Source: Allobosea sp. TND4EK4
GTDB taxonomy: Bacteria; Pseudomonadota; Alphaproteobacteria; Rhizobiales; Beijerinckiaceae
Length of the DNA stretch: 64,000 nucleotides
NCBI RefSeq assembly: GCF_900156025.1
Contig: NZ_FTMO01000001.1
Location: 806,001-870,000, forward strand
Direction: 5' to 3'
The notes under the pieces are model-generated. The model saw nothing but the letters and a program-made list of their open reading frames with translations, did no database searches and was not told the DNA's origin. The translations under genes were made by a program, and so were the position numbers. Shown here in pieces: positions 1 to 64,000 of the stretch (positions within the stretch are counted from its first letter, which is position 1; every line of letters begins with the position of its first letter).

Positions 1-450
1 ACCTGCTCGCACTGCGCGCATTTCCACGAGACGACCTGGCCCGAGCTGAAGAAGAAGTACATCGACACGGGCAAGATCCGCTTCACGCTGCGCGAATTCC
101 CGCTCGACCCGCTCGCCACGGCCGGCTTCATGCTGGCGCGCTGCAACGGCAACGACAAATACGTCCCGATGACGGACCTGCTCTTTTCGCAGCAGAAGAA
201 CTGGGCCTTCGTCGACAAGCCGGTCGACGCTCTCTCGTCGCTGGTGAAGCAGGCGGGCTACACCCAGGAATCCTTCGAAGCCTGCTTGAAAAGGCAGGAC
301 ATCTATGACGCCATCAACAAGGTGAAGGACGGCGCGGCCAAGGCCGGTGTGGACTCGACGCCGACCTTCTTCGTCAACGGCCAGAAGGTTCCGGGTGCCA
401 TCTCGATCGCCGAGTTCGACAAGCTCCTGGAGCCGCTCCTGGCGAAGTGA
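1..450 (+). CDS. DsbA-family thiol:disulfide oxidoreductase, C-terminal part (5' end outside window)
   Basis: The reading frame is open from the first base, so the gene begins upstream. The visible 149 residues open with the thioredoxin-fold active site T-C-S-H-C (CxxC). They include the helical insertion typical of DsbA (LFSQQKNWAF onwards) and the cis-proline segment STPTFFVNGQ near the C-terminus, followed by VPGAISIAEFDKLLEPLL. DsbA-like proteins oxidise cysteines of exported proteins in the periplasm, so the missing N-terminus should carry a signal peptide. It lies 99 bases before smc on the same strand, an order I recall from other Hyphomicrobiales. The family call is safe. Which Dsb subgroup it belongs to, and its substrates, cannot be told from this fragment. 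Confidence 0.9.
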   Translation, partial: TCSHCAHFHETTWPELKKKYIDTGKIRFTLREFPLDPLATAGFMLARCNGNDKYVPMTDLLFSQQKNWAFVDKPVDALSSLVKQAGYTQESFEACLKRQDIYDAINKVKDGAAKAGVDSTPTFFVNGQKVPGAISIAEFDKLLEPLLAK

Positions 451-549
451 GCGGCGCGCCAGCGTCCGTTCCGAGATCGCCGTCACTCCGGGCGGTTCGC
501 AGCCGCGCCGCTCGGGCATGAGGGGCGCGGACGAAGAGAGGGTGCGCCG

Positions 550-3500
550 ATGCAGCTGACGCGCCTGAGACTCACCGGCTTCAAGACCTTCGTCGAGCCG
601 ACGGAATTCCCGATCGAGCCGGGGCTGACCGGCATCGTCGGTCCCAATGGCTGCGGCAAGTCCAACCTCGTCGAAGCGCTGCGCTGGGTGATGGGCGAAA
701 GCTCGTTCAAGAACATGCGCGGCGCGGGGATGGACGACGTCATCTTCGGCGGCTCCGGCGAGCGCCCCGCCCGCAACATGGCCGAGGTCGCCCTCACCCT
801 CGACAACAGCGACCGCAGGGCACCGGCCGCCTTCAACGAGACCGATGTGCTCGAGGTGACGCGCCGGATCGAGCGCGAGGAGGGCTCGACCTATCGCGTC
901 AACGGCAAGGAGGTTCGCGCCAAGGACGTGCAACTCCTCTTTGCCGATGCCGCGACCGGGGCTCGCTCGCCCGCGCTGGTGCGACAGGGCCAGATCAGCG
1001 AGATCATCTCGGCCAAGCCGCAATCGCGCCGGCGCATCCTGGAGGACGCGGCCGGCATCGCAGGCCTGCACAGCCGCCGCCATGAAGCGGAACTTCGGCT
1101 GCGCGGCGCGGAAGACAACCTTACGAGGCTGGAAGACGTTCTCGGCGAGATCGACGGGCAGATCGAGGCGCTGCACCGGCAGGCGCGGCAGGCCTCGCGC
1201 TATCGCAGCCTCGCCTCCGACATTCGCCGTGCAGAGGCCGTGCTCGCACTGCTCGCGCTGCATGAGGCGCGCGCGCAGGAGGCACAGGCCTCGCGGGCGC
1301 TGGAGGAGGCTGTCCGGCTCGTCGCCGATGCGACCGGCGTCCAGGCCGAGGCGGCGAAGATGCAGGCCATCGCCGCCCATGCCATGCCGGCGCTGCGAGA
1401 CGAGGAAGCGGCAGCGGCCGCTGCGTTGGTCCGGCTGAAGCGGGGGCTCGACGAGCTGGAGGCGGAGAATCGCCGCGCCAGGCAGCGCGCCGAGGAACTG
1501 GGCAAGCGCCTTGCGGAGCTCGAAGCCGACCTCGCCCGTCAGGACGGTATCGGCCGCGACGCGCAGGAGAGTCTCGCCCGCCTGCAGGCGGAGGACGCCG
1601 CGCTGCATCAAGAAGGCGCTCAGGTGGGCAACGGTGCCGAGGCTGCGGCGCTCGCCGTGCGCAGCGCCGAAGACGCGCTCGCCGCTGCGGAGGCGGCTCA
1701 TGCCGCCGCACAGGCGGCCCTGGCCGAACTGTCGGCACGGCGCGGCGCGCTCGAGCAGGCGCTGCGAAGCGCGCGTGGGCGGGAGGAGCGCGCCGCCCTC
1801 GAACAGGACAGGCTGAAGCGCGACCGGGCGGCGCTCGATGCCGCGGGCGCCGGCACCGGACTCGGCGCGTTGCGGACGGCGCTGGGGGAGGCCGAAGCGG
1901 CGTCCCGCGAAGCAGAGGCGCAGGCTGGTGCCGCACGCGCGAGGCTGGCGACGGCCCGGGACCAGGAAAGCCGCCTGCGCGTGCCTCTGGCGGAGGCGGA
2001 ACGCAAGGCGCAGAAACTGGAAACCGAGGCTACGACGCTGCGCAAGCTGCTCGCGCCGGCCACTGAGGGCCGCTGGCCGCCGATTCTCGACGCGATCCGG
2101 GTGGCGCGCGGCTTCGAGGTCGCGCTCGGCGCCGCTCTGGGAGAGGATCTCGACGCCTCGGCCGATATAGCGGCGCCCGCGCATTGGCGCGAGACGCCCG
2201 CAGCCAATGACCCGGCGCTGCCCGCCGGCGCCGAGCCGCTCCTGCTGCATGTCGAAGGTCCGGCGGCCATCCGCCGGCGCCTCGCCCAAACCGGCATCGT
2301 GGCGCGCGAGGCCGGTGCCGCCATGGCCCCCCTGCTGGAGCCCGGCCAGATCCTGGTTTCGCGCGAAGGCGATCTCTGGCGCTGGGACGGCTTCACCAGC
2401 GCAGCCGATGCGCCCTCCCCCGCCGCCCGGCGGCTCGCCGAGACAAACCGCCTCGACGAGCTGGCGCGCGCGGCTGAGGCTGCGCGCGCGCTCGCCGAGG
2501 CGGCGCGTTCCACGCTGGACGCCGCGGCTTCCGCGACGCGCGAAGCGGCGAAGGCGGAGGCTAGCCAGATCGAGGACGCGCGCCAGGCGCGGCAGAGATT
2601 CGACCGGAGCCGCGAGGCGCTGGCGCAGGCCGAGCGGAAGGCGGCCGAGACCGCCGCGCGGCTTTCCGGGCTGTCAGAAGCGATTGCCGCGGCCGAGCGG
2701 GCCGCCATGGAGGCGGCCGGCCAGAGGCGCGAGCAGGAGGCGGCGATGACGGCGCTGCCTGTGGCCGCCGCGCTCGAGATGACCCTGCTCGAGGCCCGCG
2801 CGGCGCTTGGCGAGAGACGCGCTGCCGCCTCCGATGCCCGGGCCCGCCAGCAGACCCTGGCGCGGGAGGCGGAGCTGCGAGCCCGGCGCCAGGAGAGCAT
2901 TGCCGCCGATATCGCGGCCTGGACCAAACGCGCCGCAGCGAGCCTGCTGGCCGCGAGCCAAGGCCGCGAGCGGATTGCCGCGGCGAGTGCCGAACGGCAG
3001 GCGCTGCTCGATTCGCCGGACACCTTTCTGAGCGAGAAGCGCCGGTTGACCGCCGAAATCGAGCAGGCCGAGGCGGGGCGACGCGCAGCGGCGGACCGGC
3101 TCGCCAGCGGCGAGGTGGCGCTGGCCGAGAGCGACCGTCAGGCCCGGATCGCGTTCGAAGCCCTGTCGGGAGCCCGCGAGACGCGCGCGGCAGCCGAGGC
3201 GCGGCAGGAGGCCGCGCGCCAGCGCGTCACCGATGTCGTCCGCCAGATCGAGGACGGGCTGGAAACCGGCGTCGAAGGGCTGCACGCCATCGCCGGCACC
3301 AAGCCTGGCGATGGGTTGCCCGATGCAGATGCGATCGAGCGGCGGCTCGCCCATCTCAAGGCCGAGCGCGAACGGCTGGGCGCGGTCAATCTGCGGGCCG
3401 AGGATGAACTCGTCGAGGTGAAGGGGAAGCGCGAGGGCCTTGCGACCGAGCGCGACGACCTGACCGAGGCGATCCGGCGGCTGCGCCAGGCGATCGGGGC

Positions 3501-4002
3501 GCTCAACCGCGAGGGGCGAGAGCGGCTCACCGCCGCCTTCGAGATCGTCAACGGGCATTTCCAGCGGCTCTTCGGCGTGCTCTTCGGCGGCGGCGAGGCG
3601 GAACTTCGGCTGGTCGACTCCGAGGATCCGCTGGAAGCGGGGCTGGAGATCTTCGCCCGCCCGCCTGGCAAGAAACCGCAGGTGATGACCTTGCTCTCCG
3701 GCGGAGAGCAGGCCTTGACGGCCACGGCCCTGATCTTCGCGGTGTTCCTGACCAACCCGTCGCCGATCTGCGTGCTCGACGAGGTCGACGCCCCGCTCGA
3801 CGACGCGAATGTCGAGCGCTACTGCGACCTGCTCGCCGACATGGCGCGCAACACAAGCACCCGCTTCATCCTGATCACGCATAATCCCATCACCATGGCG
3901 CGGATGGAACGCCTGTTCGGCGTGACCATGGCAGAGCGCGGCGTCAGCCAGATGGTCTCGGTCGATCTTTCCACGGCGGAGCGCATTCGCGAGGCAGTGT
4001 AG
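550..4002 (+). CDS. smc: Chromosome segregation ATPase SMC
   Basis: This 1150-residue protein is of normal length for bacterial SMC, the ATPase that with ScpA/ScpB extrudes DNA loops and organises the chromosome. The N-terminal head has a Walker A at residues 31-39 (GPNGCGKSN). The middle is long Ala/Glu/Arg-rich coiled coil, interrupted around residues 505-625 by a globular hinge-like segment containing GRWPPILDAI. The C-terminal head has the ABC signature LLSGGEQ near residue 1049, Walker B (CVLDEVDAPLDD) near 1073 and ITHNP in the D/H-loop region. The start MQLTRLRLTGFKTF aligns with the family N-terminus. It follows a DsbA-type gene and ends just before a repeat element. No condensin-like partner (scpA/scpB) is present in the window. 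Confidence 0.97.
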   Translation: MQLTRLRLTGFKTFVEPTEFPIEPGLTGIVGPNGCGKSNLVEALRWVMGESSFKNMRGAGMDDVIFGGSGERPARNMAEVALTLDNSDRRAPAAFNETDVLEVTRRIEREEGSTYRVNGKEVRAKDVQLLFADAATGARSPALVRQGQISEIISAKPQSRRRILEDAAGIAGLHSRRHEAELRLRGAEDNLTRLEDVLGEIDGQIEALHRQARQASRYRSLASDIRRAEAVLALLALHEARAQEAQASRALEEAVRLVADATGVQAEAAKMQAIAAHAMPALRDEEAAAAAALVRLKRGLDELEAENRRARQRAEELGKRLAELEADLARQDGIGRDAQESLARLQAEDAALHQEGAQVGNGAEAAALAVRSAEDALAAAEAAHAAAQAALAELSARRGALEQALRSARGREERAALEQDRLKRDRAALDAAGAGTGLGALRTALGEAEAASREAEAQAGAARARLATARDQESRLRVPLAEAERKAQKLETEATTLRKLLAPATEGRWPPILDAIRVARGFEVALGAALGEDLDASADIAAPAHWRETPAANDPALPAGAEPLLLHVEGPAAIRRRLAQTGIVAREAGAAMAPLLEPGQILVSREGDLWRWDGFTSAADAPSPAARRLAETNRLDELARAAEAARALAEAARSTLDAAASATREAAKAEASQIEDARQARQRFDRSREALAQAERKAAETAARLSGLSEAIAAAERAAMEAAGQRREQEAAMTALPVAAALEMTLLEARAALGERRAAASDARARQQTLAREAELRARRQESIAADIAAWTKRAAASLLAASQGRERIAAASAERQALLDSPDTFLSEKRRLTAEIEQAEAGRRAAADRLASGEVALAESDRQARIAFEALSGARETRAAAEARQEAARQRVTDVVRQIEDGLETGVEGLHAIAGTKPGDGLPDADAIERRLAHLKAERERLGAVNLRAEDELVEVKGKREGLATERDDLTEAIRRLRQAIGALNREGRERLTAAFEIVNGHFQRLFGVLFGGGEAELRLVDSEDPLEAGLEIFARPPGKKPQVMTLLSGGEQALTATALIFAVFLTNPSPICVLDEVDAPLDDANVERYCDLLADMARNTSTRFILITHNPITMARMERLFGVTMAERGVSQMVSVDLSTAERIREAV

Positions 4003-4012
4003 GACGAGCTAG

Positions 4013-4110
4013 GTCATGCTCGGGCTCGACCCGAGCATCTCGCGACGAGCGGCCTCGTATTCCCCGCCCGGGATTCTCGGGTCCTGCGCTTGGCTGCGCC
4101 CGGGAACGAC
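4013..4110. repeat. Two-hairpin REP-like intergenic repeat, copy 1
   Basis: About 98 bases bounded by GTCAT and a GAACGAC end. The left half holds GCTCGGGCTCGACCCGAGC, a near-perfect dyad. The right half holds GGGATTCTCGGGTC with a CCCGGGAACGAC counterpart. The same layout recurs at 9318-9409, 12353-12444 and 33800-33901, always between genes. It fits palindromic REP/BIME-type repeats. It lies between smc and atpI, where it could act as a transcript 3' end. Confidence 0.75.
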
Positions 4111-4222
4111 AGCGCGATAAGCCGCTGAAAAAATGCCACAATCGCCCCCGCATTGCGGCAAGAATGTCGCATCTGACCCGAATTTGCAGCCATTCCAAAG
4201 ACTTAAGCCTTCCTCCCCTGCC

Positions 4223-4251
4223 TTGACAGCGCGGGGGGCTGCCAATAAAGG
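4223..4251 (+). promoter_or_regulatory. Candidate sigma-70 promoter of the F0 ATP synthase operon
   Basis: A perfect -35 hexamer TTGACA (4223-4228) is followed by a 17-base spacer and TAAAGG (4246-4251), a weak -10. It is 100 bases before the atpI start in an otherwise empty gap. The rest of the 348-base gap (4003-4350) holds only the repeat at 4013-4110. No experimental support is available. The -35 match and position are what I see; promoter function is inference. Confidence 0.45.
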
Positions 4252-4350
4252 AGGCCGTGCTGACGACGGCTCGATGCGCGGGTTTGGACGAGGTTACACT
4301 GGTTTTTCGCCGGATCGTGGCGCTTCCACGGTGATGACGGAGACGAAACC

Positions 4351-4701
4351 ATGTCCGAACCCGATCCCAACGCCTCAGATTCGGAGTTGCGCGCAAGACT
4401 GGGTTCCCTGAAGTCCGCTTTGCGGCGGGCCGAGGAAACCGAAAAGCCGGGCGCGGGCCCGGTTGGGGATGACAAGGCGCTCGCAGGCGCGATGTCCTCG
4501 GGTTTTCGCGCCGCGACGGATCTGGCAGGCGGTGTCATCGCGGGTGCCCTGATCGGGTACTTCGGCGACCGGTGGCTTGGAACGTCCCCGTTCCTGCTGA
4601 TCGCCTTCCTGGCGATTGGAACCATCGCCGGCTTCCGGTCCGTCTATCGGCTCGGCTCGCGCCCGACCTCCGGGTCTGGCAAGACGCCGAAGAACCACTG
4701 A
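4351..4701 (+). CDS. atpI: F0F1 ATP synthase accessory protein AtpI
   Basis: This 116-residue protein has a charged, helical N-terminus (SELRARLGSLKSAL) and two membrane segments of the AtpI/AtpZ type. The first is around DLAGGVIAGALIGYFGDRWL and the second around FLLIAFLAIGTIAGFRSVYR. AtpI is an inner-membrane assembly helper thought to assist c-ring formation and Mg/Ca handling. It is not part of the finished enzyme. It is first in the atpI-atpB-atpE-atpF'-atpF operon, 45 bases before atpB. This is the usual alphaproteobacterial layout, with F0 and F1 genes at separate loci. Confidence 0.93.
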   Translation: MSEPDPNASDSELRARLGSLKSALRRAEETEKPGAGPVGDDKALAGAMSSGFRAATDLAGGVIAGALIGYFGDRWLGTSPFLLIAFLAIGTIAGFRSVYRLGSRPTSGSGKTPKNH

Positions 4702-4746
4702 GTACAAGGGCGGCCCTCTTGCGGCCGCGCGGCAAGGGACGAGAGC

Positions 4747-5511
4747 ATGGCGGCCGGCGGCGGTATCGATCCGATCCACCAATTCCAGATCCACCCGATC
4801 GTGGAACTGAAGCTGTTCGGCCTCAACCTGTCCTTCACCAACACGTCGCTGTGGATGGTGATCGTGCTCGCGGTCGTCTCCGCGATCATGATCTACGGTT
4901 CGAGCCAGCGCTCGGTCGTGCCCGGCCGGCTGCAGTCGCTCGCCGAGATGATCTACGAGTTCGTCGCCCAGACGCTGACGGGCGTGATGGGCCGCGAAGG
5001 CATGAAGTTCTTCCCCTTCGTCTTCTCGCTCTTCATGTTCGTGCTGGCCAGCAACATGCTCGGCATGCTGCCGGGCTCCTTCACCGTCACCAGCCAGATC
5101 ATCGTCACCGCCGCCTTCGCCGTGCTGGTGATGGCCGTCGTGCTGGTCTACGGCATCGTCAAGCACGGCACCCATTTCTTCGGCCTGTTCGTGCCCTCTG
5201 GCGTGCCCGGCTGGCTGCTGCCCTTCATGGTGCTGATCGAGGCCGTCTCGTTCATGTCGCGCCCGGTGTCGCTGAGCCTTCGTCTGTTCGGCAACATGCT
5301 CGCCGGCCATATCGCGCTCAAGGTCTTCGGCGGCTTCGTTGTCGTGCTGCTGGGCTCGGGCGCCGCGCTCAACTACGCGATCGCGCCGCTGCCGCTGCTG
5401 CTGGCGGTCGCGCTGACGGCGCTCGAATTCCTCGTCGCGTTCCTGCAGGCCTATGTCTTCGCGATCCTGACCTGCGTCTATCTCAACGACGCGCTGCATC
5501 CCGGCCACTGA
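4747..5511 (+). CDS. atpB: ATP synthase F0 subunit a
   Basis: The 254-residue polytopic membrane protein forms the proton half-channels of F0 against the c-ring. The family signature [14 protein letters not shown], containing the essential arginine of helix 4, is present around residues 177-190. It is followed by a last pair of helices ([20 protein letters not shown] region) and the conserved C-terminal [15 protein letters not shown]. The N-terminus [15 protein letters not shown] is typical of alphaproteobacterial subunit a. It sits between atpI and atpE, 63 bases before atpE. Nothing is unusual in length or motifs. Confidence 0.97.
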
Positions 5512-5574
5512 GTCCGCAGCGCTCGCGAGAGTTCATCCCACCCTTCCAAAACGTTCCACACTGGAGATAAGACC

Positions 5575-5802
5575 ATGGATCCTGTTGCAGCCAAGTTCAT
5601 CGGCGCCGGCCTCGCCTCGCTCGGCATGGGCCTCGCCGCCATCGGCGTCGGCACCATCTTCGGCAACTTCCTCTCCGGCGCCCTGCGCAACCCGTCGGCG
5701 GCCGACGGCCAGTTCCCGCGCGCCTTCATCGGCGCGGCGCTCGCCGAAGGTCTGGGCATCTTCGCGTTCGTCGTGGCGCTCGTCCTGCTCTTCGTGGTCT
5801 GA
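5575..5802 (+). CDS. atpE: ATP synthase F0 subunit c
   Basis: This 75-residue hairpin of two transmembrane helices forms the rotating proton-carrying ring. Helix 1 is Gly/Ala rich ([19 protein letters not shown]). The polar loop is ALRNPSA, the RNP motif that contacts the F1 central stalk. Helix 2 carries the proton-binding carboxylate Glu58 in [12 protein letters not shown] glutamate and no Na+-type ligand set suggests H+ coupling. A GGAGAT ribosome-binding site lies just upstream of the ATG. Confidence 0.97.
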
Positions 5803-5893
5803 CGCCTCGCGCGACCACCACGCCCAAGTCGCGCCGGCCAGATTAATCCGGCTGGCGCGGCTCCTTCCTGTTTTCCGCGCTGAAAGGCACCTC

Positions 5894-6508
5894 ATGCCGG
5901 TTCGTTCTTCAGGGTTCGTGCGACATGGATGGGCGCCCGCCCTCGCCTGCCTCGCCACTCTGCTGGCAGGCGCGGCGCAGGCTGCCGCCCCGCATGGCGA
6001 AAGCGGCGAAGGCGCATCCTTCCCGCCGTTCGACCCCACCCATTTCGCCAGCAACCTGTTCTGGCTGGCCATTACCTTCGCCGCTCTCTACTGGCTGATG
6101 TCGACGATCGCGCTGCCGCGCGTCGGCGAGATCATCGAGGAGCGCGCCGGCAAGATCAGCAGCGATCTCGACAAGGCCAACGCCATGCAGGCGAAGGCCG
6201 AGGAGATGGCGCAGGCCTATGAGAAGGCTCTGGCCGAGGCCCGCAAGAACGCCCAGGGCATCGCCCAGGCCGCCCGCGAGGCCGGCGCCAAGGCGAGCGA
6301 CGCCCAGCGCCACGCCACCGAGGCCGAACTCGCCGCCAAGATGGCGCAGGCCGAGGCGGCCATCGCCCAGACCAAGTCCGGCGCGATGAGCAATGTGCGC
6401 GATCTCGGCAGCGACATCGCGGTTGCGATCGTCACCAAGCTGACCGGACAGGCTCCGAGCCCGGCCGAGGCGACCGCCGCGGTCGACCAAACGCTCAATC
6501 GCGGCTGA
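5894..6508 (+). CDS. atpF': ATP synthase F0 subunit b' (peripheral stalk)
   Basis: The protein has 204 residues with one membrane helix near residues 52-72 (NLFWLAITFAALYWLMS). A long Ala/Glu/Lys helix follows, typical of the peripheral stalk that holds F1 static. I chose ATG 5894 because AAAGG lies seven bases upstream; the open frame further upstream only reads through the end of atpE in another frame. The first 30 residues look like a cleavable signal (ALACLATLLAGAAQAAAP). This extension precedes the usual b/b' start and may be removed or may be an extra anchor. It pairs with atpF downstream (11-base gap). Organisms with b and b' build a heterodimeric stalk. Confidence 0.93.
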   Translation: MPVRSSGFVRHGWAPALACLATLLAGAAQAAAPHGESGEGASFPPFDPTHFASNLFWLAITFAALYWLMSTIALPRVGEIIEERAGKISSDLDKANAMQAKAEEMAQAYEKALAEARKNAQGIAQAAREAGAKASDAQRHATEAELAAKMAQAEAAIAQTKSGAMSNVRDLGSDIAVAIVTKLTGQAPSPAEATAAVDQTLNRG

Positions 6509-6519
6509 GGAGAGGCTCC

Positions 6520-6996
6520 ATGGATACTTTCTGGGTCGGTGTCGCCCTCGTCATCTTCCTCGCCATTCTGGTGAAATTCGGCGTGCCGAAGGCGATCGTT
6601 AAGGCGCTCGACGCCCGCGGCGAGCGCGTCGCGCAGGAACTCGCCGAAGCCCGGCGCCTGCGCCAGGAGGCGGAAAAGCTGCTGGCCGAATACGACGCCA
6701 AGCGCAAGGCGGCCGAGGCCGAGGCGGCCGAGATCGTCTCCTCCGCCAATGAGGAGGCCAAGCGCCTCGCGGCGGAAGCCGAGGGCAAGCTCGCCGATTT
6801 CGTCGCCCGCCGCACCAAGGCCGCGGAAGAGAAGATCGCGCAGGCCGAGAGCCAGGCCGAGGCCGAGGTCCGCGCCGCGGCCGCCGAAGCCGCCACCAAG
6901 GCCGCCGAAACGATCCTGCGCGGCCAGATGGCCGGACAGGCCGGCGACGCCGCCTTCGCATCCGGGCTGAACGAGGTCCGCGCCAAGCTCAACTGA
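6520..6996 (+). CDS. atpF: ATP synthase F0 subunit b (peripheral stalk)
   Basis: This 158-residue protein has a single N-terminal transmembrane helix (FWVGVALVIFLAILVKFG, residues 3-20) and a long charged amphipathic helix (LAEARRLRQEAEKLLAEYDA onwards). Together with b' it forms the stator dimer connecting F0 to the delta subunit of F1. It is the last gene of the F0 operon and is followed 28 bases later by a strong intrinsic terminator. Of the two stalk genes this one has the more standard N-terminus. Confidence 0.95.
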   Translation: MDTFWVGVALVIFLAILVKFGVPKAIVKALDARGERVAQELAEARRLRQEAEKLLAEYDAKRKAAEAEAAEIVSSANEEAKRLAAEAEGKLADFVARRTKAAEEKIAQAESQAEAEVRAAAAEAATKAAETILRGQMAGQAGDAAFASGLNEVRAKLN

Positions 6997-7024
6997 GCCC
7001 GCCCGCCCTCGAGACGATGATCAG

Positions 7025-7053
7025 GCCGCCCCGACGGGGCGGCTTTTTCTTTG
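7025..7053 (+). terminator. Intrinsic terminator of the F0 operon
   Basis: A perfect 8-bp stem GCCGCCCC / GGGGCGGC with a 3-base loop is followed by CTTTTTCTTTG. Placed 28 bases after the atpF stop, it is a textbook rho-independent terminator. Confidence 0.9.
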
Positions 7054-7126
7054 CCCGTCTTCCGCCGCAATCCACGCTCCCGATGGCGGCCCGCGGGCAG
7101 TTCTTTCGTCCGCGAAGGAGACCGAC

Positions 7127-7933
7127 GTGACGACCATGCTCCACCGGGCTGTCCGGCTCGCCGCTATCCTCTCCTGCCTGTCCTGCGGCGGAGCCCTGGC
7201 CTCCGAAAAGGTCTCGTTTCCCTCTCGCGACGGCGGCGAACTCGCCGGATGGCTGTCGCGGCCGGCCGCTCCCGGCCCCTCCCCCGTGGTGATCGGGCTG
7301 CATGGCTGCGCCGGGCTCTCTACCCGCACGGGGGAGATCGGCCCGCGCGAGACCGACTGGTCGCGGCGTCTGACCGCAGCCGGCTTCGCGGTACTGCTGG
7401 TCGACAGCTTCGGCCCGCGTGGCATCAAGGCACTCTGCAACAGCCGCGAGCGTTCGCTGACTCCGGCCGGCCGCACCAGGGACGCCTTCGCCGCCCTCGA
7501 CTGGCTCGAGGGACAGGGATTCGCTGATCCCAAACGCGTCAGTGTCATCGGTTGGTCGAATGGCGGCTCGACGGCGCTGCGCATCGCTGGCGATCGCGAG
7601 GCCCGGCGCCTGCGCCATGTCATCGCCTTCTATCCCGGCTGCCGCGTTCTGCTGAAGCGCGACTGGCGGCCGCAGACCGACACGGCGATCTTTCAGGGCC
7701 TTGCGGATGATTGGACGCCGGCGCCGCCATGCCAGGAGCTGGCGCAGCGCAGCGGCGCGCGCTTCGTCGGCTTTCCCGGCGCCTATCACGACTTCGACCA
7801 TCCGAACCTGCCCTTGCGGGAGCGCAAGGCGGCCTATTCGCAGCGCCCGGACGGCATGGTGACGATCGGCAGCGACCCGGAAGCCCGCGCAAAGGCGATC
7901 GCGGCGGTCATGGCGATCCTCAAGACGCCCTGA
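7127..7933 (+). CDS. Secreted dienelactone-hydrolase-like alpha/beta hydrolase
   Basis: This 268-residue protein has an N-terminal signal peptide (LAAILSCLSCGGALAS, cleavage near residue 25). The body is an alpha/beta hydrolase of the dienelactone hydrolase family: oxyanion region VVIGLHGCAGLS, nucleophile elbow VIGWSNGGSTAL and catalytic histidine region GAYHDFDHPN. The nucleophile is serine in place of the cysteine of true dienelactone hydrolases, so it is probably an esterase-like enzyme of unknown substrate. Lipobox-like cysteines lie in the signal, but LSCG is not followed by a clear mature lipoprotein pattern. It is a lone gene after the F0 terminator. It converges on the L,D-transpeptidase with only 4 bases between stops. 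Confidence 0.85.
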   Translation: MTTMLHRAVRLAAILSCLSCGGALASEKVSFPSRDGGELAGWLSRPAAPGPSPVVIGLHGCAGLSTRTGEIGPRETDWSRRLTAAGFAVLLVDSFGPRGIKALCNSRERSLTPAGRTRDAFAALDWLEGQGFADPKRVSVIGWSNGGSTALRIAGDREARRLRHVIAFYPGCRVLLKRDWRPQTDTAIFQGLADDWTPAPPCQELAQRSGARFVGFPGAYHDFDHPNLPLRERKAAYSQRPDGMVTIGSDPEARAKAIAAVMAILKTP

Positions 7934-7937
7934 GCGC

Positions 7938-9182
7938 TCAGTTGCGGATCGTCGCCGCCGGCATTGGTCCGTCGCCGGCCGTCGTCACCGGCCTAGCCGG
8001 CGGCACGACCGCCGCCTTGGGCCTCGGCTTGCGCGCCTGGATCGTCGAGGTGACGATGCCCTGCGGCGTGTCGAGCCCGTAGATGTCATCGCGGAACTGG
8101 ACCTGCCCGTCCGCACCCTGCCAGGCGGTGAGATAGACCCAGGCCACCGGCACGGACTTCTTCAGCGCGATATTCTTGCGCTCGCCCTTGGCGATCTCGG
8201 CGTCGATCGCCGGGACCGTCCACTCCGTCCCCTCCAGCAGCCAGGCGGCCAATTCACGCACGCCCTCGATGCGGGCGCAGCCGGAGGAGTTGAAGCGGAT
8301 ATCGTTCTTGAACAGCGTCTTCTTCGGCGTGTCGTGCATATAGACCGCGTCGCCGTTGGGCATGTCGATCTTGAGCTGGCCCAGCGAATTGGTTGGGCCC
8401 GGCTCCTGCCGCACGTAAAAATAGGGGCTCTTCAGCGTCGCCCAATTGACACTCGCCGGGTCGATCTCCTTGTTCTCGGCACCCAGGAGCTTCATGTTCG
8501 ACTTGGCGATGAAGCCCGGATCCTTGCGCATATGCGGGATGATGTCGGCCTTCACGATCGACATCGGCACCGTCCAATAGGGATTGAGGTTGACCGAGGT
8601 GATATTGGCCTGGATCACCGGCGAGGGCCGGTCCGGCCGTCCGACGATCGCCAGATGGCGCTCCTTGACCTGCCCGTCCTCGACCGCCTCGACGCTGGCG
8701 CCGGGAATGTTCACCACGACATAGCGATGGGCGAAGTTGAAGCCGTTGCCCTTGAGCCGCTCCAGCGTGGCGGTGAGCTGGTTCAGGCGCATCTCGACCG
8801 GCGTGTTCATCGCCTTCAACGTCAGGCGCCCGACGGTGCCGAGCTCGGACAGGCCGTGGCGGCGCTGGAAGCGCTTCACAGCCTCGACGACGCTGGCGTC
8901 ATAGACATCGCCCTGCAGCGCCTCGACGGAAAGGTCGCCGCTGGCGACGAGACGCTGCTTCAGCGCGACGACCTCGGGCCCCGTGGCGTCGGGCTTCAGC
9001 GCGGTGGCGGCCGCCGGGACCTTGGGCCAGCCGCCCCGCGTGGCGACGTCCTCATGCGCGATCAGCGCCTCGAGCGTGCGGTCATAGGTGTTGGGGCCAT
9101 AGCTCGGCTCGTTGGCGCGTGCGGGAAGCGCCGAAAGGGCGGCAAATGCCGCCGTCGCGAGGATGGCGTTACGCAGGAACAT
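7938..9182 (-). CDS. Murein L,D-transpeptidase (YcbB/LdtD type)
   Basis: The 414-residue exported enzyme makes 3-3 crosslinks or related bonds in peptidoglycan. It has a signal peptide (AILATAAFAALSALPARA), then a peptidoglycan-binding domain of about 60 residues (EVVALKQRLVASGDLS to RFQRRHGLSELGTVG). The C-terminal YkuD catalytic domain contains YMHDTPKKTLF and the active-site motif RFNSSGCARIEG, with catalytic Cys about residue 302. A YcbB-like subdomain lies between. I use ATG 9182 rather than GTG 9203 because it places the signal peptide directly at the N-terminus. A proline/lysine-rich tail ends the protein. No partner gene is adjacent. Confidence 0.92.
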   Translation of the reverse strand: MFLRNAILATAAFAALSALPARANEPSYGPNTYDRTLEALIAHEDVATRGGWPKVPAAATALKPDATGPEVVALKQRLVASGDLSVEALQGDVYDASVVEAVKRFQRRHGLSELGTVGRLTLKAMNTPVEMRLNQLTATLERLKGNGFNFAHRYVVVNIPGASVEAVEDGQVKERHLAIVGRPDRPSPVIQANITSVNLNPYWTVPMSIVKADIIPHMRKDPGFIAKSNMKLLGAENKEIDPASVNWATLKSPYFYVRQEPGPTNSLGQLKIDMPNGDAVYMHDTPKKTLFKNDIRFNSSGCARIEGVRELAAWLLEGTEWTVPAIDAEIAKGERKNIALKKSVPVAWVYLTAWQGADGQVQFRDDIYGLDTPQGIVTSTIQARKPRPKAAVVPPARPVTTAGDGPMPAATIRN

Positions 9183-9317
9183 CGAACAACCCCCGAGCCG
9201 CACAAGGCGGCACGAAGGCGATCATTCAGCCTACATGGTCAAGGAATGCTTAAGGCGATGCAGGCCCCTTCACCATGCTGACGTCGGGCGTCAGCGGTGA
9301 CGGCGCGTGGCGCGCCC

Positions 9318-9409
9318 GTCATGCCCGGGCGGGACCTGAGCATCTCACATTGGGCGCGGCTCCGGCACCTCCTCAAGCGGGGATTCTCGGGTCAAGCCCG
9401 AGAATGACG
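9318..9409. repeat. Two-hairpin REP-like intergenic repeat, copy 2
   Basis: It starts GTCATGCCCGGGC and ends with a clear dyad, ATTCTCGGGTCAAGCCCGAGAAT. Its termini are inverted relative to each other (GTCAT...ATGAC). It fills the gap between the L,D-transpeptidase and the end of the gcv operon, just past the gcvPB stop. There it may serve as the operon's transcript end. Confidence 0.8.
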
Positions 9410-9420
9410 CCCTCTCGCTG

Positions 9421-10995
9421 CTACTCCGCCGCGTCCTTGACCGGCTGGGCCTCAGTCCATTTCAGCACCGGCTGCCGGGCAGCGCGCGTCTCGTCGAGGC
9501 GGCGGATGGGGGCGTGGTGCGGTGCGCCGGTGAAGCGCTCCTTGTCATTGCCCTTGGCGGCCATGGCGAGGTCGCGCAGCGTCGCGATGAAGAGGTCGAG
9601 CGCGGCCTTGGATTCCGACTCGGTCGGCTCGATCAGCATGGCGCCATGGACGACCAGAGGGAAATACACCGTCATCGGGTGGTAGCCTTCGTCGATCATC
9701 GCCTTGGCGAAATCGAGCGTCGAAACGCCCGTTCCCTTGAGCCAGGAATCGTCGAACAACGCCTCATGCATCGAGGGGTGGTCGGGGAAGGGCAGCGACA
9801 TCAGGTCGGCGAGGCCGGCGCGGATGTAGTTGGCGTTCAGCACCGCATCCTCGGAGGCCTGCTTCATGCCGTCGGAACCGTGGCTCAGCATGTAGGCGAG
9901 CGCGCGCACATACATGCCCATCTGGCCGTGGAAGGCGGTCATGCGGCCGAAGGGCTGGTTGCCTTCCGGGGCTTCCGCGCGCGTCTCGATGAGATGCGGC
10001 TTGCCGTCCTCGACATGGATGAAGGGCACCGGCGCGAAGGGCGCCAGACGCTCCGACAGCACGACCGGGCCTGCACCGGGACCGCCACCGCCATGAGGCG
10101 TCGAGAAGGTCTTGTGCAGGTTGATGTGCATGGCGTCGACGCCAAGATCGCCGGGCCTGGCCTTGCCGACGATGGCGTTGAAGTTCGCGCCGTCGCAGTA
10201 GAAATAGGCGCCGGCCTCGTGCATTGCCGCCGCGATCTCGACGATCTGCGGCTCGAAGATGCCGCAGGTGTTCGGGTTGGTCAGCATGATCGCGGCGATG
10301 TCGGGACCCAGCAGAGCCTTGACGTCCTCGACCGCGACGGTGCCGTCCGGACGGGCCGGCACCGACTTCACCGAGAAGCCGATCAGCGCGGCCGTGGCCG
10401 GATTGGTGCCATGCGCCGATTCGGGAACGAGCACGACATTGCGGGTCGCGCCTTCGCCCTTGGCGGCGATGGCGGCCTTGATCGCCATCATGCCGCAGGC
10501 CTCGCCATGGGCGCCGGCCTTGGGCGACAGCGCCACGGCCGGCATGCCGGTCAGCGTCATCAGGTAACGGGCGAGTTCCAGCATCAGTTCCAGCGCGCCC
10601 GGCACGGTCGAGAGCGGCTGGAGGGGATGCACATCGGAGAAGCCCGGCAGCCGCGCCATCTTCTCGTTGAGGCGGGCATTGTGCTTCATCGTGCAGGAGC
10701 CGAGCGGGAAAAGCCCGGTGTCGATGCCGTAGTTCTTCTGGCTGAGACGCACGTAATGGCGCATGGCCTCAGGCTCCGAGAGGCCGGGAAGGCCGAGCTC
10801 GCTTTGGCGCGCGTGGCTGCCGAGGCGGCTCTTGAACGGCGCCGGCTGTTCGATATCGACGCCGGTTGTCTCGGTGCGGCCGATCTCGAAGATCAGCGGC
10901 TCGACCTGCTGCAGGGCCTTGTTGCCGGTGAAGGTGGCGTGATCCTCATGCGAGGCGGCGCCGGCCTGGGTGGGACGTCCCTGACGATTCAGCAT
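9421..10995 (-). CDS. gcvPB: Glycine dehydrogenase (decarboxylating) subunit 2, P-protein beta half
   Basis: This 524-residue PLP-dependent half of the split P-protein works with GcvPA to decarboxylate glycine and load the aminomethyl group onto the lipoyl arm of GcvH. The PLP lysine is in HINLHKTFSTPHGGGGPG. GSCTMKHNARLNEKMA near the N-terminus and HEALFDDSW near the C-terminus are family segments. The start is the ATG at 10995, which overlaps the gcvPA stop as TGATG, so the two halves are translationally coupled. It is the last gene of the riboswitch-controlled gcvT-H-PA-PB operon. Many proteobacteria have a fused P-protein; here it is split. Confidence 0.97.
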   Translation of the reverse strand: MLNRQGRPTQAGAASHEDHATFTGNKALQQVEPLIFEIGRTETTGVDIEQPAPFKSRLGSHARQSELGLPGLSEPEAMRHYVRLSQKNYGIDTGLFPLGSCTMKHNARLNEKMARLPGFSDVHPLQPLSTVPGALELMLELARYLMTLTGMPAVALSPKAGAHGEACGMMAIKAAIAAKGEGATRNVVLVPESAHGTNPATAALIGFSVKSVPARPDGTVAVEDVKALLGPDIAAIMLTNPNTCGIFEPQIVEIAAAMHEAGAYFYCDGANFNAIVGKARPGDLGVDAMHINLHKTFSTPHGGGGPGAGPVVLSERLAPFAPVPFIHVEDGKPHLIETRAEAPEGNQPFGRMTAFHGQMGMYVRALAYMLSHGSDGMKQASEDAVLNANYIRAGLADLMSLPFPDHPSMHEALFDDSWLKGTGVSTLDFAKAMIDEGYHPMTVYFPLVVHGAMLIEPTESESKAALDLFIATLRDLAMAAKGNDKERFTGAPHHAPIRRLDETRAARQPVLKWTEAQPVKDAAE

Positions 10996-12335
10996 CACAG
11001 CACCTCCGCGAGCGCCGCCACGAAGGCCGCCCGGTCATCATCGCTATTCACTTCGGTGGAGGCGACCAGCAGCAGGTCGTCGAGGCCCGCCTTCGGCAGC
11101 AGGCGCGAGACCGGCACGCCAGCGAGGATGCCCTTCTGCGCGAGCGCTTCGACCACCTCCGCCGCAGGCCTGGCGAGCTTCACCGTGAACTCGTTGAAGA
11201 AGGTCTCGTTGAGCACCGAGACGCCCTTCACGCCCGCCAGCGCATCCGCCAGCTTCACGGCATTGGCATGATTGACCTCGGCAAGGCGGGTCAGGCCGGC
11301 TTGCCCCAGCAGCGTCATGTGGATGGTGAAGGCCAGCACGCAGAGGCCCGAATTGGTGCAGATGTTCGAGGTCGCCTTGTCGCGGCGGATATGCTGCTCG
11401 CGGGTCGAGAGCGTCAGAACGAAGCCGCGCTGGCCGGTCGAATCGACCGTCTCGCCACAGAGCCGGCCCGGCATCTGGCGGATATATTTCGACTTGGCGG
11501 CGAAGAGGCCGACATAGGGGCCGCCGAAGTTCAGGGCGTTGCCGATCGACTGGCCCTCGCCGACCACGATGTCGGCATCCTGCGCGCCCGGCGGCACGAC
11601 GGCGCCGAGCGAGACAACCTCGGTGAAAACGGCGATCAGCAGCGCGCCATGGGCGTGGGCCTTTTCGGCGATGGGCTTCAGGTCGCGCAGATTGCCGAAG
11701 ACATCGGGCGACTGGACGACGACGCAGGAGGTCTGGTCGTCGATCTGGGAGAGGATGTCTTCCGAAGCCGAGACGTCGGGTGCCAGCGCCACGACCTCGT
11801 CATTGGCCATCTCCGAAAGGGTCTTCACCACCTCGACATAGTGCGGATGCAAGCCCCCCGAGAGCACGGCCTTGCTGCGCCTCGTGACGCGATGGGCCAT
11901 CAGAACGGCCTCGCCGGTGCCGGTCGAGCCGTCATACATCGAGGCGTTGGCCACCTCCATGCCGGTCAGGGCCGCGACCTGCGTCTGGAACTCGAAGAGA
12001 TATTGCAGCGTGCCCTGGGCGATCTCAGGCTGGTAGGGCGTGTAGCTGGTCAGGAACTCCGAGCGCTGGATCAGGTGGTCCACCGTCGCCGGGACATGGT
12101 GCTTGTAGGCGCCGGCGCCGCAGAAGAACGGGACGGAAGCGGCCGCGGTGTTGCGCCCCGCCATCCGGCCGAGAATGCGCTCGACCTCCAGCTCGCCCCT
12201 CGCGCGCGGCAGATCGACCGGTGCCTTCAGCAGCTTGTCGGCCGGCACGTCGGAGAACAGGGCATCGATATCGGAGACGCCGATACGCGCGAGCATGTCC
12301 TCGCGGTCGGCTTCTGTGAGCGGGAGATAGCGCAT
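10995..12335 (-). CDS. gcvPA: Glycine dehydrogenase (decarboxylating) subunit 1, P-protein alpha half
   Basis: This 446-residue N-terminal half of the glycine cleavage P-protein starts [20 protein letters not shown]. It contains [19 protein letters not shown] and [19 protein letters not shown], segments of the substrate/PLP pocket. It lacks the PLP lysine, which lies in GcvPB; both are needed. It is separated from gcvH by a 116-base gap that holds a REP-like repeat, and is fused by overlap to gcvPB. Normal length, no defects seen. Confidence 0.97.
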
Positions 12336-12352
12336 GGGCGGTCCTCGAATGG

Positions 12353-12444
12353 CATCATTCTCGGGCTCGACCCGAGCATCTCTTTAACCAGTGCCTTCTC
12401 GTCCGGAGATTCCCGGGTCGCCGCACGCGGCGCCCGAGAATGAC
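12353..12444. repeat. Two-hairpin REP-like repeat inside the gcv operon, copy 3
   Basis: ATCATTCTCGGGCTCGACCC opens a dyad ending CGAGCATCTC. The mirrored second half runs GAGATTCCCGGGTCGCC to GCGCCCGAGAATGACG. The outer ends are inverted repeats (TCATTCTCGGGC / GCCCGAGAATGA). It sits between gcvH and gcvPA, 8 bases past the gcvH stop, so it is transcribed within the operon. Confidence 0.8.
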
Positions 12445-12451
12445 GGGGGGA

Positions 12452-12826
12452 TCAGAGCGACTTCACGTAGTCCTGGTACTCGGCCTCGCTCATCAGGCTC
12501 TCGAGCTCGGCTGCATCCTTGAGCTTGATCTTGAGGAACCAGCCCTTGCCGGCGGGATCCTCGTTGACCGTGCCGGGCGCGGCCTCGAGCTCGCTGTTGA
12601 CCTCGACCACCTCGCCGGAGACGGGCGCGTAGACTTCGGACGCCGCCTTGACACTCTCGACCACGGCCGCCTCGCCGCCCTTGCTGAGCGCCTTGCCGAT
12701 CTCGGGCAGCTCGACGAAAACCACGTCGCCAAGCTGGCCCTGGGCGTAGTCGGAGATGCCGACCGTGCCGGTCTCGCCCTCGATGCGGATGTATTCGTGG
12801 TCCTTGGTGTAGCGGGTCTCGGCCAT
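12452..12826 (-). CDS. gcvH: Glycine cleavage system H protein
   Basis: The 124-residue lipoyl carrier shuttles the aminomethyl group between P, T and L proteins. It opens MAETRYTKDHEYIRIEG, and the lipoylated lysine is Lys60 in VVESVKAASEVYAP. The start is set by an excellent AGGAGG site six bases upstream of ATG 12826. The longer open frame upstream overlaps gcvT in another frame and is not coding. It lies 49 bases after gcvT. The L protein (lipoamide dehydrogenase) is not in the window, as usual. Confidence 0.97.
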   Translation of the reverse strand: MAETRYTKDHEYIRIEGETGTVGISDYAQGQLGDVVFVELPEIGKALSKGGEAAVVESVKAASEVYAPVSGEVVEVNSELEAAPGTVNEDPAGKGWFLKIKLKDAAELESLMSEAEYQDYVKSL

Positions 12827-12875
12827 GGCTTCCTCCTGACGAAGCGTCAAATCGGGCAAAAGATGGAAATGCGAA

Positions 12876-14054
12876 TCAGCGCTTGTAGCCGTTGGGCACG
12901 AAGGGCATCGGCGCCACGACGGCCGGCAGCGGCTTGCCGCGGACAATGAGGTTGAGCTTCGTGCCGGGCGCGGAATGGGCCCTGGCGACATAGCCCATGG
13001 CGCAGGGGCCGTTCAGGGTCGGGCCGAAGCCGCCGGAGGTGACAGTGCCGACCACCTCGCCTTCCGGCGTCGCGATCTCGGCGCCTTCGCGGGCCGGGGC
13101 GCGGCCCTCCGGAAGCAGTCCGACGCGCAGGCGCGCCGGGCCCTCGGCGAGTTCGCGCTGGATGCGCGCGGCGCCGGGAAAGCCGCCTTCCTCGCGGCGG
13201 CGCTTCTGGATCGACCAGTTCAGCGCAGCCTCGATCGGCGAAGTCGTCGTATCGATGTCGTGGCCGTAGAGGCAAAGACCCGCTTCGAGGCGCAGCGAAT
13301 CGCGCGCGCCCAGCCCGATCGGCTTGACGGTGGCGTCGAGCAGCAGCGTGTCCCAGATCTCGCCGATCCTGTTCGCGGCGGCGGAAATCTCGTAGCCATC
13401 CTCGCCGGTATAGCCGGAGCGGCTGACATTGGCCTTGATGCCGGCGACCTTGACGGTGCGGGAGGTCATGAAGCCCATCTCGGCGGCCTCGGGGGCGAGC
13501 TTGGCCAGCGCGGCCTCGGCGCCCGGCCCCTGCAGCGCGATCAGGCCGCGATGCTCCGCCTTGATCAGCTTCACATTCGCCGGCAGGCGCGCCTCGATAT
13601 GGGCGTAGTCGGCCTCCTTGCAGGCGGCGTTGACGACGAGATAGAGCGCGCCGTCCTCGTCCGGATCGGCCGAGCGGGTCACCATCAGGTCGTCGAGGAT
13701 GCCGCCATCCTCGTTCAGGAGCTGCGAATAGCGCTGCTTGCCCGGGGCGAGATTGACGATATCGGCGGGAATCAGTGCTTCGAGCGCCCTGGCGACCGTC
13801 TCGTGGTCGGGACCGACGAGGAAGCACTGGCCCATATGCGAGACGTCGAAGAGCCCGGCCTTCTCGCGTGTCCAGTTGTGCTCGCCCAGCACGCCCATCG
13901 GATACTGCACCGGCATGTCGTAGCCGGCGAAGGGCACCATGCGGGCGCCGAGCGCGACATGGCGGGCGTGCAGCGGGGTCTTCAGCAGCGTGGCGGTGCC
14001 AGCGGCGTCGGCGGTCTTGCCGTCGGCAGTTTTGGCGTCAGCGGCTTCGGCCAT
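12876..14054 (-). CDS. gcvT: Aminomethyltransferase (glycine cleavage T protein)
   Basis: This 392-residue folate-dependent enzyme releases ammonia from the aminomethyl-lipoyl intermediate and forms methylene-THF. Family segments are LKTPLHARHVALGARMVPFAG, LFDVSHMGQ, SRSGYTGEDGYEIS and ARDSLRLEAGLCLYGHD. I chose ATG 14054: a GGAAGG site lies upstream, and the open frame extending to 14219 reads through the riboswitch, so it cannot be the start. About 20 N-terminal residues (AEAADAKTADGKTADAAG) form a low-complexity extension before the conserved fold. It is first in the operon, directly under the glycine riboswitch. Confidence 0.96.
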   Translation of the reverse strand: MAEAADAKTADGKTADAAGTATLLKTPLHARHVALGARMVPFAGYDMPVQYPMGVLGEHNWTREKAGLFDVSHMGQCFLVGPDHETVARALEALIPADIVNLAPGKQRYSQLLNEDGGILDDLMVTRSADPDEDGALYLVVNAACKEADYAHIEARLPANVKLIKAEHRGLIALQGPGAEAALAKLAPEAAEMGFMTSRTVKVAGIKANVSRSGYTGEDGYEISAAANRIGEIWDTLLLDATVKPIGLGARDSLRLEAGLCLYGHDIDTTTSPIEAALNWSIQKRRREEGGFPGAARIQRELAEGPARLRVGLLPEGRAPAREGAEIATPEGEVVGTVTSGGFGPTLNGPCAMGYVARAHSAPGTKLNLIVRGKPLPAVVAPMPFVPNGYKR

Positions 14055-14103
14055 GGCGGGCCCTTCCAGAATCGAGCGCAAGCCCCGGACGGATGTCCGG
14101 AGC

Positions 14104-14300
14104 GCGCCCCCTCTGTCTTGGGACCTGAGAGATTTCCCCGCAGGGCCATGGCCGCCGCAGGTTACACCCGTCGGTGGGCGGAATCGCTCCCGCCTCTTTC
14201 CAGAGCGCCAAGTCCCCAAGCGGTCCTTTTGCCTGAGCGTTTCCGGGGCGGTTGCGCCTTCGGCGCCGGCCCTGACGGATCAGGCCCGGTCTCTCCCGCG
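14104..14300 (-). promoter_or_regulatory. Tandem glycine riboswitch
   Basis: Read on the minus strand, the leader has two glycine aptamers in tandem. Aptamer 1 (about 14300-14218) runs GGGAGAGACC, then GCGCCGAAGGCGCAACC, then GCTCAGGCAAAAGGACCGC. Aptamer 2 (about 14206-14105) begins CTCTGGAAAGAG, has CACCGACGGGTGTAACC, and ends AATCTCTCAGGTCCCAAGACAGAGG, interrupted here only by my line of quotation. These are the hallmark conserved segments of the glycine riboswitch. The RNA ends about 50 bases before gcvT. The remaining leader holds a CCGGAC/GTCCGG hairpin and the ribosome-binding site, which suggests control of translation or termination by glycine. Activation by glycine of gcv operons is established for this class. 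Confidence 0.96.
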
Positions 14301-14327
14301 GGGATGTGCGGCTGGAGGCAGAGATAC

Positions 14328-14365
14328 AGAAGGCGCCGGCCCAGTCAATCCGGGCGGCGCCTTCT
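14328..14365 (-). terminator. Hairpin, probable terminator of the IalB/lipoprotein operon
   Basis: A perfect 11-bp stem AGAAGGCGCCG / CGGCGCCTTCT encloses a 16-base loop. It lies 54 bases past the stop of the minus-strand lipoprotein gene and 28 bases before the riboswitch. The downstream minus-strand run (GTATCTCTG) is only modestly U-rich, so termination is likely but not certain. It cleanly separates the two minus-strand units. Nothing else is seen in 14301-14418. Confidence 0.55.
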
Positions 14366-14418
14366 TTGAGGGCGGTGGCTGCCTTGCCAACAGGCGACGG
14401 CCGCCAGGAGAGGCGGCG

Positions 14419-15012
14419 TCAGCGGCGCCGCTGGCGGGCGGGAGCGGCGCCGCCTTGGCCGAGGCCGACGATGATCTCGACGTCGCCGCTGCCGGGCGGC
14501 ACAGCGATGCCGTCTTCGACATGGGTGAAGTCAGCGCCGGTCTGGCCGCCGGGGATGGTCGCGCCGACGCGGGAGGTGCGCCGTGCGACGACCTTGCCGC
14601 CCTGCGTCACCGTGGTGGAGAGCGTCGCGCCATAGGCGCCGGCGCCGCCGGACTGGCCAAGCAGGACGCGGCCCTGGACACCGACCTTGAGGCGGTAGCC
14701 ACCGCCCTTGCCGGTCGCGATGCATTCGCGCGCGACGTCGTTGATCGAGATCTGGTAGCGCACGGCCCCGGCATCCTGACCGCCCTGGCGGACGGCCGCG
14801 CCGCCATCGGCGATGATGACCTCCGGACAAACGATGACGTCTTCCTCGTCCTTCGGCAGCTGGTCGGCCGGGGGCGGCGTCGCCGACTGGAACATCAGTA
14901 CGTTGAGCGCCGTGCTGCCGCCGGACGAACCCGAGGAGCCGCAGCCGGCCAGGCCCAGGCACAGCAGCGGCAGAGCGAGCCAGCGGCCCGCGTTCAAGCT
15001 CCGGTCGATCAC
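14419..15012 (-). CDS. Putative lipoprotein of unknown function, paired with IalB
   Basis: The predicted 197-residue protein starts at GTG 15012, overlapping the ialB stop as GTGA, so it is translationally coupled. The N-terminus WLALPLLCLGLAGCGSS is a signal peptide with lipobox LAGC, indicating a lipid-anchored envelope protein. Mature sequence: a Gly/Ser linker, VLMFQSATPPPADQLPKDEE, a Cys in VIVCPEVIIADGGAAVRQGG, and a beta-rich body with a second Cys (VARECIATGKG). It contains TTVTQGGKVVARRTS and a DVEIIVGLGQGG end. I do not recognise a named domain. The longer upstream frame is an off-frame shadow of ialB. Confidence 0.8.
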   Translation of the reverse strand: MIDRSLNAGRWLALPLLCLGLAGCGSSGSSGGSTALNVLMFQSATPPPADQLPKDEEDVIVCPEVIIADGGAAVRQGGQDAGAVRYQISINDVARECIATGKGGGYRLKVGVQGRVLLGQSGGAGAYGATLSTTVTQGGKVVARRTSRVGATIPGGQTGADFTHVEDGIAVPPGSGDVEIIVGLGQGGAAPARQRRR

Positions 15013-15518
15013 GGCAAGGCCTCCACGCCAGGTCCGAAGCCGTTGAGCGAGACGGGCACGCCCACCCCCTCCTCCGGCGTCTGGAACACGATGAATGTGG
15101 CGGTCTTGCCGCCCTTGAGCTGCCCGAGCAGGGTCTCGTCCATCACCACCTCGGCGACGCAACCGGTCGTCAGGCAGCGCACGAATCCCGCACGGCCGAT
15201 ATCCTTGTCGTCGATCTTGAGGCCGAGGCCGGACGGCAGCAGCACGCCGAGAGGCGCGACCACGCGCAGCAGCCGGCTCTTCTGATCGGCGGTCTTCAGC
15301 ACGATGACCAGAAGCGTCAGATTCGGACGGTCCTCGGCGGCGACGTTCTGGACGAGCGCGCATTGCTCGGCCTTGGCGCCGGGGGGCGTCTCGCAGCGCA
15401 TCTGCCAGTCGCCATGTGTGGAGCGCACCGCGCCCTGCGCAAAAGCGGAGCCGCTGGCGAGGCCGGTCGCCAAGAGCGCCAGCACGACAGCGCCGAACGC
15501 CCCGAGGATCCTCATCAT
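15009..15518 (-). CDS. Invasion-associated locus B (IalB) family protein
   Basis: This roughly 169-residue exported protein has a signal peptide (ILGAFGAVVLALLATGLASGSAFA) and a single IalB domain: THGDWQMRCETPP, CALVQNVAAEDRPNLTLLV, and VRCLTTGCVAEVVMDETLL with paired cysteines. IalB was named in Bartonella, where it affects erythrocyte invasion, but the family is widespread in free-living Hyphomicrobiales with unclear function. I prefer ATG 15518, eight bases after AGAAGG; GTG 15527 is an alternative start. It is divergent from coxB and co-transcribed with the overlapping lipoprotein gene. Confidence 0.88.
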   Translation of the reverse strand: MMRILGAFGAVVLALLATGLASGSAFAQGAVRSTHGDWQMRCETPPGAKAEQCALVQNVAAEDRPNLTLLVIVLKTADQKSRLLRVVAPLGVLLPSGLGLKIDDKDIGRAGFVRCLTTGCVAEVVMDETLLGQLKGGKTATFIVFQTPEEGVGVPVSLNGFGPGVEALP

Positions 15519-15763
15519 CCCACGCACCTTCTTCCAGAACCGCCGGATCGGCGCGACTCAAGCCAGGCTGCGGGAATCGGGCGAAACCCCGACCACGCCG
15601 CGACATGGCGCCGGCCATCGTCAGAACTGCGTTGGGACCATGCAGGCCCCGCCCTGTCAAGGCACGGGCGGCCTCCCGCCGCCGGCCTTCACAGCCCATA
15701 CGCGCCTTAATGCCGCAGGAGCTTGCGCAAGCCTACCATTGCCCTCTGGCGCAACTGTGATCT

Positions 15764-15777
15764 TTGATTTATCGCAA
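15764..15777 (+). promoter_or_regulatory. FixK/FNR-like box upstream of coxB (weak)
   Basis: TTGAT-TTAT-CGCAA resembles the FixK/FNR consensus TTGAT-N4-ATCAA, matching 8 of 10 positions. It lies 95 bases before the coxB start in the divergent ialB-coxB gap (15519-15871). Oxygen control of terminal oxidases by this regulator family is established in rhizobia. A single imperfect site is weak evidence. Apart from this site and a CTTGCGCAAG palindrome (15722-15731) I see no other feature in the gap. Confidence 0.25.
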
Positions 15778-15871
15778 TCCCGAAGAACAGGGAGGCCTCG
15801 CGGCCGCCCCGTCATGCGTGGACCGGGGGTTCGGCTCCCATGCAGGTCGATTGAGGAGCTATGTCGGACCG

Positions 15872-16750
15872 ATGCGATTTCTGAGCAGGACCTTTGCGAT
15901 GGCGGCCGCATCCGCCCTTGCCGCGGCGGCGGCGGCCATGCCCGCCTGGGCCGGCACCGGCATGCCGACCCCGTGGCAGATGAACCTGCAGGGCGCCGCC
16001 ACGCCGGTTTCCGAGTACATTCACTGGTTCAACGACTGGCTGAACATCATCATCACGGTGATCACGCTCTTCGTCGCCGCGCTGCTCGTCTATGTGATCT
16101 TCCGCTTCAATGAGAAGGCCAATCCGGTCCCCTCGAAGACGACGCACAACGCCCTGCTCGAAGTGGCCTGGACGATCATCCCCGTCCTGATCCTGGTCGT
16201 GATCGCCATTCCCTCCTTCCGCCTGCTCAAGCTGCAGCTCGAGGTGCCGAAGCCCGACATGACGCTCAAGGTCACCGGGAAGCAGTGGTACTGGTCCTAT
16301 GAATACGCGCAGGACGGCGGCAGCCCGTTCGGCTTCGATTCGCTGATGCTGGACGAGAAGGCCCGCGCCGAGGCAATCGCGAGCAAGAAGATCGCCGCTG
16401 AAGAGGCCCCGCGCCTGCTCGCCGTCGACAACGAAGCGGTGGTCCCGGTCGGCAAGATCGTGCGCGTGCAGGTCACCGGCGCCGACGTCATCCACAAGTT
16501 CACGGTGCCGTCCTTCGGCATCAAGATCGACGCCATCCCCGGCCGCCTGAACGAAACCTGGTTCAAGGCCGAGCGCGAAGGCATCTATTACGGGCAGTGC
16601 TCCTTCATCTGCGGGCAGAACCACGCCTACATGCCGATCGCCTTCCGGGTTGTGAGCCAGGAGCGCTACGCCGCGTGGCTCGCCGAGGCGAAGCAGAAAT
16701 TCGCGAATGCCGAAGATGCGGGCCACAAGCTCGCCGCGGCAGCGCAGTAA
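15872..16750 (+). CDS. coxB: Cytochrome c oxidase subunit II
   Basis: This 292-residue aa3-type oxidase subunit carries the CuA centre that accepts electrons from cytochrome c. It has a signal peptide ([20 protein letters not shown]) and two membrane helices ([20 protein letters not shown] and [16 protein letters not shown]). The aromatic electron-entry patch is [10 protein letters not shown], and the CuA ligand set lies in [16 protein letters not shown] (two Cys, His, Met). The ATG at 15872 gives the signal peptide directly. A strong GAGGAG at 15853 is better spaced for an out-of-frame ATG at 15861 (see findings). First gene of the oxidase cluster. Confidence 0.96.
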
Positions 16751-16769
16751 GATTCGAGGAGAGACCACG

Positions 16770-18392
16770 ATGGCGACAGCGGCTCAGCACGCTCACGGCC
16801 ACGACGCCGCGCACGACCACCCGACCGGTTGGCGGCGCTGGCTCCTGTCCACCAACCACAAGGACATCGGCACCCTCTATCTGATCTTCTCGATCGTCGC
16901 GGGCCTGGTCGGCGGCTTCCTGTCGATCATGATGCGCATCGAGCTGATGTATCCGGGCCTGCAGATCTTCGCGAACGGCCAGACCTACAACGTCTTCGTC
17001 ACCGGCCACGGACTGATCATGATCTTCTTCATGGTCATGCCGGCGGTCATCGGCGGGTTCGGCAACTGGTTCGTGCCGCTGATGATCGGCGCGCCGGACA
17101 TGGCCTTCCCGCGCATGAACAACATCTCGTTCTGGCTGACGGTGGCCGGCTTCGTGCTGCTCTGCATCTCGCTGTTCGTGCCCGGCGCGCCCGGCGTCAA
17201 CGGCGTCGGCACCGGCTGGACGGTCTATCCGCCCTTCTCCACCTCCGGCCATCCCGGCCCTTCGGTCGATTTCGGCATCCTGTCGCTGCATCTGGCCGGC
17301 GCAGCCTCGATCCTGGGCGCGATCAACTTCATCACCACCATCCTGAACATGCGCGCGCCCGGCATGACCATGCACAAGATGCCGCTGTTCGCCTGGGGTG
17401 TGCTGGTCACCGCCTTCCTGCTGCTGCTGGCCCTGCCGGTGCTGGCCGGTGCGATCACCATGCTGCTGACCGACCGCAATTTCGGCACGACCTTCTACGA
17501 CCCGGCCGGCGGCGGCGACCCGATCCTCTACCAGCACCTGTTCTGGTTCTTCGGCCATCCCGAAGTCTACATCATGATCCTGCCGGCCTTCGGCATCATC
17601 AGCCACATCATCTCGACCTTCTCGAAGAAGCCGATCTTCGGCTATCTCGGCATGGCCTACGCCATGGTCGCGATCGGCGTGGTCGGCTTCATCGTGTGGG
17701 CGCACCACATGTACACCGCCGGCCTCTCGCTCAACACGCAGCGTTATTTCGTGTTCGCGACGATGGTCATCGCGGTGCCCACCGGCATCAAGATCTTCTC
17801 CTGGATCGCGACGATGTGGGGCGGCTCGCTGCGCTTCACCGCGCCGATGGTCTGGGCGATCGGCTTCATCTTCCTGTTCACCGTCGGCGGCGTCACCGGC
17901 GTGGTGCTGGCCAATGCGGGCGTCGACCGCTCGCTGCACGCGACCTATTACGTCGTGGCCCACTTCCATTACGTGCTGTCGCTGGGCGCCGTGTTCGGCA
18001 TCTTCGCGGGGTTCTACTACTGGTTCCCGAAGATGAGCGGCTACATCATGCCCGACTGGATCGGAAAGCTGCACTTCTGGATCGCCTTCGTCGGCGCCAA
18101 CCTGCTGTTCTTCCCGCAGCACTTCCTGGGCCTGGCCGGCATGCCGCGTCACTATGTCGACTATCCGGACGCCTTCGCCGGGTGGCACTTCTGGTCGTCG
18201 ATCGGCTCCTACATCTTCGCCGCCGGCCTGCTGGTCTGGCTCTACGGCATCGCCTTGGCCTTCAGCCGCAAGGAGCTCGCCGGTGACAATCCGTGGGGCG
18301 AAGGCGCGACCACTCTGGAGTGGACCCTGTCCTCGCCGCCGCCGTTCCACCAGTTCGAGACGCTGCCGCGCATCACCGGCTCGGATCACTGA
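16770..18392 (+). CDS. ctaD: Cytochrome c oxidase subunit I
   Basis: This 540-residue catalytic subunit of the aa3 oxidase has the full set of metal ligands. The CuB histidine and cross-linked tyrosine are in [11 protein letters not shown], which also carries the D-channel glutamate. The other CuB histidines are in [10 protein letters not shown], and the heme a3/a histidines are in [12 protein letters not shown]. It begins with a His-rich cytoplasmic tail ([17 protein letters not shown]). The start at 16770 has GAGGAGAG upstream and lies 19 bases after coxB. No missing residues. Two perfect hairpins follow it before ctaB. Confidence 0.98.
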
Positions 18393-18399
18393 AAATGCA

Positions 18400-18458
18400 G
18401 GCGGCGGGCTTTCCGGCCCGCCGCCGCCCCTCCCCCGAGCGCCTGGCAGCAGGCGCTC
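18400..18458 (+). other. Two tandem perfect hairpins between ctaD and ctaB
   Basis: Hairpin 1 is GGCGGCGGGC / GCCCGCCGCC (18400-18409 with 18416-18425). Hairpin 2 is GAGCGCCTG / CAGGCGCTC (18437-18445 with 18450-18458). Neither is followed by a U-tract, so they look less like terminators than like RNA 3'-end stabilisers or processing sites. They would allow more subunit I than assembly factors to be made. This function is inference. Confidence 0.5.
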
Positions 18459-18543
18459 CGGAGACGGGCGGCACTGAAGACGCCGCACCGATACCGCGCC
18501 CGACGCCAGGCGCCTTTGCCAGAGTACGAAGACGAATCGATCG

Positions 18544-19491
18544 ATGTCCGCCGCGTTCGACACCCACACCGAAGGCACCGTTGCCGTCTCGACCGGCGAA
18601 GCCCGCGATTTCTTCGCGCTGCTGAAGCCGAGGGTGATGTCGCTCGTCATCCTGACGGCGTTGACCGGCATGGCGACCGCGCCCGGCAGCGTCCATCCGG
18701 TCCTGGCCGCTGCCGCGCTGCTGGCGATCGCGGTCGGCGCCGGTGCGTCGGGCTGCCTCAACATGTGGTACGACGCCGATATCGACGCGCTGATGAGCCG
18801 CACCGCCAAGCGCCCGATCCCATCCGGCCGCATCCTGCGCTCAGAGGCGCTGGCCTTCGGACTGACGCTGTCGGTCGGCGCGGTCCTCGTGCTCGGCCTC
18901 GTCGCCAACATGCTCGCAGCAGGCCTGCTCGCCTTCACGATCTTCTTCTACGCCGTCGTCTATTCGATGTGGCTGAAGCGCTCGACGCCGCAGAACATCG
19001 TGATCGGCGGCGCAGCGGGCGCCTTCCCGCCCATGATCGGCGAGGCAGTCGTCACCGGCCATCTCGGCTGGCACTCGCTGGTGCTGTTCGCGATCATCTT
19101 CCTGTGGACGCCGCCGCATTTCTGGGCGCTGGCGTTGGTGAAGTCCGGCGATTACGCCCGCGCTGGCATCCCGATGATGCCGAACGTCGCCGGCCCCGCC
19201 GCGACGCGCCGGCAGATCGTGCTGTATTCGCTGCTGATGGCGCCCGTCGCGGTTCTGCCCGCCCTGATGGGCTTCGGCGGCCTGATCTATCTCGTCGCGT
19301 CGGTGACGACGGGTCTGGCGATGATCGTGCTGGCCTTCCGCGTCTGGCGACGCACCGAGGGCGAGCCTGCCGTGAAGGCGGCCTATTCGCTGTTTGGCTT
19401 CTCGATCTTCTATCTTTTCCTGCTCTTCGCCGTCCTGCTGGCGGAGAATGGGCTGGGCCTGATGGTATCCCTGCCCAAGGTGTTCGGATGA
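18544..19491 (+). CDS. ctaB: Heme O synthase (protoheme IX farnesyltransferase)
   Basis: The 315-residue UbiA-family membrane prenyltransferase adds a farnesyl group to heme b to give heme O, the precursor of heme A for subunit I. The Asp-rich prenyl-diphosphate site is in [20 protein letters not shown]. The second conserved loop is [22 protein letters not shown]. About nine hydrophobic helices cover the rest. It ends in an ATGA overlap with the next small gene, tying heme supply to assembly within one operon. Confidence 0.97.
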
Positions 19492-19661
19492 GCGACAACG
19501 GGCAGCCCCCGCGCGCTCCGGCGCCGTTCTCGGGCGAGGACATGGCGCGCCGCCGCAGGCGCTCGATCGCTCTCGCGCTCGTGCTCGCCGGGCTCGTCGT
19601 CTTCTTCTTCGTGGTGACGCTGGTGAAGACCGGCCCCGCCATCCTGAACAGGCCGCTGTGA
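19488..19661 (+). CDS. Small single-span membrane protein of the cox cluster (CoxF-like)
   Basis: This 57-residue ORF starts in an ATGA overlap with ctaB and ends in a TGATG overlap with ctaG, so it is clearly translated as part of the operon. It has a polar, Pro-rich N-terminus ([14 protein letters not shown]), an Arg-rich stretch ([11 protein letters not shown]) and one hydrophobic helix ([20 protein letters not shown]). Short proteins of this form at this position are known in alphaproteobacterial oxidase clusters (often called CoxF). The precise role is unsettled; assembly or stability of the oxidase is inferred from context. Confidence 0.85.
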
Positions 19662-20272
19662 TGACCGGCGCACCAACCCCCGCCCGTCCGAAGAATATGG
19701 GCCGCACCGCGCTGCTCTGCGTCGGCACCGTCTTCGGCATGCTCGGCCTGTCCTTCGCCGCCGTGCCGCTCTACGACCTGTTCTGCAAGGCGACTGGCTT
19801 TGGCGGCACGCCGAAGATCGGCACCGCCGCCACCGGCAAGGTGCTGGACCGGACGATGTCGGTGCGGTTCGACGCCAATGTCGCGCCCGGGCTCGGCTGG
19901 AAGTTCGAGCCCGAGAGCCCCGAGATCAAGGCGCAGGTCGGCATCACCCAGACCGTCTTCTACAAGATGACGAACCGGTCCGACCGCACCGTCACAGGCG
20001 TCGCGACCTACAACATCACGCCCGAGCAGAGCGCCGCCTACTTCGTCAAGATCCAGTGCTTCTGCTTCACCGAGCACACGCTGAAGCCCGGCGAGAGCTT
20101 CGAGGCGCCGGTGGTGTTCTACATCGACCCGGAGATCGCGGCGAACCGCGAGCTCGACGGCATCAACGCCATCACCTTATCCTACACCTATTTCGCCTCC
20201 AAGGCGGGACAGCCTGTCGTCGAAAGCAAGGCCGCCCCCGCCGCAGGTGACGCGACGAACCCGAAACTGTAA
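19661..20272 (+). CDS. ctaG: Cytochrome c oxidase assembly protein CtaG (Cox11 family)
   Basis: This 203-residue copper chaperone delivers Cu to the CuB site of subunit I. It has one N-terminal membrane helix (LLCVGTVFGMLGLSFAAVPLYDLFC) and a periplasmic beta domain. The copper-binding motif QCFCFTEH lies within KIQCFCFTEHTLKPGE. The start at ATG 19661 overlaps the preceding stop by one base; GTG 19658 is an alternative. A short Ala/Pro tail ends the protein. The gene lies 51 bases before coxC. Confidence 0.96.
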   Translation: MTGAPTPARPKNMGRTALLCVGTVFGMLGLSFAAVPLYDLFCKATGFGGTPKIGTAATGKVLDRTMSVRFDANVAPGLGWKFEPESPEIKAQVGITQTVFYKMTNRSDRTVTGVATYNITPEQSAAYFVKIQCFCFTEHTLKPGESFEAPVVFYIDPEIAANRELDGINAITLSYTYFASKAGQPVVESKAAPAAGDATNPKL

Positions 20273-20323
20273 AACGCGCTCAAGACGAAGCGCGGATCAC
20301 AAAGCCGCACGCGGAGACCGACA

Positions 20324-21184
20324 ATGGCCGGGGCCCATACCAAGCACCACGACTACCACCTCGTCGATCCGAGCCCGTGGCCGCTCGTCGGCGCCACCAG
20401 CGCGACGGTGCTGGCGATCGGCGCCGTGATGTGGATGAAGGCCATGCCGGTCGGCGGCATGCATCTGGGCCCGCTCGTCTTCGGCGTCGGCATGCTCGGC
20501 GTGCTCTACACGATGCTGTCCTGGTGGATGGACGTGGTGAAGGAAGCCCAGCACGGCGACCACACCCGCGTGGTGCAACTCCACCATCGCTACGGCATGA
20601 TCATGTTCATCGCCTCCGAGGTGATGTTCTTCGTGGCCTGGTTCTGGGCCTATTTCGACGCCAGCCTGTTCGCGGGCGAGCACATCAATTTCCTGCGCTA
20701 CGAGTTCACCGGCGGGCACTGGCCGCCGAAGGGGATCGAGACCTTCGATCCCTGGCACCTGCCGCTGCTCAACACGCTGATCCTGCTGACCTCGGGCACG
20801 ACCGTGACCTGGGCGCATTATGCGCTGATCAACAATGATCGCGCGGGCCTGAAGCAGGGCCTGTGGCTCACCGTGATCCTCGGCATCCTGTTCTCGCTGT
20901 GCCAGGCCTACGAGTATTCGCACGCCACCTTCGCCTTCAGCGGCAACATCTATGGCGCGACGTTCTTCATGGCGACCGGCTTCCACGGCTTCCATGTGAT
21001 CATCGGCACGATCTTCCTCGCGATCTGCCTGTACCGGGCCTATCTCGGCCACTTCACGCCGAAGCAGCATCTCGGCTTCGAATTCGCAGCCTGGTACTGG
21101 CACTTCGTCGACGTGGTCTGGCTGTTCCTGTTTGCCGCGATCTATGTCTGGGGCGCCGGCGCGTCGACGAGCGCCGGTCACTAA
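20324..21184 (+). CDS. coxC: Cytochrome c oxidase subunit III
   Basis: This 286-residue, seven-helix subunit stabilises the aa3 core. Conserved segments are DPSPWPLVGA near the N-terminus, IASEVMFFVAWFWAYFDASL and YEYSHATFAFSGNIYGATFF. FHGFHVIIGTIFLAICLYR and AAWYWHFVDVVWLFLFAAIY follow near the C-terminus. It is the last gene of the oxidase operon proper and is followed by a strong terminator 34 bases later. Normal length. Confidence 0.97.
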   Translation: MAGAHTKHHDYHLVDPSPWPLVGATSATVLAIGAVMWMKAMPVGGMHLGPLVFGVGMLGVLYTMLSWWMDVVKEAQHGDHTRVVQLHHRYGMIMFIASEVMFFVAWFWAYFDASLFAGEHINFLRYEFTGGHWPPKGIETFDPWHLPLLNTLILLTSGTTVTWAHYALINNDRAGLKQGLWLTVILGILFSLCQAYEYSHATFAFSGNIYGATFFMATGFHGFHVIIGTIFLAICLYRAYLGHFTPKQHLGFEFAAWYWHFVDVVWLFLFAAIYVWGAGASTSAGH

Positions 21185-21218
21185 GTTCGGTACCGCGCTC
21201 CTAGCGGTCACCTGCAAG

Positions 21219-21250
21219 AAAGGCGGCCTCGCGGCCGCCTTTCCTCTTTC
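21219..21250 (+). terminator. Intrinsic terminator after coxC
   Basis: A perfect 10-bp stem AAAGGCGGCC / GGCCGCCTTT with a TCGC tetraloop is followed by CCTCTTTC. It separates the oxidase genes from the DUF983/SURF1 pair, perhaps as a partial terminator, since the next start is only 14 bases on. Confidence 0.8.
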
Positions 21251-21263
21251 GGAGGCTTCCTTC

Positions 21264-21638
21264 ATGTCGCAGCCCGGCCCTGCTCTCCCCTCGCCCTATG
21301 CGACAGGGCTCACCGGGCGCTGTCCGCGCTGCGGCGAAGGCACGCTGTTCGACGGCTATCTGAAGCTGAAGCCGCGCTGCAGCGCCTGCGGGCTGGACTA
21401 CGCCTTCGCCGATTCGGCGGACGGCCCGGCCGTCTTCATCATGCTGATCGCCGGCTTCCTGGTGCTGGGCTGCGCGCTCTATGTCGAGATCACCTATGAG
21501 CCGCCGATCTGGCTGCATCTGGTGATCTGGCTGCCGTTGGCCATCATCGTCTGCCTCGGGCTGCTGCGGCCGATGAAGGGGCTGGCCGTTGCCCTGCAAT
21601 ACGCCAACAAGGCCGAGGAAGGCCGGCTCGAAAAATGA
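21264..21638 (+). CDS. DUF983 zinc-ribbon membrane protein
   Basis: This 124-residue protein has an N-terminal four-cysteine zinc ribbon (GRCPRCGEGTLF ... RCSACGLDYAF) and two transmembrane helices (AVFIMLIAGFLVLGCALYV; LHLVIWLPLAIIVCLGLLR). That is the standard DUF983 build. The family often lies beside oxidase genes in alphaproteobacteria, where a metal or heme handling role is suspected but unproven. GGAGG eight bases before ATG 21264 sets the start. Its stop overlaps the SURF1 start (ATGA). Confidence 0.9.
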   Translation: MSQPGPALPSPYATGLTGRCPRCGEGTLFDGYLKLKPRCSACGLDYAFADSADGPAVFIMLIAGFLVLGCALYVEITYEPPIWLHLVIWLPLAIIVCLGLLRPMKGLAVALQYANKAEEGRLEK

Positions 21639-22399
21639 GCGCCGCGTCCGAGATGGCGAAGCGACCGCGCCTGCTGGTCCCGGCCCTGCTGACAGCGCTC
21701 GGCACGGTGATCCTGTGCGGGCTCGGCGTCTGGCAGATCGAGCGGATGGGCGAGAAGCACGCCTATATCGAGCGGCTGACGCAGCAGGCCGCCGGCAGCG
21801 CCGCTCCCGTCCCGCCCGGCACCACCTGGAACACTCTGGATCCCGCCGCCCTCGACCTGACCCATGTCGCGGCGAAGGGCAGCTATATCGGCGATGCCAT
21901 CGCGAGTGTCCGCACCACCATCGCCTCCGGCCCGCCGGGTTCGCGCCAGCTCTCCGGCTTCGGCCGCTGGATCTTCCAGGGTTTCCGGCTTGACGATGGC
22001 GGCGTCATTCTCGTCAATCGCGGTTTCGTTCCGGAAGGCCGGCTCGGCCAGGTCGCCCCTGCGACCGGCAGTGCCGTCGTGGACGGCTTCCTGCGCGCGC
22101 CGGAGCCGCGCAACAGCTTCACGCCGGCCGACCTGCCGGCCAAGCGCGAATTCTACACGCGCGATCCGGCGGCCATCGCCGCGGCGCTGGGCCTGCCGGC
22201 AGCCCCGTTCTATCTTGAGGCCAGGCGGGAGGGCGACGGTCTCACCCCGCCCGCGGGCGTCGATGTGCGCGAGCTGATCGATCGCATTCCCGACAACCAC
22301 CTGTCCTACGCTTTGACCTGGTTCGGCCTGGCGGCGACGCTGATCGGGGTGTTCACGGTATTCGCCGTCCAGTCTCGCAAACCCAAGGTCGCACCCTGA
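21635..22399 (+). CDS. SURF1-family cytochrome oxidase biogenesis protein
   Basis: This 254-residue protein has the SURF1 layout: an N-terminal membrane helix (LLVPALLTALGTVILCGLGVWQIER) and a large periplasmic domain with GRWIFQGFRLDDGGVILVNRG. A C-terminal helix lies within the conserved NNHLSYALTWFGLAATLIG-type segment (here DNHLSYALTWFGLA). SURF1 (Shy1) binds heme A and promotes its insertion into subunit I. The ATGA overlap with the DUF983 gene makes the pair a translational unit at the tail of the cox cluster. Confidence 0.94.
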   Translation: MSAASEMAKRPRLLVPALLTALGTVILCGLGVWQIERMGEKHAYIERLTQQAAGSAAPVPPGTTWNTLDPAALDLTHVAAKGSYIGDAIASVRTTIASGPPGSRQLSGFGRWIFQGFRLDDGGVILVNRGFVPEGRLGQVAPATGSAVVDGFLRAPEPRNSFTPADLPAKREFYTRDPAAIAAALGLPAAPFYLEARREGDGLTPPAGVDVRELIDRIPDNHLSYALTWFGLAATLIGVFTVFAVQSRKPKVAP

Positions 22400-22469
22400 C
22401 GCAAACCGGTTTTGCCCAAAGCCGCAGACCGGCCTATAGCATCAGCGATCATCACAGGGCTCATTCGAC

Positions 22470-23885
22470 GTGCTGCATGTCTCCACCCGTGGGGAAGCCC
22501 CCGCGCTCTCCTTCTCCGACGCGCTTCTGGCCGGGCTCGCCCGTGACGGCGGCCTTTATCTGCCGCAGAGCTGGCCGCGCCTCGACACCGCCACGATCGC
22601 CGGATTCTCGGGGCAGACCTATGCCAAGGTGGCGGAGCGCGTCATCGGCGCGCTGAGCGATGGCGATGTCGAGCCGACCGCGCTCGGCCAGATGATCCAC
22701 GAGGCCTACGCCACCTTCCGGCATCCGGCCGTGTGCCCGCTGACGCAGATCGGCGACAATCTGTTCGTGCTGGAGCTGTTCCACGGCCCGACGCTCGCCT
22801 TCAAGGATGTGGCGATGCAGTTGCTCGGGCGGCTGATGGACCATGTGCTGGGCCAACGCGGCCAGCGCGCCACCATTATCGGCGCGACCTCCGGCGATAC
22901 AGGCGGCGCCGCGATCGACGCCTTCAAGGGGCTGAAGAGCGTCGATGTCTTCATCCTCTATCCGCAGGGCCGCGTCTCGGACGTGCAGCGCCGGCAGATG
23001 ACGACGGTGGATGCACAGAACGTCCATGCCATCGCCGTCGAGGGCACCTTCGACGACTGCCAGAACCTGCTGAAGGCGATGTTCAACCACCACGCCTTCC
23101 GCGACGAGATCGGGCTTTCGGGCGTAAACTCGATCAACTGGGCCCGGATCGCGGCGCAGGTGGTCTATTATTTCACCGCCGCCGTCTCGCTCGGCGCGCC
23201 GCATCGCAAGGTGTCGTTCGCGGTGCCGACCGGCAATTTCGGCGACATCCTCGCCGGCTGGGTCGCCAAGCAGATGGGGCTCCCCATCGAGCAGCTGACG
23301 ATCGCCACCAACAGCAACGACATCCTGACCCGCACGCTCCAGAGCGGCGTCTACGAGATGCGTGGCGTGCATGCGACGACCTCGCCCTCGATGGACATCC
23401 AGATCTCATCGAATTTCGAGCGTCTGCTGTTCGAGGCGCATGGACGCGACGGCGCGGCCGTGCGGCGGCTGATGCAATCCCTGCAGCAATCGGGGCGCTT
23501 CGAGATCGGCGCGGAGCCGCTCGCGCGCATCCGCAGGGAGTTCGACGCAGCTGCGCTGAGCGAGGCGGAGATCGCCGCCGAAATCCGCGAGACCTGGAGC
23601 GAGAGCGGCTATCTGCTCGATCCGCACAGCGCGATCGGCGTCGGCGCGGCGCGCCAGCGGCTGGGCCGCGATCCGGCGACGCCGGTGATCGTGCTCGGCA
23701 CCGCGCACCCCGCCAAGTTCCCCGCGGCCGTCGAGGCCGCCTGCGGCATCGTGCCGAAGCTGCCGGCGCATCTGGCCGACCTGATGGAACGCCAGGAGCG
23801 CTTCACGGTCCTGCCCAACGATCTTGCCGCCATCGAGACCTTCGTCCGCGAGCGGGCGCGTGCGGTGCGTGGAGCGGCGGCGTGA
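22470..23885 (+). CDS. thrC: Threonine synthase
   Basis: This 471-residue PLP enzyme converts O-phosphohomoserine to threonine. The PLP-binding lysine is Lys112 in PTLAFKDVAMQLLG. The phosphate/PLP loop is ATSGDTGGAAIDAF, and further family segments are VNSINWARIAAQVVYYF and VPTGNFGDILAGW. The length fits the long fungal/proteobacterial thrC class. It is followed by the M16 protease with a GTGA overlap. This thrC-M16 order recurs in Hyphomicrobiales genomes as I remember them. Confidence 0.97.
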   Translation: MLHVSTRGEAPALSFSDALLAGLARDGGLYLPQSWPRLDTATIAGFSGQTYAKVAERVIGALSDGDVEPTALGQMIHEAYATFRHPAVCPLTQIGDNLFVLELFHGPTLAFKDVAMQLLGRLMDHVLGQRGQRATIIGATSGDTGGAAIDAFKGLKSVDVFILYPQGRVSDVQRRQMTTVDAQNVHAIAVEGTFDDCQNLLKAMFNHHAFRDEIGLSGVNSINWARIAAQVVYYFTAAVSLGAPHRKVSFAVPTGNFGDILAGWVAKQMGLPIEQLTIATNSNDILTRTLQSGVYEMRGVHATTSPSMDIQISSNFERLLFEAHGRDGAAVRRLMQSLQQSGRFEIGAEPLARIRREFDAAALSEAEIAAEIRETWSESGYLLDPHSAIGVGAARQRLGRDPATPVIVLGTAHPAKFPAAVEAACGIVPKLPAHLADLMERQERFTVLPNDLAAIETFVRERARAVRGAAA

Positions 23886-25222
23886 GCGTCGCCGGACCGG
23901 CCGAGGCCGCCGAGATCGCCGCCCCGGCGGCGGGACAAGGCGTGCATGATCCGGATGTCGGGCTGACCACGCTCCCGTCCGGCCTGCGCATCGTCTCGCA
24001 GCGCATGGACAACGCCGCGACGGTCTCGCTGGGGCTGTGGATCGGTGCGGGCTCGCGCGACGAGCTGCCTCACGAGCATGGCATCGCGCATCTGCTGGAG
24101 CACATGGCCTTCAAGGGCACCGCGCGGCGCAACGCGCTGCAGATCGCCGAGGAGATCGAGAGCGTCGGCGGCGACCTCAACGCCGCGACCAGCGTCGAAT
24201 ACACCTGCTACACGGCGCGCGTGCTGGGCTCGGACCTCGGCCTGGCGGTGGACATCCTCGCGGACATCGTCACCTCCTCGTCCCTGACCGAAGAGGAGCT
24301 GAAGCGCGAGAAGGGCGTGATCCTGCAGGAAATCTCCGCCGTGCAGGATACGCCGGACGATCTTGTCTATGACCGCTTCCTGCAGGCGGCCTTCCCCGAC
24401 CAGCCGATCGGCCGGCCGATCCTCGGCACGGCGCAGACGGTGAAGAGCTTCACGGCCGATGCGATCCGCGCCTATCTGGCGCGCCACTATCACGCTGACA
24501 ATATGGTGCTGGCGGCGTCAGGCGCCGTCGACCATGCCGAGCTGGTCGCCCTGGCGCGCGAGCATCTCGCCCGCCTGCCGGCAAAGCCGAGCGAAATCGT
24601 CCCGCGCCAAGGCGGGGAATACCGCGGCGGCGAGGCCCGCATCGGCTCCGATGAGGAGCAGGTGCATCTGGTTATCGGCCTGCCCGGCAAGCCCTTCGCC
24701 AATGGGCAGCATTACGCGCTGCAGATTTTCGCCTCCGTGCTGGGCGGCGGCATGTCCTCGCGGCTGTTCCAGGAGGTGCGCGAGCAGCGCGGGCTGGCTT
24801 ATGCGGTCGACGCCTTCCACTGGCCCTTCTCCGATTGCGGCGTCTTCGGCATCGGGGCCGGCACAGCGCCGGAGGATGTCGGCGAGCTCGTCGAGGTCGC
24901 GCTCGCCTGCCTGCGCAAGGCGGCGGAGGACGTGACGGAGGCCGAGGTCGCGCGCGCCCGCGCCCAGATGAAGGTCGGGCTGCTCGCCTCGCTGGAGAGC
25001 CCCGGCGGCAAGCTGGAGCAGATGGCGCGGCAGGTGCTGCTCTTCGGCCGGGCGATCCCGCGCGAGGAGCTGGCGGCCCGGCTCGACGCGGTGACGCTGG
25101 ACGATGTGCGCGCGGCCGGGCGATCCCTGCTCGGCCATCAGCCGACCATCGCGGCGATCGGCCTGCTCCAGGGCCTGCCGCCGGCCAAGCACCTGCGCCG
25201 CGCCGCGCGGGCAGCGGACTGA
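23882..25222 (+). CDS. M16-family zinc metallopeptidase (processing-peptidase type)
   Basis: The protein has 446 residues if the GTG at 23882, overlapping the thrC stop, is used. It has an intact inverted zinc motif H70-LLE-H74 (HLLEHMAFKGT) and a downstream Glu in the TEEELKREKGVILQEIS region. The C-terminal M16 half has VREQRGLAYAVDAF. It resembles the mitochondrial processing peptidase beta subunit. Homologues are cytoplasmic or periplasmic; no signal peptide is evident here, and the first 25 residues are an Ala-rich lead. Its cellular substrate is unknown. Two further M16 genes lie at 35278-37927. Confidence 0.93.
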   Translation: MSVAGPAEAAEIAAPAAGQGVHDPDVGLTTLPSGLRIVSQRMDNAATVSLGLWIGAGSRDELPHEHGIAHLLEHMAFKGTARRNALQIAEEIESVGGDLNAATSVEYTCYTARVLGSDLGLAVDILADIVTSSSLTEEELKREKGVILQEISAVQDTPDDLVYDRFLQAAFPDQPIGRPILGTAQTVKSFTADAIRAYLARHYHADNMVLAASGAVDHAELVALAREHLARLPAKPSEIVPRQGGEYRGGEARIGSDEEQVHLVIGLPGKPFANGQHYALQIFASVLGGGMSSRLFQEVREQRGLAYAVDAFHWPFSDCGVFGIGAGTAPEDVGELVEVALACLRKAAEDVTEAEVARARAQMKVGLLASLESPGGKLEQMARQVLLFGRAIPREELAARLDAVTLDDVRAAGRSLLGHQPTIAAIGLLQGLPPAKHLRRAARAAD

Positions 25223-25228
25223 CCGACC

Positions 25229-25828
25229 ATGGCGCTCTTCCGCTTCCCGAGCGAGCCGCAGAGCCGCCCGCTGATCCGCACCGGCAACCTCTATCTGCGC
25301 GCGCCCGATCCGGACGACTATTCCGCCTGGGCGGTGCTGCGCATGGAGAGCCGCGAATTCCTGACGCCGTGGGAGCCGACCTGGAACGAGGACGACCTCA
25401 CCCGCCAGTCCTTCCGCCTGCGGACCAAGCGCGCGGCCCGCGAGATCGCCAGCGACGAGGCCTATTCGCTGTTCATCTTCGAGGCTCATAGCGAGACGCT
25501 GCTCGGCGGGCTGACGCTCGGCCTGATCCGGCGCGGTGTCGCGCAGGCCTGCACGCTCGGCTACTGGATGGGACAGCGCCATGCGGGCAAGGGCCATATG
25601 AGCGAAGCGGTGCGAGGCGCCTTGCGCTTCGCCTTTTCGGAACTGGCGCTGCACCGGGTCGAGGCAGCCTGCCTGCCGAACAACGAGCCCTCGCGGCGAC
25701 TGCTCGAGCGAGTCGGCTTCCGGCACGAAGGGCTGGCGAGGGCCTATCTCAAGATCAACGGCGCCTGGTCCGACCATCTGCTTTACGCCGCGCTCTCCAC
25801 CGACAAGCCGACGGACGGCCGCGCGTGA
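25229..25828 (+). CDS. GNAT-family N-acetyltransferase (RimJ/RimL-like)
   Basis: This 199-residue GNAT fold has the acetyl-CoA pyrophosphate loop region [18 protein letters not shown], then [20 protein letters not shown] and [19 protein letters not shown]. These are hallmark segments of the RimJ/RimL ribosomal-protein N-acetyltransferase group. Many members modify other proteins or small molecules, so the target is unknown. It begins 6 bases after the M16 stop, in the same operon. The conserved neighbourhood with the M16 gene suggests a link, but the sequence does not show what it is. Confidence 0.9.
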
Positions 25829-25844
25829 GGCCGGCGGTGGACGG

Positions 25845-25866
25845 AGGGCAAGGCGTGCCTTGCCCT
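25845..25866. other. Perfect hairpin between the GNAT and GGDEF/EAL genes
   Basis: AGGGCAAGGC-GT-GCCTTGCCCT is a perfect 10-bp dyad 17 bases after the GNAT stop. It has no U-tract. It may mark the transcript end of the thrC-M16-GNAT unit. It would be coding if the following gene started at GTG 25825. Confidence 0.5.
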
Positions 25867-25891
25867 CGCCACGAGCGGGGGCTACGAAAAT

Positions 25892-25909
25892 TCGTTCAAT
25901 ATCGAACGA
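25892..25909. promoter_or_regulatory. Operator-like dyad before the GGDEF/EAL gene
   Basis: TCGTTC-AATATC-GAACGA is a perfect 6-bp inverted repeat with a 6-base spacer. It lies in an AT-richer pocket 30 bases before the preferred TTG start at 25939. The form fits a repressor or activator binding site. The regulator is unknown and function is inference. Confidence 0.35.
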
Positions 25910-25938
25910 TCTTCTCCCGTCTGGTTCCCGAGTTCAGC

Positions 25939-28845
25939 TTGTCCATTTCCGAGCGTCTCCTCCGGATCGGCCTGGCCGTCGCCGGCCTTGTCGTATGGTT
26001 CAGCTTTGCCGGCATCGAGCCGGCCCGGGCGGTCGATGCGGTGCGGGTGCCGATCGACGCCCCCGTCATCGACCTCACCACCATCGTCGAGCGCAACAAG
26101 TCGGATGGCGACGTCATCCAGATCTCGACCGCGCCGGGGCCCGACGGCATCGTGCGGCGCATCGCGGTGAAGGCGCGCGAGTCGGGCGCCCGGCCGGACT
26201 GGATCGTCTTCGCGCTGACCAACGATTCCGACGAGCAGATCGACCGCCTGCTGGTTGCGCCGTTCCACCGCCTGATCGGTTCCGGCGTGATCTGGCCCGA
26301 TCTCGGCGACCGGCGCATCGAGGCGGTGACGGCGAGCCAGGGCCTCTCGCCCGACCGCGAAGCCAGCCCCGATGCCGACGTCTTCCTGATCACGCTCGAC
26401 CCCGGCACCACGGTGACCTTCGTCGCCGAGCTGAAGTCGCCAAACCTGCCGCAGCTCTATCTCTACGAGCCCGACGCCTATCGGCAGAAGACCAACGGGC
26501 TGACGCTCTACAAGGGCATCATCATCGGCATCGCCGGCCTGCTGGCACTGTTCCTGACGATCATCTTCGTGGTGAAGGGCGCGGTGATCTTCCCCGCCGC
26601 AGCCGCGCTCGCCTGGGCCGTTCTGGCCTATGCGGGCCTCGATTTCGGCTTCTTCCAGCGGCTCTTCCCGCTGACGCCGCAGATCGAGAGAATTTACCGA
26701 GCGGGCGCCGAGGTGGTGCTGGCGGCGACGCTCGTCGTCTTCCTGTTCGCCTATCTCAACCTGTCGCGCTGGCATGTGCGCTACGGCCACATCACCCTGC
26801 TCTGGATCCTGGGCCTCGCCGGCCTCGTCGGGCTTGCGGTGTTCGACGCGCCGATGGCGGCAGGCATCGCGCGCATCTCGATCGCAGCGGTGGCGGCGGT
26901 CGGCTTCATCCTCGTCGTGCATCTCGCCACCCATGGCTATGAGCGAGCGGTGATGCTGATCCCGACCTGGTTCCTGCTGGCGGTCTGGGTGACGGCGGCG
27001 GGCTTCACGGTGACGGGTCAGTTCCAGCGGGACCTCGTCGCGCCGGCCCTGCTGGGCGGCCTCGTGCTGATCGTACTGCTGATCGGCTTCACCGTGATCC
27101 AGCACGCCTTTGCCGGCAGCGGCCTGTCGCAGGGGCTGGTCTCGGACACGGAGCGGCGGGCGCTGGCGCTGTCGGGCTCGGGCGACCTCGTCTTCGACTG
27201 GGACGTGAGTGCCGACAAGATCTTCGTCTCGCCTCAGATCGAGGTGCTGCTCGGCCTGCCCAAGGGGTCTCTCGAAGGCTCCGCCTCTCGCTGGCTCGAG
27301 CTCATGCATGTCGCCGACCGCGACCGCTACCGCGTCACGCTCGACGCGGTGCTGGAGCAGCGACGCGGCAAGCTCAATCTCGACGTGCGGCTGCGGGCCT
27401 CGAGCGGCGCCTATCACTGGCTCAATATCAAGGCGCGACCTGTGCTGGGCTCCGATGGCGAGGTCATCCGCGTCATCGGCACGCTCGCCGACGTCACCGA
27501 CCAACGCACGGCGCAGGAGCGGCTGCTGCACGACGCCGTGCACGACAACCTGACCGGCCTGCCCAACCGCAAGCTGTTCCAGGATCGGCTCGGCGCGGTC
27601 TTCGGCTTCACCCGCGCCGACGACAACATCCGCCCGACGGTGCTGGTGGTCGATGTCGACCGCTTCAAGCAGGTCAACGAATCGGTCGGGTTCTCGGCCG
27701 GCGATTCGATCCTGCTGACGCTGGCGCGCCGGCTCGGCCGGCTGCTGCGGGCGCAGGACACGCTGGCGCGCATCGGTGGCGACACCTTCGCGATGATCCT
27801 GGTCTCGGAACGCGATCCCGAGCGCATTCTGGCTCTGGCCGAGCTGGTACGGCGGGCCGTCTCCACACCGATCACCTATGCCGAGCGCGAGATCGTGCTC
27901 ACGCCCTCGATCGGGCTCGCGCTGTTCGATCCGGCCCCCGCCGCCCGCAAGGACGACGCGCTGAAGAACGCAGAGCTCGCCATGGCCCATGCCAAGCGGC
28001 AGGGCGGCAACAAGATCGAGGTCTTCGTGCCGGCGATGCGGACTGATCGCAACGACCGCCTCGCTCTCGAGAGCGACCTGCGCCGCGCGATCGAGCGCGG
28101 CGAGATCCAGGTCATGTACCAGCCGATCGTGCGGCTGGAGGACCGGACCATCGCGGGATTCGAGGCGCTGGTGCGCTGGGACCATCCGCGCGAGGGCCGG
28201 CTGATGCCGCAGGACTTCCTCGCCATCGCCGAAGAGACCGGGCTGATCGTCGATCTCGGCGTCTATGTCATGGACAAGACGGCGCGCGAGCTGGAAGCCT
28301 GGCAGGCTGCGCTCGAGGTCGAGCCGCCGATCTTCGCCAGCGTCAACGTGTCGAGCCGCCAGCTCCTGCGCCACGACCTGCTGCACGACGTCAAGACCGT
28401 GCTCGGCCGCCGGCGCGTGCTGCCGGGCACGCTCAAGCTGGAGATCACCGAGAGCCTGGTGATGGAGAACCCGGAATACGCCGCGCAGATGCTCCACCGC
28501 ATCCGCGATCTCGGCGCTGGCCTCTCGCTCGACGATTTCGGAACGGGCTATTCGTCGCTGTCCTATCTGCAGCGCTTCCCCTTCGACACGATCAAGATCG
28601 ACCAGAGCTTCGTGCGCCAGATGGGCAATGGCCGCCCGCCGGTGATCCTGCGCTCGATCGTCCAGTTGGCCGGCGACCTCGGCATGGATGTGGTCGCGGA
28701 AGGCGCCGAGAGCGAATCCGACGCGATCGAGCTCTACCAGCTCGGCTGCCAGTATGCGCAAGGCTACATCTTCGGTCAGGCGATGACCGCGGCGGAAGCG
28801 CGGCGCCTGATGGGTGCCAAGGTCGTGGCGACGGAAGCGGCCTGA
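25939..28845 (+). CDS. Membrane PAS-GGDEF-EAL protein with degenerate cyclase site
   Basis: I take TTG 25939 as start, giving 968 residues. It puts a clean signal peptide ([22 protein letters not shown]) at the N-terminus. GTG 25825, overlapping the GNAT stop, is the alternative. Order: periplasmic beta domain (to about residue 190), seven or so membrane helices like 7TMR-DISM sensors (about 195-400), a PAS domain, GGDEF and EAL. The GGDEF motif reads RIGGDTF (about residue 612), losing the catalytic acidic pair, while the RxxD inhibitory site (RAQD) is kept five residues upstream. The EAL domain has [17 protein letters not shown] and TIKIDQSFV, so it probably degrades c-di-GMP. Predicted role: membrane-signal-controlled phosphodiesterase. 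Confidence 0.88.
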
Positions 28846-28890
28846 CGTCAGCCCTGAGGTTAGCCCTGCGCGAAGGGGGCGCCGAGCGCT

Positions 28891-29496
28891 TCAGTAGCCG
28901 GGATAGGCCGAGTTCGCGAGCAGGCCAGCCAGATGCTCGGCATTGCGGGCGAGCATCCGGTTCGTCGTCGCCGTCTTCTCGGGTATCTCCTCGAGATCGA
29001 GGAAGTCGACATCCCCCATCGCCTCGCCGACCCAATAGCTCGGGCCGCCGGCCGGAATGGTGAAGCCGACATCGACGAGCGCCTGGTAGAGCTCCGCCGA
29101 GACGTGGTGAGCGCCATCCTCATTGCCGACGACGACGACGGCGGCCACCTTGCCGTAGGCAGGCGTGCGATTGGCGTCGTCCGTCTCATCGAGGAACGCG
29201 TCCATCCGTTCGAGCACGCGTTTGGCCACGCTCGACGGCTGCCCCAACCAGATCGGGGAGCCGATCAGAAGGATGTCCGCCGCGACGATCTTGCGGCGAA
29301 GCTCCGGCCAGGCGTCGCCGTCCCCCTCGTCCGAGGAAACGCCGGGCTTGATGTCGAGGGCCGCGACGCGGACGATCTCATGGCGGCAAGCGGGGCCGAA
29401 TTCGGCCAGCACCAGTTCCAGGAGCTTCTGCGTCGACGAGGAGCCTTCCGGCTTCAAGGTGCAGTTGAGGGCAAGGATCGAGAGAGACATGCGCAT
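28891..29496 (-). CDS. Flavodoxin-family NAD(P)H-dependent oxidoreductase
   Basis: This 201-residue flavodoxin-like fold has an N-terminal FMN phosphate loop (LALNCTLKPEGSSSTQKLL), the segment ILLIGSPIWLGQPSSVAKRV and AVVVVGNEDGAHHVSAELY. These are the usual motifs of the NAD(P)H-dependent FMN reductase group. The donor and acceptor are unknown. Start ATG 29496 or 29490; neither has a strong ribosome-binding site. It converges on the GGDEF/EAL gene with a 45-base gap. The neighbourhood to the right (YqgE, DsbD-N, peroxiredoxin) is also redox related. Confidence 0.87.
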   Translation of the reverse strand: MRMSLSILALNCTLKPEGSSSTQKLLELVLAEFGPACRHEIVRVAALDIKPGVSSDEGDGDAWPELRRKIVAADILLIGSPIWLGQPSSVAKRVLERMDAFLDETDDANRTPAYGKVAAVVVVGNEDGAHHVSAELYQALVDVGFTIPAGGPSYWVGEAMGDVDFLDLEEIPEKTATTNRMLARNAEHLAGLLANSAYPGY

Positions 29497-29580
29497 CCCG
29501 CGGCTGTGAAAGAAGCCCAGGGAACGCGGTATCGCCTCGATTGATCCCGCCTTGCGCGCAGGGCGACAAAGCGCCCGGCC

Positions 29581-30192
29581 TCAGGCGTGCCCCGCCTCGC
29601 GCGACAGAAAGGCCGGGTCGATGCCGATCTTGTTCAGCGCCCGCTGGTATTTGGTGTCGACGCCCTCGTCGAAGAGCAGCGCCGCATCCGCCTCGCAATG
29701 CAGCCAGCCATTGGACTGGATCTCGGCTTCGAGCTGTCCGGCGCCCCAGCCGGCATAGCCCAGCGCCAGCACGGCGTTCTCCGGCCCCTTGCCGACGGCG
29801 ATGGCGCGCAGGATGTCGAGCGTCGCGGTCAGGCAGATGCCGTCATCGATCGGCAACGTCGCCGATTCCAGGAAGAAATCGGCCGTGTGCAACACGAAGC
29901 CCCGCTTGGTCTCGACCGGCCCGCCACGCAGCACCTGCATCCGCTCGGCGCGGCTCGGCAGGCGGATCATCTCCTCGGAGGGGATGACGTCGAGTTGGAC
30001 CAGCAGCTCCGGGAATCTGGTGTCGCCCGCCGGCTTGTTGACGATGATGCCCATCGCCCCGTCCTCGGAATGGGCGCAGACATAGACCACGCTGCGGCTG
30101 AAGCGCTGGTCGGCCATGCCGGGCATGGCGATCAGGCACTGCCCGTCGAGATAGTTGCGTCCGCCGAGGCGGGCCTGCGAGCCGATCTTCAT
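29581..30192 (-). CDS. YqgE/AlgH family protein
   Basis: This 203-residue cytoplasmic protein of the UPF0301 family has [55 protein letters not shown] and [17 protein letters not shown]. All are strongly conserved in YqgE/AlgH. AlgH was named for alginate regulation in Pseudomonas. The molecular function is not established, though a redox or regulatory role has been proposed. It is divergent from the DsbD N-domain gene, sharing a 173-base intergenic region. Confidence 0.93.
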
Positions 30193-30365
30193 TCCGGCAT
30201 GCTAGATCAAACACCCTCGCACTGAAAACCGCGCGTGAGAGAAATTCTCGGCACCGCGATTGCGCCCCATTCCCCCGGCATGGTCTTGCCTTCCCTTCCG
30301 TCGCATTTGCGTGAGGACCCCCGGTTTTGTTCGCTTTCCGGCCCGGCAATCGCTAAGGCAATGCC

Positions 30366-31223
30366 GTGATCCGCATCTTGTCCCTTCTGGTACTAGTGGT
30401 TTGGGCCGGCGCCGTTGGCGCGCAGGAGGCCCCGAACGAGGCCGCCAGCTCGCCCTGGTCGGCCGGCGAGCATGCCAGGCTGCGCCTCATTGCGGGGCCG
30501 ACCACGCCCAGCGGCAAGCAGCGCGTCGGCGTCGAGATCGTGATGTCGCCCGGCTACAAGACCTATTGGCGCAGTCCCGGCGAATTCGGCGTGCCGCCGA
30601 GCTTCGACTGGTCGGGCTCCAGCAATATCGGCGGCCTCGACGTGCGCTGGCCGGCTCCGCAGCGCTTCGAGGACTCGGCCGGCTATTCGGTCGGCTATGT
30701 CGGCGAGGTGGTCATCCCCGTCTCCCTCCAGCCTGTCGATCCGTCGCGCCCGGTGATGGTCGTGCTGAAGCTGGACTTCGCCGTCTGCCAGAAGATCTGC
30801 ATCCCCGCCCATGGCGAGGCACGGCTGTGGCTGGAGCCCGGCGTGACCTCCGTGACCTCCCCACGGCTGGAGGCTTACGAGGCGCGCGTGCCCGCCCCGG
30901 TGAAGCCCGGCCCGCACAGGGAGAAAACCACGATCCTCGAGGCTGGCCTCGACGACAGCGTGGTCGATCCCGGCCTCAAGCTCACCTTGCAGGTGCCCCA
31001 TGGCGGCGGGATCGAGGACATCTTCGTCGAGGGGCCCGGCATGTGGTCCTTCGGGAGACCGCGCCTGACGCCCCAGGCGGACGGCACGGTGCTGGCTCAG
31101 ATCCGCATCAACGACCGGCCCAAGGGCGCTTCCGGGCCGATCCCGCTGATCTTCACCGTCACCGGCGCGCCGAAGGCGGTCGAAACGCGGCTCGAACTCG
31201 ACATCCCGCCGGTGAAGCCGTAG
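30366..31223 (+). CDS. DsbD N-terminal-domain protein (orphan, no membrane core)
   Basis: This 285-residue exported protein has a signal peptide (IRILSLLVLVVWAGAVGAQ). A DsbD/ScsB-type N-terminal domain follows: VEIVMSPGYKTYWRSPGEFG, VGYVGEVVIPV, and the redox pair C141-QKI-C145 in FAVCQKICIPAHGE. Full DsbD continues into eight membrane helices and a thioredoxin domain; here the protein ends after a second beta-rich region. It must therefore receive electrons from another membrane reductase (CcdA/ScsB type) not in the window. It lies 126 bases before the peroxiredoxin gene on the same strand, suggesting a periplasmic thiol-repair function. That link is inference. Confidence 0.85.
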   Translation: MIRILSLLVLVVWAGAVGAQEAPNEAASSPWSAGEHARLRLIAGPTTPSGKQRVGVEIVMSPGYKTYWRSPGEFGVPPSFDWSGSSNIGGLDVRWPAPQRFEDSAGYSVGYVGEVVIPVSLQPVDPSRPVMVVLKLDFAVCQKICIPAHGEARLWLEPGVTSVTSPRLEAYEARVPAPVKPGPHREKTTILEAGLDDSVVDPGLKLTLQVPHGGGIEDIFVEGPGMWSFGRPRLTPQADGTVLAQIRINDRPKGASGPIPLIFTVTGAPKAVETRLELDIPPVKP

Positions 31224-31348
31224 CGGGAGAGCCCCGGCCCGCGGCGGGGGCCAGGGCTTCATGCTCCAAATCAATTCCACTTTGTCGCGCGATGCTCTAA
31301 TCCGGGGAGGCGGCGGCCGGCGAGCCGCAAGCTTCAGGAGACGGGCGT

Positions 31349-31834
31349 ATGACGATCAAGGTGGGTGACAAGCTTCCGCAGGCGACGTTCCGAGTCATGA
31401 CGGCCGAAGGACCGGCGGCCAAGACCACGGACGACCTGTTCAAGGGGCGCAAGATCGTGCTCTTCGCGGTGCCCGGCGCCTTCACGCCGACCTGCCACAA
31501 GAACCATCTGCCCGGCTATCTCGCCAAGGCCGACGAGATCAAGGCCAAGGGGATCGACGCCATCATGGTGACATCGACCAACGACGTCTTCGTGCTGGAC
31601 GCCTGGGCGAAGGCGACCGGCGGCGCCGGCGTCATCGAGTTTCTCTCGGACGGCAACGGCGACTTCGCCAAGGAGATCGGCCTCAGCATGGATGGCTCGG
31701 GCTTCGGCATGGGCGTTCGCTCGCAGCGCTACTCGATGCTCGTCGAAGACGGCGTGGTGAAGGCGCTCAATGTCGAGGAAGCCGCGGGCAAGGCCGATCG
31801 CTCGGGCGCCGAGACGATGCTCGGCCTGCTCTAA
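31349..31834 (+). CDS. Peroxiredoxin, Prx5-type, single cysteine
   Basis: This 161-residue thiol peroxidase reduces H2O2 or organic peroxides. The peroxidatic cysteine is Cys49 in the motif PGAFTPTCHKNHLPGY. It is the only cysteine in the chain, so the enzyme must be resolved by an external thiol such as glutathione or glutaredoxin (1-Cys mechanism). FLSDGNGDFAKEIGLSMDGS and GMGVRSQRYSMLVEDG are Prx5-group segments. An AGGAGA site lies upstream of the ATG. A strong terminator follows at 31857. Confidence 0.95.
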   Translation: MTIKVGDKLPQATFRVMTAEGPAAKTTDDLFKGRKIVLFAVPGAFTPTCHKNHLPGYLAKADEIKAKGIDAIMVTSTNDVFVLDAWAKATGGAGVIEFLSDGNGDFAKEIGLSMDGSGFGMGVRSQRYSMLVEDGVVKALNVEEAAGKADRSGAETMLGLL

Positions 31835-31856
31835 GCTCGGCAGCACTGGTTGTCAG

Positions 31857-31886
31857 GCCCGCGCGATCGTCTCGCGCGGGCTTTTT
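31857..31886 (+). terminator. Intrinsic terminator after the peroxiredoxin gene
   Basis: A perfect 10-bp stem GCCCGCGCGA / TCGCGCGGGC with a 5-base loop is followed by TTTTT. It stands between the converging peroxiredoxin and mutL genes. Confidence 0.9.
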
Positions 31887-31942
31887 CGTGACTTCACGGA
31901 ACGCAGAACGAGGTCGCTCCCGGAGGCTGAGGCTGTCCCGCT

Positions 31943-33775
31943 TCACCGCCGCCCGAACAGCCGCTCGATATCTGCAAGCTTCAGCTCGACATAGGTCGGC
32001 CGGCCGTGATTGCACTGGCCGGAATTGGGCGTGACCTCCATCTCGCGCAGCAGCGCGTCCATCTCCTCGGGACGAAGGCGGCGGCCGGCGCGGACGGAGT
32101 TGTGGCACGCCATCGTCGCCAGCACATGGTCGAGGCGGCGTTCGAGCGAGCCGGCGGTTCCATGCTCGGCGAGCGCATCGGCGACATCGCGGACGAGACG
32201 CTGCAGATTGCCCCCGGCAAGTTGGCTGGGAGCCTCCCGCACCAGCACGGCGCCGGGCCCGAAGGATTCCAACACGAGGCCGAGGCTTTCGAGCTCGCTC
32301 CCCGCCGCGATCAGCCGATCGGCATCGACCGGACCGAGCTCCACCACCTCGGGCAGCAGCAGCGGCTGACGGGCGATGCCGTTGCGGGCGCGCTCCGCCT
32401 TCAGCCGCTCATAGACCAGCCGCTCGTGGGCGGCATGCTGGTCGACGATGACGACGCCCTCGCGCGTCTGGGCGACGATATAGGTCTCGTGGAGCTGGGC
32501 GCGGGCGGCGCCGAGCGGGCGGTCGAGCGCGTCTGCCGAGGGCTCGGCGAGATGGGCGCGGGCGTCGGCGGAGGACGCGGCGAAATCCGAAAAGCCGGAT
32601 TGCGCCGGCGCTGCGGGATGCGACGGCTGCCAGCCACTTGCGTCCGGCCATGGCTCCGACGCCTGCCAGGCGGGCGTCGCGGGGAAAGCAGGACGCGGAA
32701 TCGAAGGACCGCCTCCCGCCGAGAAAACGGCGCGGAAGGCGTCCAGCGTGCGGGCGCCGCCGGTGGTGGTGGCGCGGTGGCCGGCGGCGGCGAGCGCCGC
32801 CTTCAGCCCCGAGACGACGAGGCCGCGCACCAGAGCCGGATCGCGGAAGCGCACCTCGCTCTTGGCGGGATGAACATTGACGTCGACGGCGCGGGGTTCG
32901 CAGCCGACATCGAGGAAGAGCACCGGGTGCCGGTCGGAGGGGACGACGTCGGCATAGGCGCCGCGCACGGCGGACAGAAGGAGCTTGTCACGCACCGGCC
33001 GGCCATTGACCGAGAGATGCACGCCGGCCGAGGTGCCACGATGGAAGGTAGGCAGGCCAGCGAATCCAGAAATGCGGAACCCTTCGCGCTCGGCCTCTAT
33101 GCGCAGGGCGTTCTCGGGGAAGTCGCGGCCGAGCGCACGGGCCAGCCGGCGCAGCAGCCCCTCCTCGCCGATTGGCTCGGCCGGCCAGTCGAAGGCGCCG
33201 GCATACTCGCCCGAAAGCGAGAAGCGGATCTCGGGATGGGCGATGGCGAGGCGCCGCAGCATCTCGGTGACGGCCTGCGCCTCGGCCCGGTCGCTCTTCA
33301 GGAACTTCAGGCGGGCCGGAGTGAAGATGAAGAGGTCGCTGACCTCGATGCGGGTGCCGGGCGCCGCCGCGACGGGCCGCAGGACGCCCTTCTCCCCCGC
33401 CTCGACGACGAGGCCGACGCCCTGCGCGGCATCGCGCCGGCGGGTCTCGATCAAGAGCCGCGCGACCGAGCCGATCGAGGGCAAGGCCTCGCCGCGGAAG
33501 CCGAGCGACTGGATCGCGAACAGGTCGCCATCCGGCAGCTTGGACGTGGCGTGTCGCTCCACAGCGAGTGCCAGGTCATCCGGCGTCATCCCGGCGCCGT
33601 CATCGACGACGCGGATCAGCTCGCGCCCGCCGGCGGCGATGGTGACCGCGATGGCGCGGGCGCCGGCGTCGATGGCGTTCTCGACCAGCTCCTTCACGGC
33701 CGCGGCCGGCCGCTCGATCACCTCACCGGCGGCGATGCGGTCGACCAGGACGGGATCGAGGCGGCGGACGGTCAT
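31943..33775 (-). CDS. mutL: DNA mismatch repair protein MutL
   Basis: This 610-residue GHKL ATPase links MutS recognition to repair. The N-terminal ATPase motifs are AVKELVENAIDAGA, RVVDDGAGM and GFRGEALPSIGSVA. The transducer region contains VHLSVNGRPVRD and VDVNVHPAKSEVRF. After a Pro/Ala-rich linker, the C-terminal domain carries the endonuclease motif DQHAAHERLVYE, matching DQHAx2Ex4E. This MutL is therefore predicted to nick DNA itself, as expected in bacteria lacking MutH. It ends in a GRPTYVELKL segment. Downstream in transcription it converges on the peroxiredoxin terminator. Confidence 0.97.
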   Translation of the reverse strand: MTVRRLDPVLVDRIAAGEVIERPAAAVKELVENAIDAGARAIAVTIAAGGRELIRVVDDGAGMTPDDLALAVERHATSKLPDGDLFAIQSLGFRGEALPSIGSVARLLIETRRRDAAQGVGLVVEAGEKGVLRPVAAAPGTRIEVSDLFIFTPARLKFLKSDRAEAQAVTEMLRRLAIAHPEIRFSLSGEYAGAFDWPAEPIGEEGLLRRLARALGRDFPENALRIEAEREGFRISGFAGLPTFHRGTSAGVHLSVNGRPVRDKLLLSAVRGAYADVVPSDRHPVLFLDVGCEPRAVDVNVHPAKSEVRFRDPALVRGLVVSGLKAALAAAGHRATTTGGARTLDAFRAVFSAGGGPSIPRPAFPATPAWQASEPWPDASGWQPSHPAAPAQSGFSDFAASSADARAHLAEPSADALDRPLGAARAQLHETYIVAQTREGVVIVDQHAAHERLVYERLKAERARNGIARQPLLLPEVVELGPVDADRLIAAGSELESLGLVLESFGPGAVLVREAPSQLAGGNLQRLVRDVADALAEHGTAGSLERRLDHVLATMACHNSVRAGRRLRPEEMDALLREMEVTPNSGQCNHGRPTYVELKLADIERLFGRR

Positions 33776-33799
33776 GGGGCAGCGTCCCAGTGCAACGGC

Positions 33800-33901
33800 G
33801 TCATTCCCGGGCGCAGCGAAGCGAAGACCCGAGAATCTCTTGGAAGGTGAGGCTCTGGAGCCTTCCCGTCACGAGATGCCCGGGTCAAGCCAGCGCATGA
33901 C
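33800..33901. repeat. Two-hairpin REP-like intergenic repeat, copy 4
   Basis: It starts GTCATTCCCGGGCGC, pairs with GACCCGAGAATCTC, and ends GAGATGCCCGGGTC...CGCATGAC. The outer GTCAT/ATGAC ends match the other copies. It lies between the pgi stop and the mutL start on the minus strand. Confidence 0.8.
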
Positions 33902-33923
33902 ATGCGCAGCCGGCAGCCTGCGC

Positions 33924-35261
33924 TCAGCTGCGCCCCTCGGCCAGATACTGCTTGGCCAGGAGCTTGGCCTCCTCCACCGCAGGCTGGTCGAAGGGGTCGA
34001 CGCCCATGGCGTAGCCGGTGAGGATCGTCTCCAGCATGAAGTGCATCAGCACCTCGCCATGGCTCGTCTCGTCGATGTGCTCGACATGGAAGCGGCGGAC
34101 CGCGCAACCGTTCTTGGCGAAGGTGTCGATCATGGCGATGCCCTGCGCCGCCACCATGTCGCCGATGGTCTTGCCGGCGAAGTCCCCCTGCCCGATCTTC
34201 TCCGCGAGTCCGGCGTCGATCTGCGGCCCCCTGCCCTTCACGCCGGTGGTCAGAACGGTGAAGAAGCGGTCCTTCGGACCGGCGAGATAGAGCTGCTGCT
34301 GCGAATGCTGGTCGACAGGGCCGAGCGCGCCGACCGGCTGCGTGCCCTGCCCGTCCTTGCCGAGGCTTTCCGCCCAGAGCTGCATCCACCAGCGGGTGAG
34401 AAGTGCGAGCTTGTCGGCATACGGCATCAGCACGGCGATGTTCTTGCCAGAACGCATCGCGGCGAGATGCAGCGCGGCGCCGAGGGCCGACGGCGTCTCG
34501 CGCACATCCTTGCCGGCGAAGAGGGGGGCCACGGCGCGCCCGGCGCCGAGGCGCAGCGCCTCGATGTCGAGGCCGAGCACGGCAGCCGGCAGCAGGCCGC
34601 AATTGGTCAGCACGGAATAGCGGCCCCCGACATCCGTGTGATGCTCGAGGAAGGGCACGCCATAGGGCTCCAGCAGCGCGCGCAGCGGATGCAACTTGCC
34701 CGGCCTGGCCGGTTCGGACAGGCCCTGGAAATGCTCGCCGATCTGCTGATCGGAGAGATGCGCGCCGCGCAGCGCCTCGATGGCGGCGATCGACTGCAGC
34801 AGCGTCTCGCCGGTGCCACCCGATTTGGAGATGGCGACGAACTTCGTGGTCTTCAGCGGCAGCTTCGCCAGCAGTTCGGCGTAGGTCGCCGGGTCGAGAT
34901 TGTCGATGAAGTGGACGCGCGTGCCGGTCTGGAGCTGGGAGAGGCCCGCGATACCGTAGCCGGTGAGCTGCGCCAGGGTCTGGCCGCCGAGGCTGGAGCC
35001 GCCGGTGCCGAGCACCAGCACGTCGGTGGCGCCGCCGCTCTTGAGGCGAGCGGCGGCCGCCTTGGCCGGCGCGAGGTCATGGGTGTCGCTCGGCAGCTTG
35101 AGCAGCGGCAGCGAACCGTCCTTCGCCTGCCCCTGGAGCTTGGCCAGCGCCGGTTTCAGGTCGGCCAGCGCCTTCTCGAAGGCGGCGTCCGGAATGCCAC
35201 CCTTGCCGACCTTGGATTCGAGCGCGAGATCGAAGCTTTGCTGGAGCATGGCACTATCCAT
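33924..35261 (-). CDS. pgi: Glucose-6-phosphate isomerase
   Basis: This 445-residue sugar isomerase interconverts glucose-6-P and fructose-6-P. Family signatures are VLGTGGSSLGGQTLAQLTG, KFVAISKSGGTGETLLQ and GPVDQHSQQQLYLAG. The catalytic-region glutamate is within GRYSVLTNCGLLP-adjacent segments. It is about 100 residues shorter than the E. coli type, like the compact Bacillus class. I prefer ATG 35261; GTG 35264 directly precedes it and no clear ribosome-binding site decides. It follows the M16 gene by 16 bases, so the two are probably co-transcribed. Confidence 0.95.
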   Translation of the reverse strand: MDSAMLQQSFDLALESKVGKGGIPDAAFEKALADLKPALAKLQGQAKDGSLPLLKLPSDTHDLAPAKAAAARLKSGGATDVLVLGTGGSSLGGQTLAQLTGYGIAGLSQLQTGTRVHFIDNLDPATYAELLAKLPLKTTKFVAISKSGGTGETLLQSIAAIEALRGAHLSDQQIGEHFQGLSEPARPGKLHPLRALLEPYGVPFLEHHTDVGGRYSVLTNCGLLPAAVLGLDIEALRLGAGRAVAPLFAGKDVRETPSALGAALHLAAMRSGKNIAVLMPYADKLALLTRWWMQLWAESLGKDGQGTQPVGALGPVDQHSQQQLYLAGPKDRFFTVLTTGVKGRGPQIDAGLAEKIGQGDFAGKTIGDMVAAQGIAMIDTFAKNGCAVRRFHVEHIDETSHGEVLMHFMLETILTGYAMGVDPFDQPAVEEAKLLAKQYLAEGRS

Positions 35262-35277
35262 CACGAGACGAGAGGGT

Positions 35278-36585
35278 TCAGACGAGGCCGACCGGCTTGC
35301 CGACCGCCTGGACGAGAAGATCGGGATGGCCGAAGAGGCGGGCGGCGACCCGCTTCACATCGGCCAGCGTCACCGTGGCAAAGCGCTTGTTGCGCTCGGC
35401 GAGGAAGGCGGGCGTATCGCCGCGCATCGCCAGGTTGAGAAGTTCGCCGGCAATCTTGGGCGAGGTGTCGAAGCGAAGCGGATAGGAGCCGATGATGTAG
35501 CGCTTGGCCTCCTCGACCTCGTGCTCGCTCGGCCCCTCGCTGGCGAGCTTCATCATCTCCTCGCGGATCACGGTCATCGATTCCGCCGCGCGGTCGTTGC
35601 GGGTGGCCGTGCCGCCGACAAGCATGGCGGCCTCGCGCAGCGGCAGCAGGCTGGAGGAGACGCCATAAGCAAGCCCGCGCTTCTCGCGCACCTCCATGAA
35701 CAGCCGCGAGGTGAAGGCGGAGCCCCCGAGAATGTGGTTGAGGACGCTGGCCGGGATATAGTCCGGATCGTCCCACATCACCCCGGGGCCGACGAAGCGC
35801 AGCACCGTCTGCGGCACGTCGAGATCGATCACATGCGTCTGGCCGAGGCCTTGAAGCGGGAAAGGCTGGGACGGGCGAGGACGAGCCTCGCCCTTCGGCA
35901 GCCCGCCGAACAGCGCATCCAACCTGTCGCCGAGTTCCGCCGCGCCAATATCGCCGACCACCACGATCTTCAGCCCCGTACGGTCGAGCAGCGAAGGCAC
36001 CACGGCCCGCAGCGCCGCGGTGTCGAGCCGCGAGGCGGAGTCGATATCGCCCTTCTCCGGCCGGCCATAGGCATGGCCGGGAAAAGCGGCGGCGTAGAGT
36101 GCGTTGCGGCACATGGTTTCGGGGTTCTTCGCCTGGCGCTGCAGCCCGGCGATGATCTGCGCCTTGACGCGCTGGACGGCGTCGGCGTCGAACCGCGGCT
36201 TGTTCAGAGCCAGGGCCAGCAGCTCGAAGGCCGTATCGCGATGGGTCGAGAGCGCCTGGAGATAGCCGTGGAAATCGTCGCGGCGGGCGTCGAAGCCGAT
36301 ATGGATGGCGTGATCGGCCATCCTGCCCTGGAAGGCCTCGGCGTCGAGCTCGCCCGCGCCTTCGTCGAGCAGGCCGGAGACGAGATAGGCGCTGCCGGCG
36401 GCGTCAGCAGGATCCCGCGACGCGCCGCCGTCGAAGGCGAAGTCCATCGCGATCAGCGGCAGGCTGTGTTCCTCGACCAGCCAGGCCTCGATGCCGCCCG
36501 GCGAGCGGACGATCTGAACATCGAGCGAGGGGCCCTGCGTGTTCAGCGGCGGAACGGGGAGCGGCGCGGTGAGGGTCGCGGTCAT
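35278..36585 (-). CDS. M16-family peptidase homologue lacking the zinc motif
   Basis: This 435-residue protein has the two-domain M16 fold (RSPGGIEAWLVEEHSLPLIAM at the start; VREKRGLAYGVSSSL in the C-terminal half). Where the zinc motif HxxEH should be, the sequence reads SAYLVSGLLDEG, so no metal site can form. The conserved Arg/Tyr pair of the second half remains. M16 enzymes of the pitrilysin-related M16B group work as heterodimers of one catalytic and one non-catalytic chain. This protein is presumably the partner of the active enzyme immediately upstream (52-base gap). No signal peptide is apparent. Confidence 0.92.
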   Translation of the reverse strand: MTATLTAPLPVPPLNTQGPSLDVQIVRSPGGIEAWLVEEHSLPLIAMDFAFDGGASRDPADAAGSAYLVSGLLDEGAGELDAEAFQGRMADHAIHIGFDARRDDFHGYLQALSTHRDTAFELLALALNKPRFDADAVQRVKAQIIAGLQRQAKNPETMCRNALYAAAFPGHAYGRPEKGDIDSASRLDTAALRAVVPSLLDRTGLKIVVVGDIGAAELGDRLDALFGGLPKGEARPRPSQPFPLQGLGQTHVIDLDVPQTVLRFVGPGVMWDDPDYIPASVLNHILGGSAFTSRLFMEVREKRGLAYGVSSSLLPLREAAMLVGGTATRNDRAAESMTVIREEMMKLASEGPSEHEVEEAKRYIIGSYPLRFDTSPKIAGELLNLAMRGDTPAFLAERNKRFATVTLADVKRVAARLFGHPDLLVQAVGKPVGLV

Positions 36586-36637
36586 GGCTTATCCTGTCGG
36601 CAGGGCAGGCCCCGCCCGGTCATAGGAAGGCGTTTCA

Positions 36638-37927
36638 TCAGGCCGGCAGCAGCAGGCCGGTGACGCTGCGGTTCGGCTTGAGGTAGCGGCGCGCGGCCTC
36701 GACCACCGCCTCGCGCGTGACGGCCTCGATGCGCTGCGGCCAGGCCAGCACGTCCTCCACGGTCTCTCCCACGGCGAGCGAGGAGCCGAAGATGCGCGCC
36801 AGCGAGGACTGGTTGTCTCGAGCGAAGACGGTTTCAGCGACGAGTCGGGTGCGGGCGCGCGCCAGCTCGAGCTGGGTCGGCCCTTCGGCGAGGAAGGCCG
36901 CGAGCGCAGCGTCGAGCCCGGCTTCCATCACCGTCATCTCGACGCCGGGGCGCGGGCTGGCGGAGAGCTGGAAGGCGGCGCGGTCGACCATCGAGCCCAT
37001 GAAGTACGCATTGGCGCCGGCCGCGAGCTCCTGCTCGGCGCAGAGCTTGCGATAGAGCCGCGAGGTGGTGCCGCCGCCCAGGATCTCGGCGGCCAACTCC
37101 AGCGCGAAGACCTCTTCGCGGTCGCCGCTGGTATAGGTCGGCGTCAGCCAGCCGCGGCGCAGCGAGGGCTGCTGGACGCGGGGGTCGTTGAGCTGGACGC
37201 GGCGCGAGGCACGGGGCTCGGGCTCGATCGGCCGGCTGCGGACGGGCGCCTCGCCGCGGGCGGCGATCCTGCCGTAGGTCTCTTCAGCAAGTCGGCGGAC
37301 CTGCACGGCGTCGGTATCGCCCGCGACGACCAGGATGGCGTTTTCCGGCGTGTAGAAGCGCTGGTAGTAGGCGAAGGCGTCGTCGCGGTTCAACCGCTCG
37401 ATCTCGTGCTCCCAGCCGATGATCGGGGTGCCGTAGGGATGGTGGAAGAACAGGGTCGAGGAGAATTCCTCACCGAGCTGGGCGGCGGGGTCGGCATCGA
37501 CGCGCATGCGCCGCTCCTCCAGCACCACGTCGCGCTCGGGCGCCACCACACTCTCGTCGAAGGAGAGGCCGGTCATCCGGTCGGCCTCGTAATCCATCAT
37601 CGCGCGCAGATGCTCCTTCGGCACGCGCTGGAAATAGGCGGTGTAGTCGAAGGAGGTGAAGGCGTTCTCCTGCCCGCCATAGCCCGCGACGATCTTCGAG
37701 AACTCGCCGGCCGGCCAGCGCTGCGTTCCCTTGAACATCAGGTGTTCGAGGAAATGCGCGATGCCGGACTTGCCCGACGGGTCATCGGCCGAGCCGTTGC
37801 GATACCAGACCATGTGGGTCACGACCGGAGCGCGCCGGTCGCTCACCACCACGACGTCCAGGCCGTTGGCCAGGCGGAAGGACTCGACGGGCTCGGCCAG
37901 GCCGGGCTGGCGCGCATGGATGTTCAA
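36638..37927 (-). CDS. M16-family zinc metallopeptidase, catalytic partner
   Basis: The protein has 429 residues from TTG 37927 (preceded by GCGGAG ten bases upstream). The longer open frame begins inside the terminator of the upstream gene, so I reject it. The zinc motif is intact: H58-FLE-H62 in GIAHFLEHLMFKGT, with VVLEERRMRVDAD supplying the distal Glu. ENAFTSFDYTAYFQRVP and YTPENAILVVAGD are family segments. It lacks an evident signal peptide. With the inactive homologue downstream it forms a likely heterodimeric protease, analogous to the mitochondrial processing peptidase pair. Substrate unknown. Confidence 0.92.
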   Translation of the reverse strand: MNIHARQPGLAEPVESFRLANGLDVVVVSDRRAPVVTHMVWYRNGSADDPSGKSGIAHFLEHLMFKGTQRWPAGEFSKIVAGYGGQENAFTSFDYTAYFQRVPKEHLRAMMDYEADRMTGLSFDESVVAPERDVVLEERRMRVDADPAAQLGEEFSSTLFFHHPYGTPIIGWEHEIERLNRDDAFAYYQRFYTPENAILVVAGDTDAVQVRRLAEETYGRIAARGEAPVRSRPIEPEPRASRRVQLNDPRVQQPSLRRGWLTPTYTSGDREEVFALELAAEILGGGTTSRLYRKLCAEQELAAGANAYFMGSMVDRAAFQLSASPRPGVEMTVMEAGLDAALAAFLAEGPTQLELARARTRLVAETVFARDNQSSLARIFGSSLAVGETVEDVLAWPQRIEAVTREAVVEAARRYLKPNRSVTGLLLPA

Positions 37928-37949
37928 CGTGCGATGTCTCCGCAGGGAC

Positions 37950-37981
37950 GAAAAGGGGCGGGCACGATGCGCCCGCCCCAA
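37950..37981 (-). terminator. Intrinsic terminator upstream of the M16 pair
   Basis: On the minus strand GGGGCGGGC pairs with GCCCGCCCC, followed by TTTTCG. It ends the transcript of the 38043-38696 gene and lies only some 25 bases before the M16 start, so it may act as an attenuator rather than a full stop. Confidence 0.75.
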
Positions 37982-38042
37982 TCGACAACTTGGTCAGCTC
38001 AAGCCGTTTCGGCAAGACCCGTGAGGCGGGCCACGCGGACGC

Positions 38043-38696
38043 TCACTGCGGCCGCATCACCGGGCCGCGCCCCTCGGCGAAGTTGCGCTCGCCGACCGCC
38101 TGCTTGTCCTCGACCGGGCCGCCCTTGCCGGGGCCGATGGCGGCTGTCGCGGCCGGGCGGCGATAGCCGGTCGGCGGTTCGGTCAGGGTGCGGCGCGGGG
38201 GCTCCTCGCCATATTTCAGCGCCTCCTGAGCCTGCTCGTTGTACTTCGCGGCCTGCTCCCTGCCGATCCGGATCGGGCCGATGACGTTGTCGTAGACGTC
38301 GTTCTCGCGAACGGGCCTGGCGGTCGCCTGCATGGGGGCATTGAGCGTGCGGCCGCGCTGAATCTCGCGGGCCGACAGGATCGGATTGTCCCTCAGGCCG
38401 TCGGCCGGAACATAGCGGCGCGGCGAGGCCTCGTCCTTGCGGCGCTGCACGTCGGGATCGTTCGGCCAGGCGGCGTTGCGGCCGCTGGCAGATTGCTGCG
38501 GCGGCGGGAGAGTGGTGTTCGGCGGCACGACCAGGGGCGCGCGGGCACGGTAGTCGATGTCGTCGTTGGACTTGCCGCCGAAGGTGCCTTCGAGCAGGTT
38601 CTTGAACAGCATGCCTTCCTGAGCGAGCGCAGGCTGGGCCGCAAGAGCAAGCCCGCCAGCGAGCAGCAGATGCGTCACGCGGATGCGTCGCGCCAT
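38043..38696 (-). CDS. Exported protein, possibly DUF3035/BamF-like
   Basis: This 217-residue protein starts at ATG 38696 with a good AGGGAGA site. It has a signal peptide (RVTHLLLAGGLALAAQPALAQ) but no lipobox cysteine. The mature part is proline-rich and charged, with the motif YRARAPLVVPPNTTLPPP. That resembles the APLVVPPDxxLxPP signature of DUF3035 (BamF-like lipoproteins). The position, between lspA and an M16 pair, also matches DUF3035 genes in other alphaproteobacteria as I recall. Without the lipid anchor the assignment is tentative. Other visible segments are LRDNPILSAREIQRGRTL and VIGPIRIGREQAAKYNEQAQ. A terminator follows. Confidence 0.7.
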   Translation of the reverse strand: MARRIRVTHLLLAGGLALAAQPALAQEGMLFKNLLEGTFGGKSNDDIDYRARAPLVVPPNTTLPPPQQSASGRNAAWPNDPDVQRRKDEASPRRYVPADGLRDNPILSAREIQRGRTLNAPMQATARPVRENDVYDNVIGPIRIGREQAAKYNEQAQEALKYGEEPPRRTLTEPPTGYRRPAATAAIGPGKGGPVEDKQAVGERNFAEGRGPVMRPQ

Positions 38697-38770
38697 GTCA
38701 AATCTCCCTTTGGACGGTTGTAGGACATGCTGAAGCACGCGCGAACGGCGAAAGCATGGCGGGACCGTCG

Positions 38771-39253
38771 TCACGCCGGCTTGGAGCCGGCAGGTCGGAG
38801 GGACTCATACAGGAGACCCAGCACGCCGACAACGATGGCGACATCGGCGATGTTGAAGATGTACCAGCTGAAATCGCCCCAGTGCAGATGGACGAAATCG
38901 ACCACCGCGCCATACCAGGCCCGGTCGAGCCCGTTGCCGAGCGCCCCGCCGATGATCAGCGCGAGGCTGAAGACGGTGAAGCGCTCGTTCGTCCGCCACA
39001 TCCAGCGCCAGAGCCAGATGGCGGCGACGAAGGAGACCACGACCAGCAGCCAGCGGCCGATATCCGTGCCCTGCTGGAACAGCCCGTAGGAGATGCCGCG
39101 GTTCCAGGCGAGCACGATCGTCAGGAACGGGGCGAGGTCGAACGGGCCGTTTTCGGCGAGGCCCGCGCCATGCAGCAGCCAGAGCTTCAGCGCCTGGTCG
39201 GCGAGGAAGACGATCAGGACCGTGGCGAGGCCGAGGCGGCGGGCCGGGCTCAT
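38771..39253 (-). CDS. lspA: Lipoprotein signal peptidase (signal peptidase II)
   Basis: The 160-residue, four-helix inner-membrane aspartic protease cleaves prolipoproteins at the lipobox. The two catalytic-Asp motifs are ALGNGLDRAWYG and WYIFNIADVAIVVG. The N-terminal helix is LATVLIVFLADQALKLWLL, and VLAWNRGISYGLF is the conserved periplasmic loop. The start overlaps the ileS stop (TGATG), the classical ileS-lspA coupling. The long open frame upstream of it is an off-frame shadow of ileS. Confidence 0.97.
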   Translation of the reverse strand: MSPARRLGLATVLIVFLADQALKLWLLHGAGLAENGPFDLAPFLTIVLAWNRGISYGLFQQGTDIGRWLLVVVSFVAAIWLWRWMWRTNERFTVFSLALIIGGALGNGLDRAWYGAVVDFVHLHWGDFSWYIFNIADVAIVVGVLGLLYESLRPAGSKPA

Positions 39254-42200
39254 CAGGGATGGACTCCCAGTTCCTGCAGCGCCTTGGCATCGCGCGGGGT
39301 CACCGCCGGATAGCCGGCCAGCGCCGTCGCCGGATCGAAATACTTCCAGGAACGGGCGCATTTCACGCCGTCGGCGCGGTGCGGCACCACGGCGACACCC
39401 GGAACATCCGGCAGGCGGAAGGCGTCGGTCGGCCCTTCGACGCTCTCGATGCGGATGCCGGAGGTGATCGCGATTTCCGCCAGATCGACGCCGGAGAGCG
39501 CGGCATGCAGATCCGCGTCGGCAATGAAGACCTGCGGGGCCGCCTCGAGCGAAGAGCCCAGCCGCTTGGCGGCGCGCTCCAGCTCGAGCGCGCCGGTGAC
39601 GACGCGGCGGACCTTGCGGATCTTGCTCCAGCGCTCGGCCAGCTCGGCATCGAGCCAGGCGGAGGGCGCCTCGGCAAAGAGTTCGAGATGCACGGAGCCC
39701 TCGCCCGCCTTCTTCTCCGGATAGCGCTCCAGCCAGGCTTCCTCGGCGGTGAAGACGAGGATCGGCGCGAGCCAGGTCGTCAAGCAGCGGAAGAGGTGAT
39801 CGACCACCGTCAGAGCGCTTCCGCGGACATGGCTCGACGTCGGATCGCAATAGAGCGCGTCCTTGCGGACGTCGAAATAGAAGGCCGACAGCTCGGTGTT
39901 CATGAACTGCGAGAGCAGCGTCACGACCTTCTTGTAGTCGTAGGTGCGGTAGGCCTCCGCGACCTGGGGACCGAGCTCGGCCAGCCGGTGCAGCATCAGC
40001 CGCTCCAGCTCCGGCATGGTCTGCGGCTCGGCGACGCGGGCCTTCTCGTCGAAATGGGCCAGCGTACCGAGCATCCAGCGCATCGTGTTGCGCAGCTTGC
40101 GATAGGTCTCGACGAAGGTCTTCAGGATCTCCTTGCCGATGCGCAGATCGTCGGAATAGTCGGCCGCCGCGACCCAGAGGCGCAGGATGTCGGCGCCGGA
40201 GTCCTTGATGATGTCCTGCGGGGCGGTGACGTTGCCCTTGGACTTCGACATCTTCTCGCCCTTCTCGTCCAGGCAGAAGCCATGGGTAAGGACGACGTCG
40301 AAGGGCGCGCGGCCGCGCGTGCCGCAGCTTTCCAGCAGGCTCGAATGGAACCAGCCGCGATGCTGGTCCGAGCCTTCGAGATACATCACCCGGTCCCTGC
40401 CGCCATCGACGATGCGATGCGTCCTGAGATCGGCGCGCTTCTCCAGCGTGAAGGCGTGGGTGGAGCCGGAATCGAACCAGACGTCGAGCACGTCGGTGAC
40501 GCGCTCATAGTTCGCCGGATCATAGCCGAAGGGTTTCAGGAAACGGGCGCCATCGGTGTCGGTGAACCAGGCATCGGCGCCTTCCGCCTCGAAGGCCTCG
40601 GCGATCGCCGCGTTGACCTTCGCATCGACGAGGATCGCCTTGCTCTCCTTCTCGACGAAAACGGTGATCGGCACGCCCCAGGCGCGCTGGCGCGAGACAA
40701 CCCAGTCGGGCCGGTTGGCGATCATGCCGTTGATGCGGTTCTCGCCCGCGGCGGGGACCCACTCGGTCTCCTTGATCGCCTTCAGCGCGCGGTTGCGCAG
40801 CGTGTCGGAGTTGCCGCCGGCAACCGGAGCCGGAGCGGCCGGGTCCGGCGCGCCGGCCTCGCCGATCGGCTTGTCCATGGCGATGAACCATTGCGGCGTG
40901 TTGCGGAAGATGACCGGCTTCTTCGAGCGCCAGCTATGGGGATACTGGTGCTTGAGGCGCCCGCGCGCGACAAGGTTGCCGGCCTCGATCAGCGCCTTGA
41001 TGACGACCTCGTTGGCGTTGCCCTTCTCGCCCTTGTCGGTGATGACCTGAGCGCCCTCGAAGCCCGGCGCGTCCTGTGTAAAGCGGCCATCGGCATCGAC
41101 GGTGTAGGGGATGCGGGTCTCGATGCCGCGCTCGGCGAGCTGGCGGCCATTGGCCATCCAGACGTCGAAATCCTCGCGGCCATGGCCGGGCGCGGTGTGG
41201 ACGAAGCCCGTACCGGCATCGTCGGTGACGTGGTCGCCGTCGAGGAGCGGGACCTTAAAGTCGTAACCCCGTCCGCGCAGGGGGTGAGCGCACTCCGCCG
41301 GGAAGAGTTCGGCAGGATCCAGATCCCCGACCAGTTCGTAGCTTTCTGCCTTGGCAGCTTTGAAGACGCTTTCGGCCAGATTCTTCGCGAGGACATAGGT
41401 CGCCCCGACCTTGGCCCAGTTATTCTCAGGAGCAGCCGTAACGCGATAGAGTCCGTATGCGATCTTGTGGTTGTAGGAGATCGCCCGGTTGCCCGGCATG
41501 GTCCAAGGCGTCGTCGTCCAGATGACGACTGATGCATCCAAGAGACGGTCGGCAACGGGTCCAAGGCCCTGAACCATGGTGACCGGAAACGCCACGTACA
41601 CCGTGTCGCTGACGTGCTCCTCGTACTCGACCTCTGCCTCGGCGAGTGCGGTCTTCTCGACCACCGACCACATCACCGGCTTGGAGCCGCGATAGAGCTG
41701 GCCGGTCTCGGCGAATTTCATGATCTCGCGGGCGATCTGCGCCTCGGCCGGATAGGCCATCGTCAGGTAGGGATCGTCCCAGTCGCCCTCGACGCCGAGC
41801 CGCTTGAACTCCTCGCGCTGGATGTCGACCCATTTTTCGGCGAAGGCGCGGCATTCCTTGCGGAACTCGACGACCGGCACGTCGTCCTTGTTCAACCCCT
41901 TGGCGCGGTACTGCTCCTCGATCTTCCACTCGATCGGCAGGCCGTGGCAGTCCCAGCCCGGCACGTAGTTCGAGTCGTGGCCGAGCATCTGCTGCGAGCG
42001 GGTGACGAGGTCCTTCAGGACCTTGTTCAGCGCATGGCCGATATGGATGTTGCCGTTGGCGTAGGGGGGGCCGTCATGCAGGACAAAACGGTCCCTGCCC
42101 TGCCCGGCTTCGCGCAGCTTGCGGTAGAGGTCGATCTTTGCCCAGCGGGCGAGCAACTCCGGCTCGCGCTGCGGCAGGCCGGCCCGCATCGGGAATTCGG

Positions 42201-42276
42201 TCTGGGGCAGGAAGAGCGTCTGCGAGTAATCGAAGGCGTCGGTCGTTGCTTCGGCGGGCTTGGTCTTGTCGGTCAT
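39253..42276 (-). CDS. ileS: Isoleucyl-tRNA synthetase
   Basis: This 1007-residue class Ia synthetase charges tRNA-Ile. The HIGH motif is in [19 protein letters not shown] and the KMSKS loop in [16 protein letters not shown]. The CP1 editing domain has [16 protein letters not shown] and [16 protein letters not shown]. The C-terminal anticodon-binding region follows, without an obvious terminal Cys4 zinc finger, as in many alphaproteobacterial IleRS. It is coupled to lspA by stop/start overlap. The 299-base gap upstream (42277-42575) contains the repeat at 42462-42565. Nothing else is seen there. Confidence 0.97.
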
Positions 42277-42461
42277 GGTCCGGCTCGGGCAATCGGGACG
42301 GCGGTCGGCGGCGTGGCCTCGCTCGTCCTTTCGGTAACGGGAAAGCGGTCTTCAACCCGGACTGCGCAGGCGCCCGCGCATCAGCGCAGGGCGGCAGCCG
42401 GGCCCGTAATTCGCCGGAGCGGTATGGTTATTGTAGCGCGGGGCATGACCATTGGGAGCTT

Positions 42462-42565
42462 CTAGAGCAAATTTCTCTTCGCAGGAACCACCGAGGTCAT
42501 CCCGGCCGGAGCGAGGCGGAGAGCCGGGATGACGGCGTTCTCTTGAATAGCCAAAACTGCTCTAG
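42462..42565. repeat. Nested inverted repeat upstream of ileS
   Basis: Outer arms CTAGAGCA (42462-42469) and TGCTCTAG (42558-42565) flank an inner dyad GTCATCCCGGC...GCCGGGATGAC (42496-42533). The inner part shares the GTCAT/ATGAC ends of the REP-like family but has only one hairpin. The outer arms are absent from the other copies, so this is a different arrangement. It lies between ribF and ileS. Confidence 0.7.
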
Positions 42566-42575
42566 CAAAGCGGCC

Positions 42576-43559
42576 TTACGGAAGGAAGCGCGGCGTCCTG
42601 CCCAGGACGTCGCGCGCCTTCCGGCTGTCGGCGTCCATCTGGGCGATCAGAGCCTCCAGCGTGTCGAACTTCGCCTCGCCGCGCAGCCAGTCGACGAAGG
42701 CGACGTCGACCCGCTTGCCATAGAGATCGCCGGAAAAGTCGAAGACGAAGGTCTCGAGCCGCGGCGCGCCGTCGTCGAAGGTCGGGCGGCGGCCGAAGCT
42801 GGCGACGCCGTCATGCCAGATCCCGTCGATCTTCATGCGCACCGCATAGATGCCGTGGCGCAGGCGACAGTCGCGCGGCAACTGCATATTGGCGGTGGGG
42901 TAGCCGAGGTCGCGCCCCCGCTTGTCACCATGGACGACGAGGCCGCGCACGAACCAGGGGCGCCCCAGGAAGGCGGCGGCACGCGCCACATCGCCCTCCT
43001 CCAGCGCCGTGCGGATCAACGTCGAGGAGACCGCCTCGCCCTGCCAGGAGAAGGGGGGCACGACGACGACGGGGAGGCCCAGAGCGAGCCCATGGGCCTG
43101 CAGCATCTCGGGCGAGCCGGTCCGACCCTTTCCGAAATGGAAGTCGTAGCCGCAGACGAGGCCGGCTGCGCCCAGCCGGCCGATCAGCAGATCGTCGACG
43201 AAACGCGCGGCGTCGATCGCGGCGGTCTCCATATCGAAGGGCAGCACCATGGTCTGCGACAGTCCGATCTCCGCCAGAAGCTCGGCCTTGAGCTGCGGGG
43301 GCGTCAGGCGGAAGACCGGCTCCTGCGGGCGGAAGACGCTGCGGGGATGCGGCTCGAAGGTGAAGGCGGCGGCCTTCGTTCCATGCTCTGAGGCCAGCCG
43401 CTTCGCCGCACGGGCGAGTTCGGCGTGGCCGCGGTGGACGCCGTCGAAATTGCCGAGCGCGAGGACGGCGCCGCGCGCCGCTTCGGGGACGGGCTTATCG
43501 AGGTCGAGAACGAAAACGGCCGGGTTTTCGTTCGGCATGGCCTCGGGCTGAGCTGTCAT
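42576..43559 (-). CDS. ribF: Bifunctional riboflavin kinase / FAD synthetase
   Basis: This 327-residue enzyme converts riboflavin to FMN and FAD. The N-terminal nucleotidyltransferase domain has ALGNFDGVHRGHAEL and the KGRTGSPEML loop. The C-terminal flavokinase domain has GRDLGYPTANMQLP and KVDVAFVDWLRGE-like segments (here GKRVDVAFVDWLRGEAKF). The start gives MTAQPEAMPNENPAVFVLDL, and the gene lies 100 bases downstream of the MaoC gene on the same strand. The ribF-ileS-lspA order is common in proteobacteria, here interrupted only by a repeat. Confidence 0.97.
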   Translation of the reverse strand: MTAQPEAMPNENPAVFVLDLDKPVPEAARGAVLALGNFDGVHRGHAELARAAKRLASEHGTKAAAFTFEPHPRSVFRPQEPVFRLTPPQLKAELLAEIGLSQTMVLPFDMETAAIDAARFVDDLLIGRLGAAGLVCGYDFHFGKGRTGSPEMLQAHGLALGLPVVVVPPFSWQGEAVSSTLIRTALEEGDVARAAAFLGRPWFVRGLVVHGDKRGRDLGYPTANMQLPRDCRLRHGIYAVRMKIDGIWHDGVASFGRRPTFDDGAPRLETFVFDFSGDLYGKRVDVAFVDWLRGEAKFDTLEALIAQMDADSRKARDVLGRTPRFLP

Positions 43560-43659
43560 CGATCGCAGAAATCCACCGGCAGGACCCGTCTTGCCCCGAA
43601 AGGCCGGATCGTCGGCCGTGTTTGAGGCGAAGGTCGGTGAGCGTCAAGCGCGGGATCGC

Positions 43660-44115
43660 TCAGGCGGGACGCGCCGGCGGCAGGGCAACCCAGGCCTCGC
43701 CCTCCAGCACGGGCTTTCCGTCAACCAGGCACTCGCAGAAGAAGCGCGCCCGGCGCCGCTCGGCCACGAGCTCGGCGACCTCGACGCGGGCCACCACCAC
43801 GTCGCCGATCTTGACCGGCGCGAGAAAGGTGAGGGTCTGCGAGAGATAGACGGCGCCGGGGCCCGGCAGGCGCGTGCCCAGCAGGGCCGAGACCAGGCTG
43901 GCCGTCAGCATGCCATGCGCGATGCGCTGCCCGAACTTCGTGCCCGCCGCATACGCGTCGCTGAGATGGATCGGATTCGCATCGCCCGACAGTTCCGCGA
44001 AAAGCGCGATGTCGCGCTCCATCACGGTGCGCATCAGGCTCTCGCTCTGGCCGAGATAGAGATCCTCGAAGCGGTGCACGGTGTAGAGGCCGGCTGATTC
44101 AGGCTGGGCGGTCAT
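43660..44115 (-). CDS. MaoC-family (R)-hydratase
   Basis: This 151-residue hot-dog-fold protein has the hydratase signature FAELSGDANPIHLSDAYA (catalytic Asp/His). It continues with GQRIAHGMLTASLVSALLGT and LTFLAPVKIGDVVVARVEV. It matches single-domain (R)-specific enoyl-CoA hydratases used in polyhydroxyalkanoate or fatty acid metabolism. I start it at ATG 44115 (MTAQPESAGLYTVHRFEDL). The longer frame to 44151 adds a basic leader with no support. It is divergent from the CheY gene. No pha gene is nearby, so the pathway is unassigned. Confidence 0.9.
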   Translation of the reverse strand: MTAQPESAGLYTVHRFEDLYLGQSESLMRTVMERDIALFAELSGDANPIHLSDAYAAGTKFGQRIAHGMLTASLVSALLGTRLPGPGAVYLSQTLTFLAPVKIGDVVVARVEVAELVAERRRARFFCECLVDGKPVLEGEAWVALPPARPA

Positions 44116-44383
44116 GGGGCTGGCACGGCGGCGCCTCGGCTCCGCCCTCATTCATCGGACAGGGATCATCTCGCAGGTGCAGCAACGCGGCAATTCGACT
44201 TTGGTGCCGCGCAGCTCGAAAATTCGATGCAGGTCGAACCCGAAGCCCTCGTGAGTCGACGATCGGATTAACGGCTTTGCAAGGCGCAGATGTCATACCC
44301 CTCGCAAGCAAACGCCACTGGCTCAACAGTGGCACGGCGCCGGTTCGTCCGGTGCCGCAACCGCCGTGTCCCGGAGCACCGCA

Positions 44384-44767
44384 ATGGGTCTCGACCCCGC
44401 CATGCCGATCCTGGTCGTTGACGACTACCAGACCATGATCCGCATCATCCGCAACCTGCTGCGGCAGCTCGGCTTCGAGAATGTCGATGATGCCTCCGAC
44501 GGCACGACGGCGATCGAGAAGATGCGCGACAAGCGCTACGGGCTGGTGATCTCTGACTGGAACATGGAACCGATGAGCGGCATCGAGCTGCTCCAGCGCG
44601 TCCGCGACGAGGAAAAGCTCTCCGAGACGCCCTTCATCATGGTCACCGCCGAGTCGAAGACCGAGAACGTCATCGCCGCCAAGAAGGCCGGCGTCAGCAA
44701 CTACATCGTCAAGCCGTTCAACGCGCAGACGCTGAAGACCAAGATCGAGGCCGTCTGCGCCGGCTGA
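44384..44767 (+). CDS. CheY-like single-domain response regulator
   Basis: This 127-residue receiver domain has no output domain. The phosphorylation pocket is complete: Asp13-Asp14 (LVVDDYQ), Asp58 (ISDWNMEPMSG), Thr88 (IMVTAES) and Lys110 (YIVKPF). The overall sequence (IIRNLLRQLGFENVDDASDG) is closest to chemotaxis CheY. There is no cheA, cheW or receptor gene in the window, so it is an orphan locus. GGAG eight bases before ATG 44384 supports this start over GTG 44366. It converges on the HAD gene with a 13-base gap. Confidence 0.93.
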   Translation: MGLDPAMPILVVDDYQTMIRIIRNLLRQLGFENVDDASDGTTAIEKMRDKRYGLVISDWNMEPMSGIELLQRVRDEEKLSETPFIMVTAESKTENVIAAKKAGVSNYIVKPFNAQTLKTKIEAVCAG

Positions 44768-44780
44768 CGCCAGGCCCCCC

Positions 44781-45638
44781 TCACCAGATGAGGTGCGGAA
44801 GGGCATAGTGCGGCCTGTGGGTCTGGCCGGCGAACCAGCCATGGCGCGCCTCCCACGACGCTTCCATCAGGTCCTGGGCGTGGATGCCGGCGAGCACCAT
44901 CACGCCCGTCACGCCGAATGCATCCGCGCCTGCGATGTCGGTGCGGATCGCGTCACCGATCGCGCAGATGCGCTCGCGCGCCACGGCCGAGCCACGTTTC
45001 TGCTCGGCCAGCGCCAGCCCCGCCTCGTAGATCGGACGATGCGGCTTGCCGGCATAGATCGCCTTGCCCCCCATCTCCTCATAGGCGAGTGCGACCGAGC
45101 CCGCGCAGGGCACGATCCGGCCGCCCCGTTCGACGACGAGATCGGGATTGGCGCAGATCATTTCGAGGCCGCGCGCTGCCATACCCTGCAGCATTTCGAG
45201 ATAGGTCTCCGGCGTATCCACCTCGTCGTCGAAGAGGCCGGTGCAGAGCACATAAGACGCGTCCTCGGCCTTGGCCTCCGGCGCTTCGAGCCCCGCCGTC
45301 AGCGGCAGGTCGCGATCGGGGCCGATGCGGAAGAGCGGCTGGCCGGCCCGGGCGGCGATGAGGGAGCGACAGACGTCGCCGGAGGTGACGATCGCGTCCC
45401 AGGCCGAGCGCGGCACACCGAAACCGTCAAGTTGCCGGGCGATCAGCTCCGCCGGGCGCGGCGCGTTGGTCATCAGCACCACGCTCGTCCCGCGCTCGCG
45501 CATCCGGATCAGCGCGTCCACCGCCTCCGGAAAGGCGGCGACGCCGTTGTGGACGACGCCCCAGACATCGCAGAAGCAGAGGTCGAAACGCCCGGCAATC
45601 TCGGAAAAACCCGCAAGCGCGTGGGTGGAAGCCGCCAT
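44781..45638 (-). CDS. HAD-superfamily phosphatase, subclass IIA (TIGR01459-like)
   Basis: This 285-residue HAD-IIA hydrolase has motif I CDVWGVVHNGVAAFPEA. The second Asp of the usual DxD is Trp, as is typical for this subgroup. Motif II is VVLMTNAPRP, and motif III/IV is YAGKPHRPIYEAGL with ICAIGDAIRTDIAGADAFG. It resembles NagD/pNPPase-type sugar or nucleotide phosphatases. The substrate is unknown. I start at ATG 45638, which gives MAASTHALAGFSEIAGRFDL; the upstream open frame lacks support. Confidence 0.88.
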   Translation of the reverse strand: MAASTHALAGFSEIAGRFDLCFCDVWGVVHNGVAAFPEAVDALIRMRERGTSVVLMTNAPRPAELIARQLDGFGVPRSAWDAIVTSGDVCRSLIAARAGQPLFRIGPDRDLPLTAGLEAPEAKAEDASYVLCTGLFDDEVDTPETYLEMLQGMAARGLEMICANPDLVVERGGRIVPCAGSVALAYEEMGGKAIYAGKPHRPIYEAGLALAEQKRGSAVARERICAIGDAIRTDIAGADAFGVTGVMVLAGIHAQDLMEASWEARHGWFAGQTHRPHYALPHLIW

Positions 45639-45768
45639 CGGCACGATCCTGTTTCCAGCTGAGGCGGCGCAGAGGCGCACCGCTCACCCTGCACTAGTCA
45701 GGATCGGCGTTGAAGGAAACCCGCCTAGGGAACCCTCGAGGTCTTTAAGAGCGTGCCGTGCAAGCCGC

Positions 45769-47289
45769 TCAGCCCGTCGCGCGGCGCAGCACGGAGCGGA
45801 AGGGCACGCGCTCCGGACGGGCCGGCTCGGCCGCCGCGGCCGGAGCCGGCGGCGCCGGATAGCCGACGATCTCGGCGCTGCGCGCAGGCTCGGCGGGGGC
45901 CCCCGGGGGCTTGGACTGGGGCGACTGTTGAGCCTCCTCGGGCTCGGCGAACACCTCGGGCTTGACCGGGCGCGGCGGAGAGAAGGCAAGGCCCTGCCCC
46001 AGGCCGATGCCCAGCTCGATCATGTCCGCCGCCGTCGGATTGTCCTCCACCTCGTCCGCCACGAGCGCGACAGAGGCCCGGCCGAGAAGCGCCGCGAGAT
46101 CGCCGACTGCGATGTCGCTCTGCAGCCGGCCCTCATCATAGGATCGCAGCAGGCTCGCCGGAATCTTCACGAAGCGGATGCCGCGATCGTATAGCGCCTG
46201 CGGGTCGAAGCGCAGATCGGCGACCTGGTCGAGCGCGAAGCGGACGCGATTGGCCGACATGGCGCCGAGCAGGCCGAGGCTGGTGGGATGCAGCGCCCGG
46301 AAGATCGCTTGCGGCACCTCGACGACGAGTTGCCCGGCGTGATCGCGATATTTGTCGAGGATGCGGGCAAGCGTCGCCAGGGCTCGCGCCGATTCCCAGG
46401 TCGAGGCGCTGAAATTACACGAGACGAAGATCTTGCCGTCCTTGGCGCCGAGATGGCGGGCGATGGCGAGTGCCCGGGTGAGAACCAGCGCATCCAGCGT
46501 GGGACCGAAACCGCGCTCCTCGACCGTGCGCATGAATTCATGCGGCATCAGCAGCGTGTTCTCGTCGAGGCGCAGCCGCGGCAAAGCCTCGTAGCCCTGG
46601 GTACGCCGCTGCGGCAACGAGACCATCGGCTGGAGATGCACCTCGAGCCGGCCCTCGGAAAGGGCAGCGCCGATGATCTCCGCGCGCTCGGCCTCCGCTT
46701 CCGCCTCGGCGGCCTTCGCAGCCGCCTCCCGCTCGGCGGCGAGCCGTTCGGCCCGCTCACGGCGCGCAGCCTCGGGGTCGATCACGACCTCGGGCGCCGC
46801 GGCAGGAACAGCAGGGGGCGCTGGCTGCACCGCGGTGCGCGCCAGCTTCTCGTCATGGTCTGCAAGCGTCGTGGCGACCTGGTGGATCAGGTCGCCGAGC
46901 AGCCCGACCTCGGCGGTCAGCTCATTGATCGCGGCCCGCGCCGGCGCCGCATCGACATCCCGCATCGGCATCTGCTCGACACGCTGCGACAGGGAATCGA
47001 TGCGGATCGCATTGGTCGCGAGCCGGACCTTCACCTCGCCCAGACCGGCCAGAAGCTGCTCGCGCTGCGCCGCCGCCCGGCTTTCGAGCGCGCGCAGGCT
47101 GAGTGCAACCCCCGCCCCCGTGAAAACCAGCCCCAATGCGCTGCCCAAAGTCCCCGGCAGCAGAATGGCCACGATCGTGCCGGCCGCAACGCCGGTCAGC
47201 ACACCGGCGAAAGGAGGAAGGGCTTTCAGGCGCACAGGAGCCAAAGGATTGCTCGCGCGTCGGGGTTGAGGGTTTGGACTGCGAATCAC
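45769..47289 (-). CDS. Membrane-anchored degenerate EAL-domain protein
   Basis: The predicted 506 residues start at GTG. Two hydrophobic segments near the N-terminus (FAGVLTGVAAGTIVAILLPG; LGSALGLVFTGAGVALSL) are followed by a coiled-coil and Ala/Glu-rich linker. An EAL domain starts near residue 215. The E-A-L-x-R motif survives as YEALPRL, but the metal-binding DDFGTG segment is replaced by LDQVADL and ELTES by VEVPQ. Phosphodiesterase activity is therefore unlikely; it may sense c-di-GMP or act as a scaffold. A Pro-rich tail ends the protein. Neighbours give no pathway. Confidence 0.85.
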   Translation of the reverse strand: MIRSPNPQPRRASNPLAPVRLKALPPFAGVLTGVAAGTIVAILLPGTLGSALGLVFTGAGVALSLRALESRAAAQREQLLAGLGEVKVRLATNAIRIDSLSQRVEQMPMRDVDAAPARAAINELTAEVGLLGDLIHQVATTLADHDEKLARTAVQPAPPAVPAAAPEVVIDPEAARRERAERLAAEREAAAKAAEAEAEAERAEIIGAALSEGRLEVHLQPMVSLPQRRTQGYEALPRLRLDENTLLMPHEFMRTVEERGFGPTLDALVLTRALAIARHLGAKDGKIFVSCNFSASTWESARALATLARILDKYRDHAGQLVVEVPQAIFRALHPTSLGLLGAMSANRVRFALDQVADLRFDPQALYDRGIRFVKIPASLLRSYDEGRLQSDIAVGDLAALLGRASVALVADEVEDNPTAADMIELGIGLGQGLAFSPPRPVKPEVFAEPEEAQQSPQSKPPGAPAEPARSAEIVGYPAPPAPAAAAEPARPERVPFRSVLRRATG

Positions 47290-47391
47290 GACACTGCGTG
47301 CAAGACTACCCTTAGGGCGCCTCGCATGCGAGCCTGCCTCACGCCATGACCGCTTCGCGGACGGCCGGCTAGCGAAGCCGGGGCCGGTGGG

Positions 47392-49143
47392 TCAACGCAA
47401 GCCCGTGCTGGGAGCAGGTTCCGCCTTCACGGCCGGTTTCTCGCCGTCGACCAAGCCAAGATCGACCAGAAGCCGCTTGGTTACGGCCTCGCTGAAGCCC
47501 TTGCGCATCAGAAAGCTCTGCGGGTCGCGCCCGAACAGCGGCACTTCTTGAGCGAGCTTGTGCAGCGCTTCCCCGCGCGCTTCGGCATCGTCGTTCCTTG
47601 CCGCATGGAGAGCCTGGGCGAGCAGGCCCAGCGGGCTCGGATCCGTCGCCAGGACGGCGAAGTGCGTGTGTGACTGCTTGACCGCCCCATTGAGATAGGC
47701 GGCGAGATAAGCGTAGAAATCATACCATGGGGGCCGGCCGGGACAGTACTCCAGCGCGCGCTCAAGCAGCGGCAGACCTTCCGAGGGGCGGTTCATCCGC
47801 ACATAGATCGCTCCGAGAATCGCCATGATCTGGGGATCGTAGGGATTGCGGCTCAGCGCGGCCTTTCCCGCCGCTTCGGCATCGCTTCTCTCGCCGCGCA
47901 GGAACAGCGCCTCCGCCACGATCTGCTGCGCCCGCCCCGAGGATGGCGCCAAGCGCTGCGCGGCGAGCGCCGAAGCCAGCCCGCGGCTCAGCGCCTCGCC
48001 CGTTCCGTCCCGGCCCGAGGCATGGTCCCTCAGCAGCAGGGACGCCATATGCGCCCTCGCCGGATAGAAACCCGGATCACGCGCGATGATCCGCTCCAGG
48101 CATTCGCGCGCCTCCTGATGCCGTTCGGCGGTCATGAAGCGCTGATAGTCCAAGGCCTGGTAAATGCAGTCTGCCGCAGGTGTGACCATGTTCTGGCGTC
48201 CGTCCGCCTGGATAATGCCGAATGGCTCCACCAGCCTCGCGGCGATCCGGCGGATCCTGTCCATCAGATCCTGGTCCTCGAGGACCTCGCGCATCGGACG
48301 CTCGCTGGAAGCCGTCCAGATGATCCGCCCGTCCTTCATGGTCCGAAGGCGGCCAAAGGTCTGGGCGCTGCCTTCGCTTGCCAGCATGTTGAGCTCGAGC
48401 ACGTAGTCCGCGTCGTCGGGGATCGGCGCACCCGGTGGAGGCACCTTGACGATGGCCAGGTCGTCGAAACGGGCCATCACATCGACGAAGACGTTGACGG
48501 AACGCTGGACGAGATCCGCCAGGGCTGGATCGGCCGGGGCCGGCCCGACGATGACAGCGACCGTCGGCAGATCTGGCCCATGGGCCACGGCCCGGTCGGT
48601 GACGCGCTCCTGCTCGCCCCCGAAAAGCGCAGGCTCGAGACGCAGGACGGCAAAGCCCAGTACCGAACACAGAAGGGCAGCCAGAAGGGCGAGCAGCCAG
48701 GCTCGGCTTCGCCGAGTGGCACTGCCGGCTTCTGCCTCGACCTTGCCGGGGCGCCGGGCTGCCGCCGACATCCCCGGCACCGGCAGATCGAAGGCAGGGA
48801 CATAGCCTCCGACGGGGATCGAGATGCGCAAGGGATCGTCGCGCCCCTCGTCGATATAATACTGGGTGAGCGCCCGTCTCAGGCGCCCGGCCTCGACGCG
48901 CACGATCGGATCGCTCTGCGGATCGAACTCGGCCGGCCGCCCCAAAGCCTCGACCGCGATCGTATAGCCCTTCAGCTCCGAGCGCCGCCCCTCGAGCGTC
49001 CGCTCGACGATGAAGCTCAGAAAGGCCGATAGCTGGGGCGCAGCCCGAAAGGTCTCGGACGCGAGGACACGACCGAGACCGCCGCGAATCTGCCGCGCGG
49101 CCTCATCGTCCGGCCGCTCATTGCCGTCGGCGCTGTCTCCCAT
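47392..49143 (-). CDS. TPR-containing single-span membrane protein of unknown role
   Basis: This 583-residue protein has an N-terminal cytoplasmic module of about 120 residues (LSAFLSFIVERTLEGRRSEL, GYTIAVEALGRPAEFDPQSD, IPVGGYVPAF). Such modules are seen in rhizobial proteins related to adenylate-cyclase/TPR signalling families. One transmembrane helix follows (residues 148-167), then a beta/alpha domain and TPR-like helices (about 330-530: LERIIARDPGFYPARAHMAS, AALSRNPYDPQIMAILGAIY). Two cysteine-containing spots (AADCIYQALDYQRFM, ALEYCPGRP) are visible. There is no catalytic cyclase domain. Divergent from the aminotransferase gene. A membrane-bound regulatory or scaffold role is a guess. 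Confidence 0.75.
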   Translation of the reverse strand: MGDSADGNERPDDEAARQIRGGLGRVLASETFRAAPQLSAFLSFIVERTLEGRRSELKGYTIAVEALGRPAEFDPQSDPIVRVEAGRLRRALTQYYIDEGRDDPLRISIPVGGYVPAFDLPVPGMSAAARRPGKVEAEAGSATRRSRAWLLALLAALLCSVLGFAVLRLEPALFGGEQERVTDRAVAHGPDLPTVAVIVGPAPADPALADLVQRSVNVFVDVMARFDDLAIVKVPPPGAPIPDDADYVLELNMLASEGSAQTFGRLRTMKDGRIIWTASSERPMREVLEDQDLMDRIRRIAARLVEPFGIIQADGRQNMVTPAADCIYQALDYQRFMTAERHQEARECLERIIARDPGFYPARAHMASLLLRDHASGRDGTGEALSRGLASALAAQRLAPSSGRAQQIVAEALFLRGERSDAEAAGKAALSRNPYDPQIMAILGAIYVRMNRPSEGLPLLERALEYCPGRPPWYDFYAYLAAYLNGAVKQSHTHFAVLATDPSPLGLLAQALHAARNDDAEARGEALHKLAQEVPLFGRDPQSFLMRKGFSEAVTKRLLVDLGLVDGEKPAVKAEPAPSTGLR

Positions 49144-49338
49144 CGCGTTCAGTTCGGTCCGTCCAGTCTCGCCCGGCTGGGCGCCGGTTATGTCACAGTC
49201 GCCGGCTGGCGTCCTGCCGGGTCAGGCGGAGCACCATCCCAGCCATCGCATGGGCGCATGCCATGCCGCGCTTGCGCGGCAATTTACAGTCCCGACCGTC
49301 CTGCTAGGTTGAGCGAACGTTAATCCAAGGATGTCCCG

Positions 49339-50673
49339 ATGAACGCCGCCTCGAACGCCGTGCCGAACGATCTCGAAGCCTTCTGGATGCCGTTCACCGC
49401 GAACCGGTCGTTCAAGAAGAACCCGCGCATGGTGGCCCGCGCCGAGGGCATGTTCTATTATACGCCCGATAACAAGCCGGTGATGGACGGCACGGCGGGC
49501 CTGTGGTGCTGCAATGCGGGCCATGCGCGCGAGCCCATCATCCAGGCCATCCAGGCTCAGGCGCGCGACCTGGATTACGCGCCCTCCTTCCAGTACGGCC
49601 ATCCCAAGGTGTTCGCCGCGGCGGCGCGGATCGCGGCGCTGGCGCCGGGCGACCTCGACCATGTCTTCTTCGCAGGCTCGGGCTCGGAAGCGGCGGATTC
49701 GGCGCTGAAGATCGCGCTCGCCTATTGGAACGTCTCGGGCAAGGCCTCGAAGACCCGCCTGATCGGGCGCGAGCGCGGCTATCACGGCGTCGGCTTCGGC
49801 GGCATCTCGGTCGGCGGCATGTCGAACAACCGCAAGTTCTTCGGCTCGCTACTGACCGGCGTCGACCATCTCGCACACACCTATGACCGCGAGAAGCAGG
49901 CCTTCAGCAAGGGCGAGCCCGAATACGGCGCGCATTTCGCCGACGATCTGGAGCGCATCGTCGCGCTCCACGACGCCTCGACCATCGCGGCGGTGATCGT
50001 CGAGCCGATGGCGGGCTCCACCGGCGCGCTGCCGCCGCCGAAGGGCTACCTCAAGCGCCTGCGTGAGATCTGCGACAAGAACGGCATCCTGCTGATCTTC
50101 GACGAGGTCATCACGGGCTTCGGGCGCCTTGGCTTCGCCTTCGCGGCCGAGCGTTACGGCGTGATCCCCGACATGATCACCTTCGCCAAGGGCGTGACCT
50201 CCGGCACCGTGCCGATGGGCGGCGTGATCGTGCGCAAGCATATCTACGAAGCGTTCATGGGCGGGCCTGACAACGTCATCGAGCTGTTCCACGGCTACAC
50301 CTACTCCGGTCACCCGCTTGCGGCCGCGGCCTCGATCGCCGCGCTCGACATCTACCGCGAGGAGGGCCTGTTCGAGCGCGTGCGCGGCATGGAAGGCGCC
50401 TGGGCCGACGCCGTGATGAGCCTCAAGGGCGAGCCCAACGTCGTCGATATCCGCACGCTCGGCCTCGTCGGCGCGGTCGATCTCGCTCCGCGCGCGGATG
50501 GCATCGGCAAGCGCGGTTACGAGGCGATGGACCGTGCCTTCCGCGAGGAAGGACTGATGATCCGCACGGCAGGCGACACGCTCGCCTTCTCGCCGCCGCT
50601 GATCATCACGGAAAGCCAGGTGGACGAGTTGATCGGGAAGCTGAGGCGGACGATCCGGGCGGTGGCCAACTGA
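49339..50673 (+). CDS. Class III omega-aminotransferase (beta-alanine/pyruvate type)
   Basis: This 444-residue fold-type I PLP enzyme has its PLP lysine at Lys284 in MITFAKGVTSGTVPMGG. The preceding aspartate region is ILLIFDEVITGFGRLG. GLWCCNAGHAREPI, HVFFAGSGSEAADSALKIAL and ELFHGYTYSGHPLAAAA match omega-amino acid:pyruvate transaminases. Likely substrates are beta-alanine, GABA-like amines or similar, with pyruvate as acceptor. The exact donor cannot be read from sequence. GGATGTCC-type leader; the start MNAASNAVPNDLEAFWMPFT aligns with the family. Divergent from the TPR gene and followed by a repeat. Confidence 0.93.
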   Translation: MNAASNAVPNDLEAFWMPFTANRSFKKNPRMVARAEGMFYYTPDNKPVMDGTAGLWCCNAGHAREPIIQAIQAQARDLDYAPSFQYGHPKVFAAAARIAALAPGDLDHVFFAGSGSEAADSALKIALAYWNVSGKASKTRLIGRERGYHGVGFGGISVGGMSNNRKFFGSLLTGVDHLAHTYDREKQAFSKGEPEYGAHFADDLERIVALHDASTIAAVIVEPMAGSTGALPPPKGYLKRLREICDKNGILLIFDEVITGFGRLGFAFAAERYGVIPDMITFAKGVTSGTVPMGGVIVRKHIYEAFMGGPDNVIELFHGYTYSGHPLAAAASIAALDIYREEGLFERVRGMEGAWADAVMSLKGEPNVVDIRTLGLVGAVDLAPRADGIGKRGYEAMDRAFREEGLMIRTAGDTLAFSPPLIITESQVDELIGKLRRTIRAVAN

Positions 50674-50687
50674 GAGGCGCACCTCGC

Positions 50688-50793
50688 GTCATTGCGAGGA
50701 GCAAAGCGACGAAGCAATCCAGGGGCAAAGGCGTCGACGCCTCACCCGGTTCTCCTGGATTGGTTCGTCCCTGCGCTTCTCGCAAGGACGATG
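50688..50793. repeat. Intergenic inverted repeat of a second family
   Basis: GTCATTGCGAGGAGCAAAGC followed by GACGAAGCAATCCAGG pairs imperfectly with CCTGGATTGGTTCGTC and CTTCTCGCAAGGACGATGA about 40 bases later. Long imperfect palindromes built on ATTGCGAGGAGC / GCAATCCAGG are a recurring repeat type in Hyphomicrobiales genomes (from memory). It differs in sequence from the CCCGAGAAT family. It lies between two convergent genes and could act as a bidirectional terminator. Confidence 0.7.
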
Positions 50794-50800
50794 AAGTGCC

Positions 50801-51295
50801 TTAACCGCGCCCCAGCTTGCCAAATCGCTTCACCACCCTCTCCCGCTTCAGCCGCGACAGGCGGTCGATCCAGAAGATTCCGTCGAGCTGGTCGATTTCG
50901 TGCTGGTGGCAGATGGCGCGGAAGCCTTCTGCTTCTTCCGTCTGCGGCGTGCCATCCAGATCGCAATAGGCGATTTTCACGCGCGCCGGCCGCTCGATCT
51001 CCTCGGTGACGCCGGGCATCGAAACGCTGCCCTCGGCATGGCGGATCGTCTCCGTCGACGCCTCCAGCACCACCGGGTTGACGTAGACCGCGACCTCGCC
51101 GGGTGTCAGCTCCAGCACGACGATGCGCAGCGGCACGCCGACATGCGGCGCGGTGATGCCGAGGCCGGGCGCGGCGCGCATGGTGTCGAGCAGATCTTGC
51201 GCGAGCGCCCTCAGATCCGCGTCGAAGCTGGTGACGGCTTGAGCCGCCAGGCGCAGACGCGGATCGGGGAAGCGGACGATCGGCCGGATGGCCAT
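50801..51295 (-). CDS. Peptide deformylase paralogue with degenerate active site
   Basis: This 164-residue protein has the deformylase fold and length, but all three signature motifs are altered. Motif 1 reads GLGITAPH (normally GxGLAAxQ; Gln becomes His51). Motif 2 is EGSVS (normally EGCLS; the metal-ligand Cys becomes Ser90). Motif 3 is HEIDQ (normally HExDH; the second metal His becomes Gln136). Only His132 and the catalytic Glu133 remain, so normal metal-dependent deformylation is doubtful. Start codon ATG with MAIRPIVRFPDPRLR. It is the last gene of the minus-strand beta-oxidation cluster, 11 bases after the FadB/J-like gene. A canonical def must exist elsewhere. Confidence 0.85.
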   Translation of the reverse strand: MAIRPIVRFPDPRLRLAAQAVTSFDADLRALAQDLLDTMRAAPGLGITAPHVGVPLRIVVLELTPGEVAVYVNPVVLEASTETIRHAEGSVSMPGVTEEIERPARVKIAYCDLDGTPQTEEAEGFRAICHQHEIDQLDGIFWIDRLSRLKRERVVKRFGKLGRG

Positions 51296-51306
51296 GGCGG
51301 CGGCGC

Positions 51307-53511
51307 TCAGGCCGCTGCCTTCTTCTCCGCCGCGCCGTAGAAGCTCTCGCCGGTCTTGGCCATGCGCTTCAGCAGCCGGTTCGGCTTGAAGCGCTCGCCA
51401 TGGCGCTTGGCCAGCTTCTCGCAGAGCTTCACGAAGGCCGCCGCGCCCATATTGTCGATATAGGAGAGCGTGCCTCCCGAATACGGCGCGAAGCCGAAAC
51501 CAATGATCGAGCCGACATCGGCCTCGCGCGGATCGGTGACGACGCCTTCCTCATAGGTCTTCGCGGCTTCCAGCGCCTGGGTGACGAGCAGGCGCTGCTT
51601 CAGCTCTTCCATATCGACGAGTTCGGGGGCGAGCCGGCCTCCCACAATGTCGGCGAGGCCCGGCCAGAGCCGTTTCGGCCCGGACTCCGGGTAATCGTAG
51701 AAGCCCTTGCGGTTCTTGCGGCCGAGGCGGCCATTCGTCTCGACCATCTCGGTGAGCAGCTTCTCCTGGGCCGGATCGATGGCGCCCGGCCCGAGCTGGG
51801 CCTTCGTCGCCTTGACGATCCTGAGGGCCAGGTCGATCGCCACCTCGTCGTTGAGCGAGAGCGGGCCGACCGGCATGCCGGCCTGCTTGCCGGCGGCCTC
51901 GATCATCGCCGGCGGCACGCCTTCCATCAGCATCAGATGGCCTTCGCGGAGATAATTGCCGACGCAGCGATTGGCATAGAAGCCGCGGGTGTCGTTGACG
52001 ACGATCGGCGTCTTCTTGATCGCGCGGACATAGTCCAGCGCCATGGCGAGGGCCTTCTTGCCGGTCTTCTTGGCCATGATGACCTCGACCAGCAGCATCT
52101 TCTCGACGGGCGAGAAGAAGTGGATGCCGATGAAGTTCTTCGGTCGCAGGCTCGTCTCGGCGAGGCCTGTGATCGGCAGCGTCGAGGTGTTGGAGCCGAA
52201 GATGGTCTTCGGGCCGACCGCGGCTTCCACCTGGGCGATCACCTCAGCCTTGACCTTCGGATCCTCGAAGACCGCCTCGACGATCAGGTCGCAGCCCTTG
52301 AGGTCGGCATAGTCGGCCGTGGCCTTGATGCGCGCGAGGAGCGCGTCGCGGTCGGCGGTCTTGGCGCGGCCCTTCATGATCTGGTCGGAGACCAGCTTGT
52401 GGGAATAGGCCTTGCCCTTCTCGGCCGCCTCGACGTCGCGGTCGATCAGCACGACCTCGAGCCCGGCGAGCGCGGTGACATAGGCGATGCCGGCACCCAT
52501 GAAACCGGCGCCGACGACGCCGACCTTCTTGAGCTTGGATGGCGGAACGTCGGTCGGACGACGGGCGCCCTTGTTGAGCTCCTGCATCGAGACGAAGAGC
52601 GAGCGGATCATCGAGGCCGCCTCCTTCGTCCGCAGGATCTTGGCGAAGTAGCGGCTCTCGACCTTCAGCGCGAGGTCGATCGGCAGCTGCAGCCCCTCAT
52701 AGACCGCCGAGAGGATGGCGCGAGCCGCCGGGTAATTGTCGTTCGTCTCGCGGCGGTAGATCGCATTGGCCGGCGGCCAGATCTGCATGCCGGCCGGGGA
52801 ATGCACCTTGTTGGAGGGCAGCTTGAAGCCCTTCTGGTCCCAGGGCTGCGTTGCCTGCGGGTTAGCCTTGAGCCAGTCCCTGGCGTTCTGGACGATGTCG
52901 GCGCGGGGCGCGACTGCATGGACGAGGCCTGAGTTGCGCGCCGGCAGCGACTTCACCTGCTCGCCCTTGAACATCATCTGGAGCGCGTCACCGGTCTGCA
53001 TCAGGCGCGAGACGCGTTGCGTGCCGCCGGCGCCGGGGAACAGCCCGACCTTGATCTCCGGCAGGCCGACGCGCGTCGAGGCATCGTCCGAAACGACGCG
53101 GTACTGGCAGGCGAGGGAGAGTTCGAAGGCGCCGCCGAGGCAGACGCCGTGGATCGCGGCGGCGAACGGCTTCCCGCAGGTCTCGAGCTTGCGGTAGAGC
53201 AGCGAGAGCTTGCGGCTCTCGTCGAAGAAGCTCTGCAGCGCGACCTGCTCGCCCTTCTCCTTCGCCAGCTTCACATAAAGATCGCGCAGGCCCTGGAGCA
53301 TGGTCAGGTCGGCACCGCCGGAGAAGCTCTCCTTGCCGGAGGTGATGACGCAGCCCTTGATGGCCTCGTCCGCCACGACGGCGTCGATGATCTGGTCGAG
53401 TTCGCCCATCACCTCGGGGGTGATGACGTTCATCGAGCGGCCGGGCATGTCCCAGGTCGCGACGGCAATGCCGTCGGCATCGGTCTCGAAGCGGAAATTG
53501 GTGAGGTTCAT
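51307..53511 (-). CDS. Fatty acid oxidation multifunctional protein (enoyl-CoA hydratase/3-hydroxyacyl-CoA dehydrogenase)
   Basis: This 734-residue FadB/FadJ-type enzyme has an N-terminal crotonase domain with the oxyanion segment ESFSGGADLTML and catalytic region GLPEIKVGLFPGAGGTQR. The middle NAD-binding domain is KVGVVGAGFMGAGIAYVTAL, with IHFFSPVEKMLLVEVI. The C-terminal dehydrogenase domain contains FYANRCVGNYLREGHLML and ends near FKPNRLLKRMAKTG. ATG 53511 is chosen because GAGGAG lies seven bases upstream; ATG 53517 is too close to it. It follows the thiolase gene by 11 bases, forming the classical two-gene beta-oxidation unit. Confidence 0.95.
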   Translation of the reverse strand: MNLTNFRFETDADGIAVATWDMPGRSMNVITPEVMGELDQIIDAVVADEAIKGCVITSGKESFSGGADLTMLQGLRDLYVKLAKEKGEQVALQSFFDESRKLSLLYRKLETCGKPFAAAIHGVCLGGAFELSLACQYRVVSDDASTRVGLPEIKVGLFPGAGGTQRVSRLMQTGDALQMMFKGEQVKSLPARNSGLVHAVAPRADIVQNARDWLKANPQATQPWDQKGFKLPSNKVHSPAGMQIWPPANAIYRRETNDNYPAARAILSAVYEGLQLPIDLALKVESRYFAKILRTKEAASMIRSLFVSMQELNKGARRPTDVPPSKLKKVGVVGAGFMGAGIAYVTALAGLEVVLIDRDVEAAEKGKAYSHKLVSDQIMKGRAKTADRDALLARIKATADYADLKGCDLIVEAVFEDPKVKAEVIAQVEAAVGPKTIFGSNTSTLPITGLAETSLRPKNFIGIHFFSPVEKMLLVEVIMAKKTGKKALAMALDYVRAIKKTPIVVNDTRGFYANRCVGNYLREGHLMLMEGVPPAMIEAAGKQAGMPVGPLSLNDEVAIDLALRIVKATKAQLGPGAIDPAQEKLLTEMVETNGRLGRKNRKGFYDYPESGPKRLWPGLADIVGGRLAPELVDMEELKQRLLVTQALEAAKTYEEGVVTDPREADVGSIIGFGFAPYSGGTLSYIDNMGAAAFVKLCEKLAKRHGERFKPNRLLKRMAKTGESFYGAAEKKAAA

Positions 53512-53522
53512 CGTCATTCTCC

Positions 53523-54731
53523 TCAAACCCGCTCGATGATGGTGGCGACGCCCATGCCGACCGCGACGCAGAGCGTCACCAGCGCGGTCTGCTTGTCCTG
53601 CCGCTCCAGCTCGTCGAGCACCGTGCCGAGCACCATGGCGCCGGTGGCCCCGAGCGGGTGGCCCATCGCAATGGCCCCACCGTTGACGTTGAGAACGTCG
53701 TCGTCGATGTCGAAGGCCTGCTGGTAGCGCAGCACGACGGACGAGAAGGCTTCGTTCAGCTCGAACAGGTCGATATCCTTCTTCGACATGCCGGCTTTCC
53801 GCAAGACGAGCTCGGTGACGTCGACCGGGCCGGTCAGCATCAGCGCAAGGTCGGAGCCGATCGTGGCGAAGGCCCTGATTCGGGCGCGGGGCTTCAGGCC
53901 CGCCGCCTTTCCGGCCTTCTTCGAGCCCACGAGCACGGCGGCCGCGCCATCGACGATCCCGGAGGAATTGCCGGCGTGGTGGACGTGATTGATGAACTCC
54001 ACATCCGGATGCGCCGCCGTCGCCACCGCATCGAAGCCGCCCATCTCGCCCATCTGGACGAAGGAGGGCTTGAGCGCTGCGAGCGTCTGCATGTCCGTGT
54101 TCGGCCGGATCGTCTCGTCGCGGTCGAGAATGGTCAGACCGTTGACGTCGGTAACCGGGATGACAGAGCGCTTGAAACGCCCCTCCTGCCAGGCCCTGGC
54201 GGCGCGCTGGTGCGAGCGCACGGCGACGGCGTCGACATCATCGCGCGAGAAGCCGTATTTCGTCGCGATCAGATCCGCCGAGATGCCCTGCGGCATGAAA
54301 TAGGTGTCGATGGCGACCGACGGATCGACCGCGATTCCGAAGCCGGAGGCGCCCATGCCGACGCGGGACATCGACTCAACACCGCCGCCGATCGCCATCT
54401 CCTTCTGGCCGGACATGACCTGCGCGGCGGCGAGGTTCACCGCATCGAGGCCCGAGGCGCAGAAGCGGTTGATCTGCACGCCTGGCACCTCGTGGCCGTA
54501 GCCGGCCTTGAGCGCGACCGTGCGGGCGATATCGGCCGCCGCCTCGCCGACGGGATCGACACAGCCCAGCACCACGTCCTCGACGAGGAGCGGATCGAGG
54601 TCGTTGCGCTCCCTGATCGCGCGCAGCGCCTGGGTGCCGAGCTCGATGGCCGTGACCTCGTGCAGCGAGCCGTCGGCCTTGCCCTTGCCGCGCGGCGTGC
54701 GGACATGGTCGTAGATGAATGCGTCTGCCAT
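53523..54731 (-). CDS. Acetyl-CoA acyltransferase (thiolase)
   Basis: This 402-residue thiolase cleaves 3-ketoacyl-CoA. The acyl-accepting cysteine is in QINRFCASGLDAVNLAA, and the catalytic His in GGAIAMGHPLGATGAMV. The base cysteine is in VTLCVAVGMGVA, where the usual CxG reads CVA, a small deviation from CVGGGMG. The length and the FadJ-type neighbour indicate a degradative FadA/FadI-like role rather than a biosynthetic one. It follows the acyl-CoA dehydrogenase gene by 87 bases, a gap that holds short CAGTCGGCAGT-like repeats. Confidence 0.95.
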   Translation of the reverse strand: MADAFIYDHVRTPRGKGKADGSLHEVTAIELGTQALRAIRERNDLDPLLVEDVVLGCVDPVGEAAADIARTVALKAGYGHEVPGVQINRFCASGLDAVNLAAAQVMSGQKEMAIGGGVESMSRVGMGASGFGIAVDPSVAIDTYFMPQGISADLIATKYGFSRDDVDAVAVRSHQRAARAWQEGRFKRSVIPVTDVNGLTILDRDETIRPNTDMQTLAALKPSFVQMGEMGGFDAVATAAHPDVEFINHVHHAGNSSGIVDGAAAVLVGSKKAGKAAGLKPRARIRAFATIGSDLALMLTGPVDVTELVLRKAGMSKKDIDLFELNEAFSSVVLRYQQAFDIDDDVLNVNGGAIAMGHPLGATGAMVLGTVLDELERQDKQTALVTLCVAVGMGVATIIERV

Positions 54732-54754
54732 CAGGGGCCTCCCGGGTTTCTTAT

Positions 54755-54814
54755 GGGGCAGTCGGCAGTGGGTGTGCGCAGATTACGACTGCCCGCCGCC
54801 GACTGCCTACTGCC
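54755..54814. repeat. Short inverted CAGTCGGCAGT repeats between thiolase and acyl-CoA dehydrogenase
   Basis: GGGCAGTCGGCAGTGGG (54756-54772) is mirrored by GCCGACTGCCTACTGCC (54798-54814), with a third ACTGCCC unit between. The spacer between two co-directional genes thus has a cluster of near-identical 8-11 base units in both orientations, able to fold as a hairpin. No function is evident. Confidence 0.5.
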
Positions 54815-54818
54815 TCTT

Positions 54819-56615
<1,797 letters not shown>

Positions 56616-56664
56616 TGAATCCTCCCTCGCGTCGCGGCCGAAGGCGCATCAGCCCTGCGGCTCA

Positions 56665-56702
56665 AGATAGTTCATATATAAACAATCTGACTGGCTTTGC
56701 AA
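56665..56702 (-). promoter_or_regulatory. Promoter with overlapping operator-like dyad before the acyl-CoA dehydrogenase gene
   Basis: On the minus strand TTGCAA (56702-56697) is followed by a 16-base spacer and TATATA (56680-56675), a good sigma-70 promoter. A 24-base dyad at 56665-56688 covers the -10: arms AGATAGTTCATA and TATAAACAATCT, with 10 of 12 base pairs matched. It lies between the MerR gene's terminator and the beta-oxidation genes, and is strikingly AT-rich for this genome. A regulatory site for the neighbouring MerR protein is the simplest reading. Confidence 0.55.
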
Positions 56703-56735
56703 TGGGCCTGCTGACGGCTCCTCGGTCCGGCGCTC

Positions 56736-56768
56736 AAACAAAAAAGCCCCGTCCTCGGCGGACGGGGC
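56736..56768 (-). terminator. Intrinsic terminator of the MerR gene
   Basis: On the minus strand GCCCCGTCC pairs with GGACGGGGC around a 5-base loop, followed by TTTTTTG. It ends the merR transcript 28 bases past its stop, so merR and the acyl-CoA dehydrogenase gene are separate units. Confidence 0.88.
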
Positions 56769-56795
56769 CTGCCAAGGCAGGTGCCTGAACTGCGC

Positions 56796-57242
56796 TCAGG
56801 CTTTCGGCACGCGCCCGAGCGAAGCCTCGAGCTCCTTGATCGCATCGTCGATCTCGCCGCGCTGCTTGCGAAGCAGTTCCAGCTGCTCGACGATCTGGTC
56901 ACGCGAGAGATGCAGGCCGCCGACGGAGGCTGCTCCACCGGCATCGTTCTTGCGATCCTCGTTGGCGAGCATGGCGCGGATCTCGACGAGCGTGAAACCG
57001 AGCTGCTTGCCCTTGAGGATGAGCGCCAGACGGGCGCGATCCCTCGCAGAATAGATGCGGGTCATGCCGGAGCGGGCCGGCGCGATCAGACCGCGCGACT
57101 CGTAAAAGCGCAGCGTCCGGAGGGTGACGCCGAAATCACGAGCGAGGTCACTGATCGTGAAGCCACCATCGGCTTCAGAGGTGGGCTCTGAACGGGCTTC
57201 GAAATTTGTGGCACCCGCCAAAGCGGTGCTGTGGCGCGACAT
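56796..57242 (-). CDS. MerR-family transcriptional regulator, probable regulator of the beta-oxidation genes
   Basis: This 148-residue protein has an unusually long lead of about 27 residues, then a MerR winged helix: FTISDLARDFGVTLRTLRFY, ESRGLIAPARSGMTRIYSARD, RARLALILKGKQLGFTLVEI. A C-terminal dimerising coiled coil follows (HLSRDQIVEQLELLRKQRGE). It has no metal-type cysteines, so it is of the metabolite-sensing class, like LiuR-type regulators of acyl-CoA catabolism. The position directly upstream of the acyl-CoA dehydrogenase-thiolase-FadJ genes and the dyad at 56665-56688 support control of that cluster. It is divergent from the PodJ-like gene. Confidence 0.9.
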   Translation of the reverse strand: MSRHSTALAGATNFEARSEPTSEADGGFTISDLARDFGVTLRTLRFYESRGLIAPARSGMTRIYSARDRARLALILKGKQLGFTLVEIRAMLANEDRKNDAGGAASVGGLHLSRDQIVEQLELLRKQRGEIDDAIKELEASLGRVPKA

Positions 57243-57442
57243 GAAGGGGGGATTTCCTTGAAAGAGGGAGCGCCTGCGGCTGCACGAGCCTGCGCACTGG
57301 ACTCAAGTCATAAGCGATACGCCAAGCCTTGTCCTAGCGTCAGTAAAGGGACGGAGTTGGGAGGTAAGTTACCGTTATCTGAACCTCCTGAGCCCGGGCC
57401 CGACCTCATCAACCCGAGAAATTAACGGTTCGTCCGGAATTC

Positions 57443-57514
57443 TTAACCGGCTGTTTACCATGACCGCCAAATGTCGGGATCGCGAGCTTCAATCGTCGAT
57501 TCCTCAACGGACTC
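57443..57514 (+). promoter_or_regulatory. CtrA-like box and two GANTC sites upstream of the PodJ-like gene
   Basis: TTAA-CCGGCTG-TTTA (57443-57457) matches the CtrA consensus TTAA-N7-TTAA with one mismatch. Two GANTC sites follow, GATTC at 57498 and GACTC at 57510; these are CcrM methylation sites through which GcrA acts. They lie 84-155 bases before the gene start in the 355-base divergent gap 57243-57597. A TTAA also occurs at 57422. Otherwise I see no feature in the gap. Function is inferred from alphaproteobacterial cell-cycle circuitry. Confidence 0.4.
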
Positions 57515-57597
57515 TTCACGGTTGTCGGTGCGCGCGGGCGAGCAGAAGCAGGGAACTGCCGCTCCGCACAAGAACGGCCCTGCAGGCGAGCAAGACA

Positions 57598-60500
57598 ATG
57601 GCGAACAGCTTGCCCTGGAGCGTCAAGGGCGTCGATCCAAGGACCCGCGATGCGGCAAAGGCTGCGGCGCGCCGCGCCGGCATGACGCTGGGGGAATGGC
57701 TCGACACCAAGATTCGCGTCGAGGCCGAGGGTGGCGTGGCGGAGCCGCAGCAGCCCGAGCAGCTTGACATCGCCGCTCTGTCCGAGCGGCTGGCCCGTCT
57801 CTCCCAGGTGCAGACGCAGACTGCGCGCCCCAAGCCCTCTCCGCCGCCCGCGCCCGACCGCAAGGAGGTCGAGGTTCTGGTGCGCCAGGCCGAGACGATG
57901 GAGAAGCTGACCCGCGAATCGAGCCAGCGCACCGCCGGCGCGCTCGATTCGATCACGCGCTGGATCGAGAAGACCGAGGACCGTCTTGCGGTCGGCGAGC
58001 GGACGGCGGCGGAACGCCAGGAACGCGCCACCAGCGTCATCGCCGAAGCGATCAAGACCATGGGCGAGCGCATCGCCGAGATCGAACGCCGCGGGGCCGA
58101 AGCGCAGCTCGCGGCCCGCGAGCAGCCTGCACCGCGCCTGGCCTTCAGCCGCGACGGGCTGGCCGCCGCTGTCACCGATATCCGCACGAGGCAGCGCCTC
58201 CTCGACAGCGACGAGATCCCGGCGCGGAGCGCCGCTCCCGCGGCGCAGGAGCGGATCGCCGCGCTGCGCGAGGACCTGCGGGCGCTCGGCTCGCGCCTCG
58301 GCACGGCCCCCCCGCCCCGCCCGGCGGCAAATCCCGAGCAGCCGGCCTACGCGCCGCGCGAAGACACCGCGGTGCGCGCGATCGAGGCGAAGATATCCAC
58401 GCTCGGCGAACAGCTCGAGAAGCTCGCCCGGCGCGACCATTTCGAGCCGGTCCTGAAGCCGCTCTCGCGGATCGAGGCCGAGGTGGCGCGGCTTTCGCAG
58501 GACCGCGCCGGCGAAGCCTATCAGCGCTTCGAGCTGGAGATCGCGCATCTGGCCGCGAAGATCGACGCGCTCGCCGCGCGCGGCGGCGAGGCGGGCAATC
58601 TGGCTCCTCTGCTCCGCGACATTGCAGACCTGCGTGAGGTGATCGCCGCCAACGGCCATGACGGGCGGCTTGAGGATCTGTCGCACCAGATCGCCTCGCT
58701 CAGCTTCGAGGTTGCGCGCCTGCGCGAGGTCCAGCCGGACCTGCGCGAGATGCGCGGCCTCTCCTCGGCGATCGAGGATGTCCGCAGCGCCGTCCTCGGC
58801 AGCCAGTCGCGGGACCTCTATTCGGGTCCGCTCGCCGAGCTCGGCAGCCAGATCGACGACCTTGCCCGCAAGCTCGACGCCCTCGGCAAGAACCGCCCCG
58901 GCGACCATATCGACGGCCGTATCGACGCGCTCCAGACGCGACTGGAACGCCTGGCGGAGGAAGGTCCGGCCGCCGTCACCCGCCAGCTCGATGCGCTGGG
59001 GGCCCGGATTGACGCCCTGGCCGCATCGAGCCAGTTCAGCGGCATGGCCGGTGAAAACGGCGCACCGGCGGATCTCGGCCCGATCGAGGCGATGCTGCAG
59101 CGGCTCGCCGACAAGATCGACGAGGCCGGTGCACCGGGCGCGGGCCATGATTCGTTCGAAGCGCTCGAACAGCAGATCTCCGGCATCGCGGCCCGCCTCG
59201 ACGAGGTCGCGGCGACGCGCAACGCCGAGAGCGGCATCGAGCGGACTCTTCAGGATCTGGTGACCCATCTGCGCTCGATGCGCGAGGAGACGTCCGCCGA
59301 GCGCGCCGCCCTCGCCAAGGCGACCAGCGCCACTCCGGCCAAGGGCATCGCCGAACTGTCGACTCTGGTGACCGGGCTGCGCGACACGCAGGTTTCCACC
59401 GAGCGGCAGACGCAGGACACGCTGGGCGCCGTCCACCACACGCTCGAAGCGATCATGGGCCGCCTCGTCAGCCTCGAAGGCGAGCTGCTGTCGGAGCGCA
59501 AGCCCGCCCGCCCTGCCGCCCCCCGGGCCGCCGAGCCGCAGGCGAAGCGCCCTCCGGCGCCGGAGATGCGCGAGCCGGCGCTCGTTGCCACCGCGGAGGA
59601 TCGCAGCCCGATCGCCGTTCCGGCATCGGTGCGGGCCGAGCCCACGCTCGACATTGCGAACTCCGCCTTCGACCTGCCGCTGGAGCCCGGCTCCGGCCGC
59701 CCGCGTCCTGAGGCCGGCCCGGCCGGCAACACCGATGCGCAGTCGATCCGCCAGAGCCTGATTGCGGCCGCCCGGCGCTCAGCCAAAGCGGCCTCGGAAG
59801 CTGCGGCCACTCCGTCCGGTGCCGCCGACGAGCCGGCCGCCAAGGCCCCCGGCCGGCTGCGTGAGATCATGGCCAAGCGCAAGCGCCCGCTCCTGCTTGC
59901 TCTGGCCGCGGTGATTCTCGCCATGGGCACGGCCCATGTCGTCACCGGCGCCCTGCGCGGCGGCCCTGCCAGCACCGCGCACAACGACGTGCCCGCGCTG
60001 CCATCCGCGGCCCTGCCGGACGCCGGCTCCCAGGCGCCGCTGCCGGCCGATCCGGCGCCGGCCAAGGACAAGTCCTCCGCGCTGCCTGCCGAAGGCACCG
60101 CCGCGGGGGCGGCCGCCGAGGCCGAGGCCGCGAACCAGACGGCGGGCCTCGCCCCGGCAGCCGGGATGCCTCCCGTCACGGTGCAGCAGGCCCCGTCGGA
60201 GCAGCAATCGGCTGCAGACGCCCTGCAGCCCGTCACCGGCCTCGGCGATCTGCCTGCCGGGCTCGGCGGTGCCGGGGTGCGCAAGGCAGCGCTCGGTGGC
60301 GATGCCCGCGCGGTCTACGAACTCGCCACCCGCGCCGCCGATGGGCCAGCCGGCAGCCGCGATCCGAAGCTCGCCCTGCGCCTGTTCGAGCGCGCTGCGG
60401 TGGCCGGGCTCGCACCGGCGCAGTTCCGCCTCGGCAACATGTTCGAGAAGGGCGTCGGCACGCAGCGCGACCTCTCGCTTGCCCGGGTCTGGTATGAGCG

Positions 60501-60942
60501 CGCGGCGGAGCGCGGCAACGCCAAGGCGATGCACAACCTCGCGGTGCTCTATGCAGAGGGCGCGGCCGGCAAGCCCGACTATGCCTCCGCCACCCAGTGG
60601 TTCGCGAAGGCCGCCGAACTCGGCGTGCGCGACAGCCAGTTCAACCTCGCGGTCCTGCTCGGACGCGGCCTCGGCGCGCCGATGGACCTCGCCCAGTCCT
60701 ATGTCTGGTTCTCGGTCGCCGCAGCCCAGGGCGACGAGGACGCCGGCAAGAAGCGCGACGAGGTCGCGCAGCGCCTGAAGCCGGAAGAGCTCGCCGTCGC
60801 CAGGAGCCGCGCCGCCGGCTGGCACCCGAAGACGCTGAACGCCGCGGCCAACGAGGTCGCGCCGCCGGCCAAGGGATGGGACGCCGCGCCGACGGCCGCC
60901 GCAGACAAGGCGGCCCGCCCGGGCAAGCCGGCCCGCAGCTGA
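57598..60942 (+). CDS. PodJ-like polar localisation protein with Sel1 repeats
   Basis: This 1114-residue protein starts MANSLPWSVKGVDPRTRDAA, an N-terminal helix common to this family. ARRAGMTLGEWLDTKI and about 600 residues of coiled coil rich in Ala/Arg/Glu follow. A disordered Pro/Ala region comes next, then one transmembrane helix near residues 762-785 (LLLALAAVILAMGTAHVV) and a periplasmic tail. The tail carries three to four Sel1/TPR-like repeats (about 900-1060: RLFERAAVAGLAPAQFRLGN, VWYERAAERGNAKAMHNLAV, QWFAKAAELGVRDSQFNLAV). This matches Caulobacter PodJ and its Hyphomicrobiales relatives, which mark a pole for organelle assembly or growth. It lacks a peptidoglycan-binding end. A terminator follows. 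Confidence 0.9.
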   Translation: MANSLPWSVKGVDPRTRDAAKAAARRAGMTLGEWLDTKIRVEAEGGVAEPQQPEQLDIAALSERLARLSQVQTQTARPKPSPPPAPDRKEVEVLVRQAETMEKLTRESSQRTAGALDSITRWIEKTEDRLAVGERTAAERQERATSVIAEAIKTMGERIAEIERRGAEAQLAAREQPAPRLAFSRDGLAAAVTDIRTRQRLLDSDEIPARSAAPAAQERIAALREDLRALGSRLGTAPPPRPAANPEQPAYAPREDTAVRAIEAKISTLGEQLEKLARRDHFEPVLKPLSRIEAEVARLSQDRAGEAYQRFELEIAHLAAKIDALAARGGEAGNLAPLLRDIADLREVIAANGHDGRLEDLSHQIASLSFEVARLREVQPDLREMRGLSSAIEDVRSAVLGSQSRDLYSGPLAELGSQIDDLARKLDALGKNRPGDHIDGRIDALQTRLERLAEEGPAAVTRQLDALGARIDALAASSQFSGMAGENGAPADLGPIEAMLQRLADKIDEAGAPGAGHDSFEALEQQISGIAARLDEVAATRNAESGIERTLQDLVTHLRSMREETSAERAALAKATSATPAKGIAELSTLVTGLRDTQVSTERQTQDTLGAVHHTLEAIMGRLVSLEGELLSERKPARPAAPRAAEPQAKRPPAPEMREPALVATAEDRSPIAVPASVRAEPTLDIANSAFDLPLEPGSGRPRPEAGPAGNTDAQSIRQSLIAAARRSAKAASEAAATPSGAADEPAAKAPGRLREIMAKRKRPLLLALAAVILAMGTAHVVTGALRGGPASTAHNDVPALPSAALPDAGSQAPLPADPAPAKDKSSALPAEGTAAGAAAEAEAANQTAGLAPAAGMPPVTVQQAPSEQQSAADALQPVTGLGDLPAGLGGAGVRKAALGGDARAVYELATRAADGPAGSRDPKLALRLFERAAVAGLAPAQFRLGNMFEKGVGTQRDLSLARVWYERAAERGNAKAMHNLAVLYAEGAAGKPDYASATQWFAKAAELGVRDSQFNLAVLLGRGLGAPMDLAQSYVWFSVAAAQGDEDAGKKRDEVAQRLKPEELAVARSRAAGWHPKTLNAAANEVAPPAKGWDAAPTAAADKAARPGKPARS

Positions 60943-60998
60943 GTGGCGGCCGTCTTGGCGCCGACATGTTGACGCGGCAACCTAAAGAATAGTCTTGT

Positions 60999-61030
60999 GA
61001 GGCGGGCCTTCGCGGCCCGCCTTCCGTTTT
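60999..61030 (+). terminator. Intrinsic terminator after the PodJ-like gene
   Basis: An 8-bp stem GGCGGGCC / GGCCCGCC with a TTCGC loop is followed by TTCCGTTTT. It lies 58 bases past the stop and separates the PodJ-like gene from the TauE/SafE pair. Confidence 0.85.
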
Positions 61031-61108
61031 GGGACAGGCTCGACCGGGCCGACAGAGCGCGGCAATCGGCGCGGCGCATACGCGCTCAGCCGAGCAAGAG
61101 GGACCGAC

Positions 61109-62038
61109 GTGCAGATCTACCTGCCCATAGCCGAGCTGCCCATCAGCGTGCTGATGGTGCTCGGCCTGAGCGGCGCGGTCGGGTTCATCTCCGGGCTCTT
61201 CGGCGTCGGCGGCGGATTTCTGCTGACGCCCTTCCTGATCTTCCTCGACATTCCCCCCGCCGTGGCGGTGGCGACCGTGGCGGCGCAGGTCGCCGGCTCC
61301 TCGATGACCGGCGTCCTCACCTATTTCCGGCGCAAGGCGCTCGACCTGAAGCTCGGCGGCATACTCGTTGCAGGCGGCCTGGTCGGCACCGTGCTCGGTG
61401 TGCTGTTCTTCAACACGATGCGCCGGCTCGGCCAGCTCGAGCTGGTGATCACGCTCTCCTATGTCACCCTGTTCTCGATCATCGGCGGGCTGATGCTCTA
61501 CGATGCGCTGCGGGCGATGCTGCGCGTGCGCGCCGGCAAGCCGGCGCGGCTGAAACGCAAGGGCGGCACCCATCCCTGGTGGATGGGTCTGCCGCTGAGG
61601 CAGCGTTTCCGGCGCTCCGGGCTCTATTGCAGCGTGCTGCCGATCGCGCTGCTCGCCACCGTCATCGGCTTCATCGGGGCGGTGCTGGGCGTCGGCGGCG
61701 GCTTCATCCTCGTCCCGGCGCTGATCTATTTCTTCCGGATCCCGCCGGCGGTGGTGGTGGGCACCTCGCTGTTCCAGATTCTCGTGACGATGACGGGGGC
61801 AACGGTGCTGCACGCCGTCACCAACCAGTCCGTCGACATCATCCTGGCGGCCCTGCTGCTGGTCGGCGGCGTCATCGGCGCACAATTCGGGGGACGAGCA
61901 GCGCGCAACCTTAACGTCGAATCCTTCCGGCTGCTGCTGGCGCTGCTGATCGTCTCGGTCGGTCTTCGCTTCGCGGTCGAGCTGTTGCTTCCGCCGAGCG
62001 AACCCTTCTCGGTGGTGGTGCCGGAGAGCGCGCGATGA
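61109..62038 (+). CDS. TauE/SafE-family sulfite/sulfonate exporter
   Basis: This 309-residue polytopic membrane protein has the internal duplication of the family. GFISGLFGVGGGFLLTPFLI in the first half is echoed by GFIGAVLGVGGGFILVPALI in the second, each followed by PPAVxVxT. Members export sulfite, sulfoacetate or other organosulfur anions; the substrate is not predictable here. GTG start at 61109, preceded by an AAGAGGGA-type site. Its stop overlaps the TIGR02186 gene (ATGA), a pairing known in alphaproteobacteria. Confidence 0.92.
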   Translation: MQIYLPIAELPISVLMVLGLSGAVGFISGLFGVGGGFLLTPFLIFLDIPPAVAVATVAAQVAGSSMTGVLTYFRRKALDLKLGGILVAGGLVGTVLGVLFFNTMRRLGQLELVITLSYVTLFSIIGGLMLYDALRAMLRVRAGKPARLKRKGGTHPWWMGLPLRQRFRRSGLYCSVLPIALLATVIGFIGAVLGVGGGFILVPALIYFFRIPPAVVVGTSLFQILVTMTGATVLHAVTNQSVDIILAALLLVGGVIGAQFGGRAARNLNVESFRLLLALLIVSVGLRFAVELLLPPSEPFSVVVPESAR

Positions 62039-62796
62039 GGCGGCTCTTCGGGCTCATCATCGCGCTCTGCCTGACCCCGGCCGCCGCCCGATCCGAGACG
62101 CTCGTCGCGGCGATGTCGAGCCACCAGATCCAGATCACCTCGAACTATACCGGCAGCCAGCTGACGGTCTTCGGCCTCGTCGAGCGCGACGGGCGCAGCG
62201 TCTCGCGCGGAGATCCGCTCGATATCGCCATCACCGTGCGCGGCCCGCGCCGCATGCTACTGGTACGCGAGAAGGAGAGTCTCGGCCCGGTCTGGATCAA
62301 CCGCACGCAGCGGCGCTTCCCCGACAGCCCGGTCTTCCTGTTCGTCGCCACAAACCGCCCGATCGCCGAGATGATGAGCCCGGTCATGGCCGAGCGCGGC
62401 CGGGTCGGCCTCGCCAATGCCGAGCGCTCGCCGCAGGCCTGGTTCGACGACGCGACCACGGCGCGCTTCCGCGACAGCCTGGTGCGGATCATGGAGAGCA
62501 AGGGCCTCTATGACTACCGCGAGCGCGGCGTGACCTTTCTGTCGAACGCGCTGTTCAGCGCGCCGGTCGACGTGCCAGCGACGGCGCCTACCGGCACCTA
62601 TACGGTCGATGTGGTGCTCTATGCCGGCGGCGTGGCGCTGGCCCGGCAGCAGACCCATTTCGAAGTGATCAAGACGGGGGCGGAACAGCGGCTGGCCTCG
62701 GCCGCCTATGACTGGCCGGTCTTCTACGGCCTGGTCACGGTGCTGCTGGCCCTCTTCCTCGGCTGGGGATCGAGCGTGATCTTCCGCCGCGACTGA
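62035..62796 (+). CDS. TIGR02186 (Alph_Pro_TM) membrane protein, TauE/SafE partner
   Basis: This 253-residue protein has a signal peptide (LFGLIIALCLTPAAARSE), a beta-rich periplasmic domain and a C-terminal transmembrane helix (YGLVTVLLALFLGWGSSVIF). The domain segments are SSHQIQITSNYTGSQLTVFG, ITVRGPRRMLLVREKE and VWINRTQRRFPDSPVF. This is the alphaproteobacterial Alph_Pro_TM family (TIGR02186). Function is unknown. Its translational coupling to the TauE/SafE transporter makes an accessory role in export or substrate capture the best guess. It converges on moeA with a 4-base gap. Confidence 0.9.
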   Translation: MRRLFGLIIALCLTPAAARSETLVAAMSSHQIQITSNYTGSQLTVFGLVERDGRSVSRGDPLDIAITVRGPRRMLLVREKESLGPVWINRTQRRFPDSPVFLFVATNRPIAEMMSPVMAERGRVGLANAERSPQAWFDDATTARFRDSLVRIMESKGLYDYRERGVTFLSNALFSAPVDVPATAPTGTYTVDVVLYAGGVALARQQTHFEVIKTGAEQRLASAAYDWPVFYGLVTVLLALFLGWGSSVIFRRD

Positions 62797-62800
62797 CGGG

Positions 62801-64000
62801 TCAGCCGAGCAGCCCCGCATAGGGCAGGAAGGGTTGAAGGCTGCCCTCGCCTGCCTCCCCGGACTCTTCCGCCAGTTCGACAAGCCCATCCGATTGCGAG
62901 AGCGAGACCAGCGAGCCGGCCCCGATGCCGGGATGGCGGTGCGCGATCCAGCCGCCATTCGCGCCCGGCTGGAGCGAAGCACGCAGGAACTCCCGGCGGC
63001 CGGGCTGCTTGCGATGGGCAAAGCCGAGCGTCACCGTCAGGCGCTGCAGCGGCAGGCAGGCCGTGCCGGCGAGCCGGGCGATCACCGGGCGAGCCAGCAG
63101 CGCAAACGTCACGAAGACCGCGACGGGATTGCCAGGGAGCCCGATGAAGGGCGTCGTCCCGATACGCCCGAACGCCACCGGCTTGCCCGGCTTGATCGCG
63201 ATGCGCCACAGATCGAGCGCGCCCTGCGCCGCCACCGCCGCCTTGACGTGATCCTCCTCGCCGACGGAGACCCCGCCCGAGGTCATCACCAGATCGCACC
63301 CTTGCGCGGCCTCGCCAAGCCGCTGCGCCAGCCTGTCCCTGTCATCGCGCAGGATGCCGAGATCGACAGGATCCGCACCCGCTCTCACGAGCAGCGCCCG
63401 CAGCATCGCGCGGTTGGCATCGTAGATCGCAGCCCCGGCGAGAGGCTGCCCGGGTTCGGTGAGCTCGTCGCCGGTCGAGAACAGCGCGACGCGCGGGCGG
63501 CGCAGCACGGCGACGCGCTCCAGCCCGAGTGCCGCGAGCAGGCCGACATCCTGTGGGCGCAAACGGTGACCGGCCGCGAAAACCGCCGCCCCCTGCGCCA
63601 CATCCTCTCCCGCCGGCCTGATATGCGCGCCGGGACGCAGGCCGGGCGACAGGGTGATCCCGTCGCCCTCGCGCCGGACATGCTCCTGCATCGCGATGCT
63701 GTCAGCGCCTTCGGGGACCGGCGCGCCGGTGAAAATCCTGACGGCGCCGACGCCGGACAACAATGGCGCGGTCGCCCCGGCCGCCACGCGGCCCAGAACA
63801 GGCAGCCGGGTCTCCGCTGCCCGCGCGAGATCGGCATGGCGCAGCGCATAGCCGTCGACGGCGGCGTTCGCGAAAGGCGGCAACGGCAGCGGCGCCACGA
63901 CGTCCCCGGCGAGGACGCGTCCATCGGCCTCGGCCAGCGGCAGCGCCGCTGGCTCGCCCACCGGCGTCACGGCGGCGAGTGCCAGTGCCGCGGCCTGCTC
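62801..64000 (-). CDS. moeA: Molybdopterin molybdotransferase MoeA, N-terminus cut by window edge
   Basis: About 399 residues are visible; the frame stays open to base 64000 with the family-like EQAAALALAAVTPVGEP, so the start lies outside. MoeA inserts molybdate into adenylated molybdopterin. Conserved segments are LPPFANAAVDGYAL, RIFTGAPVPEGADSIAMQEH, FSTGDELTEPGQPL, LVMTSGGVSVGEEDHVK and GTTPFIGLPGNPVAVFVTF. The C-terminal domain ends QPFLPYAGLLG. The protein looks complete apart from the few residues beyond the edge. A mobB/mobA-type neighbour may lie outside the window. Confidence 0.96.
   Translation of the reverse strand, partial: EQAAALALAAVTPVGEPAALPLAEADGRVLAGDVVAPLPLPPFANAAVDGYALRHADLARAAETRLPVLGRVAAGATAPLLSGVGAVRIFTGAPVPEGADSIAMQEHVRREGDGITLSPGLRPGAHIRPAGEDVAQGAAVFAAGHRLRPQDVGLLAALGLERVAVLRRPRVALFSTGDELTEPGQPLAGAAIYDANRAMLRALLVRAGADPVDLGILRDDRDRLAQRLGEAAQGCDLVMTSGGVSVGEEDHVKAAVAAQGALDLWRIAIKPGKPVAFGRIGTTPFIGLPGNPVAVFVTFALLARPVIARLAGTACLPLQRLTVTLGFAHRKQPGRREFLRASLQPGANGGWIAHRHPGIGAGSLVSLSQSDGLVELAEESGEAGEGSLQPFLPYAGLLG

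Follow-up and report, generated by a model that had tools for sequence, protein, structure and literature searches.

The gene considered here lies on the minus strand of the window, by which is meant the whole stretch of 64,000 nucleotides that was analyzed, and encodes an altered protein of the peptide deformylase (PDF) fold that was given the working name PDFX. The relevant features of the locus, in coordinates of the window, are these:

50801..51295, minus strand: the PDFX gene, encoding the altered deformylase-fold protein, with its ATG at 51295 and its TAA at 50803-50801, 164 amino acids.
51143..51145, minus strand: codon 51, His (CAT); Gln in canonical PDF (Gln50 of Escherichia coli), His in 121 of 121 clade rows and Gln in 90 of 90 others.
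51026..51028, minus strand: codon 90, Ser (AGC); the metal ligand Cys90 in canonical PDF, Ser in 121 of 121 clade rows.
50897..50902, minus strand: codons 132-133, His-Glu; the sole remaining classical metal ligand and the catalytic Glu, present in 121 of 121 clade rows.
50888..50890, minus strand: codon 136, Gln (CAG); the metal ligand His136 in canonical PDF, Gln in 121 of 121 clade rows and His in 90 of 90 others.
50807..50854, minus strand: C-terminal helix in the AlphaFold2 model, residues 148-163, with the equivalents of the ribosome contacts of E. coli PDF.
51307..53526, minus strand: FadJ-type multifunctional beta-oxidation gene, directly upstream of PDFX across an 11-base gap; a neighbour only in the nearest relatives of the window.

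Reading of the minus-strand open reading frame found zero internal stops. The product matched the Pfam profile PF01327 (Pep_deformylase) at full length, over profile positions 1-155 of 156 with 151 bits, and scored 268 bits against the NCBIfam model NF009484, whose cut-off is 190. Motif I of PDFX is GLGITAPH where canonical PDF has GxGxAAxQ, motif II is EGSVS in place of EGCLS, and motif III is QHEIDQ in place of QHExDH. The canonical combination of a motif I ending in Gln, EGCLS and HExxH is therefore absent from PDFX, as it is from all 121 aligned rows of the same type; two metal ligands are lost, and the general-base Glu133 and His132 are retained in every one of these rows. A preliminary description, made from the letters of the window, had reported the changes from Gln to His at position 51, Cys to Ser at 90 and His to Gln at 136, an intact chain, and a FadJ-type gene 11 bases away. 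Motif reading confirmed the three substitutions with His132 and Glu133 kept, and the 164-residue frame without an internal stop and the coordinates of the open reading frames agreed with the rest.

Relatives were collected in several ways. A contig scan with peptide patterns taken from the window protein, and so biased to the PDFX type, retained 80 loci out of 277 relatives, and motif III was HE-x-D-Q in all 80. These named loci were pooled with loci from profile searches, which are unbiased in this respect, and from paralogue searches to give an alignment of 211 distinct PDF rows. Active-site types in this alignment numbered 121 of H/S/HE/Q and 90 of Q/C/HE/H, with no mixed type (an earlier alignment of 180 rows had divided into 112 of PDFX type and 68 of canonical type). 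The H/S/HE/Q type was also read in 18 further congeneric loci, using patterns that left the three residues free and fixed the rest of the motifs, and in the S. meliloti copy. No row with just one or two of the three changes was seen among the 211 distinct rows or the 18 further congeneric loci; sequences were fetched for part of the profile matches, so that low-scoring intermediates could be missed. Additional residues mark the clade, namely Met93 (120 of 121 rows) and Gly95, Phe141 and Trp142 (each 121 of 121), and His51 is the only new invariant residue among His, Cys, Asp and Glu. For a tree, the 121 and 90 rows were thinned to 41 of PDFX and 68 others; in it the PDFX clade lay on one side of a branch with a stem length of 0.79 and an SH-aLRT support of 100; the support was 91 when the active-site columns were left out. 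These data place the origin of PDFX in a single divergence from PDFs of Alphaproteobacterial type, and it now has a patchy distribution across many families of the class, with many soil bacteria among its carriers.

The codons at invariant sites vary synonymously, with Ser90 written as AGC, AGT, TCG or TCT and thereby drawn from both the AGY and the TCN families. Pairwise dN/dS (NG86) among 20 Bosea-type loci had a median of 0.26 and a maximum of 0.59 over 190 non-independent pairs. The corresponding median for the neighbouring fadJ gene was 0.19 over 171 pairs, and PDFX is thus the somewhat faster-evolving of the two (omega of 0.26 vs 0.19). The preliminary description had proposed a paralogue alignment for Ser90 and Gln136 and a codon-level test of selection as checks, and had named random substitution at these positions as the sign of decay. 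Both residues proved to be conserved in 121 of 121 clade rows with random substitutions absent, and dN/dS below 1 indicated purifying selection on PDFX. Fixed substitutions, synonymous codon change and dN/dS below 1 together describe a maintained protein, and as judged from the alignment a pattern shared by 121 of 121 members lies far beyond chance. That PDFX is a decaying def duplicate carrying chance substitutions is scarcely credible: broken copies do exist, three Mesorhizobium plasmid copies being split across two reading frames, yet an omega that stays within a maximum of 0.59 and a single clade spread over many families speak against it, and decay is refuted as a general account because all 121 rows share one active-site type without intermediates. 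Other apparent signs of damage were considered and rejected. The copies in genomes G182 and G407, at first only partial profile matches, were full-length and without a stop in a second search over a longer stretch, and an internal stop in the G820 copy was the ordinary end of the gene.

The preliminary description had further placed PDFX in a beta-oxidation operon and suggested a role in lipid metabolism, perhaps involving acyl or formyl groups. The open reading frame of the FadJ-type gene encodes enoyl-CoA hydratase and 3-hydroxyacyl-CoA dehydrogenase domains and is preceded by thiolase and acyl-CoA dehydrogenase genes; downstream, PDFX meets a convergent class-III aminotransferase gene. The adjacency is real in the window but is not conserved. 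A fadJ gene was present near PDFX in 19 of the 80 loci, nine of them having it at 7-16 bases, three at 137-446 bases and seven at 1.9-3.2 kb, the last with other open reading frames between fadJ and PDFX. Eighteen of the 19 are titled Bosea, Boseaceae or Rhizobiales bacterium, and one is a bin titled Methylobacterium. In the other 61 loci no fadJ was found within up to 5 kb on each side (less at contig ends), and the neighbours of PDFX there differ by genus. A scan covering 27 neighbours in fadJ-less loci, together with three loci already counted as long-range fadJ, returned AraC, ABC transporter, glyoxalase, homoserine O-succinyltransferase, ROK, asparaginase II, SIR2, MerR, amidohydrolase, MFS and TetR genes. 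Because no fadJ was found in these 61 of 80 loci and the neighbours vary, PDFX is not a beta-oxidation protein in general. The close spacing of fadJ in nine loci (11 bases in the window) would suit a protein that serves beta-oxidation, as enzyme or partner, through an acyl or formyl group, as would an Ancylobacter locus, L023, with an upstream 3-hydroxyacyl-CoA dehydrogenase/thioesterase gene, to whose cluster a gene in L042 also belongs. Such a role is nevertheless very unlikely given the loci without fadJ, the distance of 1.9-3.2 kb in seven of the 19 with it, the assortment of neighbours elsewhere, and a conserved ribosome-contact helix, considered below, that points to nascent chains rather than to lipids.

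Between the PDFX and aminotransferase genes lies an imperfect inverted repeat (50687-50790) with 37-nt arms, 84% complementary, and a 30-nt spacer. It has 51 matches in the genome, itself included, of which many are partial and several represent both strands of one place, and it is a dispersed palindrome of the REP/BIME-like kind. A palindrome search found no upstream signal common to many genera among the PDFX loci. The most frequent palindromes (CTACC-N8-GGTAG, ACATC-N3-GATGT and GCCGA-N5-TCGGC) were confined to Bradyrhizobium loci, and CGGCC-N11-GGCCG occurred in three Gluconacetobacter loci and one Bradyrhizobium locus. Eight Bradyrhizobium loci (L027, L031, L032, L033, L034, L038, L040 and L041) have CTACC-N8-GGTAG 49-53 bases ahead of the PDFX start, and in the two of these that were scanned, L031 and L033, a TetR-type gene is transcribed divergently from PDFX. 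This palindrome and the divergent TetR-type gene suggest ligand-controlled expression of PDFX in these Bradyrhizobium loci only. A promoter scan around the PDFX gene found no promoter of the sigma-70 type, and one terminator-like site on the opposite strand near PDFX was within chance.

Of 150 genomes from the order, 16 had a clear PDFX member (NF009484, at least 230 bits). The class gave 10 among 289 genomes (a purpose-built profile, at least 210 bits), with two more probable when a longer stretch was taken, and the phylum sample gave 24 among 398, all 24 from the window's own order; the window's genome is included in each count. Within the genus of that genome the gene is present in 55 of 67 genomes and missing from 12. 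None of the nine genomes of at most 3.9 Mb has it, and 55 of the 58 genomes of at least 4.3 Mb do. Named carriers include Bosea, Bradyrhizobium, Ancylobacter, Microvirga, Mesorhizobium, Gluconacetobacter and one member of the Burkholderiaceae (Chitinasiproducens). When 15 family labels, including an 'unassigned' one that covers 14 rows, are mapped on the tree for the 80 named loci, 29 changes are needed where the minimum is 14, an excess that hints at transfer of PDFX without proving it. PDFX was carried at 60-80% identity by 10 of 883 matching plasmid records, and pSymB of S. meliloti carries a PDFX-type copy with 58% identity. An association study of nodulation in S. meliloti listed COG0242 among functions tied to competition, the deformylase gene being unspecified in the available text (PMC8407117), and the listing was given no weight here. 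Three Mesorhizobium plasmid copies from Oxytropis nodules (L180, L181 and L182) are those split between two reading frames, and the copy in L182 is also interrupted by an IS1380 transposase gene. The PDFX gene is dispensable, since 12 of the 67 genomes of the genus are without it and three Mesorhizobium plasmid copies are broken. Viral contigs gave 23 pattern matches to PDFX, none of which was confirmed, and phage records reached at most 42% identity among the matches listed (the best 15 of 156).

A second, canonical PDF generally accompanies PDFX. The window's genome has one other PDF, with the motifs GIGLAAIQ/EGCLS/QHEIDH, located beside fmt on contig G000:C20. All 25 carrier genomes sampled (two identified as carriers by profile only) have a PDF of canonical type alongside PDFX, as do all 12 genomes examined behind the named loci, one genome being shared between the two sets. 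In the genus, a second PDF match was present in 54 of 55 PDFX carriers. The exception, G845 (98% completeness), has PDFX but gave no match to a canonical PDF and no full match to fmt. It was considered as a genome living on PDFX alone and set aside, no inference being drawn from it: because the full fmt match is missing too, the absence of def-fmt is probably an assembly gap, a loss of formylation being possible. Among the sampled carriers no genome was found that certainly relies on PDFX alone.

The C-terminal helix of PDFX was compared with that of E. coli PDF, in which residues L149, K150, R153, K157, K160 and R163 are described as touching uL22 and 23S rRNA (PMC12690207; here and below, as given in the accessible part of its text). 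The window protein has L149, K150, R153, R157, K160 and R163 at these positions. Across the clade, L149, K/R150, K/R157 and K/R160 are each found in 121 of 121 rows, R153 in 120 (with Lys in one) and K/R163 in 102, so that the helix characteristic of ribosome-associated PDFs is present in PDFX at the level of residues. Among 79 canonical rows R153 occurs in 43, and the remaining contact positions are nearly always kept. A different result was obtained for 11 other accessory PDFs from Alphaproteobacteria and Chitinasiproducens (L172-L176, L220-L224 and L227), in which all catalytic residues are kept (Q/C/HE/H intact) and most ribosome contacts are lost: L149 was found in seven, K/R150 in one, R153 in none, K/R157 in one, K/R160 in three and K/R163 in none. 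By these counts the other accessory PDFs have retained the chemistry without the dock, the reverse of PDFX. PDFX would accordingly be expected, from its residues, to dock at the ribosome exit beside uL22 as canonical PDF does, and probably takes the formyl-Met N-termini of nascent chains. The uL22 of the window's genome apparently has Gln at the position of E. coli Glu52, the residue touched by Arg153 of E. coli PDF; the contact of PDFX with the ribosome may therefore be weaker.

Ile44 and Leu125 are named as PDF substrate-pocket residues in the available text of PMC4964514. At the position of E. coli Ile44, PDFX has I/V/L45 in 121 of 121 rows, followed by Gly46 in 121 of 121; Cys129 is found in 117 of 121, and residue 125 is Leu in 89 of 121, Phe in 30 and Trp in two. 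The pocket for the formyl-Met side chain is thus largely kept. The AlphaFold2 model of PDFX has a mean pLDDT of 96 and a helix at 148-163, and its nearest structure is the P. aeruginosa PDF 1s17, with a TM score of 0.94 and 43% identity. The PDFX profile also scored best, at 178 bits, with P. aeruginosa PDF among solved structures, and no entry from the PDFX clade was recognised among the 34 matches listed.

Set against canonical PDF of the E. coli and P. aeruginosa kind, PDFX shares the whole fold, Glu133, His132, most of the Met pocket and the C-terminal contact helix. It differs in Gln50 to His, Cys90 to Ser and His136 to Gln, in Met93, Gly95, Phe141 and Trp142, in its accessory status, and in neighbourhoods other than def-fmt. 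The majority of bacterial PDFs are of type 1B (PMC5591237), and the updated motifs of PMC12690207 are reported there for 80% of PDFs from bacteria. Type 3 PDFs are described from archaea and trypanosomatids and as second copies in S. aureus and S. pneumoniae, with some reported to be weakly active or inactive (PMC12690207 and the available text of PMC5591237). PDFX resembles type 3 in having substitutions in motifs I and II; it differs in that motif III is changed too, outside the definition in PMC12690207 as far as its accessible text goes, and in keeping the long C-terminal helix. In the tree PDFX stands beside Alphaproteobacterial PDFs, the tree being one without archaeal, trypanosomatid or Gram-positive type 3 sequences. 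Accessory, mobile second PDFs are also known in Vibrio Def2, which gives reduced susceptibility to actinonin, and in the integron-borne PDFs; Vibrio Def2, however, keeps all three catalytic motifs and has lost the ribosome contact Arg153, the opposite of PDFX (PMC12690207).

Annotation does not separate the two kinds. NF009484 (PRK12846.1-5, 'peptide deformylase', an equivalog) has PDFX members as its best scorers in the order sample, with up to 286 bits, and its name implies an active deformylase, yet its cut-off also admits canonical copies (L099-L106, with EGCLS/HExDH), so two PDF kinds are named alike. A full-text search of the open-access literature, in which subscription journals are mostly uncovered, found no description of the PDFX clade, and the accessible main text of PMC12690207 contained no mention of the H/S/Q active-site type. 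Since the NCBI model groups them as peptide deformylase, PDFX sequences are already known, with their altered site apparently undiscussed.

The preliminary description had left PDFX as either a maintained pseudoenzyme or an enzyme with new chemistry. Maintenance of the protein was borne out, and the sequence is compatible with both alternatives. Our preference, held tentatively and with a little less than even confidence, is that PDFX may be a ribosome-docked accessory protein of the PDF fold that acts on formyl-Met chains and is still a hydrolase, with a re-plumbed, thiol-free site. A working hydrolase is favoured because Glu133 is untouched. The changes of Gln to His at 51 and of His to Gln at 136 constitute a reciprocal exchange between motifs I and III. 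The Gln of canonical motif I contacts the formyl group and water. In the proposed site, the catalytic metal would be held, or water polarised, by His51 together with His132. Glu133 would remain the general base, Gln136 would make the contact formerly made by Gln50, and Ser90 would stand in place of the oxidisable thiolate. A hydrolase in which the roles of two residues have been exchanged is less certain than the predicted docking at the ribosome and the predicted formyl-Met substrate.

This arrangement could give the cell a thiol-free back-up deformylase for conditions in which the Fe-Cys enzyme fails, such as peroxide, nitric oxide, zinc or chelating inhibitors. Peroxide attack on PDF oxidises the iron and the cysteine ligand (available text of PMC10751367), and Cys90 of canonical PDF is a site of modification by NO (PMC7683392, in the part accessible). 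The more specific proposal, an active N-terminal deformylase (or other hydrolase of N-terminal groups) that is thiol-free, ribosome-docked and tolerant of these agents, is plausible and is put forward with slightly greater reserve. According to the accessible part of PMC7683392, Cys90 of Salmonella PDF binds the metal and is stated to be required for activity, and a C90S substitution alone abolished the rescue of zinc-stressed cells. Ser90 and Gln136 therefore cannot simply replace the old site.

The same C90S result, which shows canonical PDF disabled by one of the changes found in PDFX (PMC7683392), would also fit a ribosome-docked pseudoenzyme that binds the exit site and holds formyl-Met ends but leaves the formyl group in place. 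Such a protein might compete with canonical PDF, methionine aminopeptidase or trigger factor and so tune deformylation or the formyl-Met degradation signal. This account would fit the absence of two of the three metal ligands from all 121 rows, the retention of the ribosome contacts and of most of the pocket, and the presence of a canonical PDF alongside PDFX in the sampled genomes. Invariance alone would equally fit a conserved binder. On the other hand, the pocket is no more invariant than Glu133 and His132, residues that only chemistry requires, the reciprocal Gln/His exchange resembles re-design more than loss, and an invariant Glu133 counts for an enzyme because a mere binder would not need the catalytic Glu. 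The pseudoenzyme is accordingly considered somewhat unlikely, and a working hydrolase with a changed site somewhat likelier than a dead protein.

Serine chemistry offers a further possibility, in which Ser90 would be the nucleophile and His132 or His51 the base of a metal-free acyl-hydrolase or acyl-transferase of N-terminal groups. The conservation of Ser90 across both serine codon families and the invariance of His132, His51 and Glu133 are consistent with it. Ser is, however, also the plainest replacement for Cys, and we know of no precedent for a serine acyl-hydrolase or transferase in the PDF fold; this mechanism seems improbable.

Peptide deformylase, which trims the beginning of newly made proteins, is an essential enzyme and an antibiotic target, and its mechanism has been tied to a Cys-His-His metal site. 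Automatic annotation gives the name peptide deformylase to proteins without two of the metal ligands, which bears on counts of accessory PDFs. The PDFX clade makes two ideas testable, deformylation by this fold without the thiolate site and the regulation of formyl-Met processing by a ribosome-bound relative of deformylase, and the PDFX-type copy of S. meliloti means that a tractable laboratory organism carries it. If the active, thiol-free reading is true, the PDF fold would have solved deformylation twice, the second time in PDFX, which would have spread as an accessory gene.
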